Below, piece by piece: positions 1 to 64,000 of a stretch of 64,000 nucleotides of DNA. The first letter of the stretch is position 1; every line of letters begins with the position of its first letter. The notes under the pieces are model-generated. The model saw only the letters and a program-made list of their open reading frames with translations. It did not search any database and was not told the DNA's origin. The position numbers were made by a program, and so were the translations under genes. The stretch comes from Rhizophagus irregularis (taxonomy: Eukaryota > Glomeromycota > Glomeromycetes > Glomerales > Glomeraceae): the NCBI RefSeq assembly GCF_026210795.1, contig NC_089443.1:2170001-2234000 (forward strand), in the 5' to 3' direction.

Positions 1-1422
1 TCCGGATTTAAACTAAAAGTTATGTATTAACCTTAGAGTGAAATACTTTTAACCCCTGGATGAAATCAAGTAAAAGAATTATTAAGGTTAGAAATAAAAA
101 TAGTTATGCTGTATACAAAATTGATTAGTGGCCAATTTTGAGCATGATCCTGTCAGGTATGAAATATGCATTAAAAAAAAAAAAGCTTTTGGGGAATACT
201 GACCATTTGCACCTGTTATGAAGGAGTGATTAATGTTGATAGCCTGTTAAAGTTATCATTCTTGTGTATAAATGTAGTCTTCTTCAAATAGGAGTTATTA
301 GGATCAAAATATAAATTGAATCTTGATTATGCGGAACATTAGTTTCTTTAAGATCTTTAGATAATTTAGTCATGTATAGCATCGATAAAGGCAGATGCTT
401 TGGCACATGTTTATTTCAATCTTGGAACTGCCTATACCATTTCTAAGATAGATGATGAGACCATAATGTTATCAGGACCTGTCAATGTAAAGTATCGGGT
501 ATATCCTTTTCCATTGAAGTGTTGGTTCATAGATATGCATTTCTTTATTGTTATACATAACGATAATTAATAAAGTCCCACTTCGTCTAAAAAGGATTAG
601 GGAGTAAAATCAATAACCTGAGAATGAAAATCTAAAGAAAGTTTTTCACAAAAAGCCCAAACGTAAAAACACAGTTACCATTATTTTAGATTTTTGTTTG
701 AAAGAAATATGAAAGTAAAAAGAAGAAACGTTAAAATTCATCTATGAAATAAGCTAGAAAAAAAAGCTAGTGATAGGAATTTCACCTGAAAGAACTTGCC
801 TAAAGAAATGGGAAAGCTGCCTAAGAAAGCAGAGAAAGGAACAAAAAAATAGTAAGTTAGAACCCGCCTACAAGAAAGCATAAAACTCAACGCAGGTTTA
901 ATGAAATAAGAGTAATGGAATGAGTTAACTAACTTACAGAAAGAAAGTGTAAAGTTAAAACCTCTACAAAAAGCATAAAAAACTCAACTTTTATTTAAAG
1001 AAGAATAATAGGACCGCGTTAACTGACTTACAAGAAGGAAATGTAAAGTTTGAGCCTGCTTACATGAAAGTGAAAAACTATCTAAGAAAGAGAAAAATTA
1101 AACTTGGTTAAATTTGTAGAAATGAGAACGAAATAAATATTCGCCTAAAGAAAAAGAAAAAAGGTTTAGGACCAGCCTATAAAAGTAAAAAGAATGTAAA
1201 CAAAAAAAAAGAAATCCAAAAATGATCTATAGGTTACACTGATTACACAAGCATGGATCAACCAATAATAATTGTGATCTTACATTTGTATGTTGTATTG
1301 TACGATGTATGATCATAATTATTTTATATATTTATATATATATAAAGATGGATGAGATAAGGAAGAAATAACAAAATTTAATATTTTTATACTATTTTTC
1401 TAATAATTTTGTTATAATAAAG
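1..1422. other. Intergenic, A-rich degenerate repeat
   Basis: No gene is recognised. Between roughly 850 and 1110 a loosely repeated block recurs about three times; each copy holds a variant of 'agcctgcctacaagaaagca' followed by 'aaactcaac'. A TA-rich stretch near 1320-1345 precedes the truncated gene at 1423. Short open frames around 380-560 look faintly coding, but I could not tie them to a family. Confidence 0.4.
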
Positions 1423-2011
1423 GCCGAATTTAATAAGATTCTGATAGATGAGCTGAAATTACTTTTTCTTAGAGTCAGGAACCCTTCGGATAATTCATTA
1501 GAAATATTACTAAAAACTATCGATCCTACAATTAGTCTTAATCAACTTAAAGATTATATCACTATTTGCAGAGGAAAATTTTCGGATTTTAGATATAATT
1601 ACAAGGGTATTATATTAAAAAAAGCTCGAGATCTTGAAATTCATTTTAGGTATACCTTTTCAGATTTTATTATTATTTTTTAATAAATTATTATTTAGTA
1701 AATTTTTTTTTTTTAGAAATATTGGATTAGAGGAATTTGAAAATCTATTGAATAATATTATTACTGAAAATGATTGTAGACAAATTTTTGCAACACATAT
1801 CTCTTGTGTTCATAAAGAATATTTTAAGAATGACCAAATTTCTTTAAATAGACTTTTTGATTTTGTTAAAAAAAGTTTATTGATTGGTATAAAATCTTTT
1901 TTTATACCACTTGACGTAAAAGAAGAACTTAAAAAGTTGGATAATTGTACTAGTTCTATTAAATTACAATCAAGGTATTATACTAATATTGTATATAATA
2001 TAGATTTGTAA
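1423..2011 (+). pseudogene. 5'-truncated paralogue of the gene at 17784-19365
   Basis: Two exons (1423-1649 and 1717-2011) join in phase across a GT-AG intron of 67 bases and encode about 173 residues. They align with the last two exons of the gene at 17784-19365: both carry a DELKLLFL / EELKLLFL core, then an intron at the same place and in the same phase (phase 2), then a related tail. The three upstream exons of the longer relative, including the start codon, are not visible here, so this is probably a truncated or partly lost copy. The function of the family is not known to me. It ends 14 bases before the convergent TERT stop codon, so the two transcripts probably overlap at their 3' ends. 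Confidence 0.6.
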
Positions 2012-2025
2012 TTTAAATCCAAATT

Positions 2026-5000
2026 TTAGTATATTATTTTATTAAAAATTAATGATAACTTACAATCCACTATATGATTTAAGTTATCTAATCGAGAATT
2101 TTCAAGAAATTTTTTAAAATGCTCTAGTACTCCCTTATGATAGCTTTGTTTTTTGTTTAAAATATGTCGAAAAGCAAAAGCACCGAGCCTATTGATTAAT
2201 AAAAAATATGTAATTAATACTTAAAGTAATAAAAACATACGGTAAATTTAAATTAGGACTTTAAATTAACCACATAAATTCTTTTTTACTTATATTAAAG
2301 GAATATCTATTTGATGCATCAGTTTTACATAATACTGAATACAAGTGATCAAAAGCGTTATATAATGTTTCTGTATAACGAAAATTGCATTAGTAAGTAC
2401 GTTTCACATGAATCTTAATACGGGCAAATCAATCACATGATGATCAATATTATAAAGTAAAAAATTTACCAATTTCGAAATCTTCGTTTCTTTGGAATTT
2501 TTGTCTGGTTATTCCTTTTATACAATGATGAAACTTCATTGCTCCCATTAGGAAATTCTGGTATATATTTAATAAGGTGGTTTCTCTTTTATTTAAAGAA
2601 GTGTCATAAAAAATTTTATGGTTTTTTGCTAACAAAAATCTGAATAAATCAAAAATTTAGTTATATTTTGCTATAATAAATAATATTAGTGATAATACTT
2701 ACTCGATTATTTTTTGTTTTAAATATATACCGGGAGTCTTTGTCAATTTTATAGTTAGAGTATTAGCAATGTCTAATTTAATATAAATAATAATAAGTAT
2801 AATAAGTGGATCTTAATAAATAGTTATTGAACTAATTATTAAATACTAACGTGATAGATTGCTGTATCTTGAATAATTTACTTTGACATTTAAATTACGA
2901 GTATTAATTAATATTCCACACCACGGGAACTCTTGATTAAAATTTAGGTTAATACTTTACAATATAAATAATAAACAAATAACAAATAAAATAGCCAAAT
3001 ACGTACCATAATCATCAATTTTATTGATTTTATTATTTTTAATAGTTAAATCAAAGTTTACCACACTTTTTTCATCATTTACGGTGCACTTATATTTGGA
3101 GTCATCTTGGTGCATTATTGTGATAAATTTTATCACATTTTGTTTGTTTGTGCTAATATATAAAAAATCGTCAAGGAAATGTAATAATAACTAATAATAT
3201 TTACATAATATTAATATATCATTAAGTATAAGTATAATATAAAAAATACTTACTCCATTCGTATCATCAATAATATATTTAAATTCCTCCAGCTCCATAA
3301 CTCCATAATAAATGCTACATAATAAGGACGATAATATCGATTCTTGTGGAATGCCAATTTTTTGTTGATAATAATTTTCATCAACCTATATTAATATATA
3401 TTTAATTAATAAATTTTCAGTTAAAATAATTAAATAAATCATTTAAATAACATTCACTTGTATTTATTACTTTTATAATATTTTGTTAAATATGTTCTTC
3501 CAACAATTTAAAAACATCATCTACTTCCTTATATGATCTATACGCACTATCAATAAGAATCGCATTTTTATAATTTTGAGTTAATTTAGCACTGTATTTC
3601 GGAAAAGACAAAATTTCACCTAAACATATATAAGTAAAAGAAAATAAATTTAAAAGGAAAAATAATTAAATTAAAGTGCAATAAATAATGTATTGAATAA
3701 TTACTTGAATCGTGAACATAATAATCTCGTTTTCTACAAACAGTTCCACCTTTTAAATAAGTAGCTTCATACTTATTCACTGAATATTTATTCTAAAAAA
3801 TTATCACAGGTAAATTAATAATGATATTATATCATGTAAATAGGAACTTATTATTATACAAACTTCAGTAAGAACTTCTTTTCTGATTATCTCTATAAGG
3901 ATATTTTGGTCAATTGTTTCAAAGCAACATTTAATGTCAACTTTGGCAAAATAAAGTTGAGGATTATTTTCATTGGCTAAATGTTGTTTATATTCTTTTA
4001 AACAAGCATGAACTTCGTTATAACTGAAAACAGATCCAGTTAATAATGAAGGATTTTTTTCCTAACAAATAAAAAATAAAAGAAAATAATATTTAAATAT
4101 TTCACAATGATGTTCTTAGTAATATTAATTAATAAAACTTCAAACTTACTTTTTCATGCTTAAGGATCTGAAATGTCGTATTCAACATGGCATTAATTGA
4201 TTTTGGTTGCTTTTCATTAACAGAAGTATGCATCGGGCGTTTCATATTAACAATAGGTCTCAGATTTCCTTTATTATCTTTAGGAATAAATTTTAATTTT
4301 GAATAGCCCAGTTTTTTGTCTTTAAAGATTCTTATTTCATTCTCTGGCGATATTTTTTCATACACAGAACTTGTTAAGGTAATAAGATTTTGTTTAACCA
4401 TCCTAGACCAAATCTCTTGCCGATAATAGAACAACTGATTTCCTTGTTTAGCGTGGTTTGTTATATAAAAATTAAGCTATAAATATTTATATAAAATTTG
4501 TTAATAACTATAAATAAAATAAAGGTTTTTATTTTCTACGCACCTGCATAAATTGTAGGGTGCATATATTATATATAAAATTTTCGATTTTTGAATATTT
4601 TACGCACTGGTAAAAAAATTTAAATAAATTTTCTAAAAATAAAACAATGCATATGTATTTCTGTACGCATCCCTTCTATTACATAAAAAAATTATTTTTT
4701 CTATTAATTAAATTATATGCCGAAAAAGTATCAAAGATAAGCTCATACTATTAAAATACTATTAAAATGCAAACAGGCGACTGAAGGCATTATCACATTG
4801 TAATTCGCCGCTCGCAGCGGCTTGAATTACAGTAGTGATTTGAGCCATTAAATTACAATGATGTTTTCCTTTTCTTTCCTTTTTGATTGATTATTATAAA
4901 CTTCTTCACAAAAACATACAATTGTTTGTTTTCTTAATTTAGATTCTATTTTTTTCTGATCTTCCTTTGCGTATGCCAAAGCCCTGCTGTTGATGAGCTT

Positions 5001-7387
5001 ATTGCTTGACGTGGTTAAATGCAATCTTCCAGGTGAGAAAAGCCATCCCAACTTCCAATTTCAGAGTTTCATTGGAGGAACCACCATTATCTTCACCATC
5101 AGAGTCACTGTCATTAGGAATATTTTCAATAAAATCATTATCAAAAGCCTCATCGAAAATTTCATCATCGCTTGACATAAATTCGGAGTCACTCATTTTA
5201 GTTGTAATAAAATTTATAAGTGGGAGAAAGAGGTTGAGAGGAGAGACTAGAGAAGAAGAGGGGAGATAGGAAGAGAGGAAGAGAGGGGAAGAGGAAAGAT
5301 GATAATCGTTGGGAAAAAAAAGTATAATATAATTTAAACACGTGATCATGTGAAATAAAAAAGTCTAAATTTAGACGCGTATCAAAAAAAGCTGCGCATG
5401 AGACAATTATGATGTATTTATTAAATAATTTAAATACCCATGTATATCAGAATTACTATGCATGGGATGCAATTTATGCATCCCGCATAAAAGTCAAATT
5501 CCTATAAAATAAAATAATAAAATTTTAAAAAATATATTTACTTTAAGAAGCGGAATTACGAAACATTCAAAAATCCACCAAATAAGTTCGCATAACATTT
5601 CGGTACATTTCGATGTTTCCAAATTTTTTTTACCTTTAAGCCATTGGCATTTTTTGATCTAAATATTAGAAATAATTATTTTTAATAAATCAAATGCCAT
5701 TTTAATACATAAAATAAAATAATACATAAAATAAAATTAAACAATAACTTTGAAATTCTGGAGGACTTCATGTAAAGAAACTTCTTCGAAGTGACGTTTT
5801 TCGATAAAAACTCTTATCATATTATAAATAACTGTTTTGTTATCTTTATCACCAAATAATTCAGGTGGGAATATAAAGTCTAAAACCCCAATAACAAACT
5901 TCGTGACCTGTTTGAATTATTTAGGTAATTTTTTTAGAAATTAAATAATAATTTAAGATAAATTATTATTTATAATATTACCTGGTAGGTATTGCAACCA
6001 TTTAAACTATTTTCCTTTATATTTAATACCAATAATAAAGAATATAAGTAAAAATAATAATTCATAATTTGATTAAAATAAACACAATTATTACTTGGAT
6101 CGGGCAGTGAGTGTTAAGCAAATGTTTATACTGGCATATGTCATGACGTTTAATTACGCGTTCAATATACGGAAGTAGGTGGTTTAAATAATCTGGGACT
6201 TTACAACGTAAATTCTGGTTTTAAAAAAATTATACAGATTAAATCTTTATATAATAATGCTCATTTAACGAGTATTATAATGAATATACAATACTTACAT
6301 CTAGTTCCTTCCTCCTATCCATATAAACATAATATAATTCATGTGATGATCTACAGGTAAACGCGTTTGTCAGTCCGAACTGTCTTGGAAATATATATTT
6401 TATCACAGTATGTGACATATTGACATTATGATTTGAATACTTAGCAACATTGAGGATATCTAATAAAAATTATTATTTTATTTGTTGGTTTATATTACAG
6501 AAAAATAATAAAATTTTTTGATACTTACAGTTTTTTGGAAGTCCATACCAATAATCGCCAGATTTATTGTAGACTGGGGACCCAAAAAACATAACTGAAC
6601 GAGAAAAGAACAAATTCGATACAGAATTTGTGTTGGCTTTTACAATTTTACGGTCATTCAAGACAATGACCTTGAAAGATTTTTCTAAATCTTCAATGGG
6701 ACGTTTTCTGCTAATGGCTGGGCCCATAATTTGTATGTAGCATCCATTTTGTATCGAGAGAAATATAGAATAGTTGGTCAACAAGAAATGCATAGCTTCT
6801 TGACCGATTCTAGTAATTATTTTGAAATATAAAATTGGTTATGCTTTTTATATATTTATTTAAAATATAAATTTTGCAAAAACAAACCTCGTGTAGAGCT
6901 TCAACCAAGCGTTAGACTTTTTCATCAAATCAATTGTTGTACTATTAGCACATATAGTATATCCTTTTGGATTTTCGATTATTGACTTATAAGACTTAGT
7001 GAACCCATATCTTCCTACGTTCATATTGGGTTCATTTCTCCTATTAACTAAGACAGAAATAGCCATGTCTATTATCTACGAAATAATATTGTTATTAGCA
7101 AATATTCATAAGAAATAAATCAACATAAAACTTCTCACCGTATTTAAACCTATTCGTTCTTTTTCTATATTTTCCATTACTTCCTGCTTTTCTTTCGTAA
7201 TGAGAGGGAAGTCTTTGCGAGTAGTATTGGGGCTTACTATAGTTTCTTGAAGAAGTTTTTTGTAATCAACATCGTCGTCTTTTTCAACTAATTCAATATT
7301 GGAAGCGAATGGTTGAAGTAAATCAAATAAAAAGATAAGGTCTGGATAGATTGCATTTAGTGTTGTGTTAGTAATTTTATTAATCAT
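2026..7387 (-). CDS. TERT: Telomerase reverse transcriptase, 19 exons, one in-frame stop
   Basis: Catalytic protein subunit of telomerase, which copies telomeric repeats onto chromosome ends from an RNA template. Exons (descending): 7387-7139, 7075-6888, 6809-6529, 6459-6299, 6214-6095, 6014-5982, 5907-5749, 5658-5542, 4476-4150, 4061-3864, 3792-3705, 3619-3471, 3385-3254, 3190-3007, 2931-2851, 2772-2703, 2639-2470, 2370-2271, 2188-2026. All junctions are GT-AG and keep phase, giving about 989 codons, a usual TERT size. Visible motifs: IFPRQFGLTNAF (motif CP, exon 4), a HCP block in exon 5, FYYRQEIW (motif T), KLKFIPK..RPIVN (motifs 1-2, exon 9), VDIKCCFETI (motif A), GIPQESILSSLLC (motif B'), FLDDFLYIS (motif C), FPWCGILINTR (motif E) and a C-terminal extension. 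Oddities: an in-frame TAA at 3488-3486 (codon about 685), and Glu where the B' motif normally has Gly (PQGS). The fold is certain; activity is doubtful unless the stop is a sequence error. Confidence 0.94.
4541..5490 (-). mobile_element. Decayed MULE-like insertion in TERT intron 8
   Basis: TERT intron 8 (4477-5541) is about 1.06 kb, against roughly 50-270 bases for the other introns. Its ends carry related inverted sequences that share TGCATAAATTG (left near 4541-4572, right near 5451-5490). The right copy is itself a hairpin with arms GGGATGCA/TGCATCCC around TAAAT. An inner hairpin (GCCGCT/AGCGGC) sits near 4808-4822. Inside is a broken FAR1-like reading frame, which points to a Mutator-like element. 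Target duplications were not resolved. Confidence 0.5.
4850..5196 (-). pseudogene. FAR1-like DNA-binding domain relic
   Basis: The - strand frame begins with MSDSEFMSSDDEIFDEAF, runs through an acidic stretch to FLTWKIAFNHVKQ, then meets a stop. The similarity continues in other frames as a GFGIRKGR-like piece and then QTIVCFCEEVYNNQSKRK. The order (aromatic start, GF.IRKGRS, C.CEE) is that of the FAR1 zinc-binding domain found at the N-terminus of MULE transposases. At least one stop and one shift break it, and the transposase core is missing. It lies in an intron of TERT and in the same orientation. Confidence 0.5.
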
Positions 7388-7568
7388 TGTACCTTTCGTG
7401 ATGATGGGTGATTTTTATTTTTTTTTCGTGTTCGCTTAAGTGCTTACATGCATACATATAAATAGAAAAGATCGTCATCATGTAAGATCGATCAGATTGA
7501 TCTGTCCAATCTGACAAAATTTTTCGATCGGTTTTTTTACAATAAAAAAAATTACTTATAAATTTGGT
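7388..7568. promoter_or_regulatory. Shared upstream region of two divergent genes
   Basis: 181 bases separate the TERT start codon (- strand) from the start of the transposase-derived gene (+). The stretch contains several GATCGATC/GATCAGATTGATC-like short palindromes around 7483-7540 and a poly-A run. Both promoters must lie here or inside the genes. No specific factor site is recognised. Confidence 0.35.
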
Positions 7569-10500
7569 ATGCCTTTAAGGAGAAGCATTAGAAACAAGAA
7601 TAGAAGTTTAAATTTACGACAACGAAAGATCTCTTTAGAACAAGTTCATAATAATGTAACCAATGTAGACAATACAATTAATGTAGTTACTGAAGTGAAA
7701 GGTAATGATTTTAAATAATTAAAAATATTATATCTTGAATTAAAAATAACTTCCTTGAATATTCAGATAATAATGATGATGCCAATGAGAGTGAATTTGA
7801 ACGCTATACTGAATCCACTGAATATAATGAAAATGAACCGTCTGAAAATATTGATAATGAAAATGATTATATCGATAGTGATGATGAAAATTACCATGTC
7901 GATAGTAATGATGAAAATTATCATGTTGATAGTGACAATGAAAATTACCATGTCGATAGTGATATTGAAAATAATTCTGTTAGTGATAACGAAGATGAAC
8001 ACAAAAATCTTGAAGATCCTGAAAGTATACTTGAAAATAGTTCATTTTCAAATTCTGTTTTTGATGGTGAATTTGGTCCTTATTTTTCATCAAGTACTTC
8101 TGCTTTGATATTTTCTTGGTTTACTAAACATATGATAAGTAAGTAAAATTAATTAATATTTTATCTTATTTGTAATATTTAAGATTAAAAATATTTCTTT
8201 TTTAGCAACACATGCATATGAAGATTTGGTAAAAATTTTAAACCACCCAAATTTTGATGTCAAAGAAGTTCCTACAAATATTAGATACTTTAAAAAAAAT
8301 AGTCGAGCTCGATTACCATTATTAACTGTCAAAAAATATACTATACCTATATCTAATATGAAAACACAATCTACATCTCAACCTTCTAGAGAAGCATATG
8401 CAATATCATTATTTGATATTTTAACAAAAATTTTATCTAACCCACTTTTAATGTCTAAAATGTACAATGGTCCAGGAATTGAAGTAGAGAATAAAAGTGA
8501 ATTTTGGCATGGAGAACTTTGGCAACAATCTCCATTATTTGGTGAACATAGTATTACAATAAATTCAGGTTTTTATTTTAAAATATTCTGTTTTTATTAT
8601 CTATAAAATTATTAATTTACCATATTTAACTAAAATATATTTAATTTATTTATTTAGTTGAGTATTTTACAGGAGATTTCGTTCATATCTCAGCATCAAA
8701 TCAGTTAAATTGTATGAGAATAATATCTATAGTTCTACACAATAATGGATTGAAATTAAAATTGCAGAGGTTTTTAGCTTTTGATGAACTTCCAGCTCAA
8801 TTTAAAACAACTGATCGTTATTTTAATAGTAATAATAAAAGGTGGCTATTAGAAGAAGATAAATTTATAATAGTTGAACCTGAAGTTATAATTTGTAAAA
8901 CATCAGTTTGGTTACAGGATCAGAATAAGCCTGATTATTATTCATATACTGTTTCTGAAATTTTATATAAATATCAAAATAAATGGAAAATTAGAGATGT
9001 ATGTTATAGAATTAGGCATCCATCGGAATACTGTCCTTTTCCCAAAAATTTATATAATTTACCAACATGGAAGATATTTATAGATCTTTATTATGATGAT
9101 TTTGGAACTTTTCGAAATGTGTACCACTCGTTAGGTGGTATTTACATTCAAATAGGAAATATGCCCTTTTCATTAAGAAAACTATTAAAAAATCATTTTG
9201 TTATAGGGTTTGTTCCTTTTGGTGGAAATTTTAAAGAATTTATTTATCCTTTTTTAGAAGAATTAAAAGAATTAGAAAAAGGCAAAGTTTTTAATATTCA
9301 AGGTAAAAATATATTAGTAATAGCAGGACTTGGTGTTGTTACTGCTGACCTTCCACAAGGAAATGATTTGGTAGGAGTTATGAGACATAATGCTAAAAGA
9401 GGCTGTCGTTCTTGTAAAATTGAAAATAATGATTCTTTAAAATCTTTTAATGATTTATCTAAAGAATTGCGATATCATCATTTAATGGATAAGGAGTTTG
9501 ATCTTATATTAAATTCAGATTCATCAACAGTTCAAAAGAATTTATGTTCAAAATTTGGATTAAAAAATCAGAAACCAGTATTAGATTATTTAATACGTGA
9601 TCGTTTTCTTCAAACTCCTCAAGACATTTATCATGCCATTGCTGGTAAAATATTAAAATTAATGGATTGCACTTTTAATATGTTTAATTCAAGTGGAAAT
9701 AATGAATTCATTAAAAATTGGAAATTATTCGAAATGCCTATAAAGTGGCATAAATTACCAAATCCAATTACTCACAGGCAAAGTTTTATGATGTCTGATA
9801 GATTACGTTTAGCTATGGTTTTACCACATATTCTTCGACGATATTTACATATTAGTCATTTGAAAAATAATTCACTTATAGAATTACAAGAAAATTTATC
9901 TGTTAATATTAATAAAATTATAGACAAATTAATTCAATGCTGGGTAATAGTAGCAAAATGTGCTAAAGTTTGTTTTAGTTTATCATTTAGTAATGATTCT
10001 TATAACATTTTAAACAATTTATTAAATCAAGAAACAATTATACTTACAAAGGTATTAATTAAAGTTAATAATATTATCAAAATCCTATTTATTATTACAT
10101 AGTAATTAATTAATTATTTATTAATTTTATAGACTTTTCCTCAAGATTTTACCTATCTTCCTAATTTACATATTAATGGTCATTTACAATATCATGCTAA
10201 AACATTTGCTACATTAGTAAATAGTGCTGTTGGAGTTAAAGAAATGGTTCATAAAACATTTAAAAATACTGTTCCACATACAAATGGCAAAATGATAGAG
10301 AAAGATTTAATAAAAAGATATAATACTCTACAAGCATTACGTAATATAATAGATGGTACTTCAGATTCTCGCTATAATAATCATTTAGGGAATGGATACT
10401 TTCAAGATAATATTTTTCGATCACTACTTTCTTCATAGTATGCTACGTCAACAACTACTATGCCTAATAATAAAGAAATAGGTATTATTTTTATTTTATT

Positions 10501-11158
10501 TTATTTGTCTGATTTTAAATTTTATTTATTACTAAAAAACTTTATTTATATGGTAGTTGATGAAACTGTTGAACCTCCAGATAATTGTATTTATGAAATT
10601 CGATTACAAACTAAATGGAAACTTTATCAGATTTTGCAAAATAATTTTGAAACGAATATGTCAATTGATGGTGATATTTATTATAGTCTTAAAACAGCTT
10701 ACAAAGAATATTTTAACTTTACAGAATATCTTCATAACAACAAAATTGTTTATTTTAATTATATTACCTATAAAGTATTAAATCAAAAAGATGATGGAAC
10801 ATCAATAATACAAATACATGTTGGAGATATAGTAGAACTTGAAGAAGAATTAGAAGGAAACTCATATGCAATAATACAAGCAATTTTTTTGCATACATAT
10901 AACAATGGTAAAACATATCCTTTTTACTTTTTAAAATGGTTTGAAAAAATCGAAGGGAGAAATGGTATTGATATGATGTGTCAAAAGTACAAAATATGCA
11001 CAGAGAGAAAAAAATGGCACAATATTTTTCCCATTTCCTTTATAACTTCCATGCCTAAAGTTCATTTCGTTCATCAATGTGTTAACAATTGTTCAGTAAG
11101 AAATCATGATTTATCACAACCTTACTTACTAAATGAATTTTTTTATAATGCAATATAA
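7569..11158 (+). CDS. Transposase-derived protein with C-terminal BAH-like region, one in-frame TAG
   Basis: Exons 7569-7701, 7767-8138, 8206-8568, 8658-10051, 10133-10481 and 10557-11158 join in phase into about 1070 codons. The basic N-terminus (MPLRRSIRNKN) is followed by an acidic repeat segment. A long core contains DLYYDDFGTFRNVYHSLGG (about residues 431-450), GFVPFGGNF, VTADLPQGND and RHNAKRGCRSCK, typical of a family common in arbuscular mycorrhizal fungi and related to Plavaka/KDZ-type transposases. The C-terminal 170 residues (GDIVELEEEL..., FVHQC) resemble a BAH domain. An in-frame TAG at 10436-10438 (codon about 856) cuts off that region. The last intron (10482-10556) is 75 bases, has no stop and keeps frame, so it could be retained, giving a separate C-terminal product from ATG 10460. 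Function is unknown; no flanking terminal repeats were found, so it may be domesticated or a decaying transposase. Confidence 0.8.
7858..7990 (+). repeat. 30-bp coding minisatellite (acidic decapeptide)
   Basis: About four imperfect copies of a 30-base unit encode DENYHVDS plus two variable residues inside exon 2 of the transposase-derived gene. The unit keeps frame, so copy-number change only alters the length of an acidic linker. Confidence 0.8.
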
Positions 11159-11913
11159 ATAAAGTCCAGCAAGTTTTGTTATCGTAGTATAGAAAAGCAG
11201 CTACTGATTTCTGCCTATTTGGTATTGGCTTTGTACTTTGTAAAAATGTAATACAGTGTACGAATAAAGATAATTGCTATGGAGTAGTGCCTAAATGATC
11301 ATCAAAACGTATATTCTTTTTGGTTAGATTTTACTAGACAAATTAGGAAAATAAAACTTCAAAAAATTATATTCTATTATTATTTATTATTATAGATTAT
11401 ATAGATAATTATAATTATGGATTCATATTAATCTTAATCCTACTCGATTTGATTATTAGATTGGCCCTATTCTCCTTTTACCGAATTTGCACCTTATAAA
11501 TAATTTTTCCAAAAAAAATTTGAATATTGATAAAAAATTACATCATCAAAAACGATTATTTCATTACTGCTCATAAAATGTATTAATAAATTATTGTTTA
11601 TTCATATATTATCATATTATGTAAAAAAAATTATTATATTTATATTAATTAATTAATGTCATATTATAATTTATACATATTAATTAACAAAATATTTAAG
11701 ACAACATTCGTAATTTGTAATAACGAAAAAAAAATTATTTTAGATTTAAAAAAAATCAAAAAAAATTAATATGAAAATAAGTAATATGAAAAAAAAAATT
11801 TATTTTAGATTGAGAAAAAAAATTCACTATGAATGAAATGAATAAAAATTATTTTAGATTGAGAAAAAAAATATTTAATTTAAATAAACCTTAAAATTAA
11901 ATTAAAAAAAAAA
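11159..11913. other. A+T-rich intergenic stretch
   Basis: After the stop at 11156-11158 no coding signal is seen. From about 11340 the sequence is almost pure A/T, with homopolymer runs and short repeats of 'attttagattgagaaaaaaa' near 11740-11870. Confidence 0.5.
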
Positions 11914-12720
11914 ATGCCCACAAAACTCAATACGATTTGTTATGTACATAATATTGCTGAATATTTAACACAAGAAATCAATAACATCTCTTCCAGAACG
12001 TGGAATATGTTACTACAACGTCATTCACAATTCATACTCCATCCTACAATAGACACCTTACTAAATACCACCATATTGTTGGATTTAAAGAAAACCGCTC
12101 AACAAATCAACCATATGTAACATACTTCCCGTTCCTCCAAACAATTTCTTACTATCACAAGCATCTGATTTTATAAATTCTGAACAATGGATCCCACACT
12201 TCCACGCCACATGTTCAAATCAAAAACAAACCTACTGTCTTCGTCCGTCTACAACCAGGAGCACGAGTAATGTACCTCAAGTCCTCAACAATTTCCTAAT
12301 AGAAGACGATATATGCAACAGTACTATAGGAATAATCACTGATATAAATCATGCAGAACAATATGCTTGAGTCGCATTCTCTGTCAGAGGATCGATAATT
12401 GAAGTAAATATTTACACAAACACACCCACTATTTTACCATCAACGGAAATAGTTCCCATCGGACCCAGTCTCCGATCCAAAACTGTTTCGCCCTAACCAT
12501 TCACAAAACACAAAGATTAACCTTGTTAAAAGTCTCCCTCGCTCTAGATGGAAACATCTTCTCCCCAGGACAAGCTTACGTCGCCTCAGTAGATGTTCTA
12601 TTTGGGATAATATCAATATATCCCACCTTGACAGATTAGCCTTTATGACCGACCCTAATGTTGTTTTAGAATATCAAAGATTAGAACAGGTGGTATCGAA
12701 AAATCCACATATCTTTTCAT
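11914..12720 (+). pseudogene. PIF1/Helitron-type helicase C-terminal relic
   Basis: An open start (11914-12120) reads TWNMLLQRHSQFILHPTIDTLLNTT and is followed, in changing frames, by pieces matching the C-terminal third of PIF1-like helicases: a GARVMYL block near 12258, ICNSTIGIITDI near 12312, VAFSVRGSIIEV near 12372, then SLALDGNIFSPGQAYVA (12534-12584) and HLDRLAFMTDPNVV near 12630. Stops (for example TGA near 12368, TAA near 12494) and several frame changes break it. The Walker motifs at the N-terminus are absent. Such helicases occur as host genes and inside Helitrons; this copy is too decayed to say which, though the repeat-rich setting favours a Helitron fragment. Confidence 0.65.
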
Positions 12721-13489
12721 AAAATACATACACAAAAAATACACCAAAATAATCTTATACCATTAATATTATCATCATTTAAAAAATACATTTTATCATA
12801 TTTTGTTCTTTTGTACAGATTACTAATAAATAATTCAATAAAATTTAAGAGAAAGAAAAAATTTTTCCCATGATTTTTTTTACTTTACTCGTATATCCAG
12901 ATTAATCCCGTTATGTAGTACAGGCCACTGAAACCGACCTAAACCCAATCACATACAAGTGGTGGCTACTCTAAAATATACTGGCTAGTTATAATTAATA
13001 GTAAAATGCTCAGTACTACTTTATAATTCAATGCAATAATCGTTGCCATTTACCGTTAGTTTATTTTATTATGCCGCAGATTTTTGACTTTTTTAAACTT
13101 TTTGTCAAATTGTTCTAATAGTTTTTCGGTTGCAAAATTTCACTAAGGTTTAATTTTTTTTCCTTTTTTCTTTTTCGTTTCATTACTAAATTTGATTCAC
13201 TTTTTTCAATTTTTTTTAGGTTTCGGTATTTTATTCTTAGTTTCAGCGGCTCTCTTTTCGGATACACCCACCATGAAACAACAAACGAAAGACCTTGAGT
13301 CAACTGAATTCACGCCGAATGACCTTGACGAGATTCTGCATGAACAATAGGCCATAGGATGTTATTATTGTGGGAGGCAAGATATTGAGAAGATAAGGGA
13401 ACGTGGAGGCTTTTTGTTTTTCTTTACTAATTTTCACACACACACACACATATATTATAAGTCATTTCTTCCTTTTTAGTCTTTGTTCT
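12721..13489. other. Non-coding stretch with a CA microsatellite
   Basis: No gene is seen. A (CA)n microsatellite lies at about 13434-13451. Around 12930-12990 a weak hairpin (CCACTG / CAAGTGGTGG) precedes CTGGCTAG, which could be a relic Helitron 3' end given the helicase fragment just upstream, but the evidence is thin. Confidence 0.35.
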
Positions 13490-13990
13490 TCTCTTTTTAG
13501 ATCCCAACGATTGTTTCTTTTCTACGTTTGACGGGTAGAAATGAAGGTTAGTGTCCGATTTTTGTTATTGTTTTTTTTTGTTTTGTTTTCTTTTACTAAC
13601 ATTTATTATTTTCTTCTTTAGGTTTCAGATGGCCTGTTCTCATGAATTCGTAAGTTCCAGTACTTTTTTTTTGAGTTTTTATTTTAACGAAACGTTAACT
13701 AATGATTTCGTTTTTTCCTATTATTAAGCGGTTCGTCGAATTTCTTGGATGTGCGGAATTAACTAGTTTATGTTTTTGTTTCTGTTTTAGGCGATTTTTC
13801 GGGTTCTTGGACACGCGGGAAATTCGGTGAGGGGAGTCTTTGAATCTTTTACGAACCTTTTTTAGACGTAAAAACGCTATTATTCCAACATTTTTTATAC
13901 TTTGTAGGAATCCGGTATCACTTCAGAATCCTGGACAAGTTTCTTTTCTTCATCGATGAATTCCTGATAAGTTATAATTTTTTCTTTTTG
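13490..13990 (+). repeat. Hairpin/micro-exon-like repeat cluster 1
   Basis: Five short, relatively GC-rich blocks (near 13500, 13621, 13730, 13794 and 13908) are each preceded by a T/C-rich tract ending in AG; most are followed by a GT-type donor-like sequence (GTTAGTG, GTAAGTTCC, GTGAGGGG). Blocks contain variants of TTCTTGGA.ACGCGG. The spacers hold short inverted repeats such as GAAACGTTAACTAATGATTTCG. The unit length is about 90-120 bases. The blocks do not form an open reading frame together. Confidence 0.55.
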
Positions 13991-14997
13991 TTTTATTTAT
14001 TCATTGTTGATCGGAAACATGCATGATTAATGAGATCATTATTTTATTGGGTTACGGTACACTTCAGTTGAATGTTTTGACGATTATCCCATACCCAAAT
14101 ATCGAGAAATGTTGATATAGGATCCTTTAAAATAAAAAAAAAATTTTAACGTTAATATTATAAAAAAAATACCATCAATTTCCAAAAATAAGCAACTCAT
14201 ACACACATGCATTACAGTCATTTTGGGTGAAATTATAAAATTTTGGCCAGAATTACAAGTAAATAAAGAGTGCTTATTTTTGGAAAATAATATTGACAAA
14301 TAAACAAAGTATTTCTCCCATTCTTCTTTTATAAATAAGAAAGAATTAATTCTTTTCTCGCGTAAAATTTGGTTAGGAGGTATATTTAATAATATTAAAT
14401 ACCCTTTCTATCCTCCTTCCACAGGTTTTTAAAAAGAATTAAAACTTACATATTATAAATTTCTTTTGGAAGCATACTTAGTAAATATATTTATGCCATT
14501 TATAATTCTAGAAAAAACAGATAAATATTAAAAATACATTTATCTTATATTACCTTATCCTTAATTACTTTTTCCTTTAGCCATTCTTCAAATCTTTCTG
14601 CTTCTTCAAATAAAACTTTACAATGTAATATACTTAATTTGCAAAGTATATTTACAACCTCATCCATGCTAGTAGTAGAAGACATTTTAAAGAAATAAAA
14701 CTTTGTTAAGACTATTTATAATTTTTTATAAAAATTTAAAAAAAATTTAAAAATTTTGGAACAAAAAATAAAGCAAGTTTGAAATGATAGACATAAATAT
14801 TTATTTATATAAATGTTGCCCTACGTTGCTCGTCCTATCGTATTTGATCGTTGTACAACCTGAAGTGATCAAATTTTTTTGGGGGTTAAAAAAATTTTCT
14901 TTCACCACACGTAATGCGTAATGTTTGTTTTCAGTTGTTCGTTTGCTGGTTAATTAGACGTTTTATTTATCAAATAATGAGGAGAGGAAAAGAAGTA
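13991..14997. other. Non-coding stretch
   Basis: A+T-rich, with no gene recognised apart from one small open frame on the - strand at 14545-14685. An imperfect inverted pair of 'ccaaaaataagca'-like sequence lies at about 14176 and 14268. Confidence 0.4.
14545..14685 (-). CDS. Small open frame, possible first exon
   Basis: 46 codons starting MSSTTSMDEVVNILCKLS with a lysine/glutamate-rich helix-like tail (FEEAERFEEWLKEK). The composition looks protein-like, and the end (AAG then GTAATA) could be a splice donor, making this the first exon of a gene whose other exons I cannot find. No family is recognised. Confidence 0.2.
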   Translation of the reverse strand: MSSTTSMDEVVNILCKLSILHCKVLFEEAERFEEWLKEKVIKDKVI

Positions 14998-15215
14998 ACC
15001 TTTTTTTTTATTAATTAATTACCGTAAGGAAGGCATTCGAATGCCATCCTTTAAAAAATTTTCTCGTGATGCCATCCAATAGATTTCAATAGATTTCGTG
15101 GCTGTGACCTTTTTTTATTAATTAATTACCCGTAAGGAAGGCATTCGAATGCCATCCTTTAAAAAATATTCTCGTGATGCTACCCAATAGATTTTGCGAC
15201 CGTGACCTTTTTTTA
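14998..15215. repeat. 108-bp tandem duplication with palindrome
   Basis: Two direct copies (about 14998-15105 and 15106-15212) share 'gaccttttttttattaatt', a perfect 14-base palindrome GGCATTCGAATGCC, and a CTCGTGATGC...CCAATAGATTT block. They differ at a handful of positions. No coding content. Confidence 0.75.
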
Positions 15216-15589
15216 AACCGGTTTTCATTGTTTTCTTTATATGAAAATTTATATGAATTTAAAGGTATTGTTAAGTACTTTGCATGAAATAATATTGATG
15301 GGATAAGTAAAATTTTTAAGTATTGTATTACACATTACTGCTATTCTTTCGAGATGGTTATCCGGGTTAGTCATAAAGGCGGATCTATTAAGCATTGCTA
15401 TTTGAACATGGGGCACCTGCTAAAGGTGAGATCTGGTCGTGTAAGTTGACCGATAGGGTTCTGCACAGATCAGATTGAATCAGATTTAAGCAGGAACCGA
15501 TCCAATTCACTTTAAAAAAATCTAATCTGATTCAAATCGAATCAGATTGAGTCAAATCTCATTCGAATCTAATCCAAATCTGATTCAAA
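15216..15589. other. Non-coding stretch with GATTCAAATC-rich segment
   Basis: 15470-15600 is built from variants of AATCTGATTCAAATC in both orientations, a low-complexity simple-sequence segment. The rest shows no coding signal. Confidence 0.45.
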
Positions 15590-16200
15590 TATGTTTAAAC
15601 TGATTCCTACAAAAAAAAATAAAGAAAAGAACGTTAATAAACGTTCTTGACATTAAATTTAAAATAAATCACCCAACACTACTTACAAGTTACCATTTCA
15701 GGAGTCTAAAGCCGATTCCTATAAAAAAATAAAGAATAGAACGTTAATAAACGTTCTTGTTAAATTTAAAACAAATCATCCAACGCTACTTACAAGTTTC
15801 ATTCCAGAAGTCCAAGCCAGTTCCTATAAAAAAAATAAAGAAAAGGATGTTAATAAACATTCTTAGTGTTAAATTTAAATAAATAATAACACCACTCTAA
15901 TACTACTTACGAGTTCAAGTTGATTTCTAAAAAAAAAAAAATTTGAAAAAAAAACGTTATAAATGTTCTTAAGTTTAAATTTGAAAAAAACTTCTTGCCA
16001 TTATAAGTCCAAGCCAACACTCCTCCAAGAAGTTACCTTAAAGAAATGAAGAAGAACGTTAATAAACGTTCTTAAAATTTTATAAAAGAATAAAAACAAA
16101 CATACCAGTGTTTTCAAAACGGCTTACTAAGACTTCATTTCCAATTCTTCTAAGAATCGTTCTAAAGAATAAAAGGAATGTTGATAAAAGTTTTTAAATT
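15590..16200 (-). repeat. Hairpin/micro-exon-like repeat cluster 2, reverse orientation
   Basis: Five or six tandem units of about 100-130 bases. Read on the - strand each has a hairpin AAGAACGTTTATTAACGTTCTT, a T-rich tract ending in AG, a block starting GAATC or GGAAC with a CTCCTGGAA-like core, and a GTAACTTGTAAGTAG-type end. The same architecture occurs on the + strand at 13.5, 16.5, 25.2, 37, 38.3 and 62 kb. The order and composition are conserved although the sequence has drifted. Confidence 0.6.
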
Positions 16201-16469
16201 TAAAAAATGCTGGTTTCTTTCAAAGAAGATAGGTCTTTTTCATTTCGTACCATTGGCCACCCAGTTTTTTGAATTGAATAGTACCTGAGGAACTGTGTAC
16301 TACTTATGAGGTATTATATTAGGGTAGTTTTATATTATGTTATACTGCAGTATTGTAGTCGCACAAATTTTGTAATATAAATAGATCAAATCAAATGAAA
16401 GATTGATAAAACTATTATTTCGATCCGATAATATATTTGTTTTAAAAAATAAAATTTTTTTGCATTTCA

Positions 16470-16740
16470 TCAAAATCGAGAGCATGAATTTCGATAGATG
16501 GATCCGGACAAGCAGGATTTGGTTGGTATTTATTTTTAACTATTTTTTTTTTAACGAACTGTCACTAACAGTTCTTTTTTTCTTTTACAGGCTATTCTCC
16601 GCGTCTTTGGCTACTTTTCGAGTGATGAGATTTTGGTGAGGAGATGGAGATTTTTTTGAATAATCTAATGGTTCTTTTTCTTTTTTTTGTAGATATGGAT
16701 GGTGAATTATGAAAATATGGTCTTATTTCATAGGTAGTAA
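16470..16740 (+). repeat. Hairpin/micro-exon-like repeat cluster 3
   Basis: Two to three units: GGATCCGGACAAGCAGGATTTG followed by a donor-like GT, the hairpin AACGAACTGTCACTAACAGTTC, a pyrimidine tract ending TTTTACAG, then a block with G.GTCTTTGG and a GTGAGGAG end. Same layout as the 13.5-kb cluster. Confidence 0.5.
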
Positions 16741-17783
16741 GTTTCGATACTTCGAAACCTTCTTTGGAGTTTAAAGTTAAAAGTTTGGTGTATTATCATA
16801 GATAATAAAATTACAAATTATACCAAAAATCCATTACACTATGACTGGAAAATTTTAATTTATATTCTGCAAATCAACACAATAAATATTGGAAAATGCA
16901 AGATATTAATTACAAATTGTTAATAATTGAAATAAATTACTTCTTCACACATTATGATTCTCCATACCTCCCAGAAGAACAAGTTGGTACTTAGCAATCT
17001 TTTTACCAAGTATCCCAATAATAATGTGTGCGCAAAATAAAGCCATATTGTTGTCAATTTTTTTTCATTTTATCGTTTACTTTTCTCGAAAAAAAAAGCC
17101 AGTGTGTGCAAACGAGGTTAACCTTAAAGGTTCCAGCAAGATGATTTTATGATTGATGATCGAATTTAATTCACCTATACAGGAAAAATGCTATTAGAAT
17201 TACTAAATTGAAAAAAATAACGAATCCTTCCTAAATTATTCGGTCTCTCACCTCTTATTTCTTCTAAAGCATAGTATTTAATATTTTAGCATTCTCAAGA
17301 GACAAATTTCAAACTGTAAATACTAGTTATTTTTGTAAAATTCATTTGGTTTGAATTTTAAAGTAGTGTGGCAAGTGGCAATATTAACAATCGAAATTTA
17401 TTAATATTATTATTACGTAATTAATTTTTTTTAACAAGCCACCTCCTTAACTTGAAGAAAGTTTGAATCCTGTGTATTTGAATACTATACAGTATTTAAA
17501 TAACAATCTCAGGGGCAAAGTTTATTCATTTCGTAATATGTTGATTATATTATATAATCGTGACTTTGATAATAAAAAAAAATAAATATAAGCTCGTGGT
17601 TTGCTGAAGAATTGACCCCTAAAAATAAAGAAATTGAACTTTTCTCGTGTTTCATAAAATTTAAGCATGTAATCTATTTTGATTCATTTGTTATCAGAAG
17701 ATTTTTCGCGTAGTTAACGCGTTTACTACATTAATATAAATATGAGCTGATTTCCGCACTCTTTCTACTCTTTCTAAATAAAA
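16741..17783. other. Intergenic, upstream of the gene at 17784
   Basis: No coding signal or clear repeat. A TATAAATA-like element at about 17738-17745 and a CT-rich tract just before 17784 may belong to the promoter and leader of the downstream gene. Confidence 0.4.
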
Positions 17784-19365
17784 ATGGCACCAAAAAGAAA
17801 ATCTAACATAGTCCCCGTAAATGCTACTTCAAAAAGTAAGTAGATAAATAATTTCTTTAATAAATAATATCACATAAATTATAGATCATAAACTGATATT
17901 ATTTCTTCTATTATACGGTTGCAGAAGGATCGAAACAATCTACATCAAAAAATAGAAGCTCATTAAATACAATTGAAGCAAGATCTAAGAAAGATAAATC
18001 CGTAGAGGAAATATTCTCAGACTCAGAAAATGTCGCAGAAGAAATTGAACAAGAATTAACTATAACAAAAAGAAGTTTACCTAATACTGAAGAAGCAAGA
18101 TTTAAGAAAGACAACTTCGTGCTGGTAGTTCCCCCGGAAATAGAAACTGTTGCAGAAGAATCTGAACAAGAACAAAGTATGTTGAGGAAAAGAAGCCTAC
18201 CTAATCCCGCTGAAGTAAGATCTAAGAAAAAAAAAACTATACGTGAGATTCCCTCAGAAATAATAGATTTAGAAACAGTTGCAGAAGGATCTGAACAACA
18301 AGGGCAAGGTTTGTCAAGATCAAACTGTTTGCTACAGATATTTAGAAATGAAACTAACAGTCTTTTTAAACAAAAAGAAAATTTACGTTTTTTCAATGAA
18401 ATAACAAATGATAATATTCCTGCATTAATTCCAGATCGTCCAAACATGTGAGTATCCACAAACAACTATTTACTAATAAGGATATAAATATCTCACTTTT
18501 TTTTTCTTTTTAAAGCAGAAATAATTTAGAATCGTATACAGAATTTGAAATTGCCAATTTTGTTGCGGATCATCCTTCAATATTGGAACTGGCTAATATT
18601 CTTAAAGAATCTAAAAGCGTAACGGCTGGAAATTCTGGAAATTGCAAATTGCCAGCTTTTTCTTTTCAGGTATGGTAATAATTTATCAGTTATTTTAATG
18701 TAAATTTACTTTGAATTAATAAAATCTATCACTATTTAGAAAGAAAAAGGTATAAATAACAAACTTTTGATAGAAGAGCTTAAGCTCCTATTTCTGAAGT
18801 GTCAAAAACCAAATTCGCATGTTTTTAATGCGATTATTTGTGGAATTTATCCAGATTTGAAGGATAAACTTCATCAGGAAACGGCAAAGAACATTCATCA
18901 TGAATGCGTGCTAAAAATAGCAGACTATAGGCATAAATACGTGAAAAAAATATCTGAAATGGTGAATGCTTACATAAAAAATGAAGAGTAAGAATCAAAA
19001 TAAATTACAAGTGATTATTGTATTATGTATCAATAAATATTAACTAAAATTTAATATATAGAAATGATACAGTTGAAGAATATGTTGGCAATTCTTGGCG
19101 GAATATTTTGTCTATGCATCTTCGTGCTATTCAAAAAGATGAATTTGAATCGTCAAAAGATGATCAAGAACAACTTAAAAAATTTGTAATAGAATCATTT
19201 AAAATTGTTCATAATTATGAACTAAATAAGGATGGTGCAGCCATTGATCCTCCAGGGGATATAATTAAAAAAACTTTAGATCGTATTACTTTAGAAATTA
19301 AAGTTCCTTCCGTATCAAAGCATAACATTGTAAATAATCTAGATCTCAAAAAACTACTTAGATAA
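17784..19365 (+). CDS. Uncharacterised five-exon gene, intact member of a two-copy family
   Basis: Exons 17784-17835, 17925-18447, 18519-18669, 18740-18987 and 19062-19365 join in phase with GT-AG borders and give 425 residues without a stop. The N-terminal half is basic and acidic in alternation and holds three imperfect copies of a repeat with the pattern RSLPN..EAR.KK followed by ETVAEE.EQ (about residues 28-140), a low-complexity, probably disordered region. The C-terminal half (from about residue 190) is ordered and helix-rich and contains EELKLLFLKC; this part is shared with the truncated copy at 1423-2011, including one intron in the same phase. No signal peptide or membrane segment is seen. 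The basic RSKKKK stretches would suit a nuclear protein. I do not recognise the family; its function is unknown. Confidence 0.75.
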
Positions 19366-19546
19366 TTTTTTTACAATAAAATGGATGTATTATGCCAAAT
19401 AAAATAAATTACTTCATAACCCAGTATTAAATTTTTACAATTTTTGGCTTTTTAAATCTATGATTGCAAAAATCGATAGGAATATTGTAAATGATGAAAA
19501 TTTGATCTTTTTTTCCTATTCGGCTAAATTAAAGCCCTATAAAAAA

Positions 19547-19935
19547 TATATATACGGTTAGTATACTGTATTTTCGTATTTTGCGAACAGTATATTTATA
19601 GTATTATTACCGTATAATTACAGTATTTTCACATACTGTATATATTCGGTATTCTGCACACCGTATCATATATACGGTTTGCATACAGTATATTTTTCCA
19701 GTTTCACCGTATGTTTTATACTTGTAAACAGTAGAAAAACCGTATGTTTTATACCAATAAACAGTATATTGTTTTATATTTTATATTGCGAACAGTATAC
19801 TTTTCCAGGATAAACCGTATATTTTATACTGATAAATAGTACTTTTTTCCAGTTTAAACTGCATATTTTGTACTGATAAATAGTATATATTATTCAATTA
19901 AATCGTATATTTTATATTTGCAAACAGAATTTAAA
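19547..19935. repeat. Left subterminal repeat array
   Basis: About a dozen short motifs of the type ACCGTAT...TTTTATACTGATAAACAGTAT in alternating orientation; the likely transposase-binding region of the left end. Confidence 0.65.
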
Positions 19936-20064
19936 ATGCATTTATAATCAATAAAATTTTTATTAAATAATATTAAATATACAAATATTTTTTTATAAAT
20001 AATATAAATAAAAAACTAGTATAAAATAATATACTATTTGTAAAAAAAAATAATATTAGCAAAA

Positions 20065-20285
20065 TATAAACAAAAAAAAAGAAATTTAATTAGTAATATT
20101 ATCATTATTTTAAATATAAAAAAGGAATAATAAAAGGTTCGTAAAAAAAAAGAAATTTAATTAGTAATATTATCATTATTTTAAATATAAAAAAGAAATA
20201 ATAAAAGGTTAGTAAAAAAAAAGAAATTTAATTAGTAATATTATCATTATTTTAAATATAAAAAAAAATAATAAAAAGTTAGTAA
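20065..20285. repeat. 72-bp tandem repeat, three copies
   Basis: Three nearly identical direct copies of a unit containing 'aagaaatttaattagtaa' and 'aataataaaaggtt'. Non-coding. Confidence 0.75.
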
Positions 20286-20869
20286 TATTATTAATATATT
20301 AGTTAGATATAAAAATGTAATAAAACGATAGTAGTAATGTTAGTAATATATTAAAAAAATTAAATAAAATACATAAAAGTAAAAAAAATATAATTAATAT
20401 ATGTTAACATATAATATTAATATAAAAATAAAAACATAAAACGGTGTACATATAGTTGTTTAGTTAAAATTCACCATTACAATTCCAGAGAGATATTAGT
20501 GAAAGTAATTGTTAATTGATATATGTGCATATCACTTTTTGTATAACTAGTAGTTTGGTACAAATATATATATTATATATTATCAAAATAAGTTTTTTAT
20601 TTAATTTTTATTATTATATGTTAAAATAATTTTGGTATTCATTTTTATTGTCTTTTTTTTCTAAAAAAAAAGAAAAGAAAAGAATATTTTTGAAAAAATA
20701 AACAAAAAATAAACAATAACGTGTTATTAATGCATGTAATCGGCGATCAGCTGAATTTTAATTGGTTAAATGTAGAAATGCGAAAATTAAAAAGCAGAAG
20801 TATTTTTTTTAAAATTTAAATTATACAGATTGTTTTTAAAGTTTAATTAGTAATTTAAAAGTTCTTTTT

Positions 20870-21125
20870 TTTAATAAGAAAATTTGTAAAAATTTTTCTT
20901 AATACTGCTTAATTTTTAAATTAAAGCTTTAATACTAAATTAGCTAAATTAGAATTAAGAAAAATTTGTGAGAATTTTCTTTGATACTGCTTAATTTTTA
21001 AATTAAAGCTTTAATATTAAATTAGTTAAATTAGAATTAAGCAGTATTAAGAAAAATTCGCAAGAATTTTCCTTGATACTGCTTAATTTTTAAATTAAAG
21101 CCTTAATATTACTAAATTAGTTAAA
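20870..21125. repeat. Hairpin tandem repeat, about three units
   Basis: Degenerate units related to the better preserved array at 22231-22770; each carries AAGAAAAATT.G..AGAATTTTC..TGATACTGCTTAA. Confidence 0.65.
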
Positions 21126-21299
21126 TTAGAATTAACATATGGACTGATTTATGGAATTAAGTTTTTATACTCAAAAAACTAACTTTATTAAGAAAATGCT
21201 GATACAATTTACATGAAAATGATAGATTCACACCGCTGATATAAATAAAATTGATTTGATTATATTATTTTTTGATTTTTTTAATAATATCATTAAAAT

Positions 21300-21680
21300 T
21301 AAAAAATTTAAATATAATTGTCATGACAAAATATTGAATAACTTAACGTATATGTGTGCTAGACGAATGAATTTATATTCATTAGAAAGAGGTAATCAAG
21401 AGCTATCCATAAACCAAATATCATATGAATTGGATCACAAGTTGCTGAATAATTACGTTCAATATATTTATTTTTAACCTTTGACTTTGATCGTTAATAT
21501 CTTCACATCTAGTAATTCGATTTGAATAATCTTTTTTCGTTCAGGTAGAGTAGATTCTGGGCTTTCATATGAATATAAATATATGTGTTTAGCATACATG
21601 TACGCCGAGATATTAACGATTTTGTTAATTGAATAAAACTCTGACACAAAAATTTTTAAAATTATAATTCTTACCAAAAG
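21300..21680. repeat. Diverged inverted pair
   Basis: Two short open frames face each other: one on + ending near 21477 and one on - ending near 21474. Their translations share a pattern such as NLTYMCARRMNLYSLE versus ISAYMYAKHIYLYSYE, so the two halves are diverged inverted copies. Whether either was ever coding is unclear; I treat it as an inverted repeat inside the 5.6-kb element. Confidence 0.4.
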
Positions 21681-22230
21681 ATGATCTTTACAGGTATTAT
21701 TGGGCTCTTTTTACTTTACTTAACAAGTTTTTATTTGCCATTTCTGTTTTAAATTGAATAAATTAATAAAATCAATTTTAAAAAGTAATTAACAAGTAGA
21801 ATAAAATTAGTATAGTAAAAAACAAAAAAAAACATCTCAAAAACTCTAAATCATAACTCACATTTTTATTTTGTATATATTTTTACTAAAAAAAAGAAGG
21901 AAATAAGGTTAAAAATAAATGAAAAAAGATTTTTCTTATTAATAAAAATTATTAATATTTGTTTTCTTACTTACTGATTAAAAAAAACGCCTATAAACTT
22001 TTCTAAGTCACCTAACAAAAATCTGATTGAAAAGTGATTGAAAAGTGATTGAAAAAGAAAGTAGTTGCCATTGTTATTTTTGAATAAACGTTAAAAAATT
22101 TTTTTTTTATTTTTTGATAGATTTAGATCATCTGATTATGTAACACATACAATTTAAGCTTGTGAAACATAATTCTTGTTAAAATATGCAAATCTTTATG
22201 TTTGGCTAATTTCATGAATTGGCAGATATA

Positions 22231-22770
22231 AGCAGTATTAAGAAAAATTCGCAAGAATTTTCCTTGATACTGCTTAATTTTAAAATTAAAGCCTTAATAC
22301 TAAATTAGTTAAATTAGAATTAAGCACAATAAGCAGTATTAAGAAAAATTCGCAAGAATTTTCCTTGATACTGCTTAATTTTTAAATTAAAGCCTTAATA
22401 CTAAATTAGTTAAATTAGAATTAAGCAGTATTAAGAGAAATTCGCAAGAATTTTCCTTGATACTGCTTAATTTTTAAATTAAAACCTTAATACTAAATTA
22501 GTTAAATTAGAATTAAGCAGTATTAAGAAAAATTCGCAAGAATTTTCCTTGATACTGCTTAATTTTTAAATTAAAACCTTAATACTAAATTAGTTAAATT
22601 AGAATTAAGTAGTATTAAGAAAAATTCATGAGAATTTTCCTTAATACTGCTTAATTTTTAAATTATAATTTATAAAAATGATTTATAATTAAGTTTTGAA
22701 TTTAGTATTATCAATCGGACTTTGAACTTAAAAATTAAACAGTATTAACAAAAATTCTTGTGAATTTTTT
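22231..22770. repeat. 92-bp hairpin tandem repeat, five to six units
   Basis: Units begin AGCAGTATTAAGAAAAATTC, contain the inverted arm GAATTTTCCTTGATACTGCT and end with an A+T-rich spacer. Each unit therefore folds into a hairpin of about 20 base pairs. Copies are almost identical, suggesting recent amplification. Confidence 0.8.
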
Positions 22771-23169
22771 AATAATTGTGATTTTACATCAGTGAGTTTT
22801 TGGGTAGTACATATTAGCAGATACTAGTATTGTTTGATGCTTTAAAGTGTAGAAAAACTTACTCTATCACACGTCAAATAAATAAAAATTGGCTGATTTT
22901 AGCTATATTTGTCCGATTTGTGACTTTTTACAGCCGTATTACTAATTCTTAACCATATTTTTCAGTTTTTTCACTATACAAAAAAATTGTATATACATTA
23001 TGAAATATATATTTTTATAAAAAATTATATTGTAATATTGAATTAAAATTTAAAAAATATTTTATTAAGCAATATTAAATAAAAAACTAATCTTAAATAA
23101 TTAAATTTTAAACAAAATACATTAAGAATATAAATTTACTTGTAATTTAATGTAATACGCACAATTATA

Positions 23170-24290
23170 AAAAATTAATAACTCCACAAATATTAACTGT
23201 GCCTTCATTAAAATAAATATTCAAGTAGATTCTAAGCTGCTGAACAATTTTTAATTAATAAAAGAAGTCGATTTACTTTGGCTAAAGTGCTTAAAATACG
23301 CTCTGAAGTAACAAAATGGAAAAAATAAAATTCGTAAATGAGTACCGTTGTGAAAATCGTGAATAACTCATCAAGTATTAACTGTACCTTCGTAAAAATT
23401 AATATTCAAGTAGTTTTTGACCTGCTGAACAACTTTCAATTAATAAAAGTAGTCGATTTACTTTGACTAAAGTGCTCAAAATACGCTCTGAAGTGACAAA
23501 ACGGAAAAAAATAAAATTCGTAAATGAGTACTGTTGTGAAAATCGTGAATAACTCATCAAGTATTAACTGTACCTTCGTAAAAATTAATATCCAAGTAGA
23601 TTTTGACATGCTAAACAACTTTCAATTAATAAAAGAAGTCGATTTACTTTGACTAAAGTGCTCAAAATACGCTCTGAAGTGACAAAACGGAAAAAAATAA
23701 AATTCGTAAATGAGTACCATTGTGAAAATTGTGAATAAGTCATCAAGTATTAACTGTACCTTCGTAAAAATTAATATTCAAGTAGATTTTGACATGCTAA
23801 ACAACTTTCAATTAATAAAAGAAGTCGATTTACTTTGACTAAAGTGCTCAAAATACGCTCTGAAGTGACAAAACGGAAAAAAAATAAAATTCGTAAATGA
23901 GTACCATTGTGAAAATCGTGAATAACTCATCAAGTATTAACTGTACCTTCGTGAAAATTAATATTCAAGTAGATTTTGACATGCTAAACAACATTCAATT
24001 AATATAAGAAGTTGGTTTACTTTGGATAAAGTGCTCAAAATACGCTCTGAAGTGACAAAATAAAAAAATAAAAGTCGTGAATGAGTACTGTTGTGAAAAT
24101 TGTAAATAACTCATCAAGTATTAACTGTACCTTCGTGAAAATTAATATCCAAGTAGATTTTAACCTGCCGAACAACTTACAATTAATATAAGAAGTTGAT
24201 TTACTTTGGCTAAAGATCTCAAAATACGCTCTGAAGGTAAAAAAATTTGTAACTTAATACTACTGTATAATATAAAAAATGTAAATAATT
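23170..24290. repeat. 186-bp tandem repeat, about six units
   Basis: Direct copies with period close to 186 bases, each containing CATCAAGTATTAACTGTACC, TTTCAATTAATAAAAG and ATACGCTCTGAAGTGAC. The outer copies are more diverged than the middle ones. No open frame is maintained. Confidence 0.85.
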
Positions 24291-24829
24291 CCAAAAATAT
24301 TAACTGTACTTTTATGATCTTAACAGTTTTAAACTTACTAAACTACTTTTAATTAAAAGAATAAAATTTACTTCAGCCAAAATGCTCAAACCATACTTTG
24401 AAATATATGTAAAAAAAATACAATATTTGTTTATATTTTAAATTATGAGTTATTTAATTTAAATGTATTTATATTTAAGAAAAAAAATATTTTAATTCTA
24501 TTTTATAAAGTATTTAAAAAGTATTTTAGTAAAGTTTTTAAGGCAAAAAAATAATTATAACTGAAATAAAAAAAAAAAATCTAAGTTAATAAATAAATAT
24601 TAAACTGTAATACATAATCACATGTTATATATTAAAATCGAAAAATCCTATTACAAATAACCAAAAATCGGCAATTTCATGTTAAAAATCAGAAATATTA
24701 TATTAAAATCAAAAATATTTATTAAAATCGGAAATATTATATTAAAATTGCCAAAAAATCAGACAGCCATATTAAAAAGGGCAAAAATCTGATTTTTATT
24801 TATTTGACCTGTGTATATCTGTAGAAAAT

Positions 24830-25108
24830 ACATTATAAACGTATGAATTTTAATATACTGTAGAATAATACGTATACCGTATCCTTTATTTACAATATTT
24901 TTGTGAACCGTATACAAAATACTGATATACAGTAGAAATGATATACGTTATAGACGTATGAATTTAATATACCGTATCACACAGTATGTTTACCGTATAC
25001 TTTATTGTATTTTTTACTAAGCACATTTTGCGAACAGTATACATTATACTGATATGCCGTATGTAAAAATGCAAACTGTATCAAAAATACGTATATACAG
25101 TATAAAAA
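24830..25108. repeat. Right subterminal repeat array
   Basis: Inverted counterpart of 19547-19935, with repeated ACCGTAT and ACAGTAT motifs next to the right terminus of the 5.6-kb element. Confidence 0.65.
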
Positions 25109-25139
25109 CCGTATACATATTTTTTATAGGGAAGCATTT

Positions 25140-25740
25140 AAACTTTACAGTTATATCTTGTCTTTTTTAACGAACTGTTTCCAATAGTTCGTTTGTTGTC
25201 TTTTTTTAGGCGGCCACTTTAATACAATTCATGTGATCTAAGAAAAGTTCACTCGAACTTTTCTTAAAATAATATAACATACAATTCATGTGATCCAAGA
25301 AAAGTTCGCTCGAACTTTTCTTAATAACTGGATTTTTGCAAATTTAAATAATAAGTTTCGCAAAAGTTGTGTTGCAAAACTTAATATATTTTTTTAAACA
25401 TTTCTAATTAAAAATATATTATAGGTTTCAAGCGAACATGAAAATATTAAAGAAACGTGTTAATGTTTCTTTGATTTATTAGGACGCTGGACTTTTGGAC
25501 TCAGAGAACCATTAAACAATAAAGGTATAGATAACGGTTTTGGAAGTAACAATGGAAAGAGTTTGTGAATAACCTAGTAAAGAAACGTACTAATGTTTCT
25601 TTTTTTCTTTATTATTGTAGAAACGGCCTTAAAGACCTCGAGTAAGTGGCAATAAAGGGAGTTTGCGAAATTAAACTAGTAAAGAAAACATTTTAATGTT
25701 TCTTTTTTACGACTTTAGAAACAATTTTTTTTAATAATAT
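25140..25740 (+). repeat. Hairpin/micro-exon-like repeat cluster 4
   Basis: Hairpins AACGAACTGTTTCCAATAGT (25170), AAAGTTCNCTCGAACTTTT (two near-identical 50-base copies at 25225-25320), AAGAAACGTGTTAATGTTTC (25450), AAGAAACGTACTAATGTTTC (25580) and AAGAAAACATTTTAATGTTT (25685) alternate with pyrimidine-AG tracts and blocks such as GACGCTGGACTTTTGGACTC. This cluster follows the 5.6-kb element directly. Confidence 0.55.
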
Positions 25741-26705
25741 GTATATACTTTACAATTAAATTTTACATGTTGTAACATTAATTTTAAAATAATTTTATTA
25801 GAAATCTTTTAAATGATTTAAATGAATAATTTCTTTAATATACAAGATTGTAATAAAAAGTGTAAATACAATTTTATAAAGGTTTTATATAAACACTATA
25901 GCGAAAATATGCTGAAGTTTAGTAAATTTAGTTACGGCAATTTCTACATATCGAATTTCGGCATTTTGGCATTTTGACACATTTTAATTCGACATTGCCC
26001 TTCTGAGTTTCAGCAGGCAAATGGCAACTTTTATGTGCTGTATAGTAGATAAATTTAGCATTCATACATGCATTTTCAGTTTTACAGCTGATCTGATAAT
26101 AAACATGTGCTGTACAGTAGATAAATTTAGCATTCATACATGCATTTTCGGTTTACAGCTGATCTGAGATAAAATGGATATATAACTGATAATAAACAAA
26201 AAATAGATCTTTATCATCTTTACAAACCACGACGAACTTACAACGAGCTATGGATGTTTGTAGTCAAAACTACACTAAAATGCGACTAGTGCTTTGGTAC
26301 ATTGTTAACCCTAACCCTTTTCTACTAACCTTTATTTTGTAGTTTTCATGGTTTTATTGCCACAGTTTACCTATAAACCGGTTGCCATGCTTAAGCATTG
26401 ATAGCATCTAAGTTAGTTGATGAAGCCAAAGTTTAGATTTCGATCTTTTCTAAGGTGGATTCATAAGTAGTAGAATGGTTTCTATTCTTTATTTTTTCAT
26501 CTTCATTACACACATACATATACATACACCACTCCTTTTTTTAATTTTGTTCTTTATTAATAAAGAAACCAATTACAAACAAAAACAATTGTGCAACAAT
26601 CAAATCCTTTGATCAAGATCAAAATGGCACGTGTCATTTTAGATTAAACATTGGTTATGGGAAAGTGAGTTGTGACATATCTTGCGCCATATCAACATGA
26701 TTGTT
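25741..26705. other. Non-coding stretch with a 72-bp tandem duplication
   Basis: No gene. Two direct copies (about 26033-26103 and 26104-26170) contain GTAGATAAATTTAGCATTC and TTTACAGCTGATCTGA. The rest is unremarkable. Confidence 0.5.
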
Positions 26706-26744
26706 CATCAGGAAATTATATAGTGCGAAAAGTTGCGCAAGTTT

Positions 26745-27190
26745 ACACATCATAATATTTCGTAAGCTTCCAGACCCGCCGCAAGTTTGCGTAAGCGTAA
26801 TATTTCGTAACTTTTTAAAATATTTCGAAATATTACGATATGCAAAGCTTCGTAATTTTACGATTTGTAATATTCCGTAATTTTGCGGTTCGCAATATTT
26901 CGTAATTTTACATAATATTTCGTAAGTTTTCAGACCCGCCGCAAGTTTGCGTAAGCGTAATATTTTGTAACTTTTTAAAATATTTCGAAATATTACTGTA
27001 TGCAAGGCTTCGTAATTTTACGATTCGTAATATTCCGTAATTTTACTGCGTAATACTTCGCAACTTTTTAAAATATTTCGAAATTCTATGATGCGTAATG
27101 TTCCATAATTTGACGATTCGTAATATTCTGTGATTTTACACAACTTAATATTTCGTAATATTTCAAAATATTTCGATAAATAATACTTCA
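26745..27190. repeat. Left subterminal array of CGTAA motifs
   Basis: Two copies of a unit of about 185 bases (both with CAGACCCGCCGCAAGTTTGC, near 26771 and 26932) made of CGTAATATTTCG, TTTTAAAATATTTCG and related pieces. The same short motifs build the right-end array at 35690-36340. Confidence 0.7.
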
Positions 27191-28074
27191 TTTTCTGTAC
27201 TATAAGTTTATATAATGTATGTTTTATTAGATATAATCATAAAAAATTACAAGTATTTATTAATATATACAGAATACATAAAAGTAAAAAGAGAAAGAGT
27301 AGAGTAACAATATTATTAGACGTAAAAAGAAGAGAAACAGCTATAGTAACGTTAGTATTAGATATAAAGATAAAAGAAATATTGTTATTATTGTTAGTAT
27401 TAAGGTAAAAAGAGTTAAAGAAACAGTAAAAGGAGTAAAAGAAACATGGATATTATCGTTAGTATTAAAGTACAAGTAAAAAGAAATAAAGGAAACGTAG
27501 ATAGTATTGTTAGTATTACGACATAAAGTAACAAAGAGGTAAAAAAAAACGCGTTAATATTAAAATAATTAGTATTAATAAATAAATATTTCTATACCTG
27601 CAAAGTAATTGAACAAAAGAATAAAGAAATAAAGAGAAAGGAAAAAATAAACATGTTGTTAGTATTGTTAGTATCGTTAGTATTAAAGTACAAGTAAAAA
27701 GGAATAAAGGAAACATGGATATTATTGTTAGTATTACGATACAAAATAACAAAGAGGTAAAAAAAAATGAAAATAATTAGTATTAATAAACAAATATTTC
27801 TATACCTGCAAAGCAATAAATTATGAAATATATGTAAATATATTGTATATAATTAAAGAAATAATAGAAAGAAGAGACAAAAAAATTAAAAATATTGAAC
27901 AAAAGAATAAAGAAATAAGAAACAAAAATAAATAAGACAAAAACGCGTGCATGATTAAATGATTAAATGATTAAATCACATGCAAGGATCAGCCTAATTT
28001 GATTGGCCAGAAAATACGATATCGTAAAATTACGGAAATCCGCATTTTAAAAAATCACAGAAATTGTATATGCA
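27191..28074. repeat. Low-complexity AGTATTA/AAGAAA-rich stretch with a duplication
   Basis: From 27270 to 27900 the sequence is dominated by variants of 'gttagtattaaagtaaaaag'. A block of about 170 bases around 27480-27610 recurs at about 27655-27810, both ending ATATTTCTATACCTGCAAAG. No coding frame. Confidence 0.6.
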
Positions 28075-28261
28075 CAATTACTAAATATTATCCCCTCGTG
28101 ATAAATTAAAAATTATCAACACAAATTCAACACAAATTTAACAAATTTAACGAAATTTGGCCAAAATTAACAAATTTTTACCAGAATTATCAACACAAAT
28201 TGAACACAAATTGAACACAAATTTCAGCCACGATTTATTTATGTCACACCCGTGTTGTTAA
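28075..28261. repeat. Inner inverted repeat, left copy
   Basis: About 187 bases beginning CAATTACTAAATAT, rich in AACACAAATT and ending CCGTGTTGTTAA; it is the inverted counterpart of 33972-34160 with high identity. It lies just past the 3' end of the - strand gene at 28348, as its partner lies just past the 3' end of the transposase. Confidence 0.8.
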
Positions 28262-28347
28262 GAATTAATAACCATTTTATTTATTAAAACTATATTAATT
28301 ATGGTAAAAAAAATGCTATTACGTGTGATATATATAAAAAATAATAT

Positions 28348-29767
28348 TTATTTTTTATGCAACCCATAATTCTCTAATAAACTATTTACATACCGACCTT
28401 CCTCCTCCGTGTTATAAGAGTCAATAGAAAGTATATCATCGTCAGCTATGCCATCATTGGCCGCACCATCGTTCGGCCGTACCATCGTTGGCCGCATCAT
28501 CGTTAGCCGCACCATCGTTAGGTCTACCATCGTTAGTCACATCATCATCAGCCGCACCTGCTCTATCGTCAGCTGCTCTATCACCACCATCGTCTACATC
28601 ATTACCATCATGAGAATCATCGTCCGAATGTGTAAATTTATCCCTATTTTCCAACTTTTGCTAAAAATCAATAAATAAATAAATAAACTGTAATTCAAAT
28701 AATTCACATTTTGCAAATTGTAAATTAAAAACTTACTAAGTTGTTGATTATCTTCGACTTCATTATACTTTCGCTCATTTGAATGTTTTGATTATTAGGA
28801 TTTAAGTACGTTTCACATATGCTAATCGCATACGCTATTTGTGTTTTTGAGGGATTTTTATTTTCTTTTCGCAACTTATCAATTATCAGCGACATATATG
28901 TCGTAGGTTGCCCATCTTTAACCTTTTTAAATAGGTTGTTGTAACATCTTTTCACCTCCGCCTTACTCTTCCATTCCTGAATCTTTGACGGACTAGCCTG
29001 AGTGTTAATAGACGGTAATTTATGCCCAGTCGCTTCGAAAACAGAATACATAACGTCTTTAACTCTAGACGTGAACGTCCCTCGTATGCTTCTATGTTGT
29101 TGTACTAACTATTAAAAAAAAATGTTAGTATGAAATTTAATAAAATTCATAATTGCTTTAACTTACAGTCGGGGCAATTTTTTTTTCGAAAAAAATAATC
29201 CATTGATTTTTTTTGAACTGGCGCATAAATTCCGGATTTTCGTCTTTTAAATATTTTTCGGTAGCGAGTTTGTACTTCGTCTTGCGAAGGATAAACAAAA
29301 TTTTCAAATAAAATTTTCGACACCTTCTTAACGAGCTCCTAATCAAACGAGGTTAGCATTTCAGGTTTACATTAAATAATATTCATCTTTATTACCTTTA
29401 CATACTCCGGATCTATTGTATTATTATTATTTTTGTTATTATCGTTGAGCTTTTTTTCTATGCTCGAGAGACGGGTTTCGAGATTTTTTTGTCCGGTGAT
29501 AAGAACTTCAAGCTTAGAAATTATCTGCGAATTGGTTCTTAATAGTTTTTCTATTGTTTTTTTATTAACTTTAACAATAAAATATAATTTAACTATATAT
29601 TATATAATTTCTTTTATAAAGAATATGATACATATTATGTCATATATACCATCAACACTATCATCGGATATTCTCACTCGCTTCTCAGCTTCGCTACCCT
29701 CAGTACTACGTTTTGAAAATCTTTCATTATCGTCAATTCTTCGTTTCTCGCCACGCTTTGTAGCCAT
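28348..29767 (-). pseudogene. Passenger gene of the 9.7-kb transposon, two frameshifts
   Basis: Exons about 29767-29650, 29568-29396, 29338-29167, 29108-28737 and 28656-28348, with GT-AG borders. The protein starts MATKRGEKRRIDDNERFSKR, has a coiled-coil-like segment (SQIISKLEVLITGQKNLETR), a helical region (FVYPSQDE, TEKYLKDENPEFM, WIIFFEKK), a conserved-looking core (GTFTSRVKDVMYSVFEATG; WKSKAEVKRCYNNLFKKV) and an acidic end with NDGAA repeats. Two single-base shifts break it: one near 29271-29285 in exon 3 and one near 28475 inside the AACGATGGTGCGGCC repeat. It is divergent from the transposase, about 1.1 kb apart. I do not recognise the family; a DNA-binding or capsid-like accessory role cannot be told from sequence. 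Confidence 0.6.
28440..28600 (-). repeat. 15-bp coding minisatellite (NDGAA)
   Basis: On the - strand, imperfect copies of AACGATGGTGCGGCC encode Asn-Asp-Gly-Ala-Ala in the last exon of the passenger gene. A one-base insertion inside the array causes the second frameshift. Confidence 0.7.
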
Positions 29768-30879
29768 TATGATAATAAATTTGAAACGAAAATATGAGAA
29801 AAAGGAGGAAATATATGAGAAAAAAGAGGAAATATATGAGAAAAAAGAGGAAATATATGAGAAAAAGGTGAACTAGAAAATTCGAAAAGGATGAGGAAAA
29901 AGGGGGAAATACATGAATCAGAAATTCAGAAAAAGGAGGCAAGCTGTCATAAGGTAATTTCCGCCATTCTATACTAAAAAAGAAAAAAAACTTGCGAAAT
30001 ATTGCGAAAAATGGATGAACTAATGCGAAATATTACGAAAAATGAATGTACTAATGCAAAAATTTTGCATCGTGATATTACGAAAAAATATTGTAACACT
30101 TTCATAAGAGAACTTTAAAAAAAAACTCTCGTAAAAGCACATAGTACAATCGAAATATTAATCAAATCCAATTTATAAAAAAATAACATGTTACACATGT
30201 TGGGGCTTTTATGCATGGAAAAAAAAAGTTGCAGCCAGTGAACTCATTTGGCTGATCAGATTGATAGTGCTTATAACCTGATTATCGCATAAATTTGTGG
30301 CTGATCATCCGTCCATTATTGTAAAAGTGATTTGCCGTGTTAAGCCAATAAATTTGCGGCTGATTATCAGATGATTAGCCGATTGAATAAGCCATCCGAA
30401 TTCTTACAGCCCGTTACAGCAAATTCAAAATATGCGAAACACTCAGCACTTTTGCTGTCAGATTCACTTGGCAGGTTGCCGGCAAATTGAAATAGTAAAT
30501 AAAATAATAAACAATATTTATATGGTACATCATAGACTTGTTACATTTATTTTTAGATTTGCCAACCCACGAACTCGGCAAGTTCCCGACAGCAAAATTG
30601 CTGAGTGTTTCGCATATTTTAAATTTTGCTATAATGCGTAAAATTGCGAATGATTCCGCGATATTAGCCACCAGATTCTTACAGCCAGTTCCATTCATTA
30701 ATGCGTAAATTTGCGTAGTCGTGTCTATTCAAATAACTCAATCAATTGTAATCCATTCAATTAATTCATTAAATTTTTACAATGAATTTGCAATATAATT
30801 TTATTAGCACATATAATCTCATATAAATTAAATAGTGAATTGATACTTTTCATCAAATTTGACGCGTTAATTTAGTAAC
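29768..30879. promoter_or_regulatory. Divergent region between passenger gene and transposase
   Basis: Holds both promoters. It contains AATATTGCGAAA/AATATTACGAAA motifs (29990-30100) like those of the subterminal arrays, and an imperfect inverted repeat of about 65 bases (30418-30482 with 30566-30632) centred on GCGAAACACTCAGCA. These could be transposase-binding or regulatory sites. No gene is visible. Confidence 0.4.
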
Positions 30880-33862
30880 ATGAGTTTCAAATGCCCCCTT
30901 TGTATGCGAATATTCAGTCAACGCTTTGCATATACTCAACACGCCCAAAAATGCTTAAAAAATGTAGAAGTAGAAGTAGAAGATGATGATGATAATAATG
31001 ATAGTGAAAAATATAGCAGTGAAATGGATACAAGAAGTAATCTAAGTAGTGAATATGAAAATGATAAAGTTGAGGTAATTATGTTATTCCAGATTATTCT
31101 TTTTAAAGAAAAAGCTCAAATTATATTAACTCATTTTGGTTTATAATTTTAGGTGAATGATGATAATAATGTACAAAATATGTCATTTGACAGTATTGGA
31201 AGTGCAATATCAGAGATGAGCCTTGAAGATAGTAACTTTGAAAATATATTAGATTCATCTGAAGAGCCTGAAATTTTTGAAGAACCCAAAAATCTCAATA
31301 CCAAAACTTGCACAGAATTTCCTAATGATGCTTATAAAGATCTAATGTTATTAGTAACGAAATATAAAATAAACAATAAAGGTGGTAATGAAATAATACG
31401 TTTTTTTAATAAACATTCAAATCTTACAGAATCACCATTACCAAAAAATATCGAACAGGGACGAGCATTTATGAATAATATGAAGTTTTCTAATTTAGAA
31501 TTTAGTAAAGTTCTTATAACAAAACATAAAGATAAAGATTATTTTCTTTATTATCAAAACTTAATACAGTGCATCAAAAATATCTTAACTGTTCCCGACA
31601 TAACACAAAATTTTGCGCTATCTTACGAAAACTATGAGGTAAATAGTAAATATTAGTTAATTCAATAATTTAAATAATATTTATTTTAATTTATTTATAT
31701 TATTTTATAGTATAATAGAGAAAGTATTTACAGTGAACAAAACACTGGAAAATGGTGGAAAACTACGCAAGAATCCTTACCTACTGGTTCCAAATTATTA
31801 TCAATTATTTTATATTCAGATGCAACAACTACAGATACATTAGGAAAAAGTCAATTGCATCCAATATATATTACATTAGGTAATATCCCAATATGGCGTC
31901 GTAATAAACAGGATGCAAAGCAACTTTTGGGATATTTACCAATTTTAGAAGCTGCAAATAAAGATCTGGTTCGTGATACCTTTCATAAATCTTTACGTCA
32001 TTTACTAGAACCTATTATTTTATTAAAAGATGGTATAGACCTTTTTATAAATAATGAAAATACCTGGTTTTATCCTAGAGTTTCAACTATTATTGCAGAT
32101 TGGCCGGAGGCCGCAAGTTTTTGTTTAGTTTATAAATCCTCCAATTCAAATTTTCCATGTCACTCCTGTTTAGTTAAAAGGGAAAATCTTGCAAATATAG
32201 ACTTATCGGTTAACGATGTAATACTAAGAACTCATGATGAAATGCGTAAACATTTTGAAAATGATACACAAAGATCTGTTTGCATAGAATCTGTACATAA
32301 TTTTTTTTGGGATTTACCGTAAGTATGCAAAAGTAGAAATAATTATAATAACATATATATCTATTAATTATAAATATTTATATTATCAAGGAATATAAAT
32401 ATCTACTTGGCTACTGTTCCTGACAGAATGCATCATTTAGATTTAGGTTTATTTCGTTATCAAATTATCTTCATGTGCGATATCTTAAAATTGCAACATG
32501 TTAATGGTAATAAATTAGTTGAAGAAGTAGATCGCCGTCTAGCAGCAATCCCACGTTTTCCCGCCATTAAAATTTTTTCCAATGGACTGCAGTCAATTGC
32601 AAGATTAACTGCTAATGAATATCGAAGTTTGATGAAAGTCATGATATTTGTTATTGATAATTTATATGATGAAAATAACAATGAAGTAGATAATTTTGTA
32701 AATAATGATGATCTTACGAAATTGTACGAATATTGGAATGAAATGTATATTTTAAGTAGATATGAAGAATTTAGTGAAAGTGACTTGGAGAAATTTAATG
32801 TATGTATTAAAATTTTAGTAAAATTGAAAATTTAAATTAAATAAATTAAATTAACATTTAAGTTTTAGAATGCAATACATAGATGGGCCCGGATGTTTGT
32901 CAAGGCTTTTAAATTTGTTTCTCCTTCCAATTTGAAGTTACCTAAATTGCATTCATGGGTTTATCATATTATTGACTCAATACGATCTTATGGCGCAATA
33001 AATGGCTATACTACAGAAACTTACGAAAGTCTTCACAAATATTTCGTTAAAATACCCTACCGAATTAGCAATAAAAAAGATGTCGAACCTCAGATTTTAC
33101 GAACTGTAAGTATTTGAAAATTTTATTTATTGTATATATTTATTATATAACTTAAGATGGAAATTAAATTAATAGATAAAACGTCAAGCAATATCTATTA
33201 GAATGTCTCAACATTCAGTGAATCCGGCAAAAACACCTCGCACTTGTAAATTTTCTGCAAGACTCTTTGAATTCTCTTTACAAGATGCAAATACATTTTT
33301 TAATGAAAAAAAAGATTCCGTAGACAATAAAATGCAGACTGGTTTTGCTAGATTTATAAGTTGTCTGGATTCATATCTAGATTTACTTGATGGTTTCACA
33401 ATTATTGGTGAAACCCGAATAAACATATACAAATCGGTAACACTGGAAAATGGTGCCATAATGCGTGCCACAAACAGGTATCATAATAAAGTATGGTTTA
33501 GCGACATAGCTATTTCAATGGATTTTGAAGAATCAAATGATTATATATCAGACAAAGGACTTTGTTATGGACAGGTATTTTTCCAATTTATGTAATAATT
33601 TATTATAAAAGTATTAATAAATATTTATTATTTATAGGCCTTATTGTTAGCAGAAGTATTAACAGACCCACCGCTAAATCTCGCATTAATTCAATGGTAC
33701 GATTTTAAATCTAAAAGGAACCCATATTTATATGGATGTCCTCACTTAAAATTGATAGAATTATATAACTTTGTAGCTATGGAGTCTATACATGGTGTCG
33801 TTCACATAGTACCCCGATTTGATAAACAAAATGAATATTTCGTAAATAAATATATTTTTTAG
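30880..33862 (+). CDS. Plavaka-type transposase, seven exons, intact
   Basis: Exons 30880-31074, 31153-31638, 31711-32318, 32391-32799, 32869-33105, 33176-33574 and 33638-33862 join in phase into 852 residues with no stop. Residues 5-25 form a zinc finger (C-x2-C-x12-H-x3-C: CPLC...HAQKC). An acidic linker follows. The catalytic core begins with LLSIILYSDATTTDTLGKSQ (Asp at about residue 264), then HPIYITLGNIPIWRR, a CHSC pair, and DRMHHLDLGLF, which is the usual order in Plavaka-group transposases of fungi (CACTA superfamily relatives). Expected role: excision and insertion of the surrounding 9.7-kb element. The open frame and clean introns suggest recent activity. The family name rests on motif recall, not a search. 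Confidence 0.82.
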
Positions 33863-33971
33863 TCACTTGATATAGGAGTTTTGATTTATTTTAATAAAAT
33901 TATATCCTTAAAAGAATTTATGGTCACGTTTTCCATATCATAAATAAAATGCAGATTTATTTATTTAATTA

Positions 33972-34160
33972 TTAACAACACGGGCGTGACATAAATAAAT
34001 CGTGACTGAAATTTGTGTTCAATTTGTGTTGATAATTCTGGTAAAAAATTTGTTAATTTTGGCCAAATTTCGTTAAATTTGTTAAATTTGTGTTGAGTTT
34101 GTGTTGAATTTGTGTTGCGTAATTTTTTATTTATCACAAGGGGATGATATTTAGTAATTG
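33972..34160. repeat. Inner inverted repeat, right copy
   Basis: Inverted partner of 28075-28261; it starts TTAACAACACGGGCGTGAC and ends TTAGTAATTG. The match is strong over nearly the whole length, with small indels in the AACACAAATT-rich part. Confidence 0.8.
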
Positions 34161-34671
34161 CATGTACGACGTACAAGATTTTTTTTATGATTTTTTTAAG
34201 AAATGTACGCAAAATATTTAATCAGAATATAATTGTTTTATTTTTAAATATGATATATTGATGATTTTTTTTTTAAAATTCAATAGAATGTGCTAATAAT
34301 AAATTGTTTTATTTTTAAATATAATATATTGATATTTATATTTAAATAACCAAAACATGTACATGATTTTTAATTATTTTTAATTGAAATCAAACTAAGA
34401 TTTTTTTTTAAAAAAAAATTAAAATAAATTAAGTGATTTATATCTATATTTAGAATCATGATATTTATATTTAGATAATCCATATCCGCATGAGATTTAA
34501 TTAATATGTTTAATGATGAAAAGTCTAATAAATTAAATTTTAATTGAAACGAGAAATAAAATCAAACCAAAGAGGTATTGTTCAAATTTTATTTAAAGTG
34601 ACATTTTACGACTTTCTTTCAAATTTTTACTCATCCCAAAATCAAATTATAAAAATAAAATCAAATCTAAT

Positions 34672-35313
34672 AATGCCTCGCCAAACACGTCGTCGTTCCT
34701 ATAACGTCCATTGGAACTGGGCTATGATGGACGAACTTGTCGACATACGCTGCGACAGAAACCGCGCCTACCATAATATTAATGGTAGAAGCCGCCATGA
34801 TTTTGGATCTCTGTTGCCAATAGGTTCATATGACTAATATCTATAATTTTCTTTAAGAAAGAATTTAAATTCAAATTAACCAATCCATTTAATTGAATCA
34901 GAATAAATAGAATATTTCGAACGAGGGTTTCCGGGCAACAGTGCAGCCAAAAGTGGAGGAACCTCGTCAGGGATTACCATGTAAGTAAATAAATAAAATT
35001 ACATTCATTTAAATTAAATGTATTTACCGAATATTCAAACTGATTTTGATATTTAGAACTATGTCCTTTATTGTAATGGTACCCCTGATCGGCCTGGGCG
35101 GCGGCTGTGGTCGCGTACCGGCCAAAAGATATTATCGCGAATTTAGAACGAGATTTTGGGAGAGGCCGGGTAATTATACTATAATAAAATTTTATAATTA
35201 ATATTACATTCTATTTTACGTTCACATTTTAAATTTGATAAATTTGATCAATTTTAGATACGCGTGACGATCGTAGGAGAAGGAGAAACTTACCTACGTA
35301 TCGTAGAAGATAA
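34672..35313 (+). pseudogene. Myb/SANT-like (trihelix/MADF-type) protein relic
   Basis: The start reads MPRQTRRRSYNVHWNWAMMD and, after a frame change, a block with SGQQCSQKWRNLVRDYH (near 34926-34980), an intron, YVLYCNGTPDRPGRR, and after another change YYREFRTRFWERP with an arginine-rich last exon ending at 35313. The W...ELVDIRCDRNRAY...QC..KW.NL..DY order is that of Myb/SANT-like DNA-binding domains. Likely one-base shifts sit in the T run near 34803 and the A run near 35126-35129. It lies inside the 9.7-kb transposon, where such genes are often carried as accessory DNA-binding proteins. Confidence 0.55.
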
Positions 35314-35689
35314 TTATTTTTATTTTTTTATTTATTAAGTGAGTAGCTAGGCCCAGTCCGTACCAAATATCGGCTGGAGACTCGTTTTTTGGGCTGTGAC
35401 TGATACTGACGTCCACGCCGTACAGCCTGGGTACTATTTTATAAAATAGTAGCGAACAAGTATCAAATGTATATTTTTTTATTAAGTTATAATAAAAATT
35501 AGAATTTACTTTAATTTTTAACATAAAAATTGTAAATAATAAAAAATTCGTAAATAAAAATAAATTTGCTTTCCCAAACTTAAAAAAAAAGGTGTTTATA
35601 TAAAAGAAAAGGTGTTTATATTATTTTTGATTATTCAATAGTATCACATGCCCCTTGTATACGTTCTACTGCATACGCAGTTTACAATC
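35314..35689. other. Non-coding stretch
   Basis: No gene recognised. 35350-35440 is unusually GC-rich for the window (CCCAGTCCGTACC...CACGCCGTACAGCC) and ends in a small hairpin (CTATTTTATAAAATAG). Confidence 0.4.
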
Positions 35690-36354
35690 TCGTAAATTTT
35701 CGAAACGGAATATTACGCAGGTTTACAGTCTCGTAAATTTTCGAAATATTTCAACCGTAATATTACGCAGGTTTACAGTTTCGTAAATTTTCGAAATATT
35801 TTAACCGTAATATTACGCAGGTTTACAGTCTCGTAAATTTTCGAAATATTTCAACCGTAATATTACGCAGGTTTACAGTCTCGTAAATTTTCGAAATATT
35901 TTAACCGTAATATTACGCAGATTTACAGTCTCGTAAATTTTCGAAATATTTCAACCGTAATATTACGCAGGTTTACAGTTTCGTAAATTTTCGAAATATT
36001 TTAACCGTAATATTACGCAGATTTACAGTCTCGTAAATTTTCGAAATATTTCAACCGTAATATTACGCAGGTTTACAGTTTCGTAAATTTTCGAAATATT
36101 TTAACCGTAATATTACGCAGATTTACAGTCTCGTAAATTTTCGAAATATTTCAACCGTAATATTACGCAGGTTTACAGTTTCGTAAATTTGCAGAATATT
36201 TTGACCGTAATATTGCGTAAATCTTACGATATTGTAAACTTACGTAATATTTTAACCGTAATATCACATAAATCTTACGAAATTGTAAACTTACGTAATA
36301 TTTTGAAATTTTTCGAAATATTATGCCATAAACTTTCATAAACTTACAAAATCG
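35690..36354. repeat. Right subterminal array, 50-bp tandem repeat
   Basis: About ten copies with an exact 50-base period (35721, 35771, 35821 and so on to 36171), each containing TCGTAAATTTTCGAAATATT and CCGTAATATTACGCAG, followed by diverged copies up to the right terminus of the 9.7-kb element. Confidence 0.85.
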
Positions 36355-36394
36355 TAAACTTACGCAATTTTTCGCGCTATAAAATTTCCTGATG

Positions 36395-36769
36395 TTGATA
36401 GCAAACAAGTGCCAAATTAAGATTTAATTGTATTTATATGTGAAAGATGAGTAAATGTTTTATTCTATCTTTGTTTATCTTTTAATGTCTTTTTGATATT
36501 TAATTTATTTTAACTTGGAAAAGTACTCTATACTTATTATAAATCGAACATTGCATTGGCCAAAATCGACCATAAAGCTTTTCAGGCCGATCAGTCACAT
36601 GTTTCATCAAAATTTGGTCATTTTTTTTTAAAATCTAATCTATTTTAAACCTTTCTATTAAAAGCTTTAACTTTTTACAAGTTAATAATTTTAATTTTTA
36701 AAACGAATTCTTTTCGTAAGATTTGTTAAATATTAATGTTCCCTTAAATTTTATTTTTCTATTTTCGTT
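36395..36769. other. A+T-rich intergenic stretch
   Basis: Nothing recognised. Confidence 0.4.
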
Positions 36770-37460
36770 TAGTGTTTGTTTTTTTTCTTTCAGATTTTGA
36801 CGGGTTAATTAAAGTTAGTTTTATTCTTAATTTTTCTTTTTTTTTATTTTCCTTTTGATATTTCGTCATTAATCATTGTCTTTTCTCTTTTTAGTTCTTA
36901 GTACTTTTTAGATTCAGCAGCTCTTTGAGATTTTCTTTTCTTTAGGTTTACTGCAAATAACCTTCCATTTTTTTTAGTAGCTCCAGACCCTCCTAGGCTG
37001 TTAGAACTATTGCGGGACTGGTAAGCTTCGGAAAAAAGTTCTTTTTAAATAGAAGGTGTAGAAGGATACTACTAACTTTCTATTTTTTTCTTTTTTTTAG
37101 TAGCTTCCGGACTCTCCTGGACCATTGGACACTATTTCTGACCGGTCAAGTCTCAGAAAAAAAAAATTTTCAAATAGAAGGTATATAAGGATATAATAAC
37201 CTTCTATTTGTTTGTTTATTATTTATAGCTTCTGGAACGCGGGTATGTAGACATTTTATTTATTTTTTTTTGAAATTCTTTTTTGTAAGGTGAATACTAC
37301 TAACCTACTAAACTTCCTTTTTTCCTAGAAGCCAGGATTTTGGGCAACGGGTGGTAAGTTTCAAAAATTTTGAAACTTTTTTTCATATTTTTTTATTTGA
37401 GGGAACGTTATATTGACAGTTCCTTTTTTCTTTTTTAGGATTCAGGATTCCGGTTTGCTT
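36770..37460 (+). repeat. Hairpin/micro-exon-like repeat cluster 5
   Basis: Five to six units. Blocks include TAGCTCCAGACCCTCCTAGG (36979), TAGCTTCCGGACTCTCCTGG (37101), GCTTCTGGAACGCGG (37229), AAGCCAGGATTTTGGGCAAC (37329) and GATTCAGGATTCCGG (37439), each after a T-rich tract ending in AG and most followed by a GTAAG or GTCAAG donor-like end. Spacer hairpins are of the type AAATAGAAGG...CCTTCTATTT. Confidence 0.55.
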
Positions 37461-37639
37461 GGATAACATTGACGTCATAATACTGAAAGAAAAAACGTTG
37501 TAGAAGGTAAAAAACATCGCAAGGATGACAACTTAAACTTGACAGATCATATGATCGTCAATGACGATAAAACTCGTCTCCAATCGTTTTGAACCTTCAC
37601 CTGCATCTAGAGAAGATTTTCTTCTGACGATGAAAACTA

Positions 37640-38001
37640 TCACACATCATTGATTTGATCGCCATTAGTTATAACTGGTGTAGATTTATCCTCCTTTCCA
37701 TCCATCTCTTCAGCATCTTGTTCTTCAATAAACTGAAATTATCATACATTCAAAATCTCCACTTGTAGATACATGTTCTAGGAAGGATGCTAAATTGCTG
37801 ATAAAAGAAAAATAAGTACGTATTAGAAATTTACTATAACGAAACCTTTTTATTCAAATATGAATTCACCTTGAGCATACACCATTCTTCTTGTCATCGA
37901 TCGTTCTTTCCACAACAGTGAACAATGTTTCAGCGTAAATTGGTGAAGCAAGGAACCCTGCAATCATAACGAACAAGATTATCGATAAATTCAAGGAGAA
38001 T
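37640..38001 (-). pseudogene. Small secreted-protein relic with a 15-base intron remnant
   Basis: Exon 38001-37870 reads FSLNLSIILFVMIAGFLASP followed by IYAETLFTVVERT, a typical signal-peptide core and cleavage region; it joins in phase to an exon from 37797 (NLASFLEHVSTSGDFE). That exon meets GTATGATAATTTCAG, which has intact intron ends but only 15 bases; skipping it restores frame to an acidic tail (FIEEQDAEEMDGKED...) ending at 37640. No start codon is found upstream. It looks like a secreted-protein gene that has lost its first exon and most of one intron. Family not recognised. Confidence 0.5.
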
Positions 38002-38059
38002 CTGTAAAAGGATATATACGATAAAGAAAAAGGCTATAGTAAGAAAGAGACGGTGTTAA

Positions 38060-38630
38060 TGATAAAGAAAAAATCTTCTAGGCGATATGGAGAAGAACGA
38101 GCTAATGGATCAAGTTCTGGAACTCCGGGTTTGCTCTTGGGTATTAAGCTGGTAAGTTTTAAGAACTTTCAAAACTTATTATTATTTAAAGAAACGTTAC
38201 AATAATGTTTCCTTGTTTTTTTTAGGATCTGGCTCCTTTTCTTGGATGACGGTAGTAATCTTAAAATGAAATTTTACTTTTATTTAAAGAAACGTTATAC
38301 TAACGTTTTCTTCTTTCTTTTAGGTTCAGAATTCCAGGTTTGTTCTTTGATAACGGGTGGTAAATAATGAATTTCAAAATTTTAATGCTTTTTTTCTCTC
38401 TTCTAGGAATTATCTAGCTAACGTTCTTTTATTTTATTTTGTAAGTTTTAGATTTGGTTCTTTGGGAGACCAGTACAACTGATAAGTTTCGTATGGAACA
38501 TGCTTGGTAAGTTTTGAAGGCACACTTCAAAATTTTACCCTTTTTTCTTTAGAAATATTTCACTAATGTTTCATTTCACTTTTTAGAAATTTTTCGATAA
38601 AGTTGGCTGGAAATAGTTGTTTGTTGGAAT
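38060..38630 (+). repeat. Hairpin/micro-exon-like repeat cluster 6
   Basis: Five units with blocks GTTCTGGAACTCCGGGTTTG (38114), GATCTGGCTCCTTTTCTTGG (38226), GTTCAGAATTCCAGG (38324) and others. Spacers carry AAGAAACGTTACAATAATGT and AAGAAACGTTATACTAACGT hairpins and pyrimidine tracts ending TTTTTTAG or CTTTTAG. Confidence 0.55.
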
Positions 38631-39451
38631 CGAACCAACTGGAAATATTCCAAACCGTTAACAACATAATGTAGATAGATAGTAGGGTAAATTAACAAGT
38701 GTAATTTAAATACAATAACGAAATAAAAAAAAATATATATGTTTAAATAAATAAATAAAGTATAGATATAAATAATACAATGTAGTGAATATTGGTAAGG
38801 ATTAAGAGAAATATCGGATTGCCAGAATTCTTCCGATATTCATATTACCCGTTACTTCTTGACCTGAAAGTCGCATGACTTGAACCTGATCTGCGCCAAA
38901 AACTGGTCACAAATCGGGTGGATCGATTAGATGACATTCAGGTTAAAATCGAAAATGTATAATAGGGCTATCGGGTATATGAAATTTACCCGGTAGCCCT
39001 TCATTTGACCAGTGAAGTTTTCATTTCATTTTTTTTCTTTAATGATATTCTTTTGGATAAGTAGATGGGTAAAGTAATAGATTAATATAATTTCTACTGG
39101 TCGATTTGTTGGGTGGTACTATGCAAATCGCTTATAATGTTTTTCTAATATTTTGACGATATTTTAACAATATATTAATAATATTGTTACTATGTTTTAC
39201 ATTTGAAAATATTGTAAAAATATTGTATTATTATTATAATTTAAGCATAAATAAAAAAATTTTCTCTCTCTTTTTTTTTATTATAGTTATTATATTGTTT
39301 TTCTATCATCTTTTTATTTTATTTAAATAGTATTTTTTAAATTATTATATTTTTATAGTTTTATTAAATTTATCTTATCATACTATTATAAAACTATATC
39401 GTAAAAATATTTTTTAAAATTTAGGGGTTTCAGCAAAGTTAATTTTTCATT
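38631..39451. other. Non-coding stretch with one strong hairpin
   Basis: A 13-base-pair hairpin (GGGCTATCGGGTA / TACCCGGTAGCCC, small loop) lies at about 38966-39000. The remainder is A+T-rich up to the LTR. No gene. Confidence 0.5.
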
Positions 39452-40314
39452 TGTTTAATTAAAATTAATTAAATGAAACTTATATTTTTATTGAGTTCTG
39501 TGGATGAGAACTATGGAATTACCTTGAATTCCGTTCTCTATTTATACAATTTTTATGCTACTTTCTATTCTATCTATATACTATCTTTTATGTTCTTTAC
39601 ATATTATCTTTGAACTATCTTTCTAATATACTTCTTTTATGTTCTTTTACATATTATCTTTGAACTATCTTTCTAATATGCTATCTATATTTTAAATACG
39701 CTATCTTTTAATATGCTATCTTATATATTATTTTATATGTTATCTTTTCTATTATTCAAATATTACATCGTAAAGAAATAATTTATAACCCATCTTTTAT
39801 GGTTGTGCTATCTTTTCTTTAAAATAATCTTCAAATATTATGTCGTAAAGATATAATCCATCTTTTGTGGCTGTGTTATCTTTTTATATATGTTCTTTTT
39901 AATATGTTATCTTTTATGTTCCATTTTTATACTATCTTTTCATATTATCTTCTATATTATTTTATGTTCTTTAGTCTTTCCAACATTATTTTATATATCC
40001 TTTTAATTCACTTTATGTGTTTTGCTTATAATCTATCTTTTGTGGCTTATAATTATTCTTTCTTATTGTTCTCATTGTTAAAGATTGCTAAGCCCCAATT
40101 GATCGACTCTATTTATCCTATTGGTTCTTTGTCAATCATTTGATAAATATTACATCATGTAGATCATTACTCTTCCTAAATGTTTAACCTTTTCGGCTAA
40201 TTATTTATCCATCCACGCCAATTCATAATTAATTTGTTCGTTCTTAATATTTGGTAATTACATTTGGCGATTAAATTTTATCATATTTTCATGCTTGATA
40301 TTCGGCCGTTTACA
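39452..40314 (-). repeat. 3' LTR
   Basis: Starts TGTTTAATTAAAATTAATTAA on the + strand and ends CGGCCGTTTACA. It matches 49374-50297 almost throughout but lacks about 73 bases near its left edge; the gap lies between short AATTAA repeats, which suggests slippage or recombination. Exact outer border is uncertain. Confidence 0.8.
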
Positions 40315-40330
40315 TTATCCCTCTCTTTGC
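40315..40330 (-). promoter_or_regulatory. Polypurine tract
   Basis: Read on the - strand GCAAAGAGAGGGATAA sits immediately upstream of the 3' LTR start (TGTAAACGGCC). Position and composition fit the plus-strand primer of reverse transcription. Confidence 0.7.
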
Positions 40331-40513
40331 TATTTGTGACCTCACAAATAATTTTAATAGAATCGAACTCGTGTCTTATCCATAATAATTTTAATTGAAT
40401 CGAACTCGGGTCTTATCGAATACCTCTTTTCCTCTAATTACTATTTTTGGTGTAAATCCCCTTCGATCGTAAAATTTCTTTAACCATTCTCCATTTTGTG
40501 GTGTTCTATATTT

Positions 40514-41737
40514 TTAGTCTTGTGTTCTTCTCCATTTCTCCACCTTTTTAAATACTTTTCTCCAGCTACTATTGTCATTTTTAACTTTTACTCGGCTGTA
40601 TCTTTTGGTATCTTTGTATACGCTCTGATTTTCTTCAAACATTTTAACCATGTCCAAATATTCATCCTTCTTTAATGTTGGGTATGATGATTTTTCCGTT
40701 TTCTTTGTTTCTCTTCCAATGTAATTTTCCAACATACGTCGCCATCTTTTTCTAAAAATATCACTATTGATTTATCTATTGTTTCTTTCAATCTGAATAT
40801 TTCTTTTTCCATTTCATGATTTCCATGTGGAGTAATTAATCCTCTGTCAAAACTTTTCGTCTTTTGGTAATAATATTCACAATATGGTGATTTGTCTAAA
40901 ATTATTATATCTGTATCTTCATCATATTCTAACATTCTTCTATTTATTTGTTCTACTACTTCTTTTCTAAATTTCCATTCTGTCTCCATCTTTGGTTCAT
41001 AAAATTCATCTTTATCTTTTCTTCTTCTTTTAAAAGTATTGAATCTTACTTTTAATCCTTGTTTTTCCCATTCTCCAATTAAATTTTGTACTATACTTGT
41101 TTTTCCCAATCCGTCTACTCCATCGATTATTACTATTTCTGGTTGATCCTCTACTATCTTTAATAACCTACTTAATGCGTCAGCATTCGTATTTTCTTTT
41201 CCCGATCTATGTATTACTTCAAAATTATATTGCTGTAATTCCATTACCCATCTTGCTCTTTTTCCTTTTGGTATCTTTGCATTCATTAACCCTTTTAATG
41301 CACTATGATCTGTTATTACTTTAAATTTTCTATCGATTAAATATTTATGAAAATGTTGAATTCCCCAAACTATTCCTAAACATTCCAATTCTGTTATCGG
41401 ATAATTTTCTTCTGCTGGTAATAAGCTTCTACTTGCATATGCTATTACTACTTCTTTTCCTTTTTCATCTTTTTGACTTAATACTGCATCTAGTCCTTTT
41501 CCTGATGCATCTGTTATTAATAAAAATTCTTTTTTCCAATCTGGATGTCGCAATATTGGATATTGTATTAACTTTTCTTTCAATTTCTCAAACGCTTCTT
41601 GTTGTTCTCTTCCCCAAATAAAAGGTATTCCCTTCTTTCTCAAATCACTTATTGGTCTTGCTATCTTTGAAAAATTCTTCACAAATTTTCTGTAATATGA
41701 ACAAAGTCCTAAAAATGATCTTACTTCTTTCACTGTT
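40514..41737 (-). CDS. Pol C-terminus: RNase H plus P-loop nucleotide-kinase-like domain
   Basis: After the nested hAT element the frame resumes (open from 41775) with the end of RT (RSFLGLCSYYRKFVKNFSKI), then RNase H with all four acidic positions visible (LLITDASGKGL, ELECLGIVWG, VITDHSAL, NADALSR). Only about ten residues later comes IVIIDGVDGLGKTSIVQ, a Walker A loop of the thymidylate/deoxynucleoside kinase kind, then IIILDKSPYCEYYYQK (DRS/DRY-like motif) and VIFLEKDGDVCW (LE.D..CW-like motif). A one-base shift in an A run near 40722 moves the rest to another frame (NYIGRETKK...DEYLDMVKMFE...VFKKVEKW), ending at 40514, as expected for the LID and C-terminal helices. Inferred role: phosphorylation of a deoxynucleotide, perhaps to feed reverse transcription. 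No integrase follows; only about 180 bases separate it from the LTR. Confidence 0.82.
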
Positions 41738-41745
41738 GTTGGTGC

Positions 41746-42965
41746 TAGTGTTTCGATCCGGGCAGAAACCGTCATCCGGATAAATTAAAAAAAATATCCG
41801 GTTTCTATCCGGATTATCCGACTCGGATAAAAATCCGGATATATCCGGGTAGAAACCGAAATCCGGATAAAATTATTTAAATTTTTTTTACTGTAGATCA
41901 TTTTTAATAAATAAAATTCGTGGCATTCATTTAATTTAATGTGGCATTTAATTAATTAAATATATGGCATTTAATTAACTACTAAATTCGTGGCATTTAT
42001 TAAATTTATGACAATTAAATTTCGTGGGATTGATATAAAAATTTATTTATAGCATTTATTTTTTTATTTATAAATTTAAGTACAGTTAGTTAATGTAGTC
42101 CTAAGCCCTAACCAAAATAAATAAATACTGTAATCATTTTCTTGGATTTTTTTGTAATTTCACTTGAAACATATTTTTGAATAGTGGAAAATAATTCATA
42201 AAATTATGGAAAACAGTAACGTTCAAGATTATATTACTCTAAGTGAAAATGAAGAGTCCAGTGATGAAGTTACAGAAATTACTCTAATACTAAAAAAGAG
42301 GATGACCTAAAAAATTATCTAGGACACTTGGAAAATAAAGGATGATAAGTGCTAGTAAAATAAGTTAACTATACTTGAATTAACAAGTCAAATATCAAAT
42401 AATCCAAATCCCTTTAAACTAACTACTACAATGACTAAACCACAAACAAAAGTGAGTTGGGTATGGGAATATTTTGTTAGAAAACAAAGTGAAAATGGAG
42501 AAATACGTGCATATTGTCAGTTTATATCAGATAATGGAGAAAATGTACAAAAAGTTATAAATATGATGGATCTGTTGTTAAGCATGGAATAACACCACCC
42601 ACAGAACACATTATATCTGAAAACAAATCAATAATAAATGCCGCGAATTTAATATATTAAATTCAAATTATGTGACAAATCTTGTGACATAACTTAAAAT
42701 TTTTCCTTGTGGTTAACGAATAATTAAAACAATAAAAAAAAATATTTAAAGTAATCATATATAATATTTTAACTCATCTGAAAATATATGAAATGTTATG
42801 ATTTAAATTTTAAAATTTTTTTTTATTTTTTATCCGGATTCCGGGTCAATCCGACCATTTTTTATCCGGATATTTATCCGGGTAAAAACCGTAATTATCC
42901 GGATACCTAAAAAAAAAAATTATCCGGGTTTATCCGGTTGAACCCGGCAACGGATCGAAACACTA
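41746..42965 (+). mobile_element. Nested non-autonomous hAT element (1220 bp)
   Basis: Termini TAGTGTTTCGATCCG and CGGATCGAAACACTA are perfect inverted copies, flanked by the 8-base duplication GTTGGTGC (41738-41745 and 42966-42973). Eight-base duplication and TAGTG ends define hAT. Subterminal TATCCGG/CCGGATA motifs fill both ends. The element interrupts the pol gene of the LTR retrotransposon; removing it with one duplication keeps pol in frame, so it arrived after the retrotransposon. Confidence 0.92.
42207..42592 (+). pseudogene. hAT transposase N-terminal relic with BED-type finger
   Basis: Two short frames: one from ATG 42207 (MENSNVQDYITLSENEESSD) ends quickly; another from ATG 42431 reads KVSWVWEYFVRKQSENGEIR then AYCQF, the start of a BED zinc finger, before a stop at 42592. 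The second cysteine and everything downstream, including the catalytic core, are missing, so the element cannot move itself. Confidence 0.6.
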
Positions 42966-43861
42966 GTTGGTGCTTTCATTTCCTTTATCTTTTCTATCTT
43001 TTTATCGTCTGGCCTTAATCCATCATTTCCTACTATATGTCCTAAAAATTCTATGTTTCTTTCCAAAAATCTACATTTCTTTAATTTTATTATTAAATTA
43101 TTCTCCTGTAACTTCTTTAATACTTTTTCCACATGTTCCATATGGTCTTTTAAATTTTCTGAATATATCATAATATCATCGATATATACTACCACAAAAT
43201 CGTTTATGTATTCTTCTAATATTTCATCCATTAATCTTTGAAATGTTGCTGGTGCATTAGTTAAACCGAATGGCATTACATTATACTCAAATAATCCTTT
43301 TGAACATACAAATGCTGTTTTTTCTTTGTCTTCTTCTTTCATTTCTACTTGATTAAATCCTGCCGCTAAATCTATACTTGAAAACCATTTTGCTTTTCTA
43401 TATTTGTCTAACAATTCATCCATTCTTGGTAAAGAAAAACTATCCATTATAGTTATCTTGTTTAACTTTCTATAATCAATACAGAATCTATATTTTCCCG
43501 TTTTCTTTCCTGCTAATGTAACCGGTGAACTCCATGGACTTTTTGATTTCCTTATCCTTCCTTGTTTTAATAATTTATCTACTTCTTCGCTTATAAATTT
43601 TGCCTTTTCATCTGTTTCTTTGTATCTTCTTTGCTTTATCGGTTCTACCCCCTCTTTTATTTTTATCTCATGTTGCGCTGCTTTTGTTCTTCCTTCTATT
43701 TCCCCGTCGTATTCTAAAATATCTTGGTATTCTAATAGTAATTTTACCATGTTTTCCCAAATTGGTTCTTCTACTTTCCCTATACTTAATTTTTGCATAA
43801 ATTTTCCACTTGGTTCGAGCATCTTTTCCGTCTCTCTCTCTTCAGAGCCAAGACTTTCTAT
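42966..43861 (-). CDS. Reverse transcriptase of the LTR element
   Basis: Open from about 43861 and cut at its 3' end by the hAT insertion. It shows the Ty3-type series: KSPWSSPVTLAGKKTGKYRF, CIDYRKLNKIT, SSIDLAAGFNQVEM, MPFGLTNAPATFQRLMD and the catalytic YIDD (VVVYIDDIMIYS), then NIEFLGHIVGNDGLRPDD. All catalytic aspartates are present. It is one frame away from the protease part: the upstream frame ends with TAG at 43860-43858 and the RT frame has a TAA at 43864-43862, leaving no real overlap, so a one-base mutation or error is more likely than programmed shifting. Confidence 0.92.
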
Positions 43862-44361
43862 TTAAAATTCTGGTGCATTCTGAATACCTCTCCTTCATCG
43901 TTACTTTCATATTCTTCATCGTCCTCGCTCTCCTCACTTTCATATGCTACTTCTCTTTCATATCCTACTGGAATTGTTATTATTTCTCCCTGTTCTTCTA
44001 TTCTTAAGGTATGATCTTCAAAATTTATTTTTGCATTATACAACTTCCATATATCATTTCCCAAAATTAGATCCTCTTCTTCCGAATCGATTACTTCAAC
44101 TTCTTTTAGTATCTCTAATTCATCTTTGTATCTCAAAGTTATATTTGCCTTTCCTAATGCTGCTATCTTTTACCCATTTGCTATTGTGCATCTAAATTTA
44201 CTTTTTCCAAATATAGGTATATTCAATCTTCTTCTTAATTTATCTGTTATCACACTTACTGCTGCTCCGGTATCTATTATTACATTCACTAATTGATCTT
44301 CAACTTCTAATTCCGTTCTCATTGCTGTAATTCTTTTTTCTTCATTTTTCATGGTCCCCAC
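43858..44361 (-). pseudogene. Aspartic protease region with one in-frame TAA
   Basis: In the same frame as gag, after its TGA stop. VNVIIDTGAAVSVITDKLRR carries the DTGA active-site triad of retroviral-type aspartic proteases. A TAA at 44172-44170 interrupts it; the same frame continues (LGKANITLRYKDELEILKEV, then DLILGNDIWKLYN) into an acidic linker ending at 43858. Confidence 0.75.
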
Positions 44362-44364
44362 CGA

Positions 44365-44376
44365 GTGTAGTCAATT
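44365..44376 (-). promoter_or_regulatory. Gag stop in leaky TGA CTA context
   Basis: The gag frame ends AAT TGA CTA CAC. The protease follows in the identical frame with no other start needed. TGA followed by CTA is the best-known stop-codon readthrough context, so gag-pro readthrough is plausible; the alternative is a chance nonsense mutation. Confidence 0.45.
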
Positions 44377-47300
44377 TTTCTCGTTTATATTTCTTAGTCT
44401 ATATATTCCTTCTCTCAGTTGCTTATGATACTTAGTATTCTCATTTATTAATTGTCCATACGTTATATTCGCTCTACAATTTTTCACGTCTCCCACAATA
44501 TCATAAGGTGGTATTCCGTCAGTTAATCTCAGTCCATATTCTCTGGGCTTTCCTGTTCCCGGTGACTTTGTTCTAGCCCAATTTCCAGATTCGTCTTGCC
44601 GCATTCCAGGGTAAAATAACTTGTCCCCTTTTGTGAACATTGGTTTATAAAATCTTCCGTCTTTTGTCATGGGTCGACGACCATAATTATAATCTTCTGG
44701 TCCTATTGGATTATCCCAATTTTGACTATCTCTGTGTACATTATTTTGTTCTGTCCTTTCGGGCATATATCTTGGTGTTGTTGTTCCACTTGGTATTTCT
44801 CTATCATCCATTCTATTTCCCGCTTCTCTTAATTCTTCTTGTAAATTTCCTTCTTCATTATTATTCTTATATCCCACTATTGGACTCGTTCTTCTCGTTT
44901 GTCTTCTCCCTTTTACTGCGTTATCTTTTGCGTATAATTCATTATAATAATTTAATTCTCTATCTTCATAATCATCGTAATAACCTTGTGTATAATACAT
45001 TTCACCGTATTGTGGTTCCCTATATTCATATCCATCGTAATCATATTCTTCTTGATCGTCATATTCTTCTATCATATTTACTCCTACATTCCTTCTTTTC
45101 TCTGGACACTCTCTTGAATAATGACCAGCTCTACCACATGTAAAGCATGTCGGTGCTCCTTTTTGGAATGACTGATTTCTTTGAATTGGTTGATTACTTT
45201 GTATTGGTTGGTTTCTTTGTGGCAATCGCCTATAACTCTGACTCGCTAAATTTCTTAATCTTTCATTCTCATCTTCTAACATCTTAATTTGTAACTTCGC
45301 AAAACTGCTTGCTAATTCATCTACACTTACTTCTTTATTTCTTACGTTCCCTTGAATAATGGGTTCTTGTCTTCTTTGTTCATCATTAATTTCTTTTGGT
45401 TGTACTTTATCTGTTAATGCTTCTAAACCTCTTTCCACGTTTTTTGCTATCTGAAATGCTGCATTTAAATCTGCTGGATTTCCCATTACTACGTCTTTAG
45501 TAAAATCCGGTTTTAATCCTCTATTAAAAATTCTCTTTTGCTGATTTGCTGCTACTGCTGCATCACCTCCCGCTCTCTTTAACATATATTTAAATCTCAT
45601 AAGGTATTGAGTTACATTCTCGTTTCCCTGTCTAATCTTTTCTAATTGTTCTAGCCATCTATCTTTAATTTCATCACTTGCATACTTTCCAATTATTCTT
45701 ACTCTTAATCTTAAATTATGATCTCCATTAACATTCCAATCGGTAATATTTATTCCTTCAGTCTTTAACCAATCTGCTGCTCCTCCCATTAATCTTGCTT
45801 TTGCTATTCTAAATCTTTGTGCATCATCATTCCCTAAACCATTCGCTGTAAATGTCTCCTCAAATTTATCTACCCATTCTTCTGGGTCTTCCCCACTGGT
45901 ACCGTAAAATGCTGGTATTTCCACAATAGCTCCCCTATTTGCGTTCAAATTTCCTATCGCATTAGTATTCGCTTGAACTTCTCCTTGTAATCCTGTCAAT
46001 GTTATTGGTGGTACCGCTAAATTGTTCCAATCTGCCCCAATATCATGACCATACATAGTATTCGTTACTGCTCTTAAATCTGTTCTGATTTCATCTCTTG
46101 TTACTGCCATTGTTATCTTTGGTTTTATTGGTGGTGCTGGTATTATCGGTATTATAGGTACTTCCTTTAATTTTTTATTTTTCTCTTTACTTTTTGGTTC
46201 TTTACTTGAGCCAATTTCGGGTCCTTTTATATCCTCTTTTACTTCATCTTCATCATCTACTGAATTTTCTTTTTCAATATCTTTTTCACATTTTATGCAA
46301 GTTTCTTTTCCGATTTTAAATTCTTTCTTTAATCTTTCAATTTCACATCTTTCGCATTCTTTTGTGTTTTCAACTCTCCATTGTAATATTTGTTCATCTA
46401 ATTCTTTATCTTCAAGATTCCATATTGTTAAATATTTCTTCATAAATTCATATGTTGTTATTATCTTTGCAGTTACTCCAAATTTTCTTATTCTTTCAAT
46501 TTCTGTTATTTCTACATCATAACCCATTCTTTTCAAATCCTTTCTAATTATTTCTTTGAATATCTTTGTTGTTTCTGTTTCTTCAACGTTATTAGATTTA
46601 TTAGATTCATCAGATTCCTCATCTGATATTTCTTCATTTTTACTAATTGGTAAATTTTCTTCTTTCCCATCGTCTGTCTCTGTTACAGTGTAACTTCTTG
46701 GTTTGTCATCACTATCTGTTTCATCTACATTTAATTGCTCAAACCCCCTAATCTTATCATAAACTTTTTCAGTTATTTCTTTGCTAATTCCCCAACCGTG
46801 TTCACGAACTCTTATGTGCATTGTGTGCAACATTAATCTAATCTTCTGTTTGAACGCTTCTATCTTTTCTGTTGACTCATCTTCTTTTAATTCAGCTTCT
46901 TCATATAATATATTTTTGTATCTTCTAATAGTGCTATCTTTACATTCTATAAAATTTGTTATAGCTTCTTTATACCATTCATAAAATTCCCTAAATCTTA
47001 TATTTACATCCCAATCTTCCAAAATATAACCATATCTTATTAATTCTTCGTTCCCTATCAATCTGTCTATTGTTTCATCTTCTTTATCATTTTCTATACA
47101 ATCTCTCACGATTACTATTATTATTATCTTTAATCCTTTTTCTCTTAATACTGGTTGTTTCAAGTATCTTATCGATTCGACCATTACATCTAATGCATCT
47201 CTAGTCCTTCCTTTTGTATAATTATTTCTTTCTTCACTATCTATACTTAATAAATTTAATAGCGCTCTTATAGTTTCTGCATTATAATCTTTTATCGTAT

Positions 47301-47496
47301 ATTCGAATTTTTGCAATATTTTCCAAAATTTCTTGAAAACTTCTGGTATATCTCTTATCAGATAACATATTTCACATGTTATATTTTCTCCTCTTAATTC
47401 GTCTATATCTATATTTCCGATATTTTCATCATGTCTTAATTTGTGATTTTCGTAATCAACTCTCCAAGTTTCGTACCATTCCATTGTTATAATCAT
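44371..47496 (-). CDS. Gag polyprotein with long N-terminal extension
   Basis: 1041 residues, uninterrupted. The first 500 residues are charged and helix-rich (MEWYETWRVDYENHKLRHDE...) and include a C-x2-C...C-x2-C group (ECERCEIERLKKEFKIGKET then CIKC, around residues 395-420); I do not recognise this part. A proline-rich joint (PIIPIIPAPPIKP, about residue 465) leads to the usual retrotransposon gag core (PAFYGTSGEDPEEWVDKFEE; WLEQLEKIRQGNENVTQYLM) and a CCHC zinc knuckle (CFTCGRAGHYSREC, about residue 785), followed by a Tyr/Asp-rich tail. It should form the particle that packages element RNA. At more than twice the usual gag length, the N-terminal extension may be an extra domain. Confidence 0.88.
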   Translation of the reverse strand: MIITMEWYETWRVDYENHKLRHDENIGNIDIDELRGENITCEICYLIRDIPEVFKKFWKILQKFEYTIKDYNAETIRALLNLLSIDSEERNNYTKGRTRDALDVMVESIRYLKQPVLREKGLKIIIIVIVRDCIENDKEDETIDRLIGNEELIRYGYILEDWDVNIRFREFYEWYKEAITNFIECKDSTIRRYKNILYEEAELKEDESTEKIEAFKQKIRLMLHTMHIRVREHGWGISKEITEKVYDKIRGFEQLNVDETDSDDKPRSYTVTETDDGKEENLPISKNEEISDEESDESNKSNNVEETETTKIFKEIIRKDLKRMGYDVEITEIERIRKFGVTAKIITTYEFMKKYLTIWNLEDKELDEQILQWRVENTKECERCEIERLKKEFKIGKETCIKCEKDIEKENSVDDEDEVKEDIKGPEIGSSKEPKSKEKNKKLKEVPIIPIIPAPPIKPKITMAVTRDEIRTDLRAVTNTMYGHDIGADWNNLAVPPITLTGLQGEVQANTNAIGNLNANRGAIVEIPAFYGTSGEDPEEWVDKFEETFTANGLGNDDAQRFRIAKARLMGGAADWLKTEGINITDWNVNGDHNLRLRVRIIGKYASDEIKDRWLEQLEKIRQGNENVTQYLMRFKYMLKRAGGDAAVAANQQKRIFNRGLKPDFTKDVVMGNPADLNAAFQIAKNVERGLEALTDKVQPKEINDEQRRQEPIIQGNVRNKEVSVDELASSFAKLQIKMLEDENERLRNLASQSYRRLPQRNQPIQSNQPIQRNQSFQKGAPTCFTCGRAGHYSRECPEKRRNVGVNMIEEYDDQEEYDYDGYEYREPQYGEMYYTQGYYDDYEDRELNYYNELYAKDNAVKGRRQTRRTSPIVGYKNNNEEGNLQEELREAGNRMDDREIPSGTTTPRYMPERTEQNNVHRDSQNWDNPIGPEDYNYGRRPMTKDGRFYKPMFTKGDKLFYPGMRQDESGNWARTKSPGTGKPREYGLRLTDGIPPYDIVGDVKNCRANITYGQLINENTKYHKQLREGIYRLRNINEKN

Positions 47497-49373
47497 TTAT
47501 CCAGAATCTCAATCGGATTCCTCTCTCTATATATATATTTCACTCTTATCATTTCTATTTTTTTGATCTTCTAAACATTCTTTTATCTTTAGATAGATTA
47601 CTTCTTTCAATCTTTAAATTCCATCTTTCAATTTTATATATTTACTACGCCATGTTTTACTATTAATTTTTACTGCGCCTTAAAATTTCAAAAATTTTTC
47701 TAAGTCCACGATCTTCTCAGGCTGCGGAGGTTTTTACTGCGCCCTAAAATTTATCTTTTATCACCGATTTCCATAATTTCACATATCACATCTTTTCGTC
47801 ACCGTGATTCATAATTTCACTTATCACATCTTTTTGTCACCAAGATCCGTAATTTCACATATCACAAACTCCAAAATTTTTATAACTTTTAAAGTTTGCG
47901 AATTTCTAATCTTTCTTGTCATCCACATAAATCCTTCTTGCTATATATCCTATATTATATAAATCAATCTACGATACACAAAATGTTGTTCTTTTCAGAT
48001 AAATGTCCTTCTTTTCAAATAAATATTCTTTTTCAAATAAATGTTCTTTTTAAACAAATGTCCTTCTTTTCAGATTTTACTCTATTATTAAATACTGCAC
48101 GTAATGTTCATTATACGGCTTGTTAATGTGTAAATATCCTTCTATGTTATCTTCTTTTAACGGAACATTGTAATGAAAACGTCACCTAGCTATCGCACTA
48201 CACCAGGAACCCTCATCTGAAATGTAGCCTAGGACCTGTAACAATACAACGTATCCGTCTTTTCCTTCTTCGTTGGCCGACTTATCTCTCAACGGGTGAA
48301 TCTAACCTTCCAAAATCCAGTTTCAAAAGTCATCAGCTATCCTCGAAACTCATCTAAACCAACTTTCTTAAATTGGTGGACCTATACTGGGCTTATCTCT
48401 ATCTTTTTCCCATTGGGTAAAAGCATGATAGTTTACAGGTTTGTCCCATTTTATTCTTTCAATGTTTCTTGATAGTAGGTGTCTTCACAATTTTCATTCC
48501 CCGTCCCTAAAGCAATTTGCGCATTATTGAGCTGGGTATCCAGATTTGACGTAACCCATACGTTATAATCTTTAATGTCGAAGAATAAAAATTTTCCAAT
48601 CTAGAGCATTTATCCAAAATTCAAACTCAAAGGTAACCCATACCACACAGATGAACCCCAGATAATACATTGGTGTTATCCCATTATTAATCTTTATTCC
48701 AAAATTCATCTTTCGCTTCCCCATCTCCTTATGAAATTTCTCAGGTACTTTATTCCCGAAAGAAACATTCTTGTGCTTTCTATCGATTAAGTGATTACTT
48801 GCACAACTTCAAACTCCAATCTTTCACCTTTTCAAGTTTTTAACTCGTTAAATCCTTATTGATTTATTGGTTCCTTTTGAACTCGTCAAAACCTGAAATC
48901 TAAAAATAAATTCTAAAATAAAATATTGATTAATAATACCTATCAGTGACTTACTAACGAAATTAAATTTTCATATTCATTATAATAATAATCATGTGAT
49001 GATGATCATTTCCTTTCTTGCGAGCATGCACCATATGAGATCCCCCAATTCCCCCTGTCATCAATTTACAAGGTTGCCACATCGAACGGGCATTCTCATG
49101 GTCGAACGAACGAACAAATGAACAAACGAACGATTAAACGAACAAGCGATTATCAATAACATAATTAACAAACAATATACAACAACATTCTTGGTTCACA
49201 ATATAAAATAGCGTTAGTAATATAAAACGTTGAACGATATAAAATAAAATCAACTTCTCTAAATTTTCCCCAAATTATATCCACTTTTTCCTTTAATTTC
49301 AAACTTCGATAGCTCTCGCTACAAATTATTACTTTTCAAAAACATATATTTAATTCATCTTAAAATTTTCATT
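47497..49373 (-). other. 5' leader of the LTR element
   Basis: About 1.9 kb between the 5' LTR and gag with no long frame. It contains a three-copy repeat of about 46 bases (47755-47880; TAATTTCACATATCACATC), a repeat built on CTTTTCANATAAATGTCCTT (47990-48075) and a GAAC/AACG-rich stretch at about 49105-49150. A tRNA primer-binding site next to the LTR was looked for and not recognised. Confidence 0.5.
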
Positions 49374-50297
49374 TGTTTAATTAAAATTAATTAAGCGAAC
49401 ATTAATTAAAGTTTAGGGCGAACCTATTACCTTTAATTAACATTAAACTTCATTAACAAATAATTAAATGAAACTTATATTTTTATTGAGTTCTGTGGAT
49501 GAGAACTATGGAATTACCTTGAATTCTGTTCTCTATTTATACAATTTTTATGCTACTTTCTATTCTATCTATATACTATCTTTTATGTTCTTTACATATT
49601 ATCTTTGAACTATCTTTCTAATATACTTCTTTTATGTTCTTTTACATATTATCTTTGAACTATCTTTCTAATATGCTATCTATATTTTAAATACGCTATC
49701 TTTTAATATATATTATTTTATATGTTATCTTTTCTATTATTCAAATATTACATCGTAAAGAAATAATTTATAACCCATTTTTTATGGTTGTGCTATCTTT
49801 TCTTTAAAATAATCTTCAAATATTATGTCGTAAAGATATAATCCATCTTTTGTGGCTGTGTTATCTTTTTATATATTTTCTTTTTAATATGTTATCTTTT
49901 ATGTTCCATCTTTATACTATCTTTTCATATTATCTTCTATATTATTTTATGTTCTTTAGTCTTTCCGACATTATTTTATATATCCTTTTAATTCACTTTA
50001 TGTGTTTTGCTTATAATCTATCTTTTGTGGCTTATAATTATTCTTTCTTATTGTTCTCATTGTTAAAGATTGCTAAAGTAATTGATCGACTCTATTTATC
50101 CTATTGGTTCTTTGTCAATCATTTGATAAATATTACATCATGTAGATCATTACTCTTCCTAAATGTTTAACCTTTTCGGCTAATTATTTATCCATCCACG
50201 CTAATTTATAATTAATTTGTTCGTTCTTAATATTTGGTAATTACATTTGGCGATTAAATTTTATCATATTTTTATGCTTGATATTCGGCCATTTACA
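49374..50297 (-). repeat. 5' LTR
   Basis: Longer copy of the LTR, starting TGTTTAATTAAAATTAATTAA and ending CGGCCATTTACA on the + strand. Differences from the left copy are few apart from indels, which suggests a fairly young insertion. It should carry the promoter for the - strand transcript. Confidence 0.8.
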
Positions 50298-51560
50298 ACA
50301 GTGACAAAAAGAAAGAGTCTTCAGTAGTAAGGTTTAGTATTAAATTACATCACAACACATCGTGTTGATACATTATTAATATTAACAATGTGAATTTATG
50401 TTAAATATAAATATTATAAATATTATAAATTTAATAATGTTCATGATTTTTACAAATAAATAAAAAATTTTTACGATTTTAATGTAATCAACGTTATCCA
50501 GTGTAATTGTTGTATTTTTTTGTGTTTTTTAGTGCAATTCCGCATTTTTTAGTGCAATTCCGAATTTTCTAGCATAATGTTACATTTTCCAGCATAACGC
50601 GAAATTTTCTAAAAAATATAATAATTGTGGTATTTTTTAATGTAATGCTACATTTTCTAGTGTAATTACGGTATTTTTTAGTGCAATGCCGCATAATCTA
50701 GTATAGTGATACATTTTTTAGTGTAATTTAATGTAATGTGAAATTTTCCAAAAAATGTGATAATTGTGATGTTTTTTAGTGTAATTTGGTAAAATGCTAC
50801 ATTTTCCAGTGTAATGCTATATTATTAAGCATTTTCCAAAAAAAAATTGTAATATTTTAACATTCTGACGAAAATGAAATATTTGACCAAAAAAATGTAA
50901 AATTTGCTGAAAATATGCAACATTTGACAAAAAATATAGAATTTTCATAAAAAATGCACCATTTGCCAGAAAATCGGAATATTTGACAAAATTTGATTTT
51001 AATTGACAATGTTATAACAATTTTATGAAATGTTGTTACAATGACATCACATTGGAGATAAAATGCGGCATTTTTATAAAAATGCACCATTTGCAAGAAA
51101 ATTGGAACATTTAACAAAAAAAAAGCAAAATTTGATTTTAATTGACAATGTTATAACAATTTTATGAAATGTTATTATATTTGAGGTAAAATGTGGAATT
51201 TTCATAAAAATGCACCATTTGCAAGAAAATTGGATCATTTGACAAAAAAAAAGCAAAATTTAATTTTAATGACAATGTTATAACAATGTTATAACAATGT
51301 TACGAAATGTTACATTTGAGGTGTAATGTAGCATTTTCCCAAAATTTCATAAGATTTGCTAAATCGGACAATGTTGTAACAATGCTATTCCAAAAAATTG
51401 CTCAGCGTAATGTAGCATTTTCCACAATTTCCCACCATTTTCCAGAAAAATGGGGAATTTGCATTTTTTGAATTTTGGACAATGGTGCCCCTTCGACCTG
51501 TGTTTAGAATGTCATTTTTGACTTTTATATATAATATATCTATGGGAGTGCGCATATGCG
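50298..51560. repeat. Short-motif and 125-bp repeat arrays
   Basis: 50480-50860 consists of variants of CATTTTCTAGTGTAATG(C/T) every 25-35 bases. 50935-51310 holds about three copies of a unit of some 125 bases (AAAATGCACCATTTGC, GACAATGTTATAACAA). A palindrome-rich GTGCGCATATGCGCAGGTGC lies near 51548. No gene. Confidence 0.6.
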
Positions 51561-52440
51561 CAGGTGCGCACAAATTTTAAATCCTTTATAATTAATTAAA
51601 TTAAAGTTTTCTATAAATACTATTTTATAACTTCCATTAATTGTTGAAAATCCTTTAAATTCTGTCTAAAGAAATAGATCATTACCAAGTTCTACAATAT
51701 TTTTATTTACAATATTTTTATTTAATAATTTATAATAAAATATAACAAATATTTTATGCATTAGATAATGATTTATATTAAATATTTACTTATTAGTTAT
51801 TACAATTTATAAATTACAAGTGTTTGGCAAATAACTTGAAATGAACAAAAGACTCAAATAACAAATCATTTGTTATTTATCATTTGCAATTTAAATGACC
51901 TGTCATTTAAGTCATTTGAAAAATATTAAATATTCTGAGAATTTTTATTAATTATTTTATTTATTTTAATTAAGAAAATAAAAATATTAAAACAAAATTG
52001 GTTTAATGTGTATAATCAAAAAAATTCTAATAGTAGTGAAGATTTTTAAATCACATAATTTATTAATAATATTATATTTACCAAAAATTATTTCTTCACT
52101 TACTGATAGTGATTTTACAGACAGGATTATTTCACTTATAATTATTTTACTGATGATTATTGATAAAAGTTAAATACATGTAGTGGATCTTATTTTTCAC
52201 TATTTTTATATATAATTGTTGTCTTATTTAATCATAAGATGGCCATAACATTTTATTTATGCATATAATTATATAATAAAATTTTATAATAAATAACATC
52301 AGATATTATTATCACTTTAATAATTAGGAAAATAAATAAAATAAATAGTTTGGTGATTATTTTACACGTCCTTCCTTTTTTGTACATCGTGTCATTTGAA
52401 AAAATGACTCCTAAGTCAATCCGAAAAACGGCCAAATGAC
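51561..52440. other. A+T-rich stretch, probable insertion in a duplicated fragment
   Basis: 51680-51800 resembles 60300-60420 and the similarity resumes at about 52455 (against 60432). The roughly 650 bases between have no counterpart there and contain scattered CATTTGAAAA/CAAATGACC motifs in both orientations, so a second element probably landed here. Ends were not resolved. Confidence 0.4.
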
Positions 52441-52454
52441 CAGGTCATTTTCGT

Positions 52455-52930
52455 GAAATGGTACTAAGCCCGTTTGGAGGATCATAAAAATTCTGGTCAG
52501 CCAAAGAAAGCTAACTTCGGGGTTGGTATTATTACTAAAACTCGAAACTTTGGACCCACTTAAACTAACCTTTAGTTCTGCAATTTTTTTTAAGAGAATA
52601 ATTAAGTTTTTTTAACGTAAATAAAAAGAATTTATAAATTAATTTACTTTTTAAGAATTTCATCGTTTCGATTACATATCATTCCATATCTCGAATCTAA
52701 TATTTGAATTATCTAACGAAGAATCGTCAATTGGTTCTCATATGAAGTAAAATTGATGAATCATCAAACGTTTTAGCTGATTTTACTTCTAATCCAAGAT
52801 CAGGTTGTGTAATAATGAAATCTGCAAGAACAAATGAAAAAAAAATGAACTTAAGATAAATATGAACTTTGTCATACACTTTAAATATCCGAAATAGAAA
52901 ATTAAACAATGGTTAATATATAAACTAAAA
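52455..52930 (-). pseudogene. Duplicated, decayed first exons of the membrane-protein gene at 57376
   Basis: 52455-52640 copies the exon and intron at 60432-60625 and 52640-52830 copies the exon at 60787-61096, with a large internal deletion and several changes. The exon still reads DFIITQPDLGLEVKSAKTFD. It lacks the rest of the gene. The copy lacks the 134-base insertion present at 60625-60758, so it shows the empty site. Confidence 0.8.
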
Positions 52931-53211
52931 TATTTAAGCGGTGAATTCATTTTTAACTTTAATTTGTTTAAGCGTAAATCATGAGATGACGCGTCATAAT
53001 TGTGAACATCACGTGCATGTATCGCCAGCCCTTAGGACAAATATTTTTTTTTATAGAAACATGCCAAGTAACTTTATTAAGTATAAATTGTAAATTTAAT
53101 AATATAATAGTAAATAGTAAATCGAAAATTCAAAGATACCATGACTTCCCATTAATAACATATTTTACATATTTTACATAAGAAAATGCACGAGATCACG
53201 TCTAAAAGATA

Positions 53212-56127
53212 CTATTTCCGAACTCCCGCTACAAGATTTGGATCTGAAAGTTTTTTTGGAGAGAAGAACTTCCTTTTGGGAAGTTGGGTAGCTGCCTTTT
53301 TAAGTAGTCCGTGAAATGTTTTTGTATTTCTACAAGAACGTGCCTTGTACAAGTAGATAGATTCTATATTAGCCAAGGGACAAATATTAGTTGCTGTTAA
53401 CAGAATACAAACCTTCCAGGACAGCACTTTATATATAGCCTCGACGCATTTTGGAAAAGCTTCGACTGTTCGTGGAATTGAAATATCCGTTAACCCAAAC
53501 ATACATACAGTATTCTCAAATAGGTATGATGCCGCGGATAATGATAACGTAAGTTCTAGAGCATATATTACAATATCAGATCTATTATTAATATATGAAG
53601 AACTGTGACTTTTATGTGAAGAGATACTCACCATTGGTTTGGATAGTATACGTCTCGAATTTGTGTACATCTTGGCGAGCAGTAGTAGGAAGGGCTAAAT
53701 AAGCATTAGTAAGCAAGATCTTTGTACAATACTCAAGTTTATCTAAGTCGTTTTTTCTTTTGCTAGTGATATCAGTCTTCGCATTTTCCTGAACTAGAAC
53801 TTCCATTCCTGTTTCCTGTTGATATAATCGTTGCTTTTGCGTCTAGTTTTGGACCACTTTTAGACTGCTTTTGGGATAGTTTCTTTAACTTTTCATACGC
53901 AAGAGATCCAACTTCCCCGCTGAAATTTGTAATAAAAAAAAAAATTATTATTGTATAGGTGCAACAAAAAAGTATCAGGCAGTACATACCTAGAAATGCG
54001 AATGTCTTTCTTTCTCCATGAATGCATACCGTATCAGTGGTGTCCACACATATGCTGCATATTCAGTCTCAGTAAGAGGCCGAGTTAGCATATCGTTTGA
54101 ATAGATATTGTACCTTGTCATGAAAAGACGTAATATAAAATGAGTATTCAAAAGATAGCATCTTTGAAAATTGTAGCAGAAGTTTAAAGCCTTACACACA
54201 TATGCGAGAAAAATTGATATGCGTATTTGATATCAAAATTACAATCTGAGCATTCATAGACTGAATTATTATACAATGTTTTTCGTAATGCGTCTAGTGT
54301 TACCTGCAATTACATAATTGTTTAGTCTGAAGTTATATTGTTAAATTATTCGAAGAACATAAGCTTACACAATCTTGAAATTTTCAAGAAACTCCACAAC
54401 TTCTTTATCAACTTCTATTACAAACTTGGTTATTCCATGTTGCCTATTATCGTCAAAAAAGATACAATCATCATCATCGTTTTCCATTTGTTGTTGTATA
54501 AATGTAATCATGGATGGTGGTAGAGATCGGGAACATAAGTTGTTGTGGAAATTGACAACACCAATGTGTAATGGTCTGTTTCAAGAAATAAAATATGCAT
54601 TAATGTGAAAATTTCACAAAGGATCACGAATATTTCAGGTATTCTAGAAATTTACGTTCTGGCATTGCCATCATCTTGAAAAACGCCGCAAACATCATAA
54701 CCATTCCATAACCACTTTTCGCCTTTCAAAGGAAGCAAACGCAAACTAGTTAACAATTCTTGAGCTAAGTCATGTTGTATGTATTTGGGCTTGCTTTTTG
54801 TGGTGGGTGTAGTCGTGCTATCACTCTGGTTTGTGGCGTTTATGTATCATCAAAATCAGAAGATATTCAGAATGATAACCACGAAGATCAAACTCAAGAA
54901 AAGACTTACCAAATCATCAACAGGTGTTGACATGCATTCATCAGTTAAGTCGTCAACTTGATCACTGACATTTGCAGATTTCAATTTTGTCCTGAAGTCA
55001 TGTTGTATGTATTTAGGCTTGTTTTTTGTGGTGGACGTAGTCGTGCTATCACTCTGGTTTGTGACGTTTATGTATCATCGAAATCAAAAGATATTCAGAA
55101 TGATAAACCACGAAGATCAAACTCAAGAAAAGACTTACCAAATCATCAACAGGTGTTGACATGCATTCATCAGTTAAGTCGTCAACTTGATCACTGACAT
55201 TCACAGATTTCAATTTTGTCCTGATTGCGAGATAAAAACGTAAGTTATTTGTTACCCGAAACAATAGAAAAGTACTCGTTATATCACCTTTTTTGTTGAG
55301 TCACAACTCCTTCCCCATTTTCATAAATTCGCTTGCCACTAGAGCTAAAGTTACAAATTCGGACTCCATTACAATTTGCCAACTGTATTCCCGTATCCGA
55401 ACACATGACATCTGTCCTTTCGCGTTCCTTGTATTTGTTCTCTATTTTGATCCATAATTTATCTATACAGTTGCCACTTTTGTGTTTCTGGCCGCACTAA
55501 AAAAAAAAATATTATTGATTAAATCTAGCTTTAAAAACAAAGAGCTGCAGTAAGTCAGCAGGGCCATGACAAGTGCTAGAAGAGTCATCAGAGAAACAGC
55601 TATAAGAATGCTCCTCCTAGTCATAAGCCAACAAATATGACAAGAGCTATAAGTATCATCAGAGGAGCATGTCTAAAAGACAATGCTCATCCTAGTCATA
55701 GATGTTGCAACCACAACGGGCTAAAAGACCATCAGACGAACATCTAGAAGAATGTTCACCCTATTTGTGGATGCTGTAACCATAGCGAGCTAGAAGATCA
55801 TCAGATGAGCCGCTAGAAGAAAGCTCATCTTTGCTTTGGAAACATTACTGAACCTACTGCAGCTTTCACAAAATATCACAAAATATGACAAAATGAGCTA
55901 CTCGCCTCAAGATCGGACAATAAGTTCTTAGCTTTCTCAACTTTCACGGTGTCTGGACTATTATTAACGATTGAACGGAGACTTTTAGCGAGCGCGTCTG
56001 TGGACATTCTATAGGTAAGCTTTTCAGGGTTTTGTTTATAAGTGCATATCCAATCTTTGTAAAACTGGAGAATGTCCCAGGACTTTATGTCGGTTTCGTC
56101 GAAATATTTATTCCAGTAGTTAGACAT
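53212..56127 (-). CDS. Uncharacterised multi-exon gene, probably damaged
   Basis: Likely exons (descending): 56127-about 55902, 55496-55288, 55221-55138, 54993-54906 (duplicated exon), 54789-54656, 54575-54371, 54303-54200, 54161-about 54027, about 53921-53632 and 53555-53212. Protein pieces: MSNYWNKYFDETDIKSWDIL, CGQKHKSGNCIDKLWIKIE, LAQELLTSLRLLPLKGEKW, ITKFVIEVDKEVVEFLENF, LTRPLTETEYAAYVWTPLI, GEVGSLAYEKLKKLSQKQSK, LTLSLSAASYLFENTVCMFG. The layout resembles a family of large uncharacterised proteins common in Glomeromycotina. A one-base shift in the exon near 53800 and an unresolved join between exons 1 and 2, where a 75-base repeat has expanded, suggest it is broken or that an exon is missed. 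No function can be given. Confidence 0.5.
54768..55223. repeat. 228-bp tandem duplication creating an extra exon
   Basis: Copies 54768-54995 and 54996-55223 are nearly identical. Each runs from the start of one exon through an intron to the end of the next, so the duplication yields an extra chimeric exon (PKYIQHDF joined to RTKLKSANVSDQ). The unit is a multiple of three and splice sites are kept, so the reading frame survives. Confidence 0.85.
55560..55845. repeat. 75-bp tandem repeat with hairpins
   Basis: About four diverged copies of a unit with CATCAGANGAGC, a small hairpin (GAGCATGTCTAAAAGACAATGCTC type) and GCTAGAAGA. Lies in what should be the first intron of the gene at 53212-56127. 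Confidence 0.65.
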
Positions 56128-56229
56128 CTAACGAAGGAAAATGAAGGAGAAAGCGCGTTTATTTTTCAACGTGAAAAAGCGCGTTTAATATATTATCTAT
56201 TATCTCACGATCACGTGCCGCAGCTATTT

Positions 56230-56490
56230 CGATCATCTACCCCAGTATCGCCAGAAAATTTTTTCACCCCCACGTGACTTTGGCCGGCATTATGAGATTT
56301 GGCTGGAATTAAGAAATTAACCATGTGTCGAATAACGTGTGACGAATAGGATTTTAGACACCGAAAAAAATCGAGTCCCCAGAATACTTATAAAAAATGA
56401 GAAAGTGGAGGGATGTGACACGGGTGACAAATTATTTAGGGTCACGTGGGTGAAAAAATTTTCTGGCGATACTGGGGAAGATATTTCGAT
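56230..56490. mobile_element. Putative MITE with 45-bp inverted ends
   Basis: TACCCCAGTATCGCCAGAAA...TTTTTCACCCCCACGTGACT near 56236-56276 is matched in inverse near 56441-56484 (GTCACGTGGGTGAAAAAATT...CGATACTGGGG). About 160 bases lie between. Target duplication not clear. It sits upstream of the gene starting at 56127 (-). Confidence 0.6.
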
Positions 56491-56520
56491 CAGATTAATC
56501 AGATCATGGCGTAGCCGAAA

Positions 56521-57099
56521 TCAACTGATATCATCTGGGATAAATTTAAAATTAAAAGATTTTATCCGTTCTATCACTTCTATACCACTAATGTTGCTAA
56601 AAAGCCTGAAAACTTTACTTCTTTCCTTTGTTAGTCTCGGTAAGTTTATCTTGCGCAGAAATCTGATCCCTGATTGTATCGTTAACTCGAGCATTAGATA
56701 CATCCTCGTTGCAGGTTTTCTAAAATGATCAATCAATAGCTTAATAGCTTGACCAAAATGATAATGACATCGAATCAAAATCATGGGTGGTTTCTTGAAG
56801 ATTGTCTTCGGCAGTACTAATCTTATTGTATAAATCGAAAATTAAGCGAGTTTATGTCCATCTCAGAGACGTCTGATAGTACTTCCCGAAGAAGCTTCTT
56901 GCAGGAAGGTGGCAATTCTATAATTAATTTTTTCAATGTAAGAGATTTATTTCTATCAACTGACTTCTTAGACTTCTTTGTCTTTTTACTGGATAATTTT
57001 TCAGTAGATACGTACTGACTCAATTCCTTCAGAATCCTTTCTAGAACGTTTTTTCTGTACGTCATTTGGACCCGGAGTTTCCAAATTGTCAATTTCCAT
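56521..57099 (-). pseudogene. Broken small gene, unrecognised
   Basis: From ATG 57099: MEIDNLETPGPNDVQKKRSR, then after a one-base shift a Lys/Ser-rich part (SSKKTKKSKKSVDRNKSL) and KKLIIELPPSCKKLLREVL ending at about 56826. Further pieces in other frames (NLQETTHDFDSMSLSFW; ISAQDKLTETNKGKK) and an end related to the first (SLNFRFI versus SFNFKFI) reach 56521. It looks like a decayed gene with an internally repeated C-terminus. Confidence 0.4.
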
Positions 57100-57375
57100 A
57101 TCAATTGATAGGTATATAGGACAGATTATCGATGCACAATATGCTTGCAGGTTAAATATACAAGTAGTTTCAATGAGCTCAAGTAGATAATCGAAGAAAG
57201 CCAGAGGAAATTTTATAGTGACGAAACAGACCATTTCCTTTTTTGAAAATGTGCGTTTTTAGTTTATGATTATCTCCTATTTTTGATAATGATTTAAATA
57301 TAATTTATATCCTTATAATATGATTTGATATTATTAACTATTTAGTTTATAATGATATTATTTCATTCTGAATTT

Positions 57376-60300
57376 TTAAATAACGTTCTGAATATCTGAT
57401 TCAGAATTTAAAGTTTCATCAATTCCAATTTTTGGTTTCTGCTGTTGTATTTTTACATTTGCATCCTTATTCATTTTTTCGTCATAATTTATACTATCTT
57501 CAGCTGGAGAGATTTCATTAACATTAGATTCATCATTTTTCTCAATGTCATCATTGTTGGCTATTTCCTTATTAACAATAGAAATTGAATTAGTCAGTGT
57601 TATTGCTAATGAAGTTTCTAACGAATCTTCATCTAATTTAGTTGAACTATTGCTACTATTTTTATTCACAACTTTTCCCTGTATATGATGATAAATTTCA
57701 AACCAATATTCATAAATATCCATCACAAAAATAAATCCATTGCTAATTAATGAAAGTAAAGGAATTATATTCCAAGCAATTGTTCTATTAGAATAGAGAA
57801 TCTAAAAATATTAAGAAATAAATAAGCTGTGCTTAATAGTGATGGTTTAAAAAAATTTTTCACATGCATTCGGATAATAGTTCGCTTACTTGAATTACTA
57901 ATTGAGGCAAATCTTCAATCATAAAACTTATGAAACCCCCACATAATATAATTTTTTCGGTTTTTTCAGAAAATCTAGCATTAAAAAAATTAAATCCACC
58001 AAAATTTGATGAAATTATATTCAACATTTTAATATTTATTGTTGCTAATGTTGCTGTTATGATTGTAATTCCACTATTATCTTTAAACCATCTACGAAAT
58101 TCAGAACTATCTTTGATTTCTTTCGTTATTATTATAACTAAATTGAATATTAATGGAACAACAAAAAATACCAGACTAATTCAAAAATGTTTTTGATTAA
58201 CAATACTTGTAAAAAAAAATACGTAAAAAAAAATCTCAAATCTACGAAAACGTAAAATTGTACCTCGGAATGTATAGATTTACTTCAACTGAATCATTAA
58301 TAGTAAATAAGGAATCAAATACAACATCGCTTAAAATTACTGCTATTGAAATAATGATCCGATTGTGACACTCCTTTGGATCTTTTTTCTATAAAAATTA
58401 AATAATTAAGTTTAGGATAATAGTATTATTATTATGTATACATGCAATAATAATAAAACTTACATTTTTGTTTTTACACCACCATCTAGAGATAAAATAT
58501 ATAGAAGCTACTAAAAAGAGAGCAGGAAATACAATAATTGCTGTATCACGTAATTGATCAATAATATTTGCTAAAAAAAAAAATTTACATGAATTAAAGA
58601 ATTAATAATAAAAGGAAAATTTAAATATATTATCGTTATAGTAATCTTACGTTCGTGTTTGCATCCATAATCTTTATCCAAATAAACAACTCGTTCAACC
58701 ATTGAAATTTGCGTAATATCTTTATTTCTTATAAGCGTATCTAAATCATCAATAATTGATTTAATATTCCTGCCATTGTCTATATTATCAATGTTTAAAG
58801 CTAATTGAATTTGTGAAATTGAAGAATCTTTTCTATATTTTCCGGTAAATTTCAATTGTTTATCGCCAACAGGTATAATTTGACAAAGTTTATTTTGCAA
58901 ATTTACTAAGAAATCTCTTCTTTCTTGTGATGTAAAATCATCAAATACTCGTGAATAACTTTCATCAAGACTAATTGATACTATTGCTGATTCTAAAATT
59001 TTTTACATTTATTTGTTAGATGTGTGGAAATCAAATGAATTAAATTTTATGTAGAGTTGTAAGTACCTGCGTATTTATATTCTTTGAGTTCTATTAAAGA
59101 GGAAAAATTTTAATAGTAAAACATAATCCTAACAAATCATATACTATTCTCTCCTTACTTATAACCCACGGTACTTAATACTTACGTGTTGTGTTAAAAC
59201 TCCATTTATTCTTTTTGATTCCAATTTTTGGTTCATTATTCGTAATATTTTTTACAAAATTATTATCCATTAAAACATAATAAGTTTCTTGCATATTAAA
59301 TGTGCTTGATAAAACATCAACAATTATGGTTAGATTTTTATTAATTAAATGAACATATTCTGAATTTTTAGCAGAAGTTCTTTGTCTTAAAATATCTTGC
59401 GGTTGATTCACTTGATAAATTGAAATATCATTTGACGATAAAACTATTGGAGTTGTGAAATTTATTGTTATTTTATCTGTTGTCGAATTTATTTTACTAT
59501 CTTTTTCAGGTGAAGTTGATTCAATATATGGATTCCCATATCCATGAACTAAAAAAAAGGAAATTTATTAACTATTTAACATAGGGATAATAATGAAATT
59601 ATTCTTACCGTCTACAACATATTGTCTTAAATCGAAGAAATATATTGACCACCCATCTGCTAATATTTCATCCTGAACTATCCATAAAGTATTATTGGAT
59701 AATAATCCGTAAATTAATGATCCATTTTTACCTTTTTGAAACTTTTTTGGTAAATTTTTACATTCTAAGAATGATTGACCGTTTGGAGAATAACATATAC
59801 TATTATCAATAGAGTTATCATCAATATTTTGTAAAATTATAGCAAACCCTCCGTATACTAAAGAAACAACCCCATCAATATTATATTGTCTTCCTGGAGG
59901 AATTTGATCATCTATATTAAATTGATTAATTCCTTTTCCCACAACAGCTCCGGAAGAAAGAAATGAAATTACAAATTCTCCGCTTTTTATTGGAACTCCT
60001 AAAGAACTCACACTTATAATACAAATATAACCATTATCATATGCTAAATTGCATTCTCTAAACGTCATAGTATTAAAGCCTAGGTTAGCTTGATATATTT
60101 GAGATAGTTCCATACGTTCGTATGTTTGATGTTTAAGGAAGATAACATAAATTAACCATTCCGGATTTAAATTGAGTGTTTCGTTATTATCTATTCCAGG
60201 TTGACGTCCTATAAATGCTATTCCATAGCCTCCATCAATTGTTGGAAATCCTTTATATTCTGTCCATATTTCGCCTTCGGAAGAAATGGAATCATTACCA

Positions 60301-61096
60301 AGTTTTGCAATATTTTTATTTATAATATTTTCATCTGATGTTCTAATTTACAAACAAATATTTTATATATTAGATAATGATTTATACCTTGAAATTATCA
60401 AACATTTACTTACGGCATACTGAATACAATCCATGAAATGGTACTAATCCCGTTTGGAGGATTATAAATTCCGGTCAGCCAAAGAAAGCTAACTTCGGGG
60501 TTGACATTAACAATTACATTACTAAAACTCGAAACTTTGGACCCACCTAAAACTAAACCTTTAGTTCTGCAATTTTTTTTTTTTTAAGAGAATAATTAAA
60601 TTTTTTTTCTTAACATAAATAAATGGGGATCCGTACAAAATCCCGAATGTCAAAATCCCGAATGGTACGAAATCCCGAAATATTGGCCAACATTAAGCAT
60701 AATGCTGCCCGGTGCGGGATTTTCGGGATTTTGACATTCGGGATTTTGTACCAGACCCAAATAAATGAATTTATGAATTAATTTACTTTGTAAGAATTTC
60801 ACCGTTTTGATTACATATCATTCCATATCTCATCATATCATTTATTTTATAATATGTTAAAAGAATATATTTATTGGTCAGGATAAAGGTATTTTCAGCT
60901 TCTTTGATTTCTTCGTCAAATATTTTGATTTGATGGGTTTCAGAATTCGAATCTAATATTCGAATTATAAAGTGATCATCTAACGAAGAATCGTCAATCG
61001 GTCTCTGTTTTCTCATATGAAGTAAAATCGATGAATCATCAAACATTTTAGCTGATTTTACTTCTAATCCAGGATCAGGTTGTATAATAATGAAAT
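57376..61096 (-). CDS. Membrane protein with large N-terminal ectodomain, at least 10 exons
   Basis: Exons (descending): 61096-60787, 60566-60414, 60342-59609, 59548-59186, 59100-59067, 58992-58651, 58570-58464, 58388-58264, 58175-57890, 57801-57376, all GT-AG and in phase, about 960 residues. The first exon with the start and signal peptide was not identified with certainty. The first 650 residues look extracellular, rich in repeated beta-strand pieces (GFPTIDGGYGIAFIGRQ; YNIDGVVSLVYGGFAIILQN), suggesting a propeller-like fold. Then come about four hydrophobic helices (TAIIVFPALFLVASIYFISR; LVFFVVPLIFNLVIII; GITIITATLATIN; IPLLSLISNGFIFVM), an SDVVFDSLFTIND loop and an acidic cytoplasmic tail. 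I place it in a group of membrane proteins expanded in arbuscular mycorrhizal fungi; ligand and role are unknown. A duplicated fragment lies at 52455-52930. Confidence 0.75.
60625..60758. mobile_element. 134-bp hAT-like MITE in an intron
   Basis: Inverted ends GTACAAAATCCCGAATGTCA (left from 60633, right inverted up to 60750) with GGGG/GGGT termini, flanked by the 8-base duplication AAATAAAT (60617-60624 and 60759-60766). The duplicated gene fragment at 52.6 kb has the empty site. Almost the whole element is a stem-loop. Confidence 0.9.
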
Positions 61097-61495
61097 CTGC
61101 AAGAATAAATGAAAAAAGTAAACATGTAAATAACCTTTATGAAAATAATTTTATTTCTTGAAATTTGGCTCATTTTGAAAAAGTCGGTTCTTCTTAGATT
61201 TTGAGAAATGAGACGCTTATTTTGTGTTAACAAAATCGTCATCTATTATGGGTTATGCAGATTTTTTTTTTCATAATTAATATAAGATTTGTGTTATTGT
61301 CCCTGCATCGGATATTAATTCGTGTAATAAAAATTATATTACAAAGCAACGGTTACTTAGTATAGAAATAACTTTATACACTTTGGCGTCATTATGTAAA
61401 TATTCGAAATAGGAAATTAGACAATGGTAAACTCGTATAACATTTGATAATATAAAAACTACTAAAATATTTAAGAAAATTTTCAAAAAGTATCT
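61097..61495. promoter_or_regulatory. Divergent region between membrane-protein and kelch genes
   Basis: About 400 bases hold the missing first exon and promoter of the - strand gene and the promoter of the kelch gene. A short frame from ATG at about 61168 (MSQISRNKII, - strand) does not splice in phase with the next exon, so it was not used. Confidence 0.35.
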
Positions 61496-61854
61496 ATGAC
61501 GAATTCGATGAATTCGTTTTTAGATAAGTTATTTGTAAAGCAAATCTTATTTTTACTTCAATTTATTCCTTTAAGCGTAAAATGTTATACACCTGGACCT
61601 CTATATACACATACAGCAACTCTTGTAGGAGAACGGTTATATTTTATAGGCGGTTCCCAGGAAAAAGAATTTTTTTATTTAGATCTCTCTGAATCATTTG
61701 ATATTAGCAATGCAAATTGGAAAAACCTTACAGTAAATGCTAATTTAACGAGATATAACTTCGCAACTTCTGTAGTTTATGGTGTATCAATAATTTTTAT
61801 AGGAGGTAAAACTACACAACTCGATGACCCATTTATTTATGTCTTTAATTGTCC

Positions 61855-62388
61855 GGAGCGTAGCGAAGGACTATATAATTTTACGAAGGTCGATGACAAT
61901 TAGTGTCACGTGGCGATTTCCGGTTGTCCGCACGCGTCATTTCTGATTGGTCCGCACAGCTACATCAAAAATAAACAAATAAAAAAGTTTATGATTACCT
62001 TTTTTTTTTAGATTTCGGCTAGTAAGTATATTTTTCTTTTAAACGACTTTCTTATTTTTTTCCTAGGGTTTCTGGATTTCTTGTACATACCGGACTGGTG
62101 AGTTGTTTTTTATTTGTTTTGCTTTAAAGAAACCGACGTTTTTAGCGTTTCATTTTTATTTTCTTTTATCTAGGAACACAGGTTTTTTGTACATACCAGA
62201 CTTTTAAAGGTAAATTGTAAGGGCTTTTCTTACTTGTTTAACCTTAAAGAAACGTTTTTAACGTTTCATTTTTCATTTTTATTTTTTTAGGGATGCCAGA
62301 TTTTTTGTACAAATTAAATTTTTAAAGATATTTGGATTTTTGTATAAATCTTTCACTCCGGACTTACAACGATTTCCGTTTCCTAGTA
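61855..62388 (+). repeat. Hairpin/micro-exon-like repeat cluster 7, inserted in the kelch gene
   Basis: Starts CCGGAGCGTAGCGAAGGAC and continues with three to four units: GGTTTCTGGATTTCTTGTAC + GTGAGTTG, GAACACAGGTTTTTTGTACA + GTAAATTG, GGATGCCAGATTTTTTGTAC, separated by AAGAAACCGACG...GCGTTTC and AAGAAACGTTTTTAACGTTTC hairpins and pyrimidine-AG tracts. Because the kelch frame is interrupted exactly here, this family behaves as, or rides in, a mobile sequence. Confidence 0.55.
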
Positions 62389-62587
62389 CAGTAACAACAC
62401 CTCTGAAGGCACTCCCCTTCGGGACCATAGTAAAAAAATAGTAGAATGTGCACTTAGAGAGGGTGTGCATTTATAGAGAGTAAAATATTAAGAGCTCTTA
62501 TAAGTTGGGATCAGATCCACCGTGCACTTAAAGAGAGTTTATATAGTGCGTGCACTTATAGAGGGTGCACTTATAGAGGTGTCACTG
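62389..62587. mobile_element. 199-bp Tc1/mariner-like MITE
   Basis: Ends CAGTAACAACACCTCTGAAG and, inverted, CAGTGACACCTCTATAAGTG, flanked by TA on both sides (62387-62388, 62588-62589). Internal GTGCACTTATAGAGGGTGCA repeats. TA duplication and CAGTG ends fit the mariner/pogo group. Confidence 0.75.
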
Positions 62588-62808
62588 TACTAGTAAAGAA
62601 GAATGGTTTTTCCGAATACTGGAATACCTCCACAGCAACGTGAAGGATTTCAGGCCGTAATTAATAATGGAAAAATATATATCTTTGTTGGATCAGAAAG
62701 TGATGCTTTTGGCAAAATGATTATATTTAATTTGAACTTGCAAGATTCAATTTGGTCACTTGAAGTAAATAATAATCCACCACTTGCAAGATATGGATAT
62801 ACTGCTAC

Positions 62809-63181
62809 TATACTTGTCGTCAAAATTTATGAATTACGGCAATTTTGGCATTTCGGCTATACCGTAATTAATTCGGCGAAATCTGTAAATTATCTGTAAT
62901 GCCGTAAATAGGGTTATAATGCCGGTAATGCTGGTAATGCCGTCCGAATTTTTTGTTGTTATCACATGACGTTACACAAATTTCCATAAAAGGAAAATTT
63001 GCTTCCCATCAAAAATGGAGAATCGAGTTACACAATGGTTACACTATATTCCAAAAAAGGAAATTATCACGAAGATCATTTAACTCTGGCCGAACTTAAT
63101 GCCTTAATAAAATTTACAGTCGGCAATGCGGCACGTGCCGTAACCGTAGTAAATCCGTAATTAATTTCGACAACACCTATA
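62809..63181. mobile_element. 373-bp hAT-like insertion in the kelch gene
   Basis: Flanked by ACTGCTAC (62801-62808 and 63182-63189; a ninth base T can be counted on either side). The ends are related inverted sequences (TATACTTGTCGTCAAAATT / TATAGGTGTTGTCGAAATT). Joining the two flanks restores the kelch reading frame. The interior has GCCGTAA/GCCGGTAATGC repeats and no transposase. Confidence 0.8.
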
Positions 63182-64000
63182 ACTGCTACTTTAACAGAAG
63201 ATGGGTTAATTTTTTATATTGGAGGGGTTTTTCAAGATGAATCCTATGCAAATATGAATGAGGTTTGTTAAGCAAATTATCTTAAAATAAAAGAAATAAA
63301 TTTTTACTACCTATTTTTTTTTTAGATTCCCATGTACAATACATTAAAAGATAATTGGTCAAATGCAAAAATGGTAATGACTAAATATAAAATGAAGATA
63401 TTGTTTTAATATTTAATACATTTAATTGATAACTTATAGAATCCAACTGGAAAAATTATTCCTGAAGGCCGACAAATGCACTCAGCAGTCTTATGTAAGA
63501 ATTTAATAATTTAAATTATAAAGCATTTAAAAATTATTAATTATTCTAAATTTCACTTTTTTTTAGCTAAATTTAATACCATTATTGTATATGGAGGTTA
63601 TTATTATAAAGTTTCCTCAAAACCTGAATTAGTTATATTGGATATTTCAAATCCAATCTACAATTGGATACAGCCAATTACTGGTAAAACATTAAAGTCA
63701 AGATGGGTCATACTTCAACTTATATTAATTTACAAATGATTGTAACTTTTGGTAATATAATTTCTCTTTTTATTGATAATTTATAATATACAATTTGTAC
63801 TTATGGTACTTTTTTAAATTTTACTGTAATTAGGGAATAGGATTTGATAAAGAAACAAATTCAATTTTATCAATTTTATCCAATCCAATAAAAATTTCAT
63901 TTGAAATTACAAATATTTATAAATAACCTGTACAATCAAATCCAATTATACCAGCATCACCATTACCATCATTATCACCACCATCACCACCATCAATACC

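Follow-up and report, generated by a model that had tools for sequence, protein, structure and literature searches.

The 64,000-nucleotide stretch of Rhizophagus irregularis DNA analyzed here (the window; contig positions 2170001-2234000) carries a decayed Ty3/Gypsy-type LTR retrotransposon with a nucleotide-kinase-like domain in its pol region. We consider it probable that a glomeromycotan Ty3/Gypsy-type lineage gained a thymidylate kinase (TMPK)-like pol domain and kept its integrase, that the putatively active kinase raises dNTP supply, and that integrase-less copies move in trans. The kinase did not replace integrase, because an integrase match lies downstream of the kinase in all seven long relatives that were fetched (L035 to L039, chosen for their long open frames, and L053 and L072, added later). 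A preliminary description of the window had proposed an exchange of integrase for the kinase in this lineage, and had itself named an integrase in other copies as the observation that would speak against this; we therefore abandon the proposal.

A kinase-like domain in a Ty3/Gypsy-type element family

The window element lies on the minus strand, from the 5′ LTR (49036-50297) to the 3′ LTR (39463-40314), and is assigned to the Ty3/Gypsy type on the basis of its Pfam domains and domain order. The order is RT, RNase H, nucleotide-kinase-like domain and 3′ LTR, with the integrase core absent. The full LTR-gag-PR-RT-RH-IN order, with the kinase added, is present in the integrase-bearing L035 with L040 (LTRs 1098/1098 identical, flank duplication CCGG); the LTRs of the window copy enclose this order minus the integrase core. 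The features are as follows.

49036..50297, minus: 5′ LTR, TGTAAA...ATCTCA, 1262 bp; ends taken from other copies and visible in the window sequence
44371..47496, minus: gag frame, 1041 aa, with a CCHC knuckle (zf-CCHC, 2.4e-6; Retrotrans_gag, 7e-5, just below the cut-off)
44371..44373, minus: gag stop TGA, then CTACACTCGG
43858..44169, minus: protease remnant, from a DNA match to the L035 protease frame
42974..43861, minus: reverse transcriptase, first part (PF00078, 3.4e-45)
41746..42965, no strand assigned: hAT-like insertion between RT and RNase H, foreign to the element; 15-bp terminal inverted repeats, 8-bp duplication GTTGGTGC
41158..41745, minus: RT connection end and RNase H (Pfam and DNA comparison)
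40517..41157, minus: nucleotide-kinase-like domain, frameshift at ~40726 (ORF, Pfam, genome matches)
40501..40505, minus: deletion junction, ~1.16 kb gone including the integrase core (comparison with L035 and L040)
40394..40507, minus: integrase C-terminus remnant, 38 residues, matching the L040 tail at 92% identity
40315..40330, minus: polypurine tract GCAAAGAGAGGGATAA, named from position and composition
39463..40314, minus: 3′ LTR, cut short at its 3′ end (~39463)

The two LTRs have stretches of 294 and 275 nt in common, at 96 to 99% identity. The L035 protease frame matched PF13975 at 3.4e-9 (Pfam); no Pfam protease match was found in the window's own frames. A tandem repeat with a 50-bp unit occupies positions 36000-36249 of the window.

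The reported continuation of RNase H into a kinase-like domain was borne out. ORF 40672-41784 (minus) holds RNase H (PF17917, 1.7e-36; PF17919, 1.4e-35), and about 10 residues past NADALSR the same frame runs into a P-loop stretch, IIDGVDGLGKTS, DKSPYCEYYYQ and FLEKDGDVCW. The earlier annotation required correction at other points: RT and RNase H are separated by the insertion, the kinase is frameshifted, and the LTR reads TGTAAA...ATCTCA.

When the genome (147 Mb, 32 contigs) was searched with the window kinase stretch, 150 of the 219 candidates were scored as matches, a number that includes pieces of single copies, and many of these matches sit in long open frames of 600 to 779 residues. Three related element copies also matched PHROG 761, a thymidylate kinase profile, over the whole domain (E 7e-12 to 5e-14). 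Given these two results, the kinase stretch is not a chance resemblance. A large element family carries the kinase as a standard part of pol, and its kinase-bearing lineages are 54 to 96% alike over this domain. RNase H and kinase are fused in L035, L036, L037 and L039; in L038 (lineage D), the kinase shares one frame with integrase, separate from RNase H. The gap between kinase and integrase measures 54 nt in L035, ~140 nt in L037, 0 in L038 and nearly 500 nt in L036, where it contains a 118-residue frame. Near the 5′ end of the same lineage B copy (L036, oriented 1028-2089) lies a 354-aa frame that presumably resembles a Tc1/mariner transposase. In L053 (1231-2742, minus), a coiled-coil-like frame is followed by a separate damaged kinase frame and then by integrase, with an RNase H match ~2.5 kb upstream of the kinase frame.

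Protein searches with the kinase returned 97 matches (E up to 0.01), 113 plus one marginal (0.54), and 35. The organisms named among them are Rhizophagus irregularis, R. clarus, R. diaphanus and Glomus cerebriforme, and one protein (P0003) is 98% identical to the L035 kinase. This suggests that some "thymidylate kinase" annotations in environmental proteins and Rhizophagus gene sets are transposon proteins. A further protein, P0110 (393 aa), joins the kinase of the element family to a NUDIX domain (PF00293) and has no RT.

In L035 to L039 and in the window (44366-44373, minus), gag ends with TGA followed by CTACA, and protease is in frame. The pattern TGACTACACTCGG occurs at 103 places in the genome, including the kinase-less element L079, compared with 3 for the reversed pattern. 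TGA CTA is a stop-codon readthrough context, and the gag TGA is probably a readthrough site that would yield Gag-Pro.

Identity and putative role of the kinase

Profile matches would label the kinase domain thymidylate-kinase-like. In addition to PHROG 761, PF02223 matched 37 of 42 family members within an E limit of 0.01 (best 8.5e-8), and PF01712 matched 8 of the 42 at the same limit (best 1.6e-4). PF02223 is a precomputed domain annotation in several relatives, and its match falls below the cut-off in the window, L035, L036, L037 and L038. The kinase part of the window alone remained below the Pfam cut-offs (PF01712, 2.7e-4, 21.2 bits, cut-off 27; PF02223, 6.6e-3), and the dTMP kinase equivalog TIGR00041 reached at best 30.9 bits against an 83-bit cut-off in the six proteins scanned. 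The profile search that the preliminary description had called for thus gave a whole-domain answer for the three related copies and a subthreshold one for the window itself. Walker A and a D-K..Y..YQ motif are conserved across the 42-sequence kinase alignment, in which the usual DR of TMPKs reads DK.

Structure prediction, also called for, pointed to a nucleotide kinase and left its class divided. The fold comparison was run on a confident model (pLDDT 92) of a relative, P0004. The model fits thymidylate and deoxynucleoside kinases equally: TMPK and deoxycytidine kinase were tied, and among the 50 fold matches listed the top ones were all TMPK or nucleoside kinases. PDB sequence searches with the kinase returned mostly P-loop matches, for example FtsY, and weak Pfam matches to other P-loop families were also seen.

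These weak matches would suit a P-loop kinase fold with another job, as would the change of DR to DK, the unreached equivalog cut-off, and the lineage D kinase being joined to integrase apart from RNase H. The domain might then act as a polynucleotide kinase, serve RT and integrase as an ATP-dependent module for assembly or targeting, or be a noncatalytic fold. We nevertheless regard such a job as unlikely in view of the whole-domain match to phage thymidylate kinases, the motifs kept throughout the alignment, and the nature of the top fold matches.

We favor an active (d)NMP or deoxynucleoside kinase. A TMPK-like domain would have entered the RNase H-integrase spacer and stayed as a standard part of pol, made together with RT (lineages A to C) or with integrase (lineage D) and presumably housed in the particle. 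The host dNTP pool underlies reverse transcription, and the kinase would supply nucleotide precursors during cDNA synthesis and raise the amount of dNTPs, most likely dTTP, a putative role that may be likened to that proposed for retroviral dUTPase. Sister copies lacking integrase would move with integrase in trans. Maintenance of a kinase by purifying selection across a large fungal family would mean that pol can take up a step of dNTP synthesis, and the element kinase offers a directly testable enzyme.

Integrase loss and movement of integrase-less copies

In L035 and L038, the two relatives on which Pfam was run, Integrase_H2C2 matched at 1.2e-21 and 1.6e-17 and rve at 9.6e-15 and 9e-11, respectively. 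We defined close copies as the 57 kinases with 88% identity or more to that of the window, the window included. An integrase match lies at most 3 kb downstream in 44 of the 57, from a search with 117 of 485 candidates scored; the remaining 13 copies were checked by reading the DNA, and three of them (L006, L050 and L052) have a broken integrase. Intact or broken, an integrase match is therefore present in 47 close copies and absent from ten: the window, L013, L026, L044, L045, L046, L047, L048, L049 and L051.

The copy in the window is dead and has lost its integrase by deletion, as evidenced by the hAT-like insertion, the kinase frameshift, the 1.16-kb integrase deletion and the truncated 3′ LTR. 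Relative to L035 and L040, ~1160 bp between the end of the kinase and the tail of integrase are missing, and a 120-bp query spanning this junction matched at full length in the window only (genome search with very common words skipped and 40 of 109 candidates scored). The kinase frame is interrupted at ~40726 and resumes in another frame until ~40517. RT is separated from RNase H by the 1220-bp insertion at 41746-42965, which we take to be hAT-like from its 15-bp terminal repeats (TAGTGTTTCGATCCG) and 8-bp duplication; it is nonautonomous or decayed. Since the 3′ LTR is truncated, a target duplication is unreadable there. The earlier statement that no integrase exists between the LTRs holds for the core, which Pfam did not find in the six main frames between the LTRs, but not for the C terminus, of which a remnant is left at 40394-40507.

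The ten integrase-less copies have five junctions: one common to L013 and L026, one to L045 and L046, one to L047, L048, L049 and L051, and one each in L044 and the window. Copies with a common junction sit on different contigs, and the 3′ flanks of the four-copy class are unrelated. Three pairs within this class are 93 to 95% alike, no closer mutually than to the integrase-bearing L035 and L040, and the common junctions could be recurrent rather than inherited; the exact breakpoint in common favors one origin of the four-copy class. The integrase gap of L013 and L026 may reflect splicing, as a GT...AG intron fits it, and deletion at the direct repeat AAAGAGGTATT explains it equally. Integrase loss is repeated in lineage A (L035 8267-8908 and kin; L045-L051), with deletions between similar stretches of 11 to 17 bp.

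LTR identities and target duplications, a check that the preliminary description had proposed, were sought among the integrase-less copies in L013, L026 and the four-copy class. L047 has LTRs identical at 1232/1234 positions and CCGA on each side, and L048 has CCGT on each side. In L013 the LTRs are 1095/1097 identical, and the flanks, TCGT and TAGT, differ by one mismatch in 4 bp. One side or an LTR end could not be located in L026, L049 and L051 (the 5′ side in the latter two). With two copies in perfect 4-bp target duplications, one of them with nearly identical LTRs, some of the integrase-less copies have jumped, and integrase was presumably provided in trans.

An exchange of integrase for the kinase, with integration by another route, would account for the missing integrase core in the window and in 9 of the 56 other close copies, most of which retain a long RT-RH-kinase frame. 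It is, however, very improbable, given the integrase matches in 47 of the 57 close copies and in every fetched long copy. Moreover, integrase-less copies have the same LTR ends and 4-bp duplications as an integrase-bearing copy, which points to a normal integrase at work. Of the earlier proposal, the absence of integrase extends to ten of the 57 close copies, and of the two suggested modes of integration, another route or in trans, the second is likely for the duplication-flanked integrase-less subset.

Selection, ancestry and comparison with known systems

The kinase is under purifying selection, as are RT and integrase. In lineage A, pooled pN/pS was 0.062 for the kinase (26 copies), 0.042 for RT-RH (16 copies) and 0.071 for integrase (16 copies), from 27 kinase, 16 RT-RH and 18 IN loci chosen by hand, with broken, partial and some full-length copies excluded and L007 (kinase) and L009 and L029 (IN) left out for internal stops. 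Retroelements are known for gene capture, but that the kinase is a functionless passenger fragment is almost certainly wrong, considering its RT- and IN-like pN/pS of 0.06 and its retention across lineages only 54 to 61% alike in the kinase.

Comparison of the lineage A and B kinases gives a dN of 0.067 and a dS of 0.84. The lineage B kinase is 86% identical to that of A and 61% to that of C, and the corresponding values for RT-RH are 63% and 74%; the N-terminal part of its integrase agrees at 102/172 positions with A and 138/170 with C. Because lineage B (L036) combines an A-like (L035) kinase with C-like (L037) RT and integrase, the kinase seems to have been exchanged between lineages as a cassette. 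In an RT-RH tree of five kinase-bearing and five other sequences, all of one genome, one branch sets apart the five kinase-bearing rows with support of 92/97 (92% being the bootstrap value), just under the 95/80 mark, and L079 adjoins them. A single acquisition of the kinase fits this tree and is supported by it, short of proof.

Scans with A3 gave 81 pattern matches in viral_contigs and 46 in genome_contigs, none a relative at E 1e-3, and a relative at this threshold was not found in genome_contigs scanned with P0119 either. Phage searches yielded three weak matches with P0004 (E 0.3 to 4), zero with P0038, and 64 records with P0019 (tblastn; best E 2e-4, most above 0.1). No donor outside the fungi emerged from these scans or from the named matches of the protein searches. 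The genome's best PHROG 761 match is a stand-alone 336-aa deoxynucleoside-kinase-like frame (L071:1485-2495, minus); as a host donor it was rejected, since by eye it is not close to the element kinase.

Non-primate lentiviruses carry dUTPase in the slot between RT and integrase. The accessible text of three reports (PMC2864245, PMC5408684, PMC4531489) describes this nucleotide-pool enzyme from retroviruses and from LTR elements, both fungal and rotifer. As far as that text goes, it resembles the element kinase in lying inside pol, at variable positions that can include the RT-integrase gap (PMC5408684, PMC2864245), but it is a dUTP hydrolase, whereas the element has a phosphate-adding P-loop kinase, a different enzyme and fold. 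The PHROG 761 phage thymidylate kinases share the whole-domain profile match and motifs with the element kinase, the phage enzymes compared for motifs having been chosen among weak matches to the same kinase family. Unlike it, they are stand-alone genes of weak similarity, and the element kinase is part of a retroelement pol with DK in place of DR.

In their accessible portions, papers on R. irregularis transposons confine their mention of kinases to expanded families of host genes (PMC8647823, PMC11075540), and a literature search in which subscription journals were thinly covered found no report of a retroelement nucleotide kinase. We put at about an even chance that this is the first described retroelement lineage with a captured, putatively active TMPK-like pol kinase making dNTP precursors, together with trans-spreading integrase-less derivatives. 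Within the same genome, the Ty3/Gypsy element L079 has the same gag-TGA-protease layout and the same order of RT-RH and integrase, but it differs in having no kinase and an RNase H-integrase spacer of just 195 nt.
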